A DNA stretch of 64,000 bases from Onthophagus taurus (taxonomy: Eukaryota; Arthropoda; Insecta; Coleoptera; Scarabaeidae): the NCBI RefSeq assembly GCF_036711975.1, contig NC_091966.1:33673501-33737500 (forward strand), given 5' to 3'. Within the stretch, counting starts at the first letter, position 1, and every line of letters begins with the position of its first letter. This document shows positions 1-64,000 of the stretch, piece after piece. A program made the translations under genes and the position numbers. The notes beneath the pieces are model-generated. The model was given only the letters and a program-made list of their open reading frames with translations, searched no databases and was not told the origin of the DNA.

Positions 1-469
1 ATTATTTCACTTGATAAATATTTTGAAAAAAAATTTCGATGCTTGGATTCAAGATCCATTTAATATTATCGAGTTATCTTGTGATAACAGTTTGAAAGCA
101 AAATGTGGCCGCATAGAATTGGAAGAATTTTAGGTCTTAATGAATATCCCCATCTATGTTTATTGGTGTGAAGCTGTGTTTTGGACGGTATCAAAAAGCA
201 AGCATAGAGCAAAAATCAATTGTGCAAATATTTAAAAACATTCCGATGCTGCATTAAATATTGAGGGTGCGTCATGGAAGAGTGATCTCCTTGTCGCTCC
301 ATTAAGTGTTGGTGATGCTACTAATCGCAGTACTCTTTGCAATTAGCCTTGAAATATTGAGATATTAAACGTTACACAATCTATGAGTTCCAATTATGAC
401 GAAATTGTCAATTTTGTATAGCTTTGCAATTATAAAGCTTCTTAATTTAAAACTGATCCTATCCGCATA

Positions 470-960
470 GGACACAAATGTTATTTTCAAAAAGCAAATC
501 ATTGAAATTAAGGATGAGGTTCGAGATTTAAAGCAATACTCTCGTAGAAGCAACCTCGAGTTGCAGGGCATCTCAGTGAAGGGGAATAAGAACAACGTTC
601 TAGGTACGTATTAATCGTGTCCGTTATGGAACTAGAACAGACTTTATTTCTACACCTCGAGCTATCGTGGTTCGTTTTTGCAATCATTTTGCCAGGGATC
701 TTCTGGCTTCTGCCAAGCTAGTAGCATTTCGGTTTGCCAAATCCACCTCCTAGGATGATCTTAATCTCTGACCGATATGTCATGAAGAGAGATAATGTGG
801 TTCGTTTTTGCAATCGTGTTGTCACTGATATTCTTACTATTCATTAGCTAAACAAACGTTTTATTTCTCTTGTCCTCTCTATTGAAGGCATCTTTAAACG
901 TTACTTCATTCAAAAAGCAACTCACGCCTGAGAACAATTTTTTTTTTTGAGCATCGTAAG
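470..960 (+). pseudogene. LINE ORF1-like remnant
   Basis: The plus strand around 490-590 reads as a coiled-coil stretch ending in DLKQYSRRSNLELQGIS. This matches the conserved junction between coiled coil and RNA-binding domain in ORF1 proteins of insect non-LTR retrotransposons. Further on, around 650-720, RAIVVRFCNHFARDLL fits the RNA-binding part of the same protein. Stops and frame changes separate the pieces, so it is dead. A 19-base stretch (tggttcgtttttgcaatc and its flank) occurs near 670 and again near 799, which suggests an internal duplication. I see no clear feature in the first 360 bases. Confidence 0.5.
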
Positions 961-1269
961 GTGAGCTACCAAGAAGAAAGGTTACAAGTTCATTTGAAAG
1001 TGTGATTGTACAGTTTATATACGCCATGACTAGGAAAGAGTGGGAATCACTAGTCTAAACATTTTAATGTAAATTTCAGTTTACATATTAATTTTTTTTG
1101 AAAATTGTGTATATTTCTTTTGAGATTATTTATATACTTTTTATATTTCATTCAAAATTATTACGTAAATCGATTTAATTTAAATTTTCTTAATTTAAAT
1201 TCTCAATTCATACATAGTAGTAGTACCAAGTAGGTAATATTTATATCAGAACATTGCATTTCTCTAAAG

Positions 1270-1440
1270 TACATAGTATGTGTAGTTTATCGTGGGCGGA
1301 ATGGTATTATGAATGCGACCGTGTCACGTGATCAAAGCGCCCACTCGATATGGTGGTTAACGTGTCGCGTGGAATGCACCACCCACGTTAAAACGCGTTT
1401 AAACCAACGTGTCTATTTGTTACGTGTAAAGAGGATTAAA
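1270..1440. promoter_or_regulatory. GC-rich block with E-boxes, possible regulatory element
   Basis: This block stands out from the AT-rich surroundings by its CpG-rich content. It holds the palindromic E-box tcacgtga, several acgtg cores and GTGGGCGG / CACCACCC boxes. It has no open frame worth calling. It lies about 270 bases downstream, in minus-strand sense, of the candidate exon at 1705-1816, so an intronic enhancer is possible. A relic of a mobile element is the alternative. Confidence 0.25.
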
Positions 1441-1704
1441 GTTTAAAACAAAAAAAATACGTACAAAAATCTTTTACAAAATAAAAAAATAACACTTTTT
1501 TGGATTTTTGTAGATAATCCTATTATTTAGTGTTGAGTGAAAAAGGGTTAATTATTATTGTTTGTTATTACTACGCATCAATATGAATTGCAGATTTTAT
1601 TGGGATCATATGAATGGAAAATTTCATGATTTTCGTTTTCTTGGTATCAATAGACCATTTTCATGACTTTATTTCTTCGCATGAATGGAAGATTTTTTTC
1701 TTAC

Positions 1705-1816
1705 CTTTCTGCTACGACCGCAGCACAGCATATTGCGCGTACGCGATCGCCCGGACGTGATCTTGGTTCTAGCCAACTTCCGCCACTGCATACCAAATCA
1801 GCGCTCGGATATCATC
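1705..1816 (-). CDS. Candidate small coding exon with N-terminal Cys-Cys (partial gene)
   Basis: On the minus strand a strong acceptor (long pyrimidine tract, then TTTTAG at 1817-1822) precedes a 112-base CpG-rich exon. The exon ends AAAG at 1705 and is followed by the donor GTAAGAA. Two in-frame ATGs are present. The longer form starts at 1791 (MQWRKLARTK...), and the shorter at 1731 gives MLCCGRSRK, ending exactly on a codon boundary. A Met-Leu-Cys-Cys-basic start is the pattern of dually palmitoylated N-termini such as GAP-43, so membrane anchoring is plausible but inferred. Stops lie upstream of the first ATG in this frame, consistent with a first coding exon. The rest of the gene would lie to the left of the window, and a possible 5' non-coding exon lies at 8968 to about 9560. 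I do not recognise the gene. Confidence 0.35.
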
Positions 1817-2960
1817 CTAAAATAGAACAACAAAAAAAGAAGAATTGAAATTTTTTTGCTACAAAAATTATCATTTACAATCAAGAATTGTACAAAAAGT
1901 TTTCCATAAAGATAAAGTTTGTTCATCCTAACATCAATGCAGTGAATGATACTAACAAATAAAGTAAATATTTTTGTTCGACATCGACATAACAGTATGA
2001 TATCGTTAAGAAGTGAAATATATTTCGTGTTCATTAAAACTAATAAATTAGTTCATAAAAAGGCACCCAACAAATATCGACTAATTTTTGTGCTTGAGAA
2101 AGGATAAGATTCATTTTCTTATTATTTAGAACATTTTCTGGCCTTGACAATCATTATTTTTGAATCCGTTGAGACGTTTTTATTTGACCACGATATTTTG
2201 GACACATCGGATTTAATATTTTTATGATTTTCAAATATTTTTCAAACTTGTTTTAAGTCGTTTATTGATCCTGAATTCTCCTTAAGGTCTTTATTATCCG
2301 AGAGAGAGAAAGATTGAGATTATATGGAAGTTACGAGACACAAGGGATGTAATATTAACCTATAAACGTTATAATAACCTATATTAACCTATAACTTTTG
2401 CAGTGCTGAGAACTAATAATACTCGAACTGATAACGTTGCTTTGCAAAATTTACATATTTTTCAAATGTGAAGATGTCCCGTTACTCTTCAGTTGTAGCC
2501 ACATATTTAAACTCAAGTTTTTTCGGTTACTAAAATGCAGAAAAGACGTTGCCAAACATGGAAACATTATGTATGTACAGACCTGGAGAGACAAACAAAG
2601 GTTCAAAGTAGTACTGCTATAGCCGGCTTTCTTGGAACCATAATATCTCCATAAGTTATAACTCTCCATGTCTTCAACGATTCTTGCGCTGGAGAAAATA
2701 GAAATCTTAATCTAACAAGATTTCTCGTTACATTGACTATGATAGACCAATTTTCAGTTATTCATCAATATTTTCCGTTACGTGGTCATAGTTTTGTTAT
2801 TACCTTGTTATTGTAAGCTGAGCCGAATCTAGTTCTAAAAGAATGTGAAACCAATACGAAACTCCAAAGTACAAAAATCAAAAATTTCAAAGACTGATAA
2901 CCTCAGCATTAATGAAACGTTTGATTCCAAGACGATAAACGTTGGGTTACTATCCCGCTC
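1817..2960. other. AT-rich stretch without recognised gene
   Basis: Nothing coding is recognised. The short open frames here have no family resemblance. If the exon model at 1705-1816 is right, this is the 3' end of its upstream intron. Confidence 0.4.
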
Positions 2961-2964
2961 TATC

Positions 2965-3700
2965 TAATTTTTGATTGGACATGGACAAACATGTCATCAA
3001 ACATGCACATCCATTAAACCCAAGTCTCGGTTTGTAACACCCAACCCTACCCAACCCAAAGATAAACTTCTTCCATTTTGCACCACACAGACGAATTTTG
3101 TTCTTAATGACTTATGCATAGTTCGCAAAATTCAAAATTGCTCTTCAAGTATAAGGAAGTCGTCACGGTTTTTTAATAAAGTATATCACGTAGAAGATAT
3201 AAGGACAAATATACTTCTTTTATATAAAACGAGATGGTCTGTTTTAAAACTACTTGAATATTCGTATGAATACATTGCCAAATTATATAAAGATCATGCT
3301 AGGAATCCAGAATATGTCGCAGATACAAGAACGAAAGCTATGTGCGACAGAATCGCAATCAAACTACTTTGTTGTCATGGTCATAATAGCAAAGTACATT
3401 TCAAAAATAGAGTTTGTCGTTAATACTTTTCAAAGTGCTCTTGATGCTAAAAAGAAACATAGAAAGTATTAAAGGAAAACAATTCTTTAGAAACACAGAA
3501 AACAGAACGAAGCTTATTTTGCAACCTTGTATAAAAAAATTGTTGAAATATTTAATAAAATATAACAATAAGTCAAATTCAAATACAAAGATTTACGAAC
3601 CATATTTAGATGCTATTATATCTTCAATAACAAGCTGGTTTGAACAAAAAAGCTTGCTGCACCCACATGCTTTAACAATCAACATAATTGTTTAGCTATC
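2965..3700 (+). pseudogene. hAT (ZMYM1-like/DUF4371-type) transposase remnant
   Basis: Pieces in shifting plus frames follow the order of ZMYM1-like hAT transposases. Around 3150-3370 a KTRWSVLKLLEYSYEYIAKL segment resembles the conserved TRW region, and around 3560-3660 KIYEPYLDAIISSITSWFEQ resembles the later region before the C-terminal dimerisation domain. Several frame changes lie between them. No terminal repeats or target duplications were recognised. A better preserved relative lies at 48990-49835. Confidence 0.45.
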
Positions 3701-6700
3701 AAATATATTGATTGTTAAAAAATTCCAATTTGCCGAACAATTTTATTCTATAAAAAAACCTTTATGCAGAAACTGACAATTGGTTACAATATTGGTAAAA
3801 TACACAAATTACAACAGATTTAACATTCAACAACACTTAGAGTTAAGCTCAATCATTACTGTTTTGTGTTTTGCTCCAACAATTTGTTCCGTTAAAAGAC
3901 GAACACTTTGAGGAAAGTGAGAACGTAGCTTAGGTCTACAATTACAGTTACTTAATGAACTGTGTATGTTAAGTGTCTACCAGATAAAGTGAAGGACAGT
4001 GGTCAATTTTGCAATGATTTCTTAGATATTTCCGCACAGACTCAAAAGAAATTATGTTTAGCTTTTTCTCTTTCATAACTTTATTTTACTTATATTTCAG
4101 GATGTCAAATAAGCCGCAAGATCATTTACATGTCTTGTGATAATTTCACATCAGTCTGAAAAAAAAACATTTCTGGATGGATGCGATATCTAAGACTATT
4201 CAGTAAAAGAAAATGTTGGTATATGTATATCTTCTTAGACATTCTTAGACCTTTGAGGTCTTTTTATATCATGGACGGTGAAATAATTTGGAAATATTGT
4301 ATCTTCGACCGGACAGAAAGTAGAGAGGTTCAACTCATGCAATAATCAACTATAAGGATGCACAAGTTATCCTTGGTAATAAGATTTGAAATGTGGATCT
4401 GACCAACTGTGTAAGAGTATGATATGCAAAAAGTTTAATCAACATCACTACAAAATCAGAAATATCTTAGCTTATGGGTGTATTAGATAGGCTACTAACG
4501 TTCTGGGTACATTTGGTGATTTTGTAGATATCGCGGTTTTTCCTATAGACTATAGGCCTAGATGATTTTTTTTGAACAACGTGAAATCTAAAATCTCGAG
4601 ACCCAAAACGTTATCATTACTAAAATACACCTTTAAGGTTAACACAGAAAATATTCCACTTCTTATATAATCACAAGGAAACATCTGAAAAGAAATGTAA
4701 ACGGTTTTAGCACGCACTTTATTTCACGTGTATCGACTTGTGCTTTCATATAACCGTAGGAGAATGGAAACGTTTTTATTAAATGTTATGATTTTATAAC
4801 TAGATTGTTCCAAAAGCTATATATGGACAAAACATTGTGAGGTTTCTCGTTTCTTTTGCAACAACGTATTTATACGACGCTGGGTTTTCGGCTATAGCTG
4901 TAATAAAAACCGAATACAGCTCAAAATTCGATATGGAGTGTGAAATGAGAGCAACGTTAATGCTTAATAATTTTTTAAAATAGGTCATTTTCAGATATAA
5001 TAGCTAGTTACGCTAAATATTTATCTCTGTGTCGAAAAATATTCAACGCCTTTGTAATGTCAGTCACCACAGAGTGACTTTTGTTAACTTTTTCAAGTAT
5101 TTAGCATAGCCTTTCTCTCTCTCTTTAATTACAAATACGTATTGCCTTGCTTTCGCCTTTAAATATTTTTAGTAAGAAAGCATTACTAACTTACTTACGT
5201 CAAAAGTGATAACAGTAATCGTTAAATCAACAAAGATTTATTATTAATACCACATTTGTATGTTAACGTCATATATTATCAGTTATAATACTTCCCATAA
5301 TCGCGCAATATATATTCATAATAATACGATAAGAGTGAAATATGAACATTTTTACGAAGTTTTTTTTAACAGTTTACTAACACTTTAACTTCGTCATAAA
5401 TTAACAAGAGTGGTGTACACTCAACTTTCTAGAACTTTCATAAGACACTGATAATATGTACAACATTTTTACTTATTTTTCTAATTGTTTCTTCAAGTTT
5501 CACAAAGAAATGAAAGAAATTTTGCACCCTTTAATTAAATTTTTATTTTTACGAAAATTTATTGGTGTAGTATTTTTTCTTTAGTTCCTTTCTTCTTGTT
5601 AATTTAATACCACTAAAAGTGTGTATAGAATTAATGGTAAGTACGTTATGATTTATAAAGTATGGTTAGCCGAATATCGTCCCATTTAATTTTTTTGTCA
5701 GGATTTATGTGTGTGCGCTACATAAAGTATTCCATCAAATTTTATGGATTGCGGCTCCGCTCATTTGTACTCTTTATTAACTGGGTAGTACACACCACCT
5801 AAACTGAGGTTATATATTTCATATAGAGACATTTAGGTACGACATCTTTGATTATATAGTATGTCGCTGTAAGCTAAGATATTAATGAATAAATTGTAAG
5901 TTTATTAACTATAATCTAGTAGATTTGTATCCATACCTTATGGTATAAGGTTTTATTTCGAAGATCCAACAACATAACAATTTTTCTTAACAAGAATTAC
6001 AGTTTTAAGAACAAAGTAACATATGTATATATTAATGTATAGATTCTGTAAGGAAGTATACGAATTTATCAAGAACGATTTTTGAATTAAAGAATTAATT
6101 ATAACGAATTAATGATAATATGAAGAAACAATTCTGGAAATGATACCAACAGGGTTATTAGAAAACAACTCTTTTTACCTTGGATCCTACTAATACGTTT
6201 TTGTGAAACTGAGTCTCATTCAAAACTAGACTTCAATATTAATGTTTGGATTGGTATCTTTGATACGTGTATGTGCCCATAAATTAGTGCTATTCACCCA
6301 TCCCGATAAGGCATAGAGTATCTGATGTTTATCTTCATTCGAGCTACAAATAGAACCATCCAAGACTTAGACATTATCATTACAACACAGCTGACAGAGA
6401 TGATCTCAAGAAGAAAACCACTCATATGTAGCCGATCTTGTGATCGCCCATCCACAACCCAATTACCAACTGTGTCTTTCACACTCACTCTTTGATATCG
6501 ATCGTTGGTTATCCAAACAGTTGATATTTGGTCAGTATGATAGTTTCACCGCTCTGTCTGCCGTGTTTTATTCAAAATTTTCACGAGTTCTTAGTCTCTG
6601 ATTAAATCATACATTGAGCTTCCACTTCATACTGATCGTATTCTTTTGACTTCATCACTCAAACATCCGTTATCAAAAAAATCATGCTTAGGAGTTCTTA

Positions 6701-6880
6701 TTTCCGACACGGCGAGAAAATAGGTACTGGAAGAAGACCAAGAAATTATTTTGGAATTAATAACCATCGAATAGATATTTGCACTAAAATATAGCAATTA
6801 TGTATTGATATACAGCGGATGGCTGAAGAACGCAAGAACGCAACTCATTATCGGAATGTTAATACATGAACGACTATTTC
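3701..6880. other. AT-rich intergenic or intronic DNA
   Basis: No gene, RNA gene or clear repeat family is recognised. The only open frames are short and lack family motifs, including one of 62 codons near 4800-4988 and one of 64 codons near 6294-6488, both on the minus strand. Confidence 0.4.
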
Positions 6881-7640
6881 ATTTCATTAATGTATATTTG
6901 CACAAGACTTCAGTAAACCAAAGAAAGAAATAAAGAATTGTTTCAATCAGTCCCAGAACCTAACAGAAAGCATTCCGAAACAACACCAACCATCAGCACG
7001 ATCTGATGAATTTTAATGACAGGATGATGTTCTCGGCAGAGTGAAACAACGATAGAACGATAAGTCATCAACCAAAACGGAGAGTTGCTGCTACATGTAT
7101 GCATCTTTCACAGTCTACGAAGAAATAATACCTACTTTCGCCACAAGATCAACACAAATTCACTTTCTCAAATAGCACGGGGCCAAAAAGCTATTATTGA
7201 CTACCTAATAATAAACTCAAATACATGAGATGGGTTAATGTCAGAGCGTTTTTATCAACAGACAAATGAAGTGATCATAAAATGATATTGGGAAAAGTGC
7301 ACATGATATTACAAAATAAGCAAGAAACAAGAGAATTAAATAAAGAAAATGCAAATTAGGATCCTTTGACAATGAGAGCAAAAGGCCGCTCTATCAGGAC
7401 AGACTACGAAATTTAGGGTAAAAATAAATGACAACAGAACCTTTCTCCAAGCGAAATATACATGAATCAGCAGAGGAATCTATAGAGAAAAGAAAAATCA
7501 AAACACGCGGAACCAACTCGAAACCGTGGTTCTGTGAGGAAGCATCTAGTAATGGAAAAAAGAAGAACCCACTTAACACACAGAACTAGCCAATCGGAAG
7601 ATGACCACATAAATTATGTGACTACTAAAACCAGAGCGAT
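6880..7640 (+). pseudogene. Non-LTR retrotransposon endonuclease remnant (RTE/CFDP2-like)
   Basis: Plus-strand fragments in different frames match the end of an apurinic-type endonuclease and the linker to the reverse transcriptase. They include RGQKAIIDYLIINS near 7170, DHKMILGKVHMILQNK near 7275, and SAEESIEKRKIKTRG near 7460, resembling the segment after the SDH motif in CFDP2-like insect elements. Each frame is closed by stops within 50 codons. The element is old, and no 5' or 3' end was located. Confidence 0.5.
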
Positions 7641-8967
7641 GACAACAAACAGCTAAATGCCTAGGATGATTAGCATTTTTGGTCCAAACAGTTCCAATTT
7701 ATTGTCCACTTTTCAACAAGGAATATATGTTATTTTTTCTTTCTTTCTCTTTTTCACCATATTTGTTAAAAGCACCTGATATGTTAATCAAGATTTTTGA
7801 TCACAGCTTTATATATGACCAAAAAAGTTATAAATGAAGGAAGAAAATATTCGAAAAATGAATAAATTTAAAATCATTTTCCATCAGGTCATTTTAAAAT
7901 GATAAAACGAATTCATTCGAAAAGTATTTAAAACAAGATTATTCTTAATTCAAACTTTATTTCAGTTGTAACCCATTTTTACAAGTCCCAGAAAGTTATC
8001 GATCCGTTTTTGCCCTAGATATACTCTAGAAATGGAACACTACAAGTAGATACTTGGCCTAACATAAAAAACAAATTAAAAAAAATTCTTCGAACACATT
8101 TTAACCTATTTAGACAAAATAATGAAAATTATTGATTCGTTACGATTTGATATTAAAGGTTGTCGAGTTTCTTGAATAAGGGATAAAGTGTGGGAGAATG
8201 GCGTGTTGAGAAACAGTAGTGTTGAGATTGTAGGACGTGTGTATACGTGACCGTGTCAAAAATGCCGGTACACTTATCGTTTTCAATCTAGGTGGAAACC
8301 GCGCGAAATCCTTTACTTCACAGGAAGAAAACGTTGAAAATAAGAGAGAAAAAAGCCTAACCTGAAGAGGGGTTAAAGGGGGCATGAAGCCCTGACAACC
8401 CTGCCGGGTAAATTTGTTTTAAATTACCTACACAACATGCGAAAGAGGAATGTGCTTTTCAAGTGATTAAAAACGAATTTACCGCAAGCTATTTGTCACA
8501 AGTTCCCGGTACCTCACTCAAACCCGGAACTAATTGTTAAAGTACAATAAAGTTTTGATTTTTTTTTTCTTGAATGAACTTAATTTCAGTCTTTCCTCAA
8601 AATTAATTTAATATATTTTGAGTTTAAATATCAAATTGTCAATTAAAGCATCACATTGACAGATAAACGTCAACTTGACAGATGAAATTTTAAATAAATT
8701 TGTTGTAAATCGATATCATTCTTGGAAAATATTGAAATTAACTACATTATTCGTATTTGAGTTATAGGTCAACCATGATGACGTAATTCATATGCGTTTT
8801 CTTAATATTCGTCTTAAAATACTTTAATAATCATTTTTCATGGATCAAATTTTATTCTAAAACTAAAATAATTTTTATCACAAATACAATCATCAAGTTA
8901 GAGATATAATTGAAAATTTTTAATTACCAAAAAAAGCACCTTTTTGAAACAATTACTATAAACTTAC
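7641..8967. other. Unassigned AT-rich DNA with a less AT-rich patch at 8140-8530
   Basis: The patch at 8140-8530 has higher GC and several CpGs but no supported exon. The remainder is AT-rich and without recognised features. Under the minus-strand gene model this would be intron. Confidence 0.3.
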
Positions 8968-9560
8968 CTAAAAAACATCATCACCTGTAACCAAACTCGA
9001 TGATCTTGATTCGTTTTCCACGTAGAAAACTCCTAAACATTTTATCGTCGTAAAATTAGCAATCGCGCCTCGCGAGAAAGCTCAATCGATACTAGTGTCT
9101 GCCCGGTCGCGACCCGAGCTTTAGAGCTTTAGCCGCTTTTCCTCTCTCCTCTTCCGGAATGATGTCCGAAAAAAATAATAGAAAAACGATAACACGTATT
9201 TATTTAAATGAAAGAAAATAATAATGTTGATTGTATTGTTACCGAATTTATTTCGATGGTCGTTTTCCCGAAGTGCCTCCGCCGGTTCGGGGTATAGGGC
9301 ACAACGGGAATCGATCGGATGACGGCCCCATTTCACACCACCGAAAAAGATAACACGAAAAAGCAATTATAAAGAAATTTAAACCGGGCCGAGGCGAAAA
9401 TGGAAACGAGAGCTTTATGTCGTAAAAAAACTTCCTTTTAATCTTGGATTCGATTCGGACGGTGTTTTGAAATTTAGAACGATTCGCGGACTAAAGCACT
9501 AAAAAAAGCGCGGCTCCCTCCCTGTCTTGGTCCGAGCTTTCGCGAGCTTCCGCGACCAAC
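8968..9560 (-). promoter_or_regulatory. CpG-rich promoter / 5' non-coding exon candidate (minus strand)
   Basis: The block is rich in CG dinucleotides (for example repeated gctcgcga and ccgcgac motifs) and free of long frames, the look of an insect promoter plus 5' UTR. On the minus strand it ends at 8968 with TTTTAG followed by the near-consensus donor GTAAGT. The upstream end near 9560 is marked by an AGATGGCG motif. The next strong acceptor I see on this strand belongs to the coding-exon candidate at 1705-1816, giving a 7.1-kb first intron. The transcription start and the link to that exon are inferences. Confidence 0.35.
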
Positions 9561-9800
9561 AACGCCATCTACAATGCATTTTTACAAGTAAATAACATGC
9601 AAAATAATATTATATTAAAAAATATTAAAGATATGATAAAGATTAAAACAAATAATGATATTAGATTTTAAAAAATTACGAATTTTTAAGAATAATTATA
9701 AGCGCCATCTCTAATTTAGGATCTACACTAAATACATTTCGAATTCTCTAATATACCGGAAATTTCATAATACTCGCAATATATGAATGCAGTAATCATA

Positions 9801-10719
9801 AGCTTTGTTCGTTGGGACTGCACTACTTGCACTCACTTGCACTATGCAGTTTAGTGCAGATGTTGTGTGTTCGTTGGGGGATAGTGCAGTTTAGTGCAGT
9901 TGCACTCATACTGTTCGTTGGGCCAGGTGCAGTGCAATTTAGTGCAGTCGGTGCAAGTTAGTGCAGATTTTGTTGCACCTGCTTTCGATTAACTTCAATA
10001 AGTGCAGTGTAACTAAAATGGCGGAATATTTGAAAACGTGTTTTGTAATAATTAACATTGATATTAAATATTAAGAAATAAAACCTTATAATAATTAATA
10101 TTTGTTGTATTAGAGAACACAGTATATTCAATCCCAGTAGAGGCAGTAGAAAACTACCCCTACTTTTTTGGAATAATTTAAAAACTACCCTGTCGATTTT
10201 GGCGGCATTAAATACACTTATAGTACGTTTAAAAATATTATGTGTTTTTTCTCATTTAGGGGTGGCTATGGTTAACTACCCTCACCACCCCAAATTTTTT
10301 TTTGCAAGTACTGCTTATCAATTTTGGTGCAATTTAGCATGTGATTTCTTTATACGTTAAGTAGTACTTTTGAAAGAACTAATAAGGGTTAGTAGTTTGG
10401 TATAGAAAATATATTTCGCTAATAATTGAAAAAAATAAAAAATAATAATAATAATTGATGAATACTAAAAAAACGCTACTAAAAAAACATTCTGCGATAA
10501 TTTCATTTTCCACGAGTATTTCGCTGACAATCTCCTGTTCGTCCATTTCAAATATTGTACACTTTTTTTATAAAAATCTGTTCGTTGAGACCACGGTTTA
10601 TACACTTTTCTGACCTGCACTAAGTTGACATGACATTGCACTGACTTACACTTCATTGCACTATGACGTCATACGAGTGCCATGTCGTGCAGAGTAGTGC
10701 AGTCCCAACGAACAAAGCT
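9801..10719. mobile_element. 919-bp DNA element with inverted ends and ATA target duplication
   Basis: The ends are inverted copies of AGCTTTGTTCGTTGGGACTG (9801-9820 and 10700-10719), each flanked by ATA (9798-9800 and 10720-10722). Next to the ends, GTGCA-type words (tagtgcag, ttgcact) recur many times in both orientations, and the GTTCGTTGGG motif recurs inside the left end. A 3-bp duplication suggests a PIF/Harbinger-like non-autonomous element, but I see no transposase. The middle (10140-10280) contains a segment shared with 62740-62870. Confidence 0.7.
10140..10290 (+). repeat. Dispersed repeat segment shared with 62740-62870
   Basis: The words actacccctactttttt, cgattttggcggcattaa and aaaaatatta occur in the same order here and near 62760-62850, with scattered differences. 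The family is unnamed by me. Confidence 0.6.
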
Positions 10720-10859
10720 ATAGTTACGAAACTACTGTGCACTTGCACTGTCTCACATAAAATGTAAGATAACTTAATAGTACAGGCACAGGGTAGTTTT
10801 GCAAATGAAAAGTTTTACTTGGAAAAATGTGACATACTTATGTTATCCGAATGTTCTGG

Positions 10860-11095
10860 GTCTAGTGTTCTACTTTTCGTTCAATAAAAATATAACACAA
10901 TCTAACGCTGAACAACAATTAAAACTAGAACTAACACTAGACCTAGATCTAGAAACATTCGGGTTTAGCCGCACGCCTCTCAAGACGGCTAAACCAGAAT
11001 GATTCTAATTCTAGGTCTTGTGTTAGTTCTAGTGATAGTGCTGGTGCAAAACTAGAACTAACACTAGACCTAGCACTAGAAACATTCGGGTTTAG
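10860..11095. repeat. Short CTAGAACTAA-type repeats with a hairpin
   Basis: The word aaactagaactaacactag occurs twice (near 10920 and 11050), each followed by an attcgggtttagcc block. Between them gggtttagccg and its inverted copy cggctaaacc form a hairpin around 10969-10994. This looks like a small MITE or foldback repeat. I see no coding content. Confidence 0.5.
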
Positions 11096-11149
11096 CCATG
11101 CGTCTTCAGACATACTGTATAAGATAGACAGATAAATTAATGATGGGGA

Positions 11150-11800
11150 GAGAGAAGTTTTGGGTGGGATGTCGGAAAAAAAAGGTTAAATAAACGACGG
11201 AACATGGAGAGAACAAGGATTGTTGGAGGATGTACAAGGTATTGGTGATGGGGTTGGCGAGGGAAACTCCAGGGTATATAGTGAGGAAAGAGGTTAAGGT
11301 GGATGCAGTAAAGGTGGAAGCTGGGAAAAGAGCAGCGAAGTACGAGGAAATGATAGAAGGAAGACCGCATTGCAGGATCTTGGGAAAGTGCTGGAGGGAA
11401 ATCAAGGTGAGGAGGTTGATATATGGGCAGGGAGATAGGGAAGGATATTCTGGAGAATAGTATATTCACTAACTGGGATCGACAACAGAAAAGTGGAGAG
11501 AACTGAGGGACAGGGACATACAGAGGCAGAAGAGAAGGTCACAAATACGGGAAGGGAGATGTAATGTAAGGTACGGGGAGATAGTGACAGAGGAAGTGCT
11601 AAAGTATCTGTTGATGGAAGGGGATGAGGAAGGAAAGATATTGGTGGCCAGATTCCGCTATGGCAATGAGAAGAGAGGGAACAGGTACTGGGCGGACGAT
11701 GTGGAGAAGTGGTGTAGGCTGTGTGGAGAGAATTGGGAGACGCTGGAATACATGCTGAGAGGGTGTAGTGGTTACTCCCAAACATTTGCAGGTTGATGTA
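11150..11800 (+). pseudogene. Non-LTR retrotransposon C-terminal remnant (family also at 61690-62050)
   Basis: Plus frames give VMGLARETPGYIVRKEVKVD (from about 11245), the peptide typical of the region after the reverse transcriptase in a LINE family common in ants and other insects. Around 11584-11770 follows ARFRYGNEKRGNRYWADD and the zinc-knuckle start CRLCGENWETLEYMLRGC. Frame changes and stops break it. The coding stretch is cut at 11800 by the MITE inserted at 11801-12510, and LINE-like sequence may resume at 12513. The function, when alive, was target-primed reverse transcription. Confidence 0.65.
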
Positions 11801-12510
11801 CAGGGTGTCCAAATTTCCATGGGTTTGCAGGGTGTCTCAGTTATTATGAAACATAGAAAGTTGCGGCTTTCGCGAACCTGAGCTACTTTTTTGTGAAACT
11901 TACAATGGCGCAAACCAAATTTTTATAGCCCTCTTCGTTTTTGATATACAGTGTTTGAAATTTACGATTTTCAGACACCTCCTGTAATCTGGGTGTCCAA
12001 ATTTCGATAGGTTTGCAGGGTATCTCAGTTATTATGAAAAATAGAAAGTTGCGGCTTTCGCGAACCTGAGTTACTTTACGGGTTCTAATAGATCTTTTCA
12101 CGTAGAATCTAATGGTGCACGTAGATTTTTTTCTAGTCATCACGGTTTTTGAGTTATAAAGAACTGAGTATTTTAGAAGTTGAGTATTCAGTATTTGAGT
12201 TGTGTTTATAACTCAAAAACCGTGATGACTAGAAAAATTCTACGTGCACCATTGGATTCCACGTGAAAAATCTATTAGAATGCGTTTTTACTTTCTTACT
12301 AAGTTTCCGGATAGCTGAGATACAGGAGGTGTCTGAAAATCGTAAATTTCAAACACTCCCTCTATAATAAAAACGAAGAGGGCTATGAAAATTTGGTTTC
12401 CGCCATTGTAAGTTTCACAAAAAAGTAGCTCAGGTTCGCGAAAGTCGCAACTTTCTATCTTTCATAATAACTGAGATACCCTGCAAACCCATCGAAATTT
12501 GGACATCCTG
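11801..12510. mobile_element. 710-bp foldback MITE with TA duplication
   Basis: The element begins CAGGGTGTCC and ends with the inverted form GGACATCCTG, flanked on both sides by TA (11799-11800 and 12511-12512). The arms are inverted along most of their length and meet near 12200 in a hairpin of aactcaaaaaccgtgatgac and its complement. The left arm carries an extra partial copy of its own start at about 11991. TA duplication and the CAGGGTG end suggest a Tc1/mariner-mobilised MITE. There is no protein. Confidence 0.8.
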
Positions 12511-12512
12511 TA

Positions 12513-13200
12513 CGAGTAATGGTGGACGATAGGATTGTTATTTCTGGAGAAAGAGGATGAATTGAGAGGAAAGAAACAGAAAACTGAGTTTTCGATGGGT
12601 TGACTTGTATATGCCTAAACAAAATTTAACATAGCCAGGAATTGACTGATTTGCCTCTTTTTGAATGGATTTGAGTTGGTCACACTTGGATACTTTTGTT
12701 CATGTTGATACCATGATTTTCTATTTTTAATCTTATTCTTTGATTTAGTTTCGACAAACATTCAGCAATGAATGCGATTGGCAGTTTCCCATAAGTTAAG
12801 ATTTCGGTTAATAGGTGTTAATGTTTGTATACAATACTTTTGAGCTAGTCATTGCTGCTCTTGTGAAATTGAGGCATGAGTTCCATGCATCGATTCGGTG
12901 GGGTAAGGCTTAGACGTCTCTTGTAAATCAATCATGATAATGTAGAGTAGCTTCCCGAAAATGAAAATTTAAGGAAATTTATTTTGACTAGATAGGTATC
13001 TTTAATATAATCGTGGATTTATACCTCTAAAATAGTAGAATAGAATATTACGAAAATAGTTGATTGAAAACAACATAAATATTTAAATATTAAATATATG
13101 TATACGACTAATTTTCTTCATATTTATCGATGAAAAGGAGTGCCTTACAATAAGACCTCTATATCGGCTTCGATTTATCTTATCATTCCTCAAACTTACA
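12513..13200. other. Intergenic DNA upstream of the Ly6-like gene
   Basis: The first 60 bases may continue the interrupted LINE (an EDELRGKK-like peptide). The rest is AT-rich and without recognised features. Confidence 0.3.
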
Positions 13201-13203
13201 GAG

Positions 13204-13211
13204 TATATAAA
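13204..13211 (+). promoter_or_regulatory. TATA box of the Ly6-like gene
   Basis: TATATAAA lies 67-74 bases upstream of the ATG, a spacing that would leave a 5' UTR of about 35-45 bases. The background is AT-rich, so a chance match cannot be excluded. Confidence 0.45.
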
Positions 13212-13277
13212 TGCTATAGGAAAGATGTAAATTATAATTTTGATTAATAAGCAGTTCTGATACGTCGTATTATAAAA

Positions 13278-13930
13278 ATGTTCAAAAAAATCATCACAAT
13301 CTGTCTGTGTTTAATCATTTTTGGTAAGAAAAGTTTCTTTTCTTTATACGTATTCTTTCTTAAGCTTATCATTTTTTTAAATCCTAATATATTTATTTTT
13401 ATTAAAGACTTCACTCGAGCAATTGTTAAAACATGTTACCATTGTAACAGTATCGACGATCCGGAAAAGTGCAATCCATTGAATACATCAAGTATAAAAC
13501 CAACGGAATGTAGTTCGTTGGAATACCCAAAAAATAACAATGAAGCCAACGAAAAGTTCGTTTGTGTTGACTACTTCTTTAAAAATGGTATGAAACTGAA
13601 AAAAATTATGCAGATTTTATAGCAATATATGTAATGTTTCGTAACAATAATATGAATATATAAAATATTAATAATAGATTTATTGTAGATACTACAACAC
13701 CACAGAATATAGTTTCTGTTACTTCAAGAACGTGTCTAAAAGTGGCCAACAACGACAATAAACCGTGCGATGAAGTAAACAAAGATTTAATGAGCAAATA
13801 CGCGACCCTTATTAAATGTAATTCATGTGAAACTGATAACTGTAATGCGAACAAGTATTCATCCGGAATTTTACACAAAGCTTCTACAATTTTGATTGGA
13901 GTTCTTATGTTCTTCGTTTCTTTACAATAA
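13278..13930 (+). CDS. Ly6/uPAR-like GPI-anchored protein (three exons)
   Basis: Exons are 13278-13323, 13408-13587 and 13689-13930. All introns are GT-AG and phase 1, and the joined frame gives 155 residues. The first 20 or so residues (MFKKIITICLCLIIF...) form a signal peptide. The mature part opens with KTCYHCNS and closes its cysteine set with CNSCETDNCNA, the CxxC start and CCxxDxCN-like end of the Ly6 three-finger fold. A C-terminal hydrophobic tail (STILIGVLMFFVSLQ) directly after the domain predicts GPI attachment at the cell surface. Insect relatives include boudin- and coiled-type proteins of septate junctions and quiver/sleepless, but I cannot assign an orthologue. It stands alone, with mobile DNA on both sides. 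Confidence 0.85.
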
Positions 13931-15600
13931 GTTGTAAAAAAATGACAATCAAAATATCAATGAAAATCATTTGATATTTTTGGTTATAATTAGTTTTGCT
14001 TTATATTAACATATTGATAAAACATTAAAACTTAAAAAAATATTTTCAATATTAATATAAAGATTCTTTATTTTGATTGATGTTTATTACATCAACAATT
14101 TGTGACCACGTATTTGTATATTTTTAAAGAATAAAAAGCAATATGAACATCTAATTTCATTGAAACACCCAAACACACCAGATAATGCGTTACTAAGTAA
14201 ATTAGGTAGTAGAAAATGTTTTCAAGGAATAAATTACTTCAAAATTAAGGAAATCAGTAAAAATCAAATGCAACAGTTTAAATTTTTTTCAAGAAGTCGC
14301 GCACAAAATCATCAGCAAAATTAACACCCCTACCAATAAGAAATTTTAACGTGTTAATCGGTCAAACCGGTCTTTAGTTATAGCGAATTTAATCAAAATT
14401 AATTTTTTCTAATTGGGGACCAGACTTCCAGTTGGTAGATACCAAGGTCTATAGAACATAAGGTTACCCAATATCGATTCTCCTCCTCTGAGAGGCAAGG
14501 TGGGTCAGTGACGTAGCTGGTTCTATGAACAACATAACACGATGCGATGTGTGTTCTATAAACCTTGGCTAACCATATGTATAAAATCGGCAACTGTATA
14601 TGTTGGGTTGCATCACGTACTGTTTATTCTCAAAAAGAGAATAAATGTAGATAAGTGACATAGAGTCATAATAAGAAAAGAGACGATCAATTAGCCCCGA
14701 CCTCAAAGGACGTCACCTATATATATATATATATATATACACTGTATCTAAATGACATCAAAGAAATAGCATCTGAAAAAGTTTTCTTCATCTCTCATTA
14801 TCCGAGGAATAAAATGCTTTCACTTTGCTCAAGGGTTTAATGTTTAAGGGTCGATAGCTAACAATTAATACATAAAGTTCATTGATGTTACTTAGATACA
14901 ATCGTTACTATTTAAAATTCTCCTTAGAAAGAATCTTAAAAACGCACCAAAATGAAGTAGGACTAAGAAACATTTTACTGAAGGAAATAATAACAATCTT
15001 TAAATGTGGAAATGTCTTTTAGTGTATCTTCTTTAGTGATTTGATGGCGTGAATTGGCTCACGCATCTATTAAAGAAAAAAAAATTAAATAAATTAAAAG
15101 TTATGTAAAGCAAACGCTAGGGCCTCCGTCCCTAACCGTGGGATCAACTATTGAAACAAATTATGAAAGAAATAAATAAATATAATCTATTTAAATAAAT
15201 TAAAGAAAAAATACAATATTTAAGGCATATATTGGAACATAGACGCTACAATACTGATTATTATAAATTATCTTATCGCATATACTCTAATAACGACTAC
15301 TTACATAAACTAATTTAGGTACTAAAATAAAAATAAAAAATTCTTATTAGCGGTAATGGTGAGGAAAACGAGAATAAATAAAGAAAACTTTGCGTAAATC
15401 TAGCTTAAACTATGGGCACAAACGAGACAAGACTGAAAGCTATTGTCACGGAAAATCCGATATATACCATTGACATGTTTTTCCAATTTAATGTTTGAAT
15501 TCAATTTGTATTATATCACAATGTAATTATTGTTAAATTAACGCACTCTATGCTTTTTTGTAAAATGGAGAAATAAAATACTATTATTAAAATATTAAAA
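13931..15600. other. Intergenic DNA with fragments of the 15.6-18.9 kb repeat
   Basis: The stretch 14355-14450 matches the spacer of the tandem array further right (shared words: tctttagttatagcgaattt and ccagacttccagt). An (AT)n run lies at 14719-14739. The rest is AT-rich without recognised content. Confidence 0.5.
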
Positions 15601-16567
15601 ATATTATTCCTTGTGGAAAATATATTGAATACTTCCATATCTTGAGCTAGTGTACCATATGTACATATGAATAGAACATTCGTGCAAAATTATTTAATAT
15701 TAAAATAGTATTATTTAAGTGTTTGCCGAACCTATCCTTTGATATCGACTCCTTCCGCTGACAGAATGAGAGTCATTCGGCTTGCGCATACTACATATCA
15801 ATCCTATTATTCCACGTGGAAAATAATCATGATGCAGATATACCCACTTCATAGGCATGCTGGAGGGTTTGTAAGCCTCGCTAACGACAATGCCTCCATG
15901 AAAGTACTAACTCTCATTGAGATCAGAGCATCATGGTTATTTTCCACGTGGAATAATAGGATTGATATGTAGTATGCGCAAGCTGAATGACTCTCATTCT
16001 ATCAGCGGGGGAGTCCATATCAAAGGATAGGTTAGGCAAACACTTAAATAATACTATTTTAATATCAAATTATTTTGCATGATTATTCTATTTACATATA
16101 CATATGGAAAACTAGCAGCTTCAGATATGGAAGTGTTCAATATGCTTTACACATAATTATTCAGCCAGACGCAAGCTTTCGTTTGAGATATAGAACATTA
16201 AAATCGGTCAAACCGTTCTTTAGTTATAGCGAATTTAATCAAAATTATTTTTTTTCTAACTAGGGGCCAGACTTCCAGTCGATAGATACGTGGAGTCATT
16301 TAAATGGTAGGTTAGGCAAACACTCAAATAATAGTATTTTAATATCAAATTATTTTGCACGAATATTTTAGTTATACGTATATATGCAATTTTTAGTATA
16401 ATTCCTCGTGGAAAATATATTGAATAATTCTATATCTTGAGCCAGTGTACCATATGTACATATAAATAGAAAATTCGTGCAAAATAACTTAATATTAAAA
16501 TAGTATTATTTAAGTGTTTGCCGAACCTATCCTTTGATATCGACTCTTTCCGCTGACAGAATGAGAG

Positions 16568-17739
16568 CATTGAGGTCTTATATACAGCGTGTCCCGTATC
16601 TTCCGCATCAGAGCATTATACGGTTGTAGGATACATTATTCTGAAGCGATCTTTCTAATAAAATTTTTTTGAAATGTTTATAATAACCGCACGGGAACTG
16701 TTTAAAGGAACTGTTTTTCGTCCAATCAGCAGATCGCAAATCAGACTCAGCTAATCGGTGCCACCCTCGGCCGGTTCGCTACGCCGATGATAACTCGTTT
16801 CCCACGTGTACTCACCAATAGATTCGTCATGGAAAGAGAAATAAACTTTTTCGATGAATCAAAGTCGTCCGTTATTGGTCGTCGTTAAACAGTTCCCGTG
16901 CGGTTATTATAAACATTTCGAAAAAATTTTATTAGAAAGATCGCTTCAGAATAATGTATTCTACAACCGTATAATACTCTGATGCGGAAGATACGGGACA
17001 CGCTGTATAATCTAGAGTGCGTATGCTATTGTCCCCACCACGCCTAAAATGAAGCCAGAAAGGTCGCCATGTTAGATGTACCAACTTAGCGGGAAATTCG
17101 AAAATCTGATATACTTATGCAAGAATTTACATTATTATAAACTGGAAAGACAGAAAATAATAACCAAAACAAAACATTAATTTTTTATTTATAAATAATT
17201 ATTAATTATATGATATTTTAAAAGAACTTAATAATTGTTAGCCATAACCCTTATAATTAACATAAACTAAGAAGAAAATATTTAAAGCAATACTGATTGA
17301 TCGCGTTAACCTTTGCCTATAAATAATTGTTAGTTTATTTAAAAAAAACTTTACTTCAATTGAAGACCTCGGTACAAGAAGGGGGTAGCTCCATTTATCA
17401 AGACAAGGAGTTGTCCCCTTCTTACACCAAGGTCTTTAATTGTTAATTCCAAGTCAAGTAATCAGAAACATTTTATGGACTGTTGTAAATAATCGTCCAA
17501 CCTACCAAATTATAAAAAAACATATGTGAAACGAAAAGAATTCGAAAACTATCAACAAAAAACAAATTTTAATAAAAATAACAATACGTTTATGAGAATT
17601 GTGAGGTTATAATTGTAGGTACAATAGAGACTTGAAACTATAGCTAAGTTCAAGTCGGTGCATCCAACATGTCTGACTTTCTGATTACCCCCACCACCAC
17701 CACATACGCTCTCTAGATTATATATATAAGACCTCAATG
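16568..17739. mobile_element. 1172-bp insertion with 8-bp target duplication
   Basis: The ends CATTGAGGTCTTATA (16568) and its inverted copy TATAAGACCTCAATG (ending 17739) are flanked by the direct repeat AATGAGAG (16560-16567 and 17740-17747). Removing the insert and one repeat restores the array unit. Beyond the nested MITE, the left end continues TAATCTAGAGTGCGTATG, mirrored by CATACGCTCTCTAGATTA near the right end. An 8-bp duplication fits a non-autonomous hAT-like element, though the terminal bases are not the classic hAT ones. No transposase is seen. Confidence 0.8.
16585..17005. mobile_element. 421-bp foldback MITE nested in the 1172-bp element
   Basis: It begins CAGCGTGTCCCGTATCTTCC and ends with the inverted copy, with TA on both sides (16583-16584 and 17006-17007). 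The arms include cgcacgggaactgtttaa and its complement. It sits within the left terminal repeat of the larger element, which is continuous again if the MITE and one TA are removed. The TA duplication suggests Tc1/mariner mobilisation. Confidence 0.8.
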
Positions 17740-18895
17740 AATGAGAGTCATTCGGCTTGGGCATACAGCATATCAATCCTATTATTCCACCTGGAAAATA
17801 ACCATGATGCAACTATACCCACTTCATAGGCATGCTGGAGGGTTTGTAAGCCTCGCTAACGACAATGCCTCCATGAAAGTACAAACTCTCATTGAGATCA
17901 GAGCATCATGGTTATTTTCCACGTGGAATAATAGCATTGATATGTAGTATGCGCAAGCTGAATGACTCTCATTCTATCAGCGGGGGAGTCCATATCAAAG
18001 GATAGGTTAGGCAAACACTTAAATAATACTATTTTAATATCAAATTATTTTGCATGATTATTCTATTTACATATACATATGGAAAACTAGCAGCTTCAGA
18101 TATGGAAGTGTTCAATATGCTTTACACATAATTATTCAGCCAGACGCAAGCTTTCGTTTGAGATATAGAACATTGAAATCGGTCAAACCGTTCTTTAGTT
18201 ATAGCGAATTTAATCAAAATTTTTTTTTTCTAACTAGGGGCCAGACTTCCAGTCGGTAGATACGTGGAGTCATTTAAATGGTAGATTAGGCAAACACTTA
18301 AATAATAGTATTTTAATATCAAATTATTTTGCACGAATATTTTAGTTATACGTATATATGCAATTTTTATTATAATTCCTCGTGGAAAATATATTGAATA
18401 CTTCTATATCTTCAGCCAGTGTACCATATGTACATATAAATAGAAAATTCGTGCAAAATAATTGAATATTAAAATAGTATTATTTAAGTGTTTGCCGAAC
18501 CTATCCTTTGATATCGACTTCTTCCGCTGACAGAATGAAAGTCATTCGGCTTGGGCATACAGCATATCAAACCTATTATTCCACGTGGAAAATAACCATG
18601 ATGCAACTATACCCACTTCATAGGCATGCTGGAGGGTTTGGAAGCCTCACTAACGACAATGCCTCCATGAAAGTACTACCTCTCATTGAGATCAGAGCAT
18701 CATGGTTATTTTCCACGTGGAATAATAGGATTGATATGTAGTATGCGCAAGCTGAATGACTCTCATTCTATCAGCTGAGGGAGTCCATATCAAAGGATAG
18801 GTTAGGCAAACACTTAAATAATACTATTTTAATATCAAATTATTTTGCATGATTATTCTATGTATATGTATATATGGAAAACTAGCAGCTTCAGA

Positions 18896-19082
18896 TATGG
18901 AAATAGCCAACGTTCCACATTGGAGCACCAGACTCATCCGCGAGTCCATCGAAATAAAGAAGAACGGTACCTTCAACAAGAGAGATGACGCCCTACACTT
19001 GTCAGCCACTTGGAAAACGGTCCTACACCGTCCCCGATTCGGAGCAGCCTTCCTGAGGGAGAGGATTTTGGGCAGACCATAG
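18896..19082 (+). pseudogene. Penelope-like element C-terminal fragment
   Basis: The frame reads IANVPHWSTRLIRESIEIKK, then NGTFNKRDDALHLSATWKTV. This resembles the end of Penelope-like retroelement proteins, where a TRxxRESIEI helix is followed by a FN(K/R)xDxxxLSxxWK motif near the GIY-YIG endonuclease. The frame is open until the stop at about 19080. The upstream part is missing: the fragment joins directly to copy 3 of the palindromic array. Confidence 0.55.
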
Positions 19083-19255
19083 AGTTTGGGGCACCTGCTT
19101 GATTTTTCCCGAGGGATCAAGATTTACTTGATCTCGGGGCCTATTGGAAATGCCTCTATTATCGATTTGGTAGTTTTTTTCCAGGTAAGTTGTATGGTTT
19201 TTTGCTGCTAACAAAAATTAAAAGTCGTATAAACGATGAAAATATTTTATTTCGG

Positions 19256-19300
19256 TGCTATCTTCGAAGATTTCGAACGATTATCGTTCTTCTTCAGGCA
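19256..19300 (-). ncRNA. Hammerhead-ribozyme-like motif beside Penelope-like DNA
   Basis: On the minus strand CTGAAGA (19291-19297) is followed by a six-base-pair hairpin (GAACGA / TCGTTC with loop TAA), then GAA, then a second hairpin (ATCT / AGAT around TCGA), then A as the would-be cleavage base. TGC and GCA outside can form a three-base-pair stem I. This is the order of a type I hammerhead. One extra base sits between CTGAAGA and stem II (19290), which is not in the textbook core, so activity is uncertain. Penelope-like elements are known to carry such motifs. Confidence 0.45.
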
Positions 19301-19785
19301 GGACTAAGGAACATTCAGATATAACAAAAACACAGATAAAAAACATATATAATTACCGTCGGTGTAGGAGCATCGAGAGTGAAGAGAGTATTGTTTCAGA
19401 GTATTTCTTCAAAAAGATTCCGTTTACGAAAAATTCAAATGTAAAAAAACTTGAAGAGTAAATTGAAAAATCCAAAAAATTAAAATGGCGTTTTTCTATT
19501 CATCGTAAATCTCGTTTTTCAGAGTGTTTAAAAATAAATGTTAAAAATTAACGACAAAACAAATTACCAAACCTGTAGAGAAAGAACCATAATAACTAAA
19601 TATAAGAAATCAAAAAAGGAAGACAATTTTTAAACTTACAATTAACACGTTAAAATTTCCTTTAAAATTAAATAACTTGAGTCAACATGATGAGGGATGA
19701 AATTGGACTGAAGGTCATAAGGAACGTTCGCCAGATGATAAAGGTGAAAGAGTGAGGGAAAACGAGTGGGAATAAAAACGTCAAC
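19301..19785. other. Unassigned DNA between Penelope-like fragments
   Basis: A 68-codon plus-strand frame (ending 19461) shows no motif that I recognise. It may be a degraded part of a Penelope-like element. Confidence 0.3.
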
Positions 19786-19975
19786 ATAAAATCTTTCCAT
19801 ACTAAATTAATTCTTCGCATCATTAAAAATCTGAAACATAAAATTAAAATAAAAAATCGTATTGTTACCATGGGAGACAAAAATGCAGGCCTCGTTGAGT
19901 TGGATAAAGAGTCATACATAAAAAAGACATTAACTTTTTTCAAAGAAAATAACATTTTAAAAATTAAGAATAATT
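19786..19975 (+). pseudogene. Penelope-like reverse transcriptase N-terminal fragment
   Basis: The plus frame reads RIIKNLKHKIKIKNRIVTMG followed by DKNAGLVELDKESYIKKTL. This corresponds to the start of Penelope-type reverse transcriptase, usually (S/T)KADKG...V.(M/L)(D/N)...Y..K. The DKN and ESYIKK positions agree; the ADKG part is altered (MGDKN). Stops occur just upstream and the downstream palm domain is missing. Confidence 0.45.
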
Positions 19976-20149
19976 TTATCTTTGTTTGTTTATTTATTTA
20001 TTTATCTTTATCTCTCTAGCTCGACCTCTAGCTCTTCCAGGGATGCGTTCTTCTTCCGAAAGGTTTTCTTCTTAGAAGAAACAACATATGCTTGTATAAA
20101 GCTAGATCTGCACGATACGCGAACTGGTTCGCTACTTCATTGAAGTATC

Positions 20150-20255
20150 TCTAGCCAAGTACCCCTACCTCAAGTACCTCTATCTCTATCTCAAGTACCT
20201 CTATCACTACCTCAAGTATCTCTATCTGAAGTACCTCTACCTCAAGTACTATAAT
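20150..20255. repeat. Minisatellite of CCTCAAGTACCTCTATCT-like units
   Basis: About six imperfect units of 12-24 bases built from ctacctcaagta and cctctatct lie in a row. Confidence 0.65.
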
Positions 20256-21150
20256 AAATGTTTCAATATTTTATTTAGGATGGACTTTAATGAAAATCCT
20301 CTACTCTCCGCTCAAGCTCGACCTTTGAATATATTTTGTTTCCGTGCCTTTTAACCCCTTGTCTAATTACTATATTATTTCAAAATATTAATAAAAGATA
20401 CAGCTTGTTTACAATTAAAGACCAATAATTTTAGGTTTAATAACTAGTTTTAAATAATAATTAAAGATATTTAAAGCAAATAAACTAAAATAAACTCCGC
20501 CCGCCTTTACCAACTTTTTCCGTAGAAACTGGTGGAAACAACCTGTCAGTTATCTCGGGATTTCCCCAAGTACTTAACTTGAAACCAGATAGAACAACTC
20601 TTAAAATTGTTCAAAGTATTGAAAAAATTTCTCTAAAAATTAATATTATTTTTTAATGAAAATAAACTGGTAGAAACAACCGGTTTTTACGGAAAACGTA
20701 TAATGTTTTCATACAATAAAATTTTATTTATTAATTAAAAAAGGAATACTAAACAATTTTTATTTTTAGTACAAGAAAATATAAGAGGGGGAGTATAAAT
20801 CAAAAATAGTGCTGCCATCTCTTAATCATATCCATTATTATTATAAAATCCACCAGCGCCCGCATAGCGGACAAATCCAAAAATAACACTTTACGCGTTA
20901 CCAATTTTTACGTAGCGGTTAGCAGTCTGGTATAAAATAGTCAATGGTATTGCAATACTCAAATCGCGTATTGCAATATCAATACTGTGATATTGGTTGC
21001 ATACTTGAAGTGATGACGTCTTGTACAATAATTAATTAACACACTGTATGTCGACCGCTGCTCAATTAAGAAATCTGAAAGAATGTCTAAATATTTTGGC
21101 TACAATTAGACACCCAAACAATTCCATCCACAATATTCGCAATAAGATCT
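20256..21150. other. Intergenic DNA left of the mariner element
   Basis: AT-rich. The phrases aactggtggaaacaacctg (near 20530) and aactggtagaaacaaccgg (near 20665) are imperfect repeats of each other. No gene is seen. Confidence 0.35.
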
Positions 21151-21385
21151 GTACCGCGTGGTTTATTTGAAATGACATATCAGCTTATATCTCAAAAACA
21201 AAAACTCGAATCGAAAAAAGTTTCAAGTAAACATTTTTTGGTGAGAAGGGGGACACATTGTACACATGAACAGAATTTTTTTCAGGGTTGCCTAAAGGCC
21301 CTTCTGACGTCATTTTTATTTTTTCTAATGGCACATACTTTTTTCTTTCAAAGTCTTAAACAACTTGACAAACTGATAACTAAGG

Positions 21386-21990
21386 AATGTTACGTAAGGT
21401 TAGTTTTGTTTACAAACATTAATTATAGCGTGAAGTTTTCTTTAGTAATTAGTAATGCCAATCATAGCGTGAAGTTTTCTTTTGAAATGCCAATTAAACC
21501 GTGAAGGAATGTTACTTAAGGTTAGTTCTGTTTACAAACATTAATTATAGCGTGAAGTTTTCTTTAGTAATTAGTAATGCCAATTATAGCGTGAAGTTTT
21601 CTTTTGAAATGCCAATTACACCGTGAAGGAATGTTACGTAAGGTTAGTTTTGTTTACAAACATTAATTATAACGTGAAGTTTTCTTTTGAAATGCCAATT
21701 AAACCGTGAAGAAATGTTAGGTAAGGTTAGTTCTGTTTACAAACATTAATTATAGCGTGAAGTTTTCTTTAGTAATTAGTAATGCCAATCATAGCGTGAA
21801 GTTTTCTTTTGAAATGCCAATTAAACCGTGAAGGAATGTTACGTAAGGTTAGTTTTGTTTACAAACATTAATTATAGCGTGAAGTTTTCTTTAGTAATTA
21901 GTAATGCCAATCATAGCGTGAAGTTTTCTTTTGAACTGTCAATTAAACCGTGAAGGAATGTTACCTTAGGTTAGTTCTGTTTACAAACAT
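21386..21990. repeat. Tandem repeat of about 120-bp units inside the mariner
   Basis: The word aaggttagttttgtttacaa and the phrase catagcgtgaagttttctt recur. Units begin near 21386, 21506, 21629, 21714, 21834 and 21956, so most periods are 120-123 bases and one is about 40 shorter. Each unit also holds an internal half repeat (tagcgtgaagttttctt twice). Confidence 0.8.
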
Positions 21991-22401
21991 TAATTAATGT
22001 TTGTACATACGTTCACAGGATATTCCAGACATGTTTCAGACACATTTGTAGCGAAATGTTTCAAATGAAATGTTTCTGCTACATATTTTAATGATATTTC
22101 ATAAATATATATATAAATATATAAATTTCGTTGTGAAGATATCAATAAAATCAAAAATAAAATAACTTGTTTCAAAATGTAATTCAAAAATATTAATTAA
22201 TAAAAAAAACGATTTAATTAATCGTAAAATAATATTAAAATTTTTCTTAACTTTTGAAATCGTCTTAGAAAATTGATTAAAAAAATTTTTTTTAATGTTT
22301 ATAAATCGAGTAAATCCTGTTCTAAACCTTGTTTGAATGTGCGCTAACTTGCACGTGGGATAAAAATTTCAAGCGAAAAAATCATTGTGATCAAAGCAAA
22401 A

Positions 22402-23476
22402 ATGGAGCACTTCTCTACTCCACAGAAAATTCAGATGGTGTTAGCTTACGGTGAAAGTCGTGAAAATTTCGCTGAGGCCCATCGTATTTAAGTTCGAAAA
22501 TTTCCTGGGGAAAGAGCGTCTTGTCCTAATACTTTATATCGAATAGTTACAAAATTTCTGGAATGTGGTAACGTTGAGGAAAAAAGACGACCACGTGCAA
22601 GATCGGTTACGAATGAACAGAATCGAATAGCTGTTTTAGCAGCTCTAGATGTTAATCCTCATGTAAGTTGCCGTCAATTGTCAAAAGATTCAGGCATTTC
22701 GTTAACGAGTGTACATCGGATTTTGAAACTTAAGTTTCATCCGTATCATGTCTCTCTACACCAACAATTACATGGCGATGATTTCGAAAATCGTGTGCAA
22801 TTTTGTACTTGGGCTATGGAAAAATTAAGATTGAATGAAAATTGTTTCTTCAATGTACTATTTTCCGACGAATCCTCTTTCACCAATCACGACCAAGTAA
22901 ATCGTCATAACATGCACTACTGGTCACATGAAAATCCTCGTTGACTAAGACAAGTTGATCATCAAAAACCTTGGTCAGTTAATGTCTGGTGCGGCAATAA
23001 AATAATTGGACCTGTTTTTTATTGATGGCAATTTGAATGGCAGAAAGTATCGGAATTTTTTGTTGAACGATTTAGCGGTTTTGTTGGAAGACCTTACACT
23101 GGAGCGAAGACTTGCGCTATGGTATCAGCATGATGGATGTCCATCTCATTATGCTCTAGCCACAAAAGAAGTTTTAGACTAAATGTTTCCTGAAAAATGG
23201 ATAGGACGTAATGGACCGTTGAATTGGCCAGCTAGATCACCCGACTTAACTTCTCCCGATTTCTTTCTTTGGGGTTACCTCAAAGAGAAAGTTTACAACC
23301 AGGTTCCAACAACACCAAACGATATGAAAAACCGTATCAGAGCAGCTTGCGAATCAATAACTGAAGAAATGCTTGGGAATGTGCAAAGAACGTTTTCAAT
23401 GAGAATTCAGAAATGTTTAGAAGTGGATGGTCATCATTTTGAGCATTTAATCGATTTATACAGGGTAACTTTATAA
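22402..23476 (+). pseudogene. Mariner transposase pseudogene, DD41D
   Basis: The start MEHFSTPQKIQMVLAYGESR and the later VSCRQLSKDSGISLTSVHRI are the two helix-turn-helix DNA-binding domains. Catalytic positions are visible: the first Asp in VLFSDESSF (about 22862), the second in YQHDGCPSHY (about 23131), and the third in PDLTSPDFFLWGY. Counting residues gives 41 between the second and third Asp, the spacing of the rosa-like DD41D family. At least three in-frame stops (after AEAHRI, after ENPR, before MFPEKW) and a frame change after NVWCG kill it. It once cut and pasted the surrounding element. Confidence 0.85.
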
Positions 23477-23880
23477 ATTTTAATCAATGTTCTAAGGTGA
23501 TTTCAAAAATGAAGAAGAATTTTAGTACTATTTTACGATTAATTAAATCGTTTTTTAATTAATTAAATTTTTTTAATTACATTTGGAAAAATGTTGTTTT
23601 ATTTTTCTTTTTGTAAATATCTTCATAACGCAGAATGTAAGAAAAAAATATTTTATGTAAAAAGTACTTACTTAGTTTGTCAAGTTGTTCAAGACGTTGA
23701 AAGAAAAAAGTACATGTGCGATTTGAAAAAATGAAAATGACGTCAGAAGGGCCTTTAGGCAACCCTGAAAAAAAAATCTGCTCATGTGTACCCTGTGCCC
23801 CCCTTTTGACCAAAAAAAGTTTACTAGAAACTTTTTTCGATTCGAGTTTTGGTTTTCATTCATTTTAAATGAAACACCCG

Positions 23881-24495
23881 TATATAAAAACCAAAATTGA
23901 ACAAATTTGCGAAAGAGACAAACGTTTAGTAGGAAATTTAATGAAAAAAATCATTTAGACGCCCTAGACACGTGTGTATAAAGGACGACCTAAGTCACAA
24001 TATACCAACTATTAAAGTATTAAACATAATTATGTTAATTAATTATTATTGTTAATTATTATTTTATTTATATGTAAACATATTATGTAATTACAAATAT
24101 GTTCAAAATTATAGAATTGTCACCTACTACCGGTTTGATAGCTTAAATAAAGATATTTAATAATAATATCATTTTATTAATAACTTTCATAGAAAATATA
24201 TTTCAAATCAACCCTAAAAGTTAAAAAATCACGAATATTAAGATAATCATAAAATAAGATATTTATTTTTATATATAATAGACTTATAATAATAATAATA
24301 CTTAAAATAAAAACTTTTAAATTCCAATATAAACGATTCATTCCCAATTGTGCACATTCCATTAAATTTTAACAAGTATAATTTAATGCATAACATGTAT
24401 TGTAACATGACATGAATCACTTTTATAAAAAACTTGTTCTTTTAAAAAATAGTCAAATTTTAATGGAAATGTTACAGTGAAAATCTCATAATCAA
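23881..24495. other. AT-rich DNA, 3' side of the Tantalus-like gene
   Basis: No gene is seen. The right-hand portion may be 3' UTR of the minus-strand gene ending at 24496. Confidence 0.35.
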
Positions 24496-25032
24496 TTAAC
24501 CTCGTGAATCATCTGAATCGTTGTCTAATAAAGTTTTCAATCTTTTCATAAACACTTCCTGAGATATTTTCTTTTGTTTAAAACCTTTCTTATTATTCCC
24601 TAAAACCTGCTTAGCTTTCATGTGCCTCTTTTTAACACGATGTTGAGCTATAACACTTCCACTTTCATGAAAACTAATCATACGTCTAAATTTCTTCCCG
24701 CTCGTATACTGTGGACTATTATTTACAATCTTTGGTTCTTCAAATATCGTCTCCAACGAAGCCGTTTTCTTTTTCGCCACCCCTTTACCTTCTAAATAAA
24801 TCTTAGCCAGTTCTTGTTCTGTATTTGTAGTTTTCCACTGACTTTTCACGACCGTCTTAATTTCAATTTTCGGAATTGGGATACTTTTATTTATAATCCT
24901 CGTAGATCGGCGTATTTTCACTTGATCCATTTCAAGCGATTTTGATGAGGATTCTTCCGAAACCGAACTCGATGCCTGACTTTGTTGTTGTTCATTGAGA
25001 ACGAGTTGATCTAACCCATCGTTTAACTCCAT
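24496..25032 (-). CDS. Tantalus-like nuclear protein
   Basis: A 178-residue open frame, highly charged and without membrane segments. Residues about 17-33 are serine-rich (QASSSVSEESSSKSLE); next comes a basic RRSTRIINKS motif. In the middle KKTASLETIFEEPK matches the LETIFEEP signature that I associate with the Tantalus domain (Drosophila tantalus, vertebrate PRR14). The C-terminal third is strongly basic (RVKKRHMKAKQVLG, KKGFKQKK), as expected for nuclear or chromatin binding. A 5' exon is possible: just upstream of the ATG is an acceptor (CCCAG), and a short exon at about 25109-25125 would add MILFVSDSDV in frame. The gene is transcribed away from COX5A. Confidence 0.65.
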   Translation of the reverse strand: MELNDGLDQLVLNEQQQSQASSSVSEESSSKSLEMDQVKIRRSTRIINKSIPIPKIEIKTVVKSQWKTTNTEQELAKIYLEGKGVAKKKTASLETIFEEPKIVNNSPQYTSGKKFRRMISFHESGSVIAQHRVKKRHMKAKQVLGNNKKGFKQKKISQEVFMKRLKTLLDNDSDDSRG

Positions 25033-25643
25033 GACGTCGGAATCGCTGGGAAGATAACCAAATTATGTGAAATGTATTTATTTAAATTATATTTTTGACG
25101 ATAAGATTCGAATCTTTTATCTACCTTACGAATAAAATCATTTCGGTAAATTTTTTTTTAGTTGACAGTACAACAAATGGCCCGCCATGTCTTTATTTCT
25201 TTATTTTATTATTGTATAGATGGCACCACAATCATTTATGTCATCAGATTAATATCTTTTTGTATATCTTAAATATATAACTAAATTAATTTACAAGACA
25301 TTGAGGGAAAATTAAGTTTTTCATGTAGTTTTCAAAAATATATTAAAGATCAATAAATAAAGTTCAGTTTCTGTACGTACATTATAAAACACATAACCTC
25401 AATCGATTATTTAAAAAGAATGAATCTAAGTGTATACCAGCTTACTTTATTTATGATTTATATTTTAATTAGGAAAATTTAAATGTAACAACAAATAATT
25501 TTTCAATTAATTTGTATTTTTGTTAATTTTTGAATAACCCACCAAAACCACTATTCTGCGCATGCGCAAATCTTACCTTTATATCATCTCGTTGTGTAAC
25601 ACCACATTATAATCATCTCTACACGTATTTTCCAAAAAGAAAC
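25033..25643. promoter_or_regulatory. Shared upstream region of the Tantalus-like gene and COX5A
   Basis: The two genes point away from each other with about 600 bases between their start codons. This includes a possible short intron (about 25046-25108) and leader exon of the Tantalus-like gene. No TATA box is clear. A catgcgca word (25560-25567), a possible NRF-1-like half site (GCATGCGC), lies just upstream of COX5A, which would suit a nuclear-encoded respiratory gene. Confidence 0.35.
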
Positions 25644-26102
25644 ATGTTTCGTACGGCATTAATTCGTGCTACGTCTTCTTTAAGATCAGTAAATGGTCAA
25701 AAACCGGCCGTTTCCTTAATTTCAAGTCGGTTTATGTCGAAAGAAAGTACTGAAACCGACGATCAATTGGATGCAAGGTATGAATCCTATTTTAATCGTA
25801 AAGATTTGGATGGATGGGAAATTCGTAAAGGAATGAACGATATTTGCGGTATGGATTTGGTCCCCGAGCCGAAAATCATCATTGCCGCCTTGAAAGCTTG
25901 CAGAAGGGTTAACGATTACGCCCTTGCGATTAGATTTATCGAAGCTGTTAAGGATAAATGTGGAGGAAAAGTAAACGAAATTTATCCATACATCGTACAG
26001 GAAATTCAACCAACTTTAACAGAACTTGGTTTGGAAACCCCAGAACAATTAGGTTTTGATAAACCTGAGTTAGCATTGGAAAGCACCGATGAAATGCATT
26101 AG
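25644..26102 (+). CDS. COX5A: Cytochrome c oxidase subunit 5A, mitochondrial
   Basis: Single-exon frame of 152 residues from the ATG at 25644; the open frame extends further upstream, but without a better ATG. Residues 1-35 ([16 protein letters not shown]...) form a basic, Ser/Arg-rich mitochondrial targeting sequence. The mature part has the family hallmarks [40 protein letters not shown] and [15 protein letters not shown]5A is a nuclear-encoded matrix-side subunit of complex IV. Length agrees with insect orthologues of roughly 150 residues. Poly(A) signals AATAAA follow at 26139 and 26156. It converges with the tetraspanin gene. Confidence 0.95.
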
Positions 26103-26655
26103 GTTGAAGTATAGACTAATTTGTATAGTTGGTTAAATAATAAATGTATTGATTAAATAAATTAATTGTATGTGTTCTTTGTTTTAATAAAAAATGTTTT
26201 TTTTTTACGTTTTGGTATATAAATTAAGAAAATATGTGTTTTTGAAAGAACATAACCTTAATGGAGGTTATGTTTTGTACTATTATGGAAAATGTAGATG
26301 GCGCTAAAATAAATTTTACACCCAAAAAAATAATTTGATTCAAACTTAAATTGGAATTAATATGTTTTTGAAGCTTTTTGTTTAAAACGATATAAATAAA
26401 CATGAATATAAATAAATTTAAATATAAAAATCATCTGTAACAAATTCTCTAATAGATGGCGCTATAATAATATCTGTCAAATCAAAATATTTTTTTTTAG
26501 GTTATTTTTAATTTTCAACTAAGAAAAACGAAATTATAAGAATTTTTATTTATTGAGTAACACTTTAAGTAAAAATAGGACTAGCGATTTATAAAACGAA
26601 TCATATAAGATACACTTATTTCTTTTACTTTCAATTACCAGTTTTGAAGACCGCT
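26103..26655. other. Convergent intergenic region with two AGATGGCGC motifs
   Basis: It holds the COX5A 3' UTR on the left and presumably the tetraspanin 3' UTR on the right. TAGATGGCGCTA-like words lie at 26295-26306 and 26454-26464, 160 bases apart and in the same orientation. Confidence 0.5.
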
Positions 26656-27880
26656 TTACATGTTATCGTAGTTATATTTAAGTTGCCTGGATAAATGGCA
26701 AGCAAAGATAATTCCAATCAGCTATATCAATAAAAAAATAACGTTTAAATTGATTTATGTTTCATTTAAGGGTCGAAATAGGATTTACCTGCACGAAAGC
26801 AAACCCAATTCCAACTGCTCCAATTGTTTTTGCATGATCCCTTATAAAATCACCAAATCCTTCTAAACATCCATGAGTATAAAGCATATCATCAGCTTCA
26901 CCTATTCTACAAGTAATTTCATCAACAGCTCCAGGTTTATTATCACAACAAGAGATCGGAATTGGAACTTCGATTATTGTTTTATTGAAATTCTGGTTTT
27001 GACTCCAATCTCCAGGTTCATTTACTCCACAACATTTAAACTGCAATATTAATTAATTAATATTATATAATAATAGAATTTTCAATTTTGTTTACAGTTC
27101 TCTGCATAAAATCCCAAATAGTATTAAGATTTTCCATATTTTCACCTCCATAACTAAGCAAAGAATCGTTTAATTTTTGTTCTAAATACGAATGGGTGGA
27201 GTTTCTTAAAGCATAACCAGCAATTCCAGCAGCTAATTGTAAAACGAAAACCAAAATCATCAAAGTGGAAAACTAAAACAATTTAATAAGGATTAATTTA
27301 ATATTATTGTTATAAATGAAGTTAACTTACGGTGATTATCATACAATAATTTTCTTTAATAGCCCCACAACAACCAAAGAAAGCGATTAAAAAGATTATT
27401 ACACCGATTGCTATTAGTAGATTTGGGGCGGAAAAGAATTGATTGTCTAAAAACAATTCATATTGATGATAATAAGCTTTTACACTGACTCCAACCGAAA
27501 TTAAAATTATTCCAATTACCTAAAACAGAATAAATACAAGAATGAAATTAAGAAAAGAAGTTCATTATTAAATATTATTTGATTTAGGACAATGATGAGA
27601 AAACAACAAGACAAAAAGATATCTCTTTAAAAAAAAAATAATAAAATTAAAAAAATCTTATCAGTTATAAACATGTTATTTCAGTTCCTTGAATCATTTC
27701 ATTCCACTATCTGATAAAAAAACAATAAAAATCCTTAAAATAAATAATAATTTACATGGAAAATTTATACTTTTCAAGTTAACAAAATAAAAACGTTTTT
27801 CTACTTACAAAAAATATCAAATTAAACGAAAACAACAAATATTTAACGCATTTTCCACTCCAAGGTAAAGACTCATTCAT
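26656..27880 (-). CDS. Tetraspanin (five exons)
   Basis: Exons in gene order: 27809-27880, 27331-27519, 27096-27272, 26789-27040 and 26656-26721. All introns are GT-AG and phase 0, and the total is 251 residues. The four membrane segments are in place: KYLLFSFNLIFF onward, LLIAIGVIIFLIAFFGCCGA with the conserved GCCGAxKEN, STLMILVFVLQLAAGIAGYA, and the last across exons 4-5 (IGAVGIGFAFVQLIGIIFAC). The large extracellular loop has the CCG motif (residues 149-151), PISCC (174-178) and further cysteines at 190 and 204, six in all. It organises membrane protein complexes. It may belong to the CD63/CD151-like insect set, but I do not name an orthologue. The C-terminal tail is short (KYNYDNM). Confidence 0.95.
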
Positions 27881-29038
27881 TTTTAAAACACTATTTCACT
27901 ATTTTCTAATAAAAACCTTTATATTTTAACTTTTTCGTGATTTTTGAAAAACGTTCCGTTAAATTCTGAAGCAGCTTTATGAGTAAACCGTACAAAGTAA
28001 AGATATAGAGTTGAGTGATAAAATGATAACGAAACGCGACAAAACCCAAGTAAAATTTTGTATACGTCAGCTCATCGAGGGACATAAAAGTGTATTATGT
28101 ACTTGGAAAACCGGTGTCGCGAGTTTTTGAGAACTTGAGACACTTAATTTATTACGAAATATTGCGTTCGGTTCGATTTTCTATCCAACACATCGGCGTT
28201 TAAATTTAATACGTTATGTAAAGGTTTTTAATCACGTTAATGTTTCTTTACTTAAATAATTTTTAAAAATTAACGATTATTAAGTTTGCCTTTTTTTTAT
28301 TCTCTAGCTTAAAATAGATAAAATAAATTGGAAAACGTGCTTAAACCGGTTTTGTTTTTTATAAAGGAGAACTTTCGAGTGAAAGTAAACCTTTCTATAT
28401 CAGTATTTATTTCTTTTTTGGGATTGGGATTAAAGATGTGACCTTAAATGTAAGCAACCTTGAACGAATGTAAGACGGAAATAGAAAACAATTATGTTTT
28501 ATTAAGTTTTGTTTTTATATTTAGTCGCAGTTATTAATGATTAATGTAAGATTTCGTAAAAATATGATCATAAAACAATTAGAGTGGATTTAAATTAGAT
28601 TTTTAATCGCTTTTAAAACAAATTATGCTCAATAGATGGCACTGTAAAAGCTAGTATTTGAATATATTTGCTAAAAACGGATTCATTCTATGTATTTCTA
28701 AACCCACTAAGATTTATGGTGTGTCTGAGTCATGCTAAGATCACTATTTCATTAGATTTTTTCTTTTGGAATAACTGACCACTTTCCTTGCATTCTCAGC
28801 ATTTCTTTGGATATTGAATTGCAATCAAGATACGATGGATTTGATCAGACACTCTCTTGCATTTATTATGAAAAGTTACGGAACTTAATTATAAATTCTA
28901 ATTAGAAGTATAATGATGCTTTGGATATTGAAATAATTTTGCAGATTATATCAATTTATTAAAAAGCTCATTTACTTTTTATAGAATAAGCATTACCAGT
29001 TTTAATGAACTTTAGCCATAGCAAAACAGGATACAATT
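27881..29038. other. Upstream region of the tetraspanin gene; no gene recognised
   Basis: The first few hundred bases must contain the tetraspanin promoter; no core element is evident. An AGATGGCAC word lies at 28634-28642. The rest is AT-rich without recognised content. Confidence 0.4.
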
Positions 29039-29960
29039 TTACGACGTCGATATCTGTCGAAGTGTGACATTACAGTAAGTAAAATAACATAATTTTTCGT
29101 TCTTTAGATTTATTTTGCATTTTACTTCTACTAATTCAGAATCATTAGTAAAATAGGAGTTGACCGTGTCGTTTGAACACCTTGGAGGTGTAACAATTTG
29201 TATATCCAATACGTTTTGTACTGGAGAAAAATGTGATTGAGATATGTAATTTGTTTTGCGTTGATACAATGCTGAAGTTGTCTGATGATGCCCCTTAACT
29301 ATGATCTGCTTAAATATAGTCTGGGCTAAGAGCGCAGAGAGAAGGAATGATAGATAAAGCAAAGTTGGTGTCTTCATCAGCTTTTGTGTCTTCCAGTGCT
29401 TGCAGCAATGCCTTGTCTGCATCAGCAATAGCTGAACGATTTTTTAGCGTCCTTGTTTTCTTATCAAGGGGTTGACATAGAGGTGGATCCATAGAGGTTC
29501 TAAGTTGCTTTTCGTAGCACGATTATCATAGCATGACAGTAAAAATAACATTTTATCGAAGTAAACATATTTGCGCCTCTGATTGCCTGGCCTGATTTCG
29601 TATTTTTTTGTGCGTTCAAGTCCCTACGAAAACAAGTCTGCAGGTTATTCCAATGATTATGAACCTCGTTACCTGAAATTATAAAACCACACCGTAATTG
29701 ATAATATAAATACCTATATCCTTTTACAGATATTTGGCAACTGGATCTAGCTTTTAAACTTTGTCAATCCAATATCTTATTAGATCATCAACAATACGAA
29801 ATATTGTAAAATTCAGGAACACCTACTTCAGAAACTTCCAGCAACGGTTTCCGTTTAATGTTTACGTCCGAGTATTCTTTCATACTTTTTCATATAACGC
29901 TGACCTCTTCTCCACTTCTTCAATAAGGTTTTCGCTCAATTTTTTCGAAATCAGCGACAT
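29039..29960 (-). pseudogene. MADF-BESS protein gene, frameshifted copy
   Basis: The minus strand starts MSLISKKLSENLIEEVEKRS at 29960, the opening of a MADF DNA-binding domain. After LYEK the frame slips and continues KEYSDVNIKRKPLLEVSE. A donor at 29822 (GTAG/GTGTTC) and acceptor at 29673 (TTTCAG) join in frame to EVHNHWNNLQTCFRRDLNAQ, the MADF core, followed by SGQ and a degraded YF/LLF stretch. Further down DEDTNFALSIIPSLCALSP is a good BESS domain, then the frame shifts again. MADF-BESS proteins (Adf-1 type) are DNA-binding regulators with a protein-interaction domain. Two shifts and altered residues indicate a recent pseudogene, or, less likely, sequence error in a live gene. Confidence 0.65.
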
Positions 29961-30052
29961 TGTAGGATGAGAAAGATAGGTCATAATACAAATCAGCTAC
30001 CTACTGAAAAGTGGCCGCGTTTGCGCCTGCACATAGAAACTAGCTGTTTAAG

Positions 30053-30315
30053 CGCAAAGTTTATATATTAAAGGTTGTCTAAGTTCTTATGCTGCAATAC
30101 TTTGATTTTAGTTTGTGGGCGAGGGGCAAGAGCAGGAGTGTTTCGTGACGTAAGCGATCACGGATTGCGCACGCAACCTCATGGCCATGTGGTGCTCCAT
30201 ACCTTTGTTTAATTTGAATTGCTTGGCGGTATTATTTTCCACATGTGACGTAATGCGCAGTATGATTGCGTACGAACCTAGACAACCTCTTATATATAAA
30301 CCTTGGTTTAAGCGG
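30053..30315. mobile_element. MITE-like inverted repeat, about 260 bp
   Basis: The left end ctttatatatt-type word followed by aaaggttgtctaagttc (30061-30082) is mirrored at 30273-30305 by gaacctagacaacctcttat and tatataaacc. Arms are about 45 bases with mismatches. The interior is GC-rich (gcgcacgcaacc, tgacgtaatgcgcag) and codes for nothing recognised. Target duplications were not fixed. Confidence 0.45.
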
Positions 30316-30439
30316 TCGGCCGATAGTTGGCAAACTACGAAGTTGAAAAGGAATCAGGTTGCCCATTAAACTTAACAGTCTGCCCATTTCAAATCGTTTG
30401 AGTGTACGCACTTAAAAGGCTGTAGTGTGCGGAGTATCT

Positions 30440-30762
30440 AACACGATAAAAGCTTTAAGCATAACATAAGCTTACATTCTGAAAAATTATTCTGGAAACC
30501 GACTACTGAAAGTGATGTTATTGACATTATTGGATCTTTAAAGAATAGTTCATCTAGAGACGTACATAACCTATTAGCAACTATAATAAAAAAATTAAAA
30601 GATGTCTCTGCTCCATTATCAATTTTAATAAATGACTGCTCAGTGATGCTTTCCACATGTTCTAAAAAAATCCGTTATTGTTCCTATACATGAAACAGTT
30701 TGTGCTAAAAGGCTAACAAATTATAGGTCCATCTCACTGACATCATAAATGTGGAAAATCGA
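30440..30762 (+). pseudogene. Jockey-like reverse transcriptase fragment, 5' half
   Basis: The frame reads FWKPTTESDVIDIIGSLKNS and then IKKLKDVSAPLSILINDCSV, the region before the first reverse transcriptase motif in Jockey elements. After a frame change, a NYRSISLT-like peptide (from aaattataggtccatctcac) matches the NYRPISLL motif. It is cut near 30760, where an unrelated I-like LINE tail begins; more of a Jockey reverse transcriptase resumes at 31445. Confidence 0.6.
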
Positions 30763-30765
30763 CTA

Positions 30766-31442
30766 GCCAGCTATGGGAGGAGAACAATCCATGCCTGACG
30801 AAACTGTCCTCCAATTATGGGTGGACGGATCTCGTAGGGAAACTGGCTCTGGTGCATCGGTTTATTCCGATGTAAGCAATAAGCTTCATGACATGGTGGA
30901 CAAACTGGCAAGGAAAGCTGCAGGCGAACCTCCTGGATCGCCAGAACCATTCGTTGCCCCAACAATAAGAAGCTCTATTAAAGACATAGAGCTTCAATAA
31001 GAGAAAACACGTAAGAAGTTTCTAAACTACTGGGACAGGACACCAGGATGTCGCCAAGCCAAGGAGGCTCTGATGTACCCTGACCCTAAACGAACAGATT
31101 TATTTATGAAGCTGTCCAGGAAGAACGTACGTTTGATCATAGGTCTAATCATTGGACACTCGCATCTACAGAAGCACTTACTGAACATGGGAATAAGTGA
31201 CACCGACATCTGCAGAGGATGCGGTGAGGAGGAAGAATCGGGGTGGTTACCTATTTTTGGAGATATCCAGATTCGCATGAGAGGAATCAGGGCAGCACAA
31301 CCAGGAATAATTCTAGCCTTTGCCTTCAAGGTAAAATAGCTGGAAGGACCACCCTAATGTTGTCCAAAAGAGGGAAGTAAGTACAAGGGATCTGCTGAGG
31401 TCAAAGTGCTGCGGGCGGTTCAGCCTGCCTTCCCGCGAATCC
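30766..31442 (+). mobile_element. 5'-truncated I-like LINE (RNase H and C-terminal end)
   Basis: It begins inside an RNase H domain (LQLWVDGSRRETGSGASVYS, with the Asp of the DGS motif). It then reads ADKLAR-like VDKLARKAAG, a linker, KLSRKNVRLIIGLIIGHSHL, and the zinc-binding start CRGCGEEEESG. The order RNase H then C-terminal GHxxL...CxxC is that of I-clade LINEs. The 3' portion from 31340 is non-coding. The sequence is bounded on both sides by Jockey reverse transcriptase sequence, so it probably inserted into that element. A relative lies on the minus strand at 47914-48540. Confidence 0.6.
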
Positions 31443-31444
31443 AG

Positions 31445-31735
31445 AATACAGAATTAACTGTTCACCAAGAAAGTCAGTGATGCTTTGGATGCTTCTATTT
31501 CCATTATAGGAATATTTTTGGATTTGGCAAAGGCATTTGATACTGTAGATCATAATATACTGGTTGCTAAACTGGATTTGTATGGTGTTAGAGGGATGTG
31601 TCTCGATCTTGTCCGTTCTTTTTTATTTAATAAAACTCAGATTATTGCTATAAATCAACAACACAGTGATAGTCGCAATGTTTCGTGCGGACTGCCGCAG
31701 AGATCAATCCTCGGTCCTCTGCTTTGAGTCACATA
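31445..31735 (+). pseudogene. Jockey-like reverse transcriptase fragment, catalytic region
   Basis: The frame contains IGIFLDLAKAFDTVDHNILV, which is the (F/L)DLxKAFDTVxH motif of Jockey-type reverse transcriptases. It then reads SRNVSCGLPQRSILGPLL, the G(V/L)PQGSxLGPLL motif with R in place of G. The YxDD catalytic block is missing, with a stop after GPLL. It probably belongs to the same element copy as 30440-30762. Confidence 0.7.
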
Positions 31736-32358
31736 CAGTTATACATAGTATAACAAACAGTTTCTAAGTAACCTTTTTAGTAGTAAAGACGTTAAAACTA
31801 TATTAACCACTAAGACAGAAGGGCATAAATGTATTATACGACGACGTCTTAAAAATATCACCAAGTAAGTATCAGAGAAAACATACTTTGAATGTAAACA
31901 TATACCGAAAAGAAGATAAATGAAGGAAATGCCCTGCTATTAGTTCTGCGCCTAACGTTAAAATAATCGATTATTAATTTTATTATTTGTTGGAACAGTT
32001 TATAAATGAAATGTGTGAAGTTGTTTGAAAATTACTGATCACAAGAGTTTTAACATGGTTATTGACAAAATCTTGCAACAATATCTGTTTTTAATTCAAC
32101 ACTGTTGCTATTTCATTGTTTGCTATTTCACAACTTGATTTAAAACTATCAACAAAACCATTTTTAGGCAAAGTTTTTTCTGAAATAAAATTGGCTTGGA
32201 TTTTCATTAAGAATGTTTCCACTATAATAACATATTAATTCATGCATTTCATGATAACAAGCTGTACTCTAAAAATTACCTAAAAATGAAAAAAGGTGAT
32301 CCTTTATAGAAATGTAGACAAACTTCACCCTCGCTAATAAATAACACTTCAAAATATG
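31736..32358. other. Unassigned DNA left of the foldback element
   Basis: AT-rich; no gene is recognised. The last nine bases, CAAAATATG (32350-32358), are the left target duplication of the neighbouring element. Confidence 0.4.
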
Positions 32359-33024
32359 ACGGTTGTGAAGTTAGCCATAGATTCTAGCCATAGATTTAAA
32401 AATCGAAAAATGATCGATTTTTGCAACTCGAAACGCAAATTAAAATTCATATTTGAGTTTAGCGGTCTTAGAATAACTCGTATACAAAAATTTACGGGGG
32501 GGTGTTTTCATTTAAGGGAGTAAAAAAATCCCAAAGTTGTGAACATCGCGTGCGCGCGTATACTATTCGACCAAAATCGAAAAATGACTAATTTCTGCAA
32601 CTCGAAACGCAAATTAAAATTCATATTTGTGTTTAGCGGTCTTAGAATAACCCGTATACAAAAATTTACGGGGGGGTGTTTTCATTTAAGGGAGTAAAAA
32701 AATCCCAAAGTTGTGAACATTGCGTGCGCGCGTATACTGTTCGACCAAAATCGAAAAATGACTAATTTCTGCAACTCGAAACGCAAATTAAAATTCATAT
32801 TTGAGTTTAGCGGTCTTAGAATAACTCGTATACAAAAATTTACGGGGGGGTGTTTTCATTTAAGGGAGTAAAAAAATCCCAAAGTTGTGAACATTGCGTG
32901 CGCGCGTATACTGTTCGACCAAAATCGAAAAATGACTAATTTCTGCAACTCGAAACGCAAATTAAAATTCATATTTGAGTTTAGCGATCTTAGAACAACC
33001 CCTATACAAAAATTTATGGGGGGG
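32359..33024 (+). repeat. Left arm of foldback element: 174-bp satellite units
   Basis: About 3.6 units. Landmarks per unit are gcaactcgaaacgcaaatt, acgggggggtgttttcat and gcgtgcgcgcgtatac. Successive landmarks are 174 bases apart (for example aatgactaatttctgcaac at 32583 and 32757). The last unit is more diverged and stops at about 33024. Confidence 0.85.
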
Positions 33025-33029
33025 TAATT

Positions 33030-33525
33030 GTAATTAACGTTTTTAAAACATATGCTTCGTTTTTGATTTTTTCTATTAATTCATCCTTAGAGTTGACTTG
33101 TGTAAACATAGGGTGTATGTTAGGTGTATGTTCTTTCATGTGGCCCCACACATAAAAATCAAGGGGCGTCAAATCAAGACTCCTTGCAGGCTATGGAATT
33201 AGATCTCCTCTCCCAATCCAACCATTAGGAAACATTTCATTTAATGAATTTTCAACATTTTGGGAATAGTGTGCAAGGCATTCATCTGGAAAGCCACATT
33301 ACATCTGTTTTCTAAAGGTACATGGTCAAGCAGGCCTATTAAATTGTTATGTAAAAATTCATTGTATGCTGCGCTAGTTAAACCATCCGGCAAAAAATAA
33401 GGACCAATTAAATTATTTCCAATGAGCCTCATCCACAAGTTTACGCAAAATTTTCTTTGATTGTTCATTTCCCTTGTTAGATGCGGATTTTGAATACGGT
33501 GAAAATGATTTAAGAATACAGTTCA
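33030..33525 (-). pseudogene. DD41D mariner transposase fragment inside the foldback element
   Basis: On the minus strand NNQRKFCVNLWMRLIGNNLI, then GPYFLPDGLTSAAYNEFLHN, then LTPLDFYVWGHMKEH appear in order but in different frames. This is the middle to end of a mariner transposase related to the copies at 22402 and 59370. The second catalytic Asp region is broken (the HDG motif is not readable in frame). Neither end of the mariner is present. Confidence 0.65.
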
Positions 33526-33604
33526 TTAATGGATGTCCGAGAATTGTTAAGAAAAACTAGTAACTTCCCAACGAAAAGAGTACAACATATACTATCAAAA
33601 CAAA

Positions 33605-34858
33605 TTTTTTACTTTGGTCGATGCATCAGACTTTGATATTATTGCTCTCAGTGAAACTTGGGTCAAGAAGAGCGTCCTAGACTACGAGATCTTTCCAGAC
33701 AGGTATGACGTTTTTAGATGTGATCGATCTTTCCATAAGGGTGGAGAGATGTTACTGGCTGTTAATTCCGGAGTTGCTACTTCGAATATCATGATTGCCT
33801 CCTGTCCTATTGAATCAATTGACTTGAAAGCTGTACGGATTGACTTTAAAAAGACGAAATCGGCCTTTAACATTGTTGTCTGCTATTTCCCACCTGTTAC
33901 ACCTGGAGGAATGTATGTATAGTTACACCTTCGATTACATTGAATCAATGTTGGATATGTCTTTGGATACCATAGTCATGGGTGATTTTAATATTGAAGT
34001 AATAATGACTTTCTGCAATTAAATAATGTAATGAATATCATTGATAGAACTCTTGATTTGATACTTGCTTCCTCAAACTTGAGTTTCAAATTAAACAGTG
34101 AGACTTTACATTGGTATGAGAAGATAATTACCAATCGGCATTACTACTTACTATTTCGGTAACGGTGCCTACACATTTGATAGCTCGAGATGTTATCTTA
34201 TCTGCCTGACATGTACGAGGTACTGCTTAACATCGACTGGACTCATCTATTTACGTTATCATCGGTTGAACAATACTGTAATGTTTTTTATGAAGCATTA
34301 TACAACGGCCTGGACGCTCACGTACTTAAATCTGAGGGCAAGCATGCAAGCTCGAAATATCCTGTATTGCATTCAATTAACCTAATAAGAATGCTTAGAT
34401 TAAAAAAACACCACCATAAATTGTATAGAAAAACTCATTGCAGATATCATCGCACAAGTTTATGTCAAATCTCTGAGGGACATAAGAAAAGAACCAAAAA
34501 ACGTTTGGCGTTTTGTTAATATAAGCAGAAACAATATAAGATCTCCAGGCTCTCTTAAGTGTGTCCGATTTGCCAACAGTAGTTAACTTATTTGTCGATC
34601 ATTTTGAGGCTATGTACTGTCCTGCATCATTTGGTAACCTACTGGTAACGATCACGCTGTTTATGATACTAATTCTGTCACCTTTGGTATCTCCGAAGTC
34701 AGTTACGACGAAATGGTTGAATCTTTCAAAAAATTCAAGACAAAGGCTACAATTGGCCCAGATGAGATTCCTACATTTTTAGTCAACGATTGCGCCCCTA
34801 CACTCTCACATCCGTTCTTACATATTTTCAACCTAATAATCAAAAACTCTGAATTTCC
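33605..34858 (+). pseudogene. Jockey endonuclease and start of reverse transcriptase, remnant
   Basis: The first frame gives DFDIIALSETWVKKSVLDYE, then FRCDRSFHKGGEMLLAVNSG, the N-terminal half of a Jockey endonuclease with its ETW motif. Then DTIVMGDFNIEV gives the GDFN motif. After many frame changes TKATIGPDEIPTFLVNDCAP (about 34735-34795) matches the start of the reverse transcriptase. The sequence breaks off at about 34858, directly at the right satellite arm. Confidence 0.75.
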
Positions 34859-34859
34859 A

Positions 34860-36451
34860 AGCGCGCAGGCGATGTTCAGAACTTTGTGATTTTTTTACTC
34901 CCTTAGATGAAAACACCCCCCCGTAAATATTTGTATACGGGTTGTTCTAAGACCGCTAAACACAAATATGAATTTTAATTTGCGTTTCGAGATGCAGAAA
35001 TTAGTCATTTTTCGATTTTGGTCGAACAGTATACGCGCGCACGCAATGTTCACAACTTTGGGATTTTTTTTCTCCCTTAAATGAAAACACCCCCCCGTAA
35101 ATTTTTGTATACGGGTTGTTCTAAGACCGCTAAACACAAATATGAATTTTAATTTGCGTTTCGAGTTGCAGAAATTAGTCATTTTTCGATTTTGGTCGAA
35201 CAGTATACGCGCTCACGCAATGTTCACAACTTTGGGATTTTTTTTCTCCCTTAAATGAAAACACCCCCCCGTAAATTTTTGTATACGGGTTGTTCTAAGA
35301 CCGCTAAACTCAAATATGAATTTTAATTTGCGTTTCGAGTTGCAGAAATTAGTCATTTTTCGATTTTGGTCGAACAGTATACGCGCGCACGCAATGTTCA
35401 CAACTTTGGGATTTTTTTTCTCCCTTAAATGAAAACACCCCCCCGTAAATTTTTGTATACGGGTTGTTCTAAGACCGCTAAACACAAATATGAATTTTAA
35501 TTTGCGTTTCGAGTTGCAGAAATTAGTCATTTTTCGATTTTGGTCAAACAGTATACGCGCGCACGCAATGTTCACAACTTTGGGATTTTTTTTCTCCCTT
35601 AAATGAAAACACCCCCCCGTAAATTTTTGTATACGGGTTGTTCTAAGACCGCTAAACACAAATATGAATTTTAATTTGCGTTTCGAGTTGCAGAAATTAG
35701 TCATTTTTCGATTTTGGTCAAACAGTATACGCGCGCACGCAATGTTCACAACTTTGGGATTTTTTTTCTCCCTTAAATGAAAACACCCCCCCGTAAATTT
35801 TTGTATACGGGTTGTTCTAAGACCGCTAAACACAAATATGAATTGTAATTTGCGTTTCGAGTTGCAGAAATTAGTCATTTTTCGATTTTGGTCGAACAGT
35901 ATACGCGCGCACGCAATGTTCACAACTTTGGGATTTTTTTTCTCCCTTAAATGAAAACACCCCCCCGTAAATTTTTGTATACGGGTTGTTCTAAGACCGC
36001 TAAACACAAATATGAATTTTAATTTGCGTTTCGAGTTGCAGAAATTAGTCATTTTTCGATTTTGGTCGAACAGTATACGCGCGCACGCAATGTTCACAAC
36101 TTTGGGATTTTTTTTCTCCCTTAAATGAAAACACCCCCCCGTAAATTTTTGTATACGGGTTGTTCTAAGACCGCTAAACACAAATATGAATTTTAATTTG
36201 CGTTTCGAGTTGCAGAAATTAGTCATTTTTCGATTTTGGTCGAACAGTATACGCGCGCACGCAATGTTCACAACTTTGGGATTTTTTTACTCCCTTAAAT
36301 GAAAACACCCCCCCGTAAATTTTTGTATACGGGTTATTCTAAGAGTGCTAAACTCAAATATGAATTTTAATTTGCGTTTCGAGTTGCAAAAATCGGTCAT
36401 TTTTCGATTTTTAAATCTATGGCTAGAATCTATGGCTAACTTCACAACCGT
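34860..36451 (-). repeat. Right arm of foldback element: 174-bp satellite units
   Basis: About 8.8 units in inverted orientation to the left arm. The acgcaatgtt landmark falls at 35041, 35215 and 35389, exactly 174 apart. Neighbouring units are nearly identical, differing by single bases such as cacaaatatg versus ctcaaatatg, which shows recent homogenisation. Because 174 is divisible by three, one minus frame stays open across six units (352 codons). I treat this as a by-product. Confidence 0.9.
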
Positions 36452-36460
36452 CAAAATATG

Positions 36461-37060
36461 GTGTATAAAATAGACCCACATTGTTCTTATTATTTTAATG
36501 AAATTATTAATGAGTTACTATTTCCATTGTCTTGATGGTGTGTAATGAAGAAGCCTGTTGAACATATCAAAATTTATAATTATAAAACTTATATTAATAA
36601 AATTTAGAGATAAAATAAATTTAAGACTCAATATTTTGCTGGATCATCTAAAACAATCTAAAATAAGATAACCAAAGTTGAGGTTATGTCTGACGTTTTA
36701 TATGTCAATATATAAAGCAATAATTATTACTTTACATTTGGAATTAAATTATTGTAATCTATTACTGTATTTCAAAAATTTGCACCGAAATATTTATGTT
36801 AAATTATCTGCCTATATTATAAATTTAAAGTCCCCGCTTATCAAATAATGTTAATTTCTTCCAATAGATGTCGGTAATTTATTAATTGAAATGTCCAAAA
36901 AGTATCTTTGAATAAATTCTTTTTAATTAATAAAAATTATCATTAAAATCATAAAATTTTGTTATAAAAATAATAATGATTCGTTGAAAAAGAGATTTGA
37001 AAAATAATTATTGATTTTATGTAAAAAAATCTGTTCGATTTTCATTCACAGTATCTGTAC
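36461..37060. other. Short spacer between foldback element and Sec61 alpha promoter
   Basis: AT-rich with no gene. An aatagatgtcgg word lies near 36873. Confidence 0.4.
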
Positions 37061-37064
37061 AGTG

Positions 37065-37272
37065 TGTATCGTAGCGAGTCAACGCCAACATCATCGATCA
37101 CGTGACCAACACGAATGCTACGTGTACGAGGTATAGGCCAAATCTACACCAGAAAGTACCGTAAACCAGCCGTCAGAAGTTCTCATTTGACGTGACACGT
37201 TAGGAACGAGTGTTTACGCGTTTATCTGTGATCCTATTCCTCATTTAAAACGGCCGACGAGACCCAGAAACA
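37065..37272 (+). promoter_or_regulatory. Promoter and 5' UTR region of Sec61 alpha
   Basis: A block of higher GC directly before the start codon, with an E-box tcacgtgac (37098-37106), repeated acgtg cores (acgtgtacgagg, tgacgtgacacgt) and no TATA box. E-box and ACGTG cores recall XBP1/ATF6- or Myc-type control of secretory-pathway genes, but that is inference. The exact transcription start is not visible. Confidence 0.5.
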
Positions 37273-40200
37273 ATGGGCAGTAAGTATTCTTCTGATTTTC
37301 TAACATTTAACCTAAAAATTGAGTACGTTTCTGTCAAGAATTTTCAAAAAACCATGAACATTAAACCCGCCACGCTGGGCAATTTTCTTTATTAATACAC
37401 CTTAATAGTTTATCGTGACCCGTTTTTAAATAATACCTTTTCTTAATTTGTTCCAGTTAAATTTCTTGAGGTTATAAAACCTTTTTGTAGCATTCTACCT
37501 GAAATTGCAAAACCTGAAAGAAAGGTGAGTTAGAATTTTTTTTCTTAGTGGTTTTATTATCTTATCTTTTGAAATTTCGTTTTCTTTTTAAGCATATGTT
37601 AGATTTTCTTAATGTATCTTATTTAAAAAATATATTTTTCATTGATGATTTTATCTAACAGATGGATTTTTGAAAAGAGTACATGTGGCACTTTATCTTT
37701 TTACTTTCCCTTATATACTAAATGTATTTTAAAGATATGATAATGTATAATTAAAATAAAATTATTGTTTAAGCCAAATACATCAAGATTTAAAATCAGA
37801 AATGAAAAATATATGAATATAGACATTATTTGTACATCAACTAACATTTGAAATGAACATGAACTAATAATGTTGTATAATCTTTTTGCTAGTTAATAAC
37901 ATAATTTTTAATACATTTGTATTTAGATTTAAGGTGCTTAAGGTTATAATACAACAATTACTTATGTTTATGTATATTTAATGATTCTTTTTATAGATTT
38001 TAGTAAATAGTTTAAATTTAATTCCTTTGTACAAAGAAAATGTATTGAATTAGGATTTAAAAAAATATGAATCATAAAACAAATCCAAATCAATCTCCAT
38101 TTATGAAAGTATGCAATTCTTATGCTGGATAAGATGTAAATTTGATGGAATCTGTACCAAGTCGTAATTTCTCCGCACATTCAAACCTTAATGCGACCAT
38201 TCGAGAACTGTATCTCCATAATATTTGCTTGCAAATCCTAATCTTCTGAACTTCATACCAAAGGAGTTTGATGTTTTAATATATTTTGAAATATAGCAAC
38301 AGTATTTTTCTATTTTGTTTGCAGAGGTTTAAACTCTCAGCATTTCTCTGAATACATTAAGGAGATAATAAGCTTTGAAGATTGCAATAACATCCTGAGC
38401 CATTGTTTCTAAAAAAGATGATTCTAGAAGATTCTATAAGATCTATTGTAACTTACGCCCTCCAAAAGTTTAGGACAATAGTTTCATTGTTATCAAAAAG
38501 GTTCTGTTTTGACATGATCCAAGAAGTACATCTCAACGGATTGTTATGGCTTGCTAACTTCCATATATTCCTTAAATTCTTAGTCCTGGGATAACCACAA
38601 TATTTTTGTGATGTATGACAAACGCGACTATTTATTTCAATGATTGTTGGTTTCAATCTTCATTAACCTGAAGATTCTCAAGCTGGATCAGTTTTTTTTG
38701 CTTCTTGCCAAGATTTCTTTTTGTTTTCTTTTGGGCACAAACGATTGTTTAAATTGTATGACTATTAGACCAAAAATCTTTATGAAATTAGATACTCCAT
38801 GAACGTATAAAGCTGTGAACCTTAAACAGAGGCAATCAAAAACCACATCTATTTATATTTGCGCCCTAATTATCTCTGATTGGAAATCGGCATCAACAAG
38901 GTTTTGCAAAATTCGCAGTGCAAAAACAGCGTTTAGGCGATACGTTGGGCTAAATACAGCTGAGCTTTATTTTTCAATTTACCGTCAATAAACAAGATAT
39001 CGTTTAACGACTTGCCAACGTCAGATCTGAAAGGGCCACACACCAAAAGACATAAACCACTTTGAGTTTGTTCAAATAAAACAAATTATTTGATTTAAGA
39101 CATAATAGTGAGGCATTTTAGGAGTTATACAAGAAGTTGAACCTTTTTTATTTTGAGCACCGTCAGAAACAAGAACCTACCAAAAAAATCTAGCTGGTCC
39201 AGTAAATGGTCCACAAGTAGTCGCGATTGCATCAGAATTTGGTGGCAGATTCTGTAAAGCTGTTGGATGGTAGCACTTTTAGTTAAAACCAGCAAAGCAC
39301 AAAAAATAATTCTCTTTCTCGAGGATATATTTGCCCCTCTTATCCAAAAAAAGAATCAGTTCCGTTTATCAGTATTGCATTGATCTGTATTATTACAAGA
39401 TCTACATCGACGGCTATCAATTGACACCGACACAAAGGTAACCACAACCGTTATTACCATTACAGCGTCTTGAGGAAGGATCATTAAATTGACAAGATAT
39501 GATAATCGACAAAAATCTTTCCCCTAGAATCTAAAGTTTATTACTTGAACAACTTAAGTTCGATCAAAAATATCTTCTATCATGGTGTGTATCTGATTCA
39601 ACGACACTACATCGATTCTGGAATGCTTCAGAAGCTTGTATACTTAAGCTAACTTGGGTTTACACAAGAATTCAAAGCTGATTTCTGATTAAGATCTAAA
39701 ACATCAAGCACAAACTTGATGTTTTAGATCTTAAGATCTTTTAAATTCTTAAGGTTTTGATTTTTAAAATTGACAACAACAGCTAGTGGTCAATCTAGTA
39801 CATTGTTTCAATTAGCTCGAGTCCTGTCAACAGATGTACAAGTTATTGCTAGATATTGTAGCCTATAGGGTTGGATTTCTACATGAAGTCGAGTTTCCTC
39901 AAGAATTTCAGTATGTTCTAAGATTGAAATCTTTCAATTGGATCTTCAGTAGACTCAAAAACCCAGTATAACGCAAGTCTCCTGTTCTTTTGAGTTCTGA
40001 AACTTTTGTTTTAGTTGTAGAATCGCTAAAATATTTGCTTGTGCTGTTTGAAATTAATTTGACACTTCATTCACTTGAATGCAGAACTTTTGCGTATAAT
40101 TAAAGAATCCCAAAATCGAAACCATATAATATGTGGTGAATATCATGGTCTCTATCTGATTCTACGACAACTTGATTTACTCAAAATTCTGGAATGTTTC

Positions 40201-43200
40201 AGAAGCTTGTATACTTAAGCTAACTTTTATTTACGCAAGAATTTAAAGTTGAATTCTGAAATATTGGGAGCACAAACATGATGTTTTAGATGTTGAGATC
40301 TGTTAAATTCTTAAGGTTTTGATTTCAAAATTGACAGCAACAGCTAGTGGTCAATCTAGTATATTGTGTCAATTAGTTCGAGTCCTGTCAACAGACGTAC
40401 AAGTTATTGCTAGGTATTGTAGTCTATAGGGTTGGATTTTTACATGAATTCGAGTTTCCTCGAGAATAGCAGAGTTTTTGAAGATTAGAATCTTTCAAAT
40501 AAAACTTCGGTTGACTCAAAAACCCAGTATAACGCAAGTCTTCTGTTCTTCTGAAACTTCTGTTTTAGTTTTAGAATCGCTGAAATATTTGCTTGTGTTG
40601 TTTGGAATTAATTTGACAATTCACTCACTTGAGTGCAGAACTTTTGTATATGATTAAAAAATTTTAAAATCGGAATTGATTAATTAGCATTTCTTTTTTC
40701 ATTATTTTTCTTGATAATGATTCAAGAACATTAATTATTATTGGTTTGAATCTTCATCAACCTGAAGATTCTCAATTGCTGGAAATTGTAGTCTATAGGG
40801 TTGGATTTCTACATGAATTCGAATTTCCTCGAGAATTTCAGTGTGTTCGAAGATTGGAATCATTCAAATAAAACGTCAGTTGACTCAAAACCTCAGTCTA
40901 ATGCAAATCTTCTGCTCTTTTGAGTTCTGAAACTTCTATTTTAGGTTTAGAAGCGCTGAAATATTTACTTGTGTTGTTTGGAATTAATTTGACAGTTTAT
41001 CCACTTGAATGCAGAATTTTTGTGTATAATTAAACAATTCCAAAATCGAAATTGATGAATTAGTTGCATGCCGTGGCAAAATATGATATATGATGCATAT
41101 CATATCAACTTTTCACTTAATATAGTTTCAAAAGTATACTGATGCCTCAACAAATGCGTGGCTTAAGTGAAGTGGCTTGCGGCAGTTGCTTACCTATGAC
41201 TGCATAGATATAATCCAAGTTTGATTTTTTTGTGTACCAGAGTTCTGATATAAATAATTTTTCATTGAAGGTTTTTGCGTTTACTTTTCGTATAATATAA
41301 ATTCAATAAAAAGCAATACTTTTTCTGGTCCTTTTCAATTTATTGTCTAACCGGTTTCGGCTTACGCCATCATCAGAGACATTAGAAACACATGACATTT
41401 AACGTGAGTTTTAATGTGTTCATATTTATAATTTTATATTGTATACCTTTGTGAAGCCATTTACATGAACAACTAAATGGAAAATAAGTTGCTAAAATCT
41501 AATCTATATTTCTAATGTCTCTGATGATGGCGTAAGCCGAAACCGGTTAGACAATAAATTGAAAAAGACCAGAAAAAGTATTGCTTTTGGATCAAACATG
41601 GATCAAACTCCCTTATCTAATTTACTTTTCGTGTGTTTTCTTTTCTCTAAAATCTCGTTGTATTTAAATAATAATGACTTAAATACAAGAACAGTATGGT
41701 TTAGGAACAAATTCTCTGCAAGTAGATTTGGGAAAAGTTATCAAGCACAGAATCACTTTGTTCATTCCCCAATTATTTCACGAAGTGTATCATTATTATA
41801 GTATCATATAAGAACAATTACAGCTGTAGATATCTTCGCTGGGATTTGTAAAGTTAAGTAAGGACTTTTGAACTAATTCCGAGTGAAATCATTTTTTCAA
41901 ACCTGATTCCTTGCGGTAAATCACCCAACAAAGACATGAATAAAGCTTTAATCATTTCTGGGAAACAGGTTGAATTGAAATACTTATCTTAGGATTTATT
42001 CTTGGATTCGATTTCCAGCTTGTCCACTCAATATTTCTTATAAATACGAGGTAAAACATGTCGCGATCAAGATTTTTAACATCTGTAAAAAATAACTTAG
42101 ATTTTAATTAAAGTTTTTCAATTTATAAATTTGTCCTATTTAAATTTGTTACAGATTCAATTCAGAGAGAAAGTACTATGGACTGCTATAACTCTATTTA
42201 TTTTCCTTGTGTGTTGTCAGGTAAATAATTTATTAATAAATTTATACAAAAAACTTTTATATTAATTAAAATTTTTTAAAATTTAGATTCCATTATTTGG
42301 AATAATGAGTTCAGATTCAGCAGATCCTTTCTATTGGATTCGTGTTATCTTGGCATCAAACAGAGGTACTCTTATGGAACTCGGAATATCGCCAATCGTT
42401 ACATCCGGACTTATCATGCAACTTTTAGCAGGGGCAAAAATTATTGAAGTTGGAGATAGTCCTAGAGATAGAGCGTTGTTTAATGGAGCTCAAAAATGTA
42501 AGTTCCAACTAATTGGTATTCCATTAAAAATTAATTTAAATCTTTTTAACAGTATTTGGAATGGTAATTACTGTTGGTCAAGCGATTGTTTATGTAATGA
42601 CTGGAATGTATGGAGATCCAGCTGAAATTGGAGCGGGAGTTTGTTTGTTAATCATAATCCAGTTATTTGTAGCTGGGTTAATTGTACTTCTTCTCGATGA
42701 ACTCCTTCAAAAAGGTTATGGATTAGGTTCTGGTATTTCTCTATTTATCGCAACAAACATTTGCGAAACGATCATTTGGAAAGCATTCAGTCCAGCTACT
42801 GTTAACACCGGACGTGGAACTGAATTCGAAGGAGCCGTAATCGCTTTATTCCATTTATTAACAACACGTCAGGACAAAGTTAGAGCTTTAAGAGAAGCTT
42901 TTTACCGTCAAAACTTACCTAATTTGATGAATTTGTTAGCGACGGTTTTAGTATTTGCTATAGTAATATACTTCCAAGGTTTCCGTGTTGATTTACCAAT
43001 CAAAAGTGCGAAATATCGCGGTCAATATTCGAGTTATCCCATCAAATTATTTTATACATCGAATATTCCGATTATTTTACAATCGGCTTTAGTATCAAAT
43101 TTGTATGTTATCTCACAAATGTTGGCGTTAAAATTCCAAGGAAACTTTTTGATTAATTTATTGGGAGTTTGGGCTGATGTTAGTGGAGGTGGACCGGCTA

Positions 43201-43631
43201 GAGCGTATCCTATAGGTGGTTTATGTTACTATTTAAGTCCACCGGAAAGCGTTGGTCACATTCTTGAAGATCCAGTACATGCGGTACTTTATATTATTTT
43301 CATGTTGGGTTCGTGTGCTTTCTTTTCAAAGACGTGGATTGAAGTTTCTGGGAGTTCAGCGAAAGATGTTGCTAAACAGTTAAAAGAACAACAAATGGTT
43401 ATGAGAGGACATAGAGATAATTCAATGATTCACGAATTGAATCGTTATATCCCAACAGCCGCCGCTTTCGGTGGGTTATGTATTGGAGCCTTATCGGTGA
43501 TGGCTGATTTCTTAGGAGCTATTGGTTCAGGAACGGGTATTTTATTAGCCGTAACAATTATTTATCAATATTTTGAGATCTTTGTTAAAGAGCAGAATGA
43601 AATGGGCAGTATGGGAGCGTTACTGTTTTAA
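37273..43631 (+). CDS. Sec61alpha: Sec61 alpha, protein-conducting channel subunit
   Basis: Exons are 37273-37279, 37457-37524, 42155-42220, 42287-42497 and 42553-43631. All introns are GT-AG, and the joined frame gives 476 residues, the usual length. The first exon codes only MG and one base. Hallmarks are [20 protein letters not shown] at the start, [20 protein letters not shown] (plug region), [40 protein letters not shown] and [20 protein letters not shown] near the end. It forms the ten-helix pore of the ER translocon for co-translational protein export and membrane insertion. No stop or odd residue is seen, so the gene looks fully functional. Intron 2 is 4.6 kb and full of repeats; the other introns are 55-177 bases. 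Confidence 0.97.
38330..39500. other. Sec61 alpha intron 2, degraded repeat-derived DNA
   Basis: The stretch 38436-38478 (tataagatctattgtaac, then ccctccaaa and gtttagg) matches the 3' end of the I-like LINE at 47967-48009, so a LINE tail fragment is present on the minus strand. A minus-strand peptide near 38990 ([16 protein letters not shown]) vaguely recalls BEL/Pao reverse transcriptase, but the evidence is too thin for a call. Confidence 0.4.
39578..41060. repeat. Direct repeats of about 570 bp in Sec61 alpha intron 2
   Basis: Copy 1 (39578-40120) and copy 2 (40142-40675) share cagaagcttgtatacttaag, acaacagctagtggtcaatc and aacccagtataacgcaagtc in the same order. A third, partial copy (40780-41055) shares tagtctatagggttggattt and the later words. 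Divergence between copies is moderate. No coding content is recognised. Confidence 0.75.
41344..41381 (-). ncRNA. Hammerhead-ribozyme-like motif, antisense to Sec61 alpha
   Basis: This is the inverted copy of the motif at 41516-41553. On the minus strand CTGATGA is at 41370-41376, the stem II hairpin at 41359-41369, GAAA at 41355-41358 and CCGG at 41351-41354. AGACA (41377-41381 on plus) and TGTCT (41344-41348 on plus) supply stem I. It has the same one-base insertion after the CTGATGA core. Confidence 0.5.
41516..41553 (+). ncRNA. Hammerhead-ribozyme-like motif, sense in Sec61 alpha intron 2
   Basis: The order is that of a minimal type I hammerhead: TGTCT (41516-41520), CTGATGA (41521-41527), a GGC-GTAA-GCC hairpin (41529-41538), GAAA (41539-41542), CCGG, TT, then AGACA (41549-41553), which pairs perfectly with TGTCT as stem I. 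Stem III would be only the self-complementary ACCGGT, which can pair properly only between two molecules, as in dimeric hammerheads. A T at 41528 is an extra base between the core and stem II and could weaken or abolish activity. Cleavage would be predicted before AGACA. Confidence 0.5.
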
Positions 43632-44196
43632 AATTAAATTATTTAATTAAGTTAAACTTTTTTTTCGTATTGATAAATTCGAAATAATGACATGGGATAT
43701 ATTAAAAAAAATGAAAAACATAATAAAATAATATGTAAAAAGAGGGTGTTTTCCTCTCTTTGTGTGACGTGTCGTGATTTGTGCGAAGAAAGAGGGACCG
43801 TTTTTTCTACTAAATAATAACTAAAATAAGTAAATTTAATTAAAAAAAAAAGAGAAAGTTCATTGTACATTTACATTTATTAGTGAAATTGTAACGTTTT
43901 CAAATATAAGTTAAAAACATATTTATATATTCAATTCGAAACGATTCAAATTTAGTTTGACGTTTTGGATTTTTCTTTTTCTTAATCCTGTTTATTATTT
44001 TTTTATCAACGTTTGTTATGATTTCTTTTTATGTATCGCCCTCATTTTTGTCATTTTTTATTTCATACTTCGTTAAATAAAAAATTAATTAAATACTGTG
44101 TTTTATTGCAACGTTATTTATTAACCGCTTTTTACAATATAAATTTTAAGATATTAAAAAAAATTTACAAAGAAAAATGTTGAACAAAATAAATTG
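43632..44196 (+). other. 3' UTR and end of Sec61 alpha
   Basis: AT-rich sequence after the stop codon, with an AATAAA signal at 44076-44081 as the likely poly(A) signal, giving a 3' UTR of about 460 bases. The satellite array starts about 100 bases later. Confidence 0.55.
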
Positions 44197-47100
44197 AAGT
44201 CATTTTTTTAATCTCAAACTTTATAACGTCATTTCCTGGTTACTTCTAAGAGTGTAGATATGGTTTATATCTTCAATGAAAGCTCAAAGTGTACACTTTA
44301 AGACGATGCAACATGACCTATATGTTTATTATATAATTTCGAAGGAACCCGAGCTTAAAACGTGATGTAAAATTCAATTAGTTGCGCTTTCTAAGCGTCA
44401 AATTTTAAAACACCATTTCTGCCATATTTCGAACTAAGAAACGATTTATATATTTAATGAAAGTTTAAAATGATGTAACATAACCCATATGTTAGTAATA
44501 CAATTTCAGAGATATTCAAATTACAAAAAACAATTTTGAACAAAATAAATTGATATCATTTTTTTAATCTCAAACTTTATAACGTCAGTTCCGGGTTACT
44601 TCTAAGAGTGTAGATATGGCTTATATCTTAAATAAAAGCTAAAAACGTGCACTTTAAAAAGATGCTATGTTTATTATACAATTTCGGAAGAACCCGAGTT
44701 TAAAACTTTATAAATTCAGTTAATTGCGCTTTATAAACGTCAAACTTTAAAATACCATTTCTTTCATACTTCTAAGAAATAAGAAACGATTTACATCTTT
44801 AAAGAAACTTTAAAGTATCCTCTTTAAAGTAATGTAACATAACCTGTATGTTAGTAATACAATTGCAGAGATTTTCAAATTATAAGAGATGTTGACAAAT
44901 AAAATAAGTTGATATCATTTTTTAATCTCAAACTTTATAAAGTCGTTTCCGGGTTGTTTCTAACAGTGAAGAAATGGTTTATATCTTAAATAAAAGCTAA
45001 AAACGTGTACTTTAAGAAGATGTAACATATGCTATATGTTTATTATATAATCTCGGAGGAACCCAAGTTTAAAACTATATGTAAAATTCAGTTAATGGTG
45101 CTTTTTAAACGTCAAACTTTAAAACACCATTTCGACCATATATCTAGGAACTAAGAAAGGATTTGTATCTTTAATGAAAGCTTAAAATGTCCTCCTTAAG
45201 ATGATGTAACATAACCCATATGTTAGTAATACAATTTCAGAGATATTCAAATTACAAAAAAAAATGTTGAACAAAATTAATTGATATCATTTTTTTAATC
45301 TCAAACTTTATAACGTCACTTCCGGGTTACTTCTAAGAGTGTAAATATGATTTATATCTTAAATAAAAGCTAAAAACGTGTACTTTAAGAAGATGTAACA
45401 TATGCTATATGTTTATTATATAATCTCGGAGGAACCCCAGTTTAAAACTTTGTAAAATTCAGTTAATTGCGCTTTTTAAACGTCAAACTTTAAAATACCA
45501 TTTCTGCCATGTCTCTAGGAACTAAGAAACGTTTTATATCTTTAATGAAAGTTTAAAATATCCTATTTAAAATGATGTAACATAATCTGTATGTTAGTAA
45601 TACAATTTCAAAGATTTTCAAATTATAAGAGATGTTGACAAACAAAATAAGTTGATGTCATTTTTTAATCTCAAACTTTACAAAGTCACTTCCGGTTTGT
45701 TTCTAACAGTGTAAAAATGGTTTATATCTTAAATAAAAGCTAAAAACGTGCACTTTAAGAAGATGTAACACAAGCTATACGTTTATTATATGATTTCGGA
45801 AGAACCCCAGTTTAAAACTTTGTAAAATTCAGTTAATTGCGCTTTTTAAACGTCAAAGTTTAAAATACCATTTTTTCCATGTCTCTAGGAACTAAGAAAC
45901 GTTTTATATCTTTAATGAAAGTTTAAAATATCCTATTTAAAATGATGTAACATAACCCATATGTTAGTAATACAATTTCGAAGATTTTTAAATTATAAGA
46001 GATGTTGACAAATAAAATAAGTTGATGTCATTTTTTAATCTCAAACTTTATAAAGTCACTTCCGGTTTGTTTCTAACAGTGTAAAAATGATTTATATCTT
46101 AAATAAAAGCTAAAAACGTGCACTTTAAAAAGATGTAACATAAGCTATATGTTTATTATATAATTTCGGAAGAACCCCAGTTTAAAACTTTGTAAAATTC
46201 AGTTAATTGCGCTTTTTAAACGTCAAAGTTTAAAATACCATTTCTGCCATGTCTCTAGGAACTAAGAAACGTTCTATACCTTTTATGAAAGTTTAAAATA
46301 TCCTCTTTAAAATGATGTAACATAACCTGTATGTTAGTAATACAATTTCAGAGATTTTCACATTATAAGAGATGTTGACAAACAAAATAAGTTGATGTCA
46401 TTTTTTAATCTCAAACTTTATAAAGTCACTTCCGGTTTGTTTCTAACAGTGTAGAAATGGTTTATATCTTAAATAAAAGCTCAAAGCGTGCACTTTAAGA
46501 AGATGCAACATAAACTATATGTTTATTATATAATTACGGAAAAACCCAAGTTTAAAACTATGTAAAATTCAGTTAATTGCGTTTTTTAAACGTCAAACTT
46601 AAAAATACCATTTCTGCCATGTCTGTAGGAACTAAGAAACGTTTTATATCTTTAATGAAACTTTAAAGTATCCTCTTTAAAATGATGTAACATAACATGT
46701 ATGTTAGTAATACAATTTCAGAGATTTTCAAATTATAAGAGATGTTGACAAATAAAATAAGTTGATGTCATTTTTTAATCTCAAACTTTATAAAGTCACT
46801 TCCGGTTTGCTTCTAACAGTGTAGAAATGATATATATCTTAAATAAAAGCTCAAAGCGTGCACTTTAAGAAGATGCAACATAAACTATATGTTTATTATA
46901 TAATTACGGAAAAACCCAAGTTTAAAACTATGTAAAATTCAGTTAATTGCGTTTTTTAAACGTCAAACTTAAAAATACCATTTCTGCCATGTCTCTAGGA
47001 ACTAAGAAACGTTTTATATCTTTAATGAAACTTTAAAGTATCCTCTTTAAAATGATGTAACATAACATGTATGTTAGTAATACAATTTCAGAGATTTTCA

Positions 47101-47500
47101 AATTATAAGAGATGTTGACAAATAAAATAAGTTGATGTCATTTTTTAATCTCAAACTTTATAAAGTCACTTCCGGTTTGTTTCTAACAGTGTAGAAATGA
47201 TATATATCTTAAATAAAAGGTCAAAGCGTGCACTTTAAGAAGATGCAACATAAACTATATGTTTATTATATAATTTCGAAGGAATCCAAGTTTAAAACTT
47301 AAACTTCAGTTAATTGCGCATTTTAAACGTCGAACTTTAAAATACCATTTCTTTCATACCTCTAAGAACTAAGAAATGATTTACATCTTTAACGAAAGCT
47401 TATTAGGGTTATATCTAAGAGAAACCGTCTATATCTCAAATGAGAGATCAAGATGTTTTCTTTAAGTAGATACAACATACCCTATACGTTTATAATACAA
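44197..47500. repeat. Satellite array with two-part higher-order units (about 365 bp)
   Basis: The phrase tttaatctcaaactttataa recurs near 44205, 44558, 44923, 45297, 45665, 46035, 46395, 46775 and 47135, giving nine units of about 350-380 bases. Each unit consists of two related halves of about 180 bases: one ends with tatgtttattatataattt, the other with tatgttagtaatacaatttc, and both start with a tcaaactt(t/ta)a word. The central units (45.6-47.3 kb) are most alike, and the edge units more diverged, as expected from unequal exchange. No coding content is recognised. Confidence 0.85.
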
Positions 47501-47594
47501 TTTCGAAGGTGCATAATCTGTCTGAATCAAATAAGACGTGAGTGAGGTTATTGCTAAAAGATCGTTCTTCTTTGAACTTGCAAAACTAGCGTGT

Positions 47595-47894
47595 TTATAA
47601 ACTCGACCACAGTTGAAAGCAGTGCATTCGGGCATTATATTGCTGAGAAATGGTTTAGTGGTGAAACTTCAGATTCGGAACAGCGAAGAATCTAGTAAAG
47701 ATGAAGTTAAAAACACAACTACGCATTCCACAAATGAATTGGTTGCTTCAAACGAAATGCTATGGCAAATTACACCACCACGTCAACCTAAAACTCATAA
47801 GACGTCTAAAATATTTTGTTCCCCTCGAGATGCTTTCGAATATCTCAAGACGTTAAAAGCTAGACGTGTTAGTAGTCTACAGAAAAATATATGA
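47595..47894 (+). CDS. Unrecognised open reading frame
   Basis: An open stretch of about 90 codons ends at the TGA at 47892-47894. It includes a hydrophilic, Ser/Thr-rich middle (SEESSKDEVKNTTTHSTNEL) and a basic end (SPRDAFEYLKTLKARRVSSL). There is no in-frame ATG at the left margin; the frame may begin at the ATG of NEMLW (47756) or be an exon or transposon relic. I recognise no family. Satellite DNA lies to the left and a LINE tail to the right, so a non-host origin is likely. Confidence 0.25.
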
Positions 47895-47907
47895 CGGCAT
47901 AAATAGA

Positions 47908-48540
47908 GTTATTATTATTATTATTGCTGCCGGGCTGAGGAGAGCGGCCCCTCTAGTTACCGCGACCTATAAGATCTATTGTAACTTTAGCCCTCCAAAG
48001 GTTTAGGGCAAATGTAGGTCCTTAATGAACCTTAGTATTGTCCTGAGGTCTTGAACCTTTATGTCGGTAGTTAACAGGGGAGTTTTACCGAAGACGTTGT
48101 GCCTTAGACGGCCTCTGGCGACGCAATTGCACAGTATATGTTCAGCAGTTTCTGACTCGTCGTTGCATAGTCGACAAGTTTGATCCTCAGCTTGTCCAAT
48201 GTGGAAGAGGTGGTATTTTAGGGGCACATGGCCGGTCAGGTAGCCTGAGAGCGTTCTTAAATCCCCTTTGCTGAGGCATAAAACCTCTTTGGTTTTGTTT
48301 TGCGACGGAGTTATCATACTCTTCGCTTGTCTGTGACCTGGAAATTCTTTCCAGAGTAAGGCTATCTTTGAAGCCTCCCAGTTGTTGATTGTTTGTTTTA
48401 GGTGGCTTTTTTGTAGTCCACATCCAGGTTGGGGTCCAACGAAGGGCGTGTTTGTATAAATAGACTTGGTTGAGCTTTATGCATTTTTGGGTTTGGTGCT
48501 GCATGTCGGTGTTGAAAGAAATTGGGATGTGCCAATAAGG
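47908..48540 (-). pseudogene. I-like LINE, 3' end with (TAA)n tail
   Basis: The minus strand reads CLSKGDLRTLSGYLTGHVPL and then CRLCNDESETAEHILCNCVA, the GHxxL and CxxC...HxxxxC end of I-clade LINE proteins. It then passes a short 3' UTR and ends in (AAT)n at 47908-47926, the tail type of I elements. Upstream pieces (HALRWTPTWMWTTKK) are out of frame. A further relative of the C-terminal part lies at 30766-31442. Confidence 0.65.
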
Positions 48541-48985
48541 GAACTATTCTCGGGAAAAGCCTATTATTTGTACAAGGTTGGAATGGCAGTTAAAAAATTT
48601 GAATGTATCAATATTTCTGCGTTTTGACGACAAAAGAACCTAAGATGAAAGACTCAAAGAAGATAAACTTGCAATGATTTCTAATATTTGGAATTTATTT
48701 TTACAGCAAATCTGGCAATCGATAATTTTTTTACTATCATGCCACTTTGCCAATATTTATTGAAGAAACAAATTACAGTTATTACTCTTTGCAACGTACC
48801 ACTTGAAATGAAGGAAGGAGAAAGTAGTTTGTTCTAAATTTGCATTTTATGATTTTTTGTTGTTTTCATCTGTAGTTCCGTTAAGTTTCAATGTATCCAG
48901 GTTTTACATCAGTTATTTGAAGCTGAAATTTGATTAAAACTGGATCAACTATAGACAAAGAAACACAAAAATTAATTTCTAACGA
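48541..48985. other. Unassigned DNA left of the hAT remnant
   Basis: No motif is recognised. It may be the degraded N-terminal part of the following hAT element. Confidence 0.3.
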
Positions 48986-49835
48986 AAGTTTACGATTACA
49001 TTACATTTAGCTGAAAATAATTTGGCTTTTAGAGGATTTTCTGATAAATTATTTACCTCAAATAATGGGAAATATCTAGGGCTCGTACAATTACTGGCAA
49101 GGTTTGACCCTGCCATGAAGGAGCATGTAAAATTAGCAGTGAAAGGTGAGATGGCTGACCATTATTATGAAAAAATATACAAAATGAGTTGATAGAATTA
49201 ATGGCATCGCAAGTTAAATCCAGAATATTATGCCATGTAAAGAATTCAAAGCATTTTGTAGTAACAGCTGACGGTACTCCTGATATAAGCCATAAAGAGC
49301 AAGTTTCCCTAACATTAATAATAATTGCATTTCAGTGCAGGTCCCACAGAAGCTATTTTACAAATATTGAGTGCTCACAATCTCAATATTAGCGATTGCA
49401 GGAAACAGGGTTATGACAATGGCTGCAACATGAAAGAAAGACTTTAACTTTATAATTTCCCTTGTAACATGGCACAGTGTTCTTTTTCAAATGAATGTTG
49501 TGAGCAAAGCAAGTCAAAAAGCCAATATCGACTTCGTTCATAGTACAGAAATGCATAAAAACTGTAGTTCATATTTGGAAAATTACTGACAAATAGAACA
49601 TTCAACTCTAAATCGGATATTACTGGAGACTTACTGTGACGAAATCTGGAGTCTGCAACATTACCTGAAAGACCCCTACCGAAGTTTTGAATTTGATCAA
49701 AAAGCACTCACTATGAGAGTTGTTTCCTAACACCTGGATAACTCTGACTATTCTGCTAACAATACCAGTCACAGTTGCAATTGGAGAATGCAGTTTTTCC
49801 AAATTAAAATTAATAAAGACCTACTTGTGATCAAC
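48986..49835 (+). pseudogene. hAT (ZMYM1-like) transposase remnant
   Basis: In order on the plus strand: a NLAFRGF-like start, then ELMASQVKSRILCHVKNSKH and FVVTADGTPDISHKEQVSLT (49195-49310), the DUF4371 region with the first catalytic Asp. Then QGYDNGCNM (49407-49433), the second conserved Asp region. Finally TVAIGECSFSKLKLIKTYL (about 49770-49828), the C-terminal dimerisation motif. Frames shift between pieces and most of the insertion domain is lost. It is a cut-and-paste transposase of the group from which vertebrate ZMYM1-like genes derive. Confidence 0.75.
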
Positions 49836-52474
49836 AATATCGCAAACACGACGAAACTAGTCTCGCTGTGTTATCTATCTATCTAGAAAACCATCGCTTT
49901 GTCATAAAGGGGCCGCGATAATGTTTTTTAGGTCGTGCATCTTAGGATTAAAAGAATAGATGTTATAAAAACCATTGAAACACATTCAAAATATTTATTA
50001 TTTAAAAATTACAATAATCGATATATTCATATAAAATAACACCAAATAATAATCTTGTTACTATTTAATTACAAAGATAATTATTATCAAAACAAAAAAA
50101 AATTAATAAAAATTAATTTAGCGTAGCGAATCCCCTTTTTATTTATTTTCGGAGTTTCGCGGCAAAAATGGAAGAAGAATTTCATTTTTTACATATTTAG
50201 ACATACGAATATATGTTGTATATACAGATAACATTTATTAAATTTACTATAACAAGTGTTAAAAGGTATATATATAGATCTCTGTTTTTTTTTGTAATTA
50301 TTTTTTGTTGCTCTTATTGCAAAAAACCGGAATGTCTTACGTTTTTTTTTTAATTATAATATTTAGAAAAGTTTTTATCAAGTTACAAAATATGTTTTTT
50401 TTTTGTTTTTCGATTACAAACGCAAAGCCGTTCGATATAACTCTGTTTGTTATAAACTTCCTCTTTTAATTTTTTTTCATTTACGTAATAATAACAGTTA
50501 TTTCTGTACTCAATTTCCACTTTAAATTTTAATAATGGCAATTTTTTTTCTGTTTTTAATTAAACCACGATTTTAATTTTAATTAATCATCGTTTTACCA
50601 TCTTTTTGTCCAGTAAAGAATTCAAAATTTAAACTTAAAAGTCTTTTTTAATGAAATTATGGCAAGATGATTTATTTTTTAAAAGTTAGAATTCATTAGC
50701 AACTAAATTTATGGCACTTAATTATAAATCTATATATTTGTTTAAATTTAACAATTACTTAAAGGAAAAATCATTATTAGTTACAATTTATTAATTACAT
50801 ACAGAATAAGTTTTTATTTTGGTATGCGAGTTGTAATTTATTTATTAAAAGTTGTAAAAATGTAGTTATTTCAAACATCAACTGTTAAAATTTATATTTG
50901 ACAGTTATTTTATTTATTAAAAAAACTTAAAATCAAAGATTTGTGCTAAAAATGATTTTATAAATAGTGCCAAAGCAACATAAATTAAAGGTGAATCGAG
51001 AGCGAAGCTTTTTTAAAGATTTTTTTTTATGTAGCGCTGCCTCAAAACAGTCTTTTTATAACAAAATCAACAAAAAATTTAAATAACGACTTTTTATAAG
51101 TAGTTATAATACTGAATTTTTTTAATAATTAATCGAATGTGTAGGTGAATTTTTTCATCTAAAAGTTTTTAAAGTAAACTTTAATAATTGACATTAAATG
51201 TTGACAATAAATATTTTAAATATCTGGAGGTGTTTTTATTGATAAAAATAAAGTAAAGATCAAACCATATTAATGTAAAGATTATTTTGTGTTATCACTT
51301 TATAAAATACATTGTAACATAATATGAAAAACATATTTGTGGCAGCAACTAAACATTTTTTGTATTTTTTGATAACATATTTGAAAGAGTGGCGCTGTTT
51401 ATTATAAGGTGCATACATTATTCTGAAAGAATCAGTTTGGAGGTGTTCATATATGAGTGGTTATTATTTCAAGTTCCAACAAAGGCATCAAATAACAATA
51501 TGTGATGATATCAATTTGACATTGAGTATAAAATTAAATTAAAATCAATAATAATCAGCTTGTAATTACCAAAAGTAACTAAAAATAGCCTTTAACTATA
51601 ACTAAATTGAATTATCTAGAACCCAAACAGGATAGAAACACTTTAAAATTGAAAAAAAAACTAATACTTGTGACAAATGAGATAATAATCGAATTAAAAA
51701 CAACAAATTATACTAAAATTGATAATAATTAGGATAAAATCTAACCAAGTAAACATATTGTAACATTAATTTAGCACATAGCTATTAAAATAAAACTAGT
51801 TCATAAAGCAGAATTAGCAAAGTAACAGAATAGAATATTTCAATTTATGATAGGAATGGAGTTAATCATGGTGCAACCTCAAACTTTTTAATATTTAAGG
51901 TTCATGGTGATAAATCAAATAATAATCGACTTGAAATGAGAAATTAACATACAAATTTGTTTTAACCAAGATAACATAATCATCAGCAATATGATTTCTA
52001 AATTACAGCCCTCCAGATATTCAAACATTACCTTGAAAAATATTTTAATTATAAAATACAATAAATTATGAAATTTTACGAATAAACATATAAAAATATA
52101 CAACTTTTGTCAATATAACGTCAACTATTAACACATTTACTTTACTTCTTTTAAATATTAACTTAAATGCCATGTTACAGTCTGCACAATATTAAAATAA
52201 TACCCACATATAAACAAAAAAATCACTGGTCAAAAAAATCTAGTTATTCTATTAATAATTATTTATGATATTTAATTAATTTTTTCTACATCTTTTCATA
52301 TAAACAATCTTGGAAAAAATATAACCAAAAAAATAAAAATAATAATAATAAAAAGATAGAAAAAGTCATAAAAAATTCCACCGTCTTACCCACGGAGGGA
52401 TTACAATAACACGCCCTCAAATATCTTCTTTAAAAAATATTTTAGAAGTGCCACTGTGACCCCCCCTGAATGTC
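49836..52474. other. Very AT-rich region, probably Mkp3 3' flank
   Basis: It contains long A and T runs and no recognised gene. The right part should hold the 3' UTR of the minus-strand Mkp3 gene, which can be long and regulated, but no poly(A) site is certain. Confidence 0.4.
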
Positions 52475-54057
52475 TCATTCACCCGGTGTATTTGACGACG
52501 ACCATCGATCGAATTCAATCCCCGAATCGGGGCTAACTCCTAAATGGGCCATCGGACTTAAGAAATCTCCGGAAACCCCCGTCGTCGAACGACACTTACA
52601 ATCGTCTGTGTGACCACACTGTGGACAAGATCTCCTCGGATCGCCGCCACCAACACCTCCGACGCCACCCCCGCCGATTTGCGGACGATAATATCGACCC
52701 CGATGATGATGATCGTGTTGTCGTAATTGTTCAATTAACGCTACCGGACTTTCGGAAGACTCGTGCAATTTTAATTGTTGCTCGTAATTGTGCAACTGTC
52801 GTAAAAAGTGGAAGTTTGGGGCGATGTTTGATTTTCGGGAACGAACTAAATTGAAAGCGTCGTTTAAATTTAACTGGCACTTGTACATTAAGTAAGCAAC
52901 TGTTATTGTTACTGATCGTGAAATTCCTGCTAAACAGTGAACTAATACTCCTTTCTTTTTTGAACGAGCTTCGTCTGAAAAACAAACAAAAATAAATTAT
53001 AACTAAATTTTATTTTACAATAAACTACGTTATATTTTCATTTAAATAAATTCGGTTTAATAAAAGTTTGCCGCATAACAATTTTATCATTAATAGAAAC
53101 ATCGTTTGGTGAGAGTAACGGTTTTCCTTTTTGGTGAATGGGGGTTGGGTTTGACGAGAATTGAGAAGGGTAGGCGGGGGCGTTTTAGGAACGCGGCATG
53201 ACCCAGATCTCCCTCATTCATGGCTGCTGAATGAAATCGCTCGCTGGGCCGAGGTTATCTGCGTAGGCGGCTGCACTAGAAGGTGGAGGAAAAAGGGGGG
53301 TGTTGGCGGACTCCTATTGATTTTAGCGTGGGCGGTCGAGACCGAAAGGGATATGCGGGGGATAAATTTTGAATCGCCCACGCTCTCTCTCTCATCTCTT
53401 CGATTTCCAGAATTAGATAAGTTTCTAAATTTATAAAAATAATATTCAATTTATCTTACCAATAAATTCTATCGCTTTGGGAAAATGACTCTCGAGATTC
53501 TGCGACCAATGGTCTTCTATTGGGATTTGTAGGTAACTAATATTACCATCGTCTTCAAAAACATTTCGTAAATTCGGTGTTACATTTAAAACGTACTAAA
53601 AAAATATTTAAAATAATTTTATTTAATAAAAATTGTGAAAAAAAAAACCTACCTGTATACTGTGCCTTGCTAATGCTTGACTATCTTCACTATTAGCGGC
53701 GTTACCTAAGAAAAGGTATGGTAAAATTTCAACCGGGAAATCCCGATCATCTTCCAAACCTATAATGTTGCAATAAACTAAATAAATTAACCCAAAAATT
53801 ATTTTCTAATTTACCTAAAGAACTATCGCATCTATCGTCTGTATCTGAACTTTCAGTTGAACTATTTGCCATTGAAGAAAGACTATCACAACTCCTATGA
53901 GGTCTATGTTGGGGTTGCGATGAAATCCTTAACGATTGTAGTCCCAAAAGCGGTATATCTGGGGCTTCTTCCGTTGGTAAACCGCTCGGATTTTGAAGCA
54001 TTTCGCTGCAACTATCGCACCATTCCGGAAAAGCCGCTTTAAAACGCGAAAATCCAT
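52475..54057 (-). CDS. Mkp3: MAP kinase phosphatase 3 (DUSP6-like), C-terminal four exons
   Basis: Exons in gene order: 53815-54057, 53653-53759, 53460-53595 and 52475-52974. All are GT-AG with consistent phases and give 327 residues plus a partial first codon. The first visible exon holds the end of the rhodanese-like ERK-docking domain ([14 protein letters not shown]) and a Ser-rich linker. Then follows the phosphatase domain: [22 protein letters not shown], the general acid Asp in [10 protein letters not shown], and the active-site loop [12 protein letters not shown] (HCxxxxxR). The tail ends [16 protein letters not shown], typical of the insect protein. It removes phosphates from Thr and Tyr of ERK in the cytoplasm and limits Ras/ERK signalling. 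The N-terminal exons (about 80-110 residues) were not found, so the gene must extend right across a long intron. Confidence 0.93.
53150..53400. promoter_or_regulatory. GC-rich block within the last Mkp3 intron
   Basis: In a 485-base intron of otherwise AT-rich DNA, about 250 bases are GC-rich, with ggtaggcgggggcg, gcgtgggcggtcg and gcccacgctctctctc boxes (KLF/EGR-like and GAGA-like). No splice signals support an exon. An intronic enhancer or internal promoter is a fair guess. Confidence 0.35.
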
Positions 54058-57045
54058 CTGAAAATAAAAAAAAAATATTGCATTTTCTTCAACGCAAATA
54101 AAACTCTCTTCATATATGCGGTTAATATTAGGTTATAATATTAGGTTGTTTTTATAATTCAAAATCAGGTGGTAACGTGAGAGTTTTGAATTAACTCAAT
54201 TTCGTGGATGTGAAAGATTTCAGTGTAGGATATTAATAATAGAAGGGATGCATCAAAATTGATTAGTGCGAAGCTTTGCAAACTTGAGCTTTAAGAGAAC
54301 TAGAGTTTTAAAAAGTTAAGTTTATGTAAACTCTAAAAACTTAGTCATAAGTCTAAAAATAAAAAACTTTCTCTTTATATACTTTATATATGCAAGATGA
54401 TAAATAAAAAATGTGTCATCGAATCTTTATTTCAAGTAATTAATTTTCAGGAATTTAGAAGTAGTATCTCAAGACGCTTCCAACATTCTTACTTAAATTA
54501 ATGTTGAATGAGTTTATTGGCATTGAATGTGTTTGATAGCAAATAAACCAATAGAAGTATGATGCAAAATATTACCAAAATTGAAAAGCGACAACACTAG
54601 GGATGTACATATACTATTTAATTTTTAAATGCTGGTTGAAGTCTCTTTACAGCACATATAAAGTGTTTTAAAATCCAACACCATATCGAGGTTCTTAAAC
54701 TCATTAATGAAGTATGAGTAGCTAAAGGCACCAACGAACTCTTAAAAACAACTCTGCTCCAAACTAGTTCTTGTGCAGAAATAAGTTGGTGATCATCATA
54801 TATATGCTTGAAGACATCAGATAGACTACGGGTATAGACTAGGTATGGCAGAATATTTAACAAAGGTGTACACACTGTAAAAACATCCAAATTATAACCT
54901 CTATATAGTAGTCTACAACCGGAAAAAACCATAGCCAGACTGCCTAGGAAACTGTTGAGTTGTAAACCTGATCCATTAATCACTCCTACTTTTGATACAA
55001 AAATACAATTAATTCTAATCAAATCATGAAAATGATATGGGCTATAAATCCTGCTGAAACACTGCCCAAGATAAAAATAATTAAAAAAAAAAAAAGAATT
55101 TAATGCGAATCTTACAAATCCCCAGTCTCTGCATCTCCTCGTGCAACATAAATGTGCAATTACGCCTTAGCTTTAGTTATCTTTTTCCAGATATAGTCCT
55201 AATTCCTGCATAAACATATTTATACTGTATGACATTACTGATTTGACCAACAATGAGCCCCATATGATATGTAAATGATAAACCTAAACTGTCCTATTTA
55301 TAAATTCAATAAAAATTTATGCCAGAGATTGAGGTTGAGGAGAAACCAACCTTTTGAAAAAAGCATAGAGATGTGACTGAGATATTCTGCTAAAATATAA
55401 ATAATGAGAAATCTAAATAATGTTCGAATCTAAGAATGCAAGCCCCAAATATGCCATTTGCTTACATGTTTTAAACACGGGTCGTATGATGTAATATCAC
55501 TACATTTCAGATTCGCCAGAATTGGGATTGTGTTCAGAATATAATATAATACCCACAATCTCTATTTATCTACTTTTAGAATATGAGGAATCGCTTTATT
55601 TCTACAATAATCCAAAATCTAATAAAGTTCAATGGTGTAATCTTACATCCCACCTAATTTACGTTGAGATCTGCGCAAGTAAATCATGACAGCTTTCTTC
55701 AGCACTTTTAACAACGTAAGATTACTAACATTATTACATACACTTCCTTTCAGAATGAAAGTGACAACTTCCCGTTACACGAGTCAGCTTTTGTTAGACG
55801 AATAATGATAATATAATCAATATAGAGTTATAGTATCTCAAATTTAAGAGCATTATGGGCACTACACGATTTTTATTATTATTTGTGATCGACTCTATTA
55901 AATGTAATTTAATTTTAGTCAAGTTATCTTAATGGTCATAAAACTCGAGGTAAATTTCTTATTATGCAATAAAGCACCATAATACCAAACAATATCATCT
56001 CGGGATGCAAAGACGATTAAAAAATTCTAAAAATACACACTTTGAAATGACAAGTTCATAAACTAGGTGGATTTTAAATGGAACAGTAATTTAATCCATC
56101 CCAAAAAACTTTAATACGAATGAAATTTAATCCCTCTTAAAAAAGGCGAAGTAATACCCGATAAAATTTAGCTCTTTATTGAAATCCTTGTAATGATTCA
56201 TTAAAGTTTCAGTTAAATATGACTAAATTTTTATAGATGAAAGGATGTAAAACAAAGAACGATTTTAAAGGTTATGATGAGTGTGTTCGATTCATTGGGA
56301 GTTCATGCTTTTCCGGAAATAAATCGTAAAACAAGAAATGTGGAATGTAGTCAAGGAGCTTATCTTTTTTCAGAAATGGATTAATCTTTATGTAAGCCTC
56401 TAAAAATTTAGATATAACAAGAGTATATAATAAGGATATGAATCAAAATTGAGAATATGTCGAAAGTAATTATAATTGGTGGCATTTAATATAAAAGACT
56501 TTCTCTTTACATCACACTTAAAAGGTAATGTTGGTTGAGTACTAATATTAGTTGGAGAGGTAATGTTTTAATGACTTTACTGTAGAGTAAGTAAAGTAAG
56601 TAGTTATTACAGAGTAATTACAATACCATGACGTGCAAACCCCACTAAACCAACTATATTCGTCATCAGAGCATTGATATCGTGGGCGAATAAGTATACC
56701 ATAATAATAAGTACATCATTCATAAATCAAGAACATGAGAGGGACTTTCATGATGATTTTCTCTTCCATTGAGAGTATATCATTCAATTTTGAACATCGT
56801 ATTTGCGCAGCTTTTCCAGAATATAATTTAACATGTCTATTAAAATAATAATATAATTTTTAAGTTTCAGCTTTGTTCATATCCAACAAAGCTGCAACAG
56901 TGGATTATCTCTGCAGATTACCATCAATTTATGTAGACATCTATACAGTAACTACAATAATATTTGAATATTTTGGACAAAGTTTTTTGTTTATCAAAAA
57001 CATTGTTGCTAATATTAAAGTTTTTTAGGTTTAAGTCGACGTCTT
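54058..57045. other. Long upstream intron of Mkp3; no exon recognised
   Basis: A 134-codon minus frame (54618-55022) has hydrophobic stretches but no family motif and no splice context. The rest is AT-rich. The missing rhodanese-domain exon was searched for by eye in this interval without success. Confidence 0.4.
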
Positions 57046-57049
57046 CTAA

Positions 57050-57760
57050 TTCATAAGTGCTGAACAATATTTTATATTACGAGTCAAAGGCTTTCTCAGA
57101 GTCGATGAAAATCAAGTATAGAGTACTCTGCCATTCTGCACTTTGCTCAATAATAACGCGAACTGTATTGATAAGATCAACGCAACTTCAGTGTTTACGC
57201 AAACCTGATTGCTCCTTAATTAAACGCTTTTTCACGGAGACCTTAACTCGATTTAGGATTATGCTCGGGAATACTTTTCTTGGCATAGACGAAAGAGTGA
57301 TGCCTCGCCAGTTGTTACAAATGGTGTAGTTTCCAGCCTCTAGCAAACTTCAAGACAACCTTTCTTCTGTCCATATCTTCTTAAGTAACGGGTGTAATAA
57401 TCCAACAGTACTCTATGTTTCAGTACTTCAGGTGCAATGTTATCTATACCTGGTGCTTTTCCAGTACTGATCTGCTTGAGGGTTGTTTTTTTTTTCATTA
57501 CGACTTGATGCCTTTATGCTAAATCCAGCATCACTGCCTCTTTTTCTTATTGTCTATTCGGAGTAATGTTCTTTCCCCCTCTTGAGCTGGATTAATTAGC
57601 TTATTTAATCCCTTCCTAGACAGAATTTTTATCATGCTATATAATTCCTTTGCATCAGCTCTTATTGCAGCAAGTTCTGTTCGTCTATCCACTTCTTCTT
57701 ATCACTTCTCTCACTTTTCTTTACTAGATGGTCGGTGGCCATATACTCTGCCTAATTTGG
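57050..57760 (-). pseudogene. RTE-like reverse transcriptase remnant
   Basis: In minus-strand order: RADAKELYSMIKILSRKGLN (about 57650), then ISTGKAPGIDNIAPEVLKHR (about 57440), NNWRGITLSSMPRKVF (about 57310), KKRLIKEQSGLRKH, and VIIEQSAEWQSTLYLIFIDS followed by EKAFDS (about 57080). These are consecutive motifs at the start of a reverse transcriptase of the RTE/CFDP2-like type. The frame shifts and a stop (after RKH) break it. It is cut after EKAFDS, before the catalytic YxDD. Confidence 0.75.
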
Positions 57761-58950
57761 CAAATCATACTCATTTACATAACTGTTTCCAGTATTCAAA
57801 CGTTAACCTAACTAATAACTAATGATATGTATAAGATTTATATAAGATTAACGATAATATGTCTGTATCTGAACATCACATGAAGATACCAACCAATAAT
57901 CCATCCTAATATCCAAATTTGTGTACATAGCCTCTGATACAAAGAAAATTGCGTTAGATTTAGAACTATACTAGATTATATTTATCAAAAACTGTATGAA
58001 AACATCAAACAAACTTTTAATCTAATGTTATTTCTTTCCAGTTAGTTTTTGTAGTTGGTTTCTAAATAAAAATTTCATCACGATGATTAACTGTAAACAT
58101 TCCACAACGATGATTGTACAATTTTCTCACTTAAACCTCAATAATATCTTCAATGTAACCTGATTTCTCAAACGTAACACACACAATAGGTATGACGCGG
58201 CCCCTCTCTCTTCTAAGTATGTAGTATTAACACAGTGTATATCCTTTTCGTGAGTCAACGACACCCGATGTGAGTGTACCGGTGAGTGTTTCATTCATAA
58301 AGAAGAGAACCGTGTAAGCGAAATAACTTGATGAACAATGATTTATGAATACACCGTGCTTGAAAACAATCGTCATTGTCTTATATTTTTCATGGGATTC
58401 TTAATTTTGAACATAACAAACATAATCGTTGTTGAATAATTTTATATGAAATCGATAAAATATTTAGATTACTTTTTTTGAGAAAAGTTATTAGAATAAA
58501 CCGAACTAACCTCAAACATTTTTTAGAAATAAGATAAGAAAATTTCTGCGAAAAACGTTAAATTAGTTTAACAAATTAATTTCTTTATAAGAGTTTTATG
58601 AATGTAAAATGTATGGTTAATGAGAATAAAACCCTTTTTCTTCATTACACTTAAAGCCTTAACAGGTCTCTTATGCTAGCAACCCTCCATTAAAAAAGAG
58701 TTAATGCAGAAAAGCACCATCCGTGTCTTTTAATAACGAAGCTAATCTTCGTGTGTAAAGTAAGCTTTTATACACTTCTCAACGAAAAAGAACTCTTTAT
58801 CTAATCAAAAAAATGTAATGTAAAAAAAAGTAATGTTTTGTTACTTAAAAAGTACTTATAAAACTTAATTCAGATTTTTTTTAAATTTATTATATTCGTT
58901 TAAAAGTATCCATTCATTTATAGAATCGACATTTAAAACAATCGAACGGA
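57761..58950. other. Unassigned AT-rich DNA
   Basis: No gene, RNA or repeat is recognised. If Mkp3 extends this far, it is intron. Confidence 0.35.
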
Positions 58951-58974
58951 GAAAGGGTATTATATTGAAATGAC

Positions 58975-59235
58975 GTATAATCGCGTGGGCGATGACAATT
59001 TCGGTATTCACGGTAGAGGGCGGCCGTGAATGAAACGGTTCCCGGACTGAATGGAATCCGAACGACGTGAAGTTTCCAAATAGGCGGCGTGGGTGTCGAG
59101 AGATCGCGTAGGCGGTGGTGGCGGCAGCGACCACACGGAATGCGTGCAAGCGGCAACCGGCGTTGTCGCTTCTCACGCTACGGGTCGTCACCAGGCGGCT
59201 CTACCATCGCTATAACCTTCCCCCCTTTTTCGCCT
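58975..59235 (-). promoter_or_regulatory. CpG-rich block, possible promoter
   Basis: A sharply bounded CpG-rich stretch (gggcggccgtgaatg, ggcggcgtgggtgtcgag, ggcggtggtggcggcagcg) in AT-rich DNA. Overlapping minus frames are open but show no family motif. Lying about 5 kb upstream of the first Mkp3 exon seen and on the correct side, it could be the Mkp3 promoter and first exon. No donor site confirms this, and the strand is a guess. Confidence 0.3.
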
Positions 59236-59369
59236 CACTTTAACGGAAATCGACGTAACATTTCCGTTTTTGGAAAAGAAATGTTTTACCAATCTATTTT
59301 CCTATACCTATGACCTTTTTTTGTTTTAAATTTTTCAATTTAATTAATGAACAGATCGACATCACTATA

Positions 59370-60917
59370 CAGGGTGATATACTTATGAGTAATCATGCCA
59401 GAATTTACTAATCAAGAGTATGCATCATTTTTGTTTGTGGTTTCTGCAATGGAAGTGCCTCAGTAGCTGCCGCAGAATATCAGCGAAGATTTCCAAATTG
59501 TAGGCAGCATTTTGGTATTGCGCGAAATCATTGAGGAGGTCCACGTGTTTGTCACAATGTACAGACAGAGGAAGCCCTTGTTGACATGGATACTGATGAA
59601 CCTTCGATAAGCACAAGAAGAGTGTCCAGAAGACTTTCTCATTATTTTGTGTATTGAACTTTCAGCTGGTGCAAAATTTACAACGAATGAGGGTTCAATT
59701 TTGTGAATGGTTCTTACAACAGCATAGGCAAAATCTAAATTTTTTAATTTAATTCTTTGGTCTGACGAAGCAACTTTTACAAGAGATTAGTGGTGGAACG
59801 GATATCCCGCAACTATCCGGTATCCGGCCATTTTTTAAAATCCGGCCGGATACTGGATAGTTACCTAATATCCGGCTTTGGCCGGATTCCATTCACAGGA
59901 ATTAGCATCTCTTTTAGGTGTTGGACAGTGCAGATAATAATCAAGTTCAACCCGAATAGGACTTTTTTCATTGAATACATTTTATATATTTATCATTAGC
60001 AACCTCACTGTAACAATCCCAATACGATACACAAAATCTCTTGTTGCAGTTTCGTCTAGTTTTCTTCTCTTCGCTTGTAATTCATTACTAACAAAACTGT
60101 CGCTGTTATCACTTTCGATTAATAATTAAAGTATCATCTTTTTAGAGTGGCTGTGTTAGTTAAATCAGCATCAAAAAAAATCATTTTGTATCTTGGATCC
60201 AAATAAGTTGACATATCTTATCAGCTTTCTTATTAATTTCATTTTTATTCAAACATCGCAATAATGTGGCAATTTGGGTATCACTTCAGAAATGCATCAG
60301 AAATTATAACAATAATGGCCGCATAGATATGCCGGATAAATGGATATCCGGCCGAAGGTGATGCCGAATATCCGGCTTTTCGTAAAATCACTATCCGTTT
60401 CATCACTACAAGAGATGGTGTCATAGTCACGTGTCACTCGGTAAAGAATCCGCACAGCATTAGGGACAGGGATTCGCAGCAACGGTTTAGTATAAATACT
60501 TGGGGTACTATCTTGTCTAACATATTGCGACCTGTATTCATCGATCAAATATTAAATTCAAATGGCTATCTAGATCTATTGGAAAACATAGTGGAAAATA
60601 TCATGGATGATATTCCGTTGGCACACCTGGGAGACATTTGGTACCAACATAATGGTGCACGCACATCCACAAACAGCAAGAAGAGTTGTTGTCTGGTTAA
60701 ATGACCATTTTAATGCAAGGCGGATGTAGCATGGCCTCGAAGATCACCAGACCTCAACCAACTAGATCTTTTTGTGGAGTACATTAAAAAATTTACTATA
60801 TTGTAGAAATTACCACCATTCAACAACTACAAGAGAATATTTATTATTATTTTTTTGTTTAAAATTCTATTGTCTATCAGAATCCAAAATATTGCACACG
60901 AGTTATGAATCACCCTG
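59370..60917 (+). mobile_element. DD41D mariner copy with a hAT MITE inside
   Basis: The ends CAGGGTGATATACTTATGAG (59370) and, inverted, CAGGGTGATTCATAACTCG (60899-60917) are imperfect terminal repeats. TA flanks both ends (59368-59369 and 60918-60919). Inside, the transposase reads CNGSASVAAAEYQRRFPNC, SISTRRVSRRL, RMRVQFCEWFLQQHRQNLNF and a TFTR-like end of the first catalytic region. After the inserted element it continues IMDDIPLAHLGDIWYQHNGA and PRRSPDLNQLDLF. The second catalytic Asp is Asn here (QHNGA), and several frames are shifted, so it is dead. The family is the same as at 22402, but the copy is only distantly related. Confidence 0.8.
59788..60408. mobile_element. 621-bp hAT MITE with 8-bp duplication inside the mariner
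   Basis: It begins TAGTGGTGGAACGGATA and ends with the inverted counterpart (ATCCGTTTCATCACTA). It is flanked by CAAGAGAT on both sides (59780-59787 and 60409-60416). Subterminal words such as atccggccgga and tatccggc recur near both ends. Removal restores the mariner frame across the first catalytic region. TAGTG ends and 8-bp duplications are typical of hAT elements. It encodes no transposase. Confidence 0.85.
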
Positions 60918-60919
60918 TA

Positions 60920-61685
60920 GAAGTGATATTTGTATTCATATCTACCTATTAAAAAAATTTAATGAATTAAATTTTATCTTGTTTCGGACGTTTATCGATC
61001 TGTATTTTTTAATTTAATTGTTTTTATGGAGTATGTACCATTTTCAGAGAGATCTAAAATGATTACAATTTATTTTATAACGATGGCAATTCTCTGTTTT
61101 TATTTCAGTATTTTAAAAATGCAATATGAAATATTCGAAAATATTTTCAGTCATTCAAAGAATATGCGATAAATTTATAAATTTTATAAAATGTAAAGGT
61201 AAATCCGATATAAATCTCTCCAAACTATCATTTCGATATATTAATAGTTAAACGATTACACGGTCTCTCGGTAAGGTTTGTGCAATACTCCACGTTGTGA
61301 CTCGTATGACGTAATATGTCACAGAACGAGTATAATTTGACCATAACTCAACTGATCGACTCAAATATAAACATGTTGCTACGTCACGCTAATCAAGGTC
61401 ATATAGCTATTCAAATCTTTCCAACATATACAGAGTAAAACAACAATCTGGAAAAGCCTAATTTGCTTCTAAATAGGTCGCACAAAATTTGGGATATGGA
61501 AACACTAACTTGACATTCACAATGTTGTCTGATTTACCGTCTTCCTGTATTAATGAGTCAATTTGAATTTTTAAATGCACGCTGTATATTATTGCATTAT
61601 TGGAATCTACCCTTCAATTTATAATTCCACGATATGTAATACTTGCGATTTGATGTATTTAAGCGGTCTTAAATAAATAAAATTT
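60920..61685. other. Unassigned DNA
   Basis: No gene or repeat is recognised. A moderately GC-rich patch near 61290-61400 has no open frame of note. Confidence 0.35.
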
Positions 61686-62050
61686 TTAAAAAGGGAGAAG
61701 TGGGAATGGAGGGAGACAGAGCTGGAGGAGGTAAGAGAACTTACGTGCCTGAGATTTGCAGTTAGAAAGACAAGTAGATTATTGGGGCAGATATGGAGCT
61801 GGGTGCAAAAAATATTTGTGCAGGCGGAATATAATGTTTGATGAATTTGTCAGGAGTGTGATAATGTATGGAGCAGAAATATTGGGGTGGAAGGAGCACA
61901 AAGGAGAGATATTGGAGGTGGGTCTTGGGATTGAGCAGAGAGACTCCGGGATATATAGCGAGAGAGGAGTTGAAGCTGGAGAAGATGAGGGTGGAAGCAG
62001 ACAGAAAGTCGGTAAAGTACGAGGATGGACTGGAGCAGCGTTCTAATATG
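61686..62050 (+). pseudogene. Non-LTR retrotransposon fragment, same family as 11150-11800
   Basis: The plus strand reads FDEFVRSVIMYGAEILGWKE and, after a one-base frame change, RYWRWVLGLSRETPGYIARE. The pair MYGAEI(W/L)GWKE...RWVLGLxRETPGYI is the signature of this LINE family, also seen at 11245. The fragment ends with VKYEDGL. No reverse transcriptase core is present. Confidence 0.65.
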
Positions 62051-62480
62051 CTTTGATATTGACATTAATACATTATTAACTAAAACTGTCAATAGTTAGA
62101 CGTATTTTGAAAAGTTCTGCAAAGTACATTGTTTCTTTAAGATAGTTCTTATAAGAAATTACTGTTCTCATGATGATGGGATTCAGCGATAGGATAACAT
62201 CTTATAATGAAGTAACAAACTTGTTCTACGATACATGCCCAAATTGTTCTGCTATCAATAAAGCGATGCACATAGCGGTACTTCATACTGAAAGTTAGTT
62301 ACAACTCAAATTTATTAATTACACAATAGAACAAATTGTAATTCGGAATGGTTACTTCCAAACATTACAAGAGAGAATCAAGAAACGAAAGACTACAACG
62401 ATGAAAGAAGGCAAGCATTAGAAGAAGTTAGAGAAGCAATAAATACTCAAAAAAAAAATAACAAAGCACCAGGCTTAGGG
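62051..62480 (+). pseudogene. Mixed transposon scraps
   Basis: SYNEVTNLFYDTCPNCSAIN (about 62195-62255) resembles a mariner-type helix-turn-helix. NDERRQALEEVREAINTQKK-like sequence followed by NKAPGLG (about 62390-62480) resembles the region before the first motif of an RTE-like reverse transcriptase. Both are too short for firm calls. Confidence 0.3.
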
Positions 62481-62489
62481 AACTAACAA

Positions 62490-63300
62490 GGGAAGTGTCA
62501 CAACTGTGTCTCACCGATTTCGATGCAATTTGGTACAGTCATAGAATGGGCCAAAATAAGGTTCGCACATTTTTTTATACGTGCGGTAAAAGCCCCTGGG
62601 GCGAGTTATAGGGGTTGAAAGTTTGGAGAAAAAGTACGTTTTCACTTATATTTTGAAAACGAAAAGTGCTATCAAAATTTGGTAAATTGTAACTGATATT
62701 CATTTTAAAAGAGCTTTCTTTTGATGTGTCACACATATAGCAGAGGGTTAAAAAGGGCGAACTACCCCTATTTTTTTGGAATTATTTAAAAACCACCCTA
62801 TCGATTTTGGCGGCATTAAGTATACTTCTAGTGCGTTCAAAAATATTAGTTAAGGGTTTTTTCCCATTCGCCCTAGATCAACCCCAGCGAAGTTACGGGG
62901 GTTAACATGTAAGCACTTTTCGTAAGAATGATGTGATAAAATTGTCAGGTATTTTGAAAATACTTTAAACAAAACCGTAAATTAGTCGCACAATAAAATG
63001 TTTAGTGTAAAATAAGGCATAATACACCATATAGGGGTTGTTGGGGTTATCCACCCCCTTAAAAATTAATTCTATCCCGGGCGTTATTTGTCGATTACGG
63101 CGAAATTTGGTACTGTGTTTGTTTTATATTTGAAGTAAAAATTTTTGAAAATGGTTATAAGGGTTACAAATTAGGGGTAGTTTTTTGTTTATACCTCGAA
63201 GATGAAAACTGCCATCGTAACTGTGGTATTGTTTTTTAAAAATCTATCTATCGATGTTCCACGAGGTAAACTACCCTCATTTTCTTTAAATAATAAATAT
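62490..63300 (+). repeat. Dispersed repeat with periodic 'ACTACCCC' blocks
   Basis: Part of it (62740-62870) matches the interior of the element at 9801-10719. Similar phrases recur within the stretch: gatttcgatgcaatttggta near 62518 and attacggcgaaatttggtac near 63095, and blocks with actaccct or aggggttg. This looks like a larger copy of an unnamed element, possibly with internal duplication. The ends were not found. Confidence 0.5.
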
Positions 63301-63450
63301 AAAACTACTAGATAAATAAGATATTTTATTTATTTATGAGTTAAAAAGCAACTGACAAAAAAAATAGTTCAATATACCAAAGAAGTTTATTCTACATTAC
63401 TAATTGACGTTTTTTATGTATTATATTAATTTTCAATATTAAATTTATTT

Positions 63451-64000
63451 TTATTCTACGTAGTGTTGGCAAAAATGAAAGTCGTGGAAAAAATGTTTTA
63501 AACATAAGGATTTTTTACACCATGCACATGTTATGACCGCTATATCCCCACAGATATCACACGTTGGCTTCTCACTCGAAAAGCAAACTTCCACGGGATT
63601 TTCAAAATGGTCTGGTCTCTCCTCTATATAGCCACTTGCAAACCATGCGTATTTAAAAACATTTATAAACCGAGGGGAAGCCAACTGGTTATGCGTCAAC
63701 GATTGCAATTTTAATATGTTATCCCTCTGATGTAAATTGACATCATACTGGTAAAGAATAATCTGATCAGAGAATCTTCTAATAAAATTTTTCCATATTC
63801 TGAAACCAAATACATCTAGGGGCTGTATTTGACCTGTTGTCCCTGCAGGTATAGATAAATGTTTAAAATTAGTACCTGATGGAGTTATTTCACTAATAAC
63901 TTCAGGACAATGGCCACTCCAAGAATCTAATAATAATAATGATTTAGAACCAGTATTTGGAAAATATACATTTTGGAGCCAATTTTTCATGTGTTCTGAA
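63451..64000 (-). CDS. Pogo-like DDE transposase or derived protein, C-terminal part (runs off window)
   Basis: The frame is open from the right edge to the stop at 63451, at least 182 residues without a break. SLLLLDSWSGHCPEV carries the second catalytic Asp of the DDE_1 (Tigger/pogo/jerky) domain, and GTTGQIQPLDVFGFRIWKNF carries the third Asp and its typical surroundings. After the catalytic domain comes an unusual cysteine-histidine tail: CDICGDIAVITCAWCKKSLC then LKHFF and a final HFCQHY, likely a small zinc-binding module. The intact frame suggests either a young transposon or a domesticated gene. The N-terminal DNA-binding part and first catalytic Asp are outside the window. Confidence 0.75.
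   Translation of the reverse strand, partial: SEHMKNWLQNVYFPNTGSKSLLLLDSWSGHCPEVISEITPSGTNFKHLSIPAGTTGQIQPLDVFGFRIWKNFIRRFSDQIILYQYDVNLHQRDNILKLQSLTHNQLASPRFINVFKYAWFASGYIEERPDHFENPVEVCFSSEKPTCDICGDIAVITCAWCKKSLCLKHFFHDFHFCQHYVE

Follow-up and report, generated by a model that had tools for sequence, protein, structure and literature searches.

A dispersed foldback family in Onthophagus taurus with 9-bp target duplications and satellite arms that differ by whole units

The stretch of DNA analysed here, which we call the window, comprises 64,000 nucleotides of the Onthophagus taurus genome (C1:33673501-33737500) and contains a foldback element at 32359..36451. The element lies between two perfectly matching copies of its target-site duplication, CAAAATATG, both on the forward strand (32350..32358 and 36452..36460). 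On the left, a 40-bp terminal domain that contains a 13-bp duplication, TAGCCATAGATTC (32359..32398, forward strand), is followed by an arm of 3.6 units of 174 bp (32399..33025, forward strand) and by a core of 1836 bp (33026..34861, forward strand), which is 100% identical to the core of another copy, L058. The right side, on the reverse strand, consists of an inverted arm containing 8.9 units of the 174-bp repeat (34861..36411) and a terminal domain that is the inverted copy of the left one (36412..36451). The two tips show inverted identity over 55 bases, and the inverted pairing of 32350-33037 with 35773-36460 extends over 688 nt at 96% complementarity. Structurally, this is a foldback element, and long inverted arms of tandem repeats in variable number are common to its family. 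The foldback structure with tandem-repeat arms proposed in a preliminary description of the locus was thus borne out by the inverted 174-bp arrays; the exact inverted ends described there are real but were understated (12 bases instead of 55), and the arms are indeed unequal, the right one having been given as about 8.8 units.

Judging from its sequence, the core is made up of captured or inserted transposon pieces and appears to encode no transposase of its own. Two short open frames at 33014..33522 (reverse strand) had no Pfam match, and we regard them as similar to the terminal part of a mariner-like transposase. Next to them is a predicted retrotransposon fragment (33551..34889, forward strand), whose only Pfam match, Exo_endo_phos with E = 0.21, was below the cut-off; none of the core frames of the window element had a Pfam match above it. 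This fragment is presumably derived from a non-LTR retrotransposon and extends from the endonuclease to the start of the reverse transcriptase. Its relatives elsewhere in the genome have 61-66% identity (e.g., at C6:21853880), and one of them is found in a 654-aa open frame.

The element is located before a Sec61 alpha gene (37273-43631), and 822 bp separate it from the probable start codon of this gene at 37273, consistent with the start codon previously placed about 0.8 kb away. The position of the start was inferred from ATGGGCA followed by GTAAGT, with the next exon at 37459. Directly beyond the final coding stretch of Sec61 alpha, a 370-bp tandem array with 8.0 copies occupies 44464-47402, and in another tandem repeat, at 21382-21996, periods of 122 and 83 bp are mixed; no inverted ends of note were found at the other tandem arrays of the window. 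In addition, an open frame with helix-turn-helix matches (22492-22944) is probably a piece of a mariner/Tc1-like transposase.

The tips of the window element's family (ACGSKTGTGAAGTTRGCC) are dispersed through the genome. A search of the whole genome (290.8 Mb in 33 contigs) with a 25-base tip, allowing at most 3 mismatches, returned 64 forward and 71 reverse places, 57 of them exact and the majority arranged as facing pairs 2-9 kb apart; the same pattern read backwards, which served as the control, gave 0 forward and 0 reverse places, and no tip place was found in viral contigs. Full sequence was read for 20 loci and one more, plus three loci of a sister family with 143-bp units, and further end pairs were read over 30 bases per end. 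Perfect 9-bp duplications flank 23 of the 29 end pairs of the 174-type family, while four pairs have one mismatch and two have no duplication. Two of these pairs, both on contig C13, are apparently one insertion within an inverted duplication of the contig, which reduces the count to 28 independent pairs, 22 of them perfect. They are found at C13:352704-355331 and C13:452525-455213, separated by 100 kb in a contig of 518 kb, and their flanks are reverse complements, reflecting either a genuine inverted duplication or an error of assembly. For both families together, 31 of 41 end pairs have a perfect duplication, and its length is exactly 9 bp in all 31 (the one-ended copy L064 is omitted from every duplication count). 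The flanking 9-mers were also cross-paired as a control, omitting three of the 41 pairs (L109/L110, L102/L007 and L008/L001): true left and right partners agreed perfectly in 28 of 38 cases, compared to 0 of 1406 cross-pairings, among which one agreed with one mismatch.

Empty sites were observed as well. Copy L070 (C5:10206905-10210203) sits inside a 281-bp host tandem repeat, and its joined flanks, with one duplication removed, could be aligned without gaps to six neighbouring units at 92.5-99%, each with a single target (AAATTTTAA in five units and AAATTTTGA in one); this comparison is paralogous rather than allelic, and it concerns L070 and not the window element's own site. The joined flanks of L058 had one match elsewhere, at 83%. 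Taken together, the dispersed copies, their 9-bp duplications, which are mostly perfect, and the empty sites demonstrate the mobility of the family and support the earlier proposal that the structure moved as a unit.

A 28-base word of the 174-bp unit occurs at 253 places in the genome. Among the 100 places listed, 97 are in two-ended copies and three in a one-ended copy; hence, at these listed places, the repeat does not lie mostly in long arrays devoid of ends. No free 174-bp satellite was present among these listed places, and the seeding of satellite DNA by a transposon, which the preliminary description regarded as directly visible, is a possibility here and not a result. Four large copies, L067, L057, L064 and L078, were rejected as candidates for an autonomous element, as their size comes wholly or partly from other transposons. 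From their open frames, we take the inserts in the large copies to be LTR retrotransposons (BEL, Gypsy and Copia); that of L078 is flanked by two direct repeats of about 319 bp.

Concentrating on near-identical copies, we found a single substitution over 3745 aligned bases between the window copy and L058 (C1:22491706), which are 11.2 Mb apart. Their cores are identical and their left arms are equal, and the right arms are set apart by a single 348-bp gap, equal in length to precisely two units, and have 0 mismatches elsewhere. The breakpoint of this gap lies within 124 bases of identical sequence, and no similarity was found between the flanks of the two copies over 1500 bp on either side. 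Similarly, the cores of L060 and L066 show 0 differences in 1799 bases, and the two copies are distinguished by one 348-bp (two-unit) gap in the left arm and 8 mismatches in 4578 bases; their right 300-bp flanks have only a weak 30-bp match, at non-corresponding positions. L056 and L058 have 1 difference in 1836 core bases, yet five left and four right units separate them. All 12 copies with a full core (a comparison that omits L057, L059, L062, L064, L065, L067, L069, L072 and L078) have different pairs of left and right unit counts. Across the 21 loci, arm length ranges from 0.35 to 17.9 units (at most about 3.1 kb), with a value of 0 in the one-ended L064. The phase of the arm-core junction is fixed in 14 of 21 loci for the left arm (n+0.57-0.60) and in 13 of 21 for the right arm (n+0.90-0.92); 7 of 21 left arms and 8 of 21 right arms are off this phase. 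A constant junction phase is as expected if units are gained or lost in register between a fixed tip and core. The arms of the 174-type family are recent, as previously suggested, and change by whole units.

The units themselves are homogenised arm by arm. In a comparison of 114 internal full 174-bp units, those within one arm were 98.5% identical when adjacent (82 pairs), in agreement with the near identity of neighbouring units noted before, and 99.0% identical when non-adjacent (220 pairs). Identity was 96.4% both for opposite arms of one copy (227 pairs) and for same-side arms of different copies (2915 pairs), and 95.9% for opposite arms of different copies (2997 pairs). As identity is high within an arm and opposite arms of a copy are no more alike than arms of different copies, the arms grow from their own units with no mutual correction. 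A two-base variant (C at 76, A at 123) dominates the long right arms of L058, L060, L061, L066 and L073. The units might conceivably act as extra transposase-binding sites; the resemblance of the tip to any part of the 174-bp unit was not significant (259 of 1000 shuffles score as high), and this idea thus has no sequence support.

The tip of the sister family (ACGCGTGTGAAGTTGGCC) has 54 exact places in the genome, and 38 of its first 45 bases are common to the 174-type tip, the match running into the first 174-bp unit. A 174 unit compared with a 143 unit showed no detectable kinship (an equally high score was reached by 865 of 1000 shuffles), and a tip copy inside one 143 unit was likewise not significant (780 of 1000 shuffles). 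Perfect 9-bp duplications are present in 8 of 12 143-type pairs, one pair has one mismatch and three have none; this family is more decayed than the 174-type family. Its cores are also different from those of the 174-type, with a reverse transcriptase piece (Pfam RVT_1) in L075 and a DDE_3 piece in L077, the latter presumably belonging to a Tc1-like kind of transposase and taken as captured or nested. An exact word of the 143 unit was found at 161 places; among the 100 listed, 89 have a listed end no more than 6 kb away, whereas the other 11 lack one at this distance; the 143 units may thus also occur on their own, or next to tips that have decayed. Seven places of this word, in both orientations and none near a listed tip, are clustered at C3:16876062-16877685. 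In L076 (C5:9983266-9988403), 30.7 units of 143 bp form a single array (372-4764), which has a higher-order period of 429 bp (three units) and is capped by inverted tips, without target duplication.

The sister family illustrates that mobile tips can persist while the adjoining satellite is wholly replaced. A bolder hypothesis, which we put forward tentatively and consider rather doubtful, is that the 45-base tips are a portable cassette repeatedly taking on unrelated satellites, and that transposition resets the unit number at nearly every jump. If so, transposition itself, and not slow exchange at fixed sites, would make the satellite arms, and L076 would represent the passage from transposon to satellite.

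Transposase profiles of three kinds, MULE, Merlin and FLYWCH, were searched against the genome, and no Mutator-type transposase with the ends of the foldback element was found among 16 MULE matches and 130 of the 135 ends counted. None of the 130 listed ends has one of the 16 MULE or 38 Merlin matches within 12 kb; the partner was thus not found, is absent, or has more diverged ends. Many of the Merlin matches contain an open frame some 300 aa long. The 16 MULE loci, covered over 3.2 kb each, do not possess these ends, and the ends of the commonest MULE group in the genome look different from the foldback tips. Three MULE loci, L040, L045 and L047, have a common stretch, TGTCTAGGTACACGCTAAC, which is probably their end. 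The single-copy MULE L052, read over 9201 bp, is without tips and matched only itself when used as a genome query; a hit in it with 8 of 25 mismatches to the tip was taken as chance. The FLYWCH profile, a domain typical of Phantom transposases according to the available part of the Tm1 report (PMC3169594), had three genome matches, on C3, at places where, compared by eye, no read copy is located. Merlin-type matches whose open frames measure about 310-340 aa were observed, for example, at C1:25333777-25415796, C8:9647991 and C11:9626272 and are perhaps a living family.

By analogy with the Mutator (MULE) superfamily, in which duplications are 8-11 bp and mostly 9 bp long, the 31 of 41 pairs with exactly 9 bp suggest that the window element is probably of Mutator type. 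Of the earlier label 'FB-like (Mutator-type)', the foldback form therefore stands, and the second half has the 9-bp duplication as its single basis. The mover could instead be a transposase of another superfamily, either Merlin or one outside the profiles used. Merlin elements also give 9-bp duplications, their range being 8-9 bp in the portion of the literature available (PMC8101967), and the 38 Merlin-type matches, with their many long open frames, add to this argument. However, Merlin ends start with GG in the same source, and because the foldback tips begin with ACG in all 29 174-type and 12 143-type pairs, on at least one side, they do not have the terminal GG of Merlin; together with the distance of all Merlin matches from the listed ends, this makes a mover other than a MULE unlikely.

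Two other explanations concern the structure itself. It might be argued that recombination inverted a satellite array and that the ends and the duplication are coincidental, so that nothing moved, since inverted tandem arrays can arise in this way as a matter of general knowledge. The dispersed copies with the same tips, the 31 of 41 perfect duplications and the empty sites already refute such an array inversion, to which we give practically no credence. Alternatively, the differences in unit number might be mainly a product of assembly collapse or expansion, as the unit counts come from assembled sequence alone; but the arms are short (at most about 3.1 kb for the longest, with 17.9 units, and 0.35 units for the shortest), the window copy and L058 do not have the same unit-specific variants, and the junction phases are kept in most copies, all of which render this explanation very improbable.

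The interpretation that we consider likely is that of a non-autonomous foldback DNA transposon, mobilised by a trans-supplied transposase, most likely that of a MULE, with arms that change by whole units in register. Such a transposase, most likely of the Mutator (MULE) kind, would recognise the tips of roughly 45 bases and insert the element by cutting the target with a stagger of 9 bases. Both the tips and the core of 1.8 kb would be inherited unchanged, and 174-base units would be gained or lost whole and in register, by recombination or copying slips within one arm, at a rate presumably much faster than that of point mutation. The origin of satellite DNA from transposons has usually been inferred from old, scrambled remains. 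The copies described here are recent, have identical cores and are set apart by entire units in one arm only; point mutation can therefore serve as the yardstick for how fast, and in which direction, a satellite grows, and these copies offer a clean clock for such growth.

The Drosophila FB/NOF elements have the foldback form, the repeats in the arms and the 9-bp duplications seen in the window element. No NOF-like gene was present in any copy read here, FB being compared by description only. A close likeness in the published accounts, as far as these were available, is to Tetris of Drosophila virilis (PMC4079207), a foldback element with long TIRs containing variable tandem repeats (about 220 bp, compared to 174 bp here), a middle domain that is variable in make-up and without coding capacity, duplications of 8-10 bp, no autonomous partner found, a suggested membership in Mutator, and a pair of allelic copies distinguished by the duplication of one unit. 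On the other hand, the outer flanking domain of Tetris reaches 866 bp, as opposed to 40 bp in the window element; its tips and units share a 37-bp stretch, whereas no significant similarity exists here; three structurally complete copies are described, compared to 29 end pairs read here; and its units form free satellite arrays (39 unit-only contigs), unlike the 174-bp unit among the 100 listed places. Tetris has already been described as seeding a satellite, and a foldback element in this role is thus not new.

Nor is the family the first of its kind outside Drosophila, since foldback elements with 9-bp duplications have been published for root-knot nematodes. These Tm1 elements (Mutator/Foldback, PMC3169594), in the part of the report available, share with the present family composite TIRs with unequal repeat numbers at the two ends, mostly 9-bp duplications without a consensus, and non-autonomous copies; they differ in their units of about 14 bp and asymmetric 7-bp tips, and a Phantom-type MULE transposase, not seen in the family here, is encoded by some of their copies. 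Galileo of Drosophila, again from a partial view of its description (PMC3573991), has long TIRs whose tandem repeats are unequal in number at the two ends of a copy, but it belongs to the P-element superfamily with a known transposase, and its repeats of about 210 bp are confined to one subfamily, in two or three copies. Muta1 of Aedes aegypti, in the accessible sections of its report (PMC5225508), is an insect MULE with duplications of 8 or 9 bp and non-autonomous copies with a variable number of subterminal repeats; in contrast to the present family, an autonomous copy is known, and the duplications here are exactly 9 bp in all 31 perfect pairs. In view of Tetris, Tm1 and Galileo, as far as their accounts go, this kind of element is already known. 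In the accessible portions of the open-licence literature on foldback elements, satellites and MULEs, neither one tip in two families with unrelated arm satellites nor unlinked near-identical copies differing only by whole units were met with. The evidence for whole-unit arm change in the 174-type family is unusually clean.
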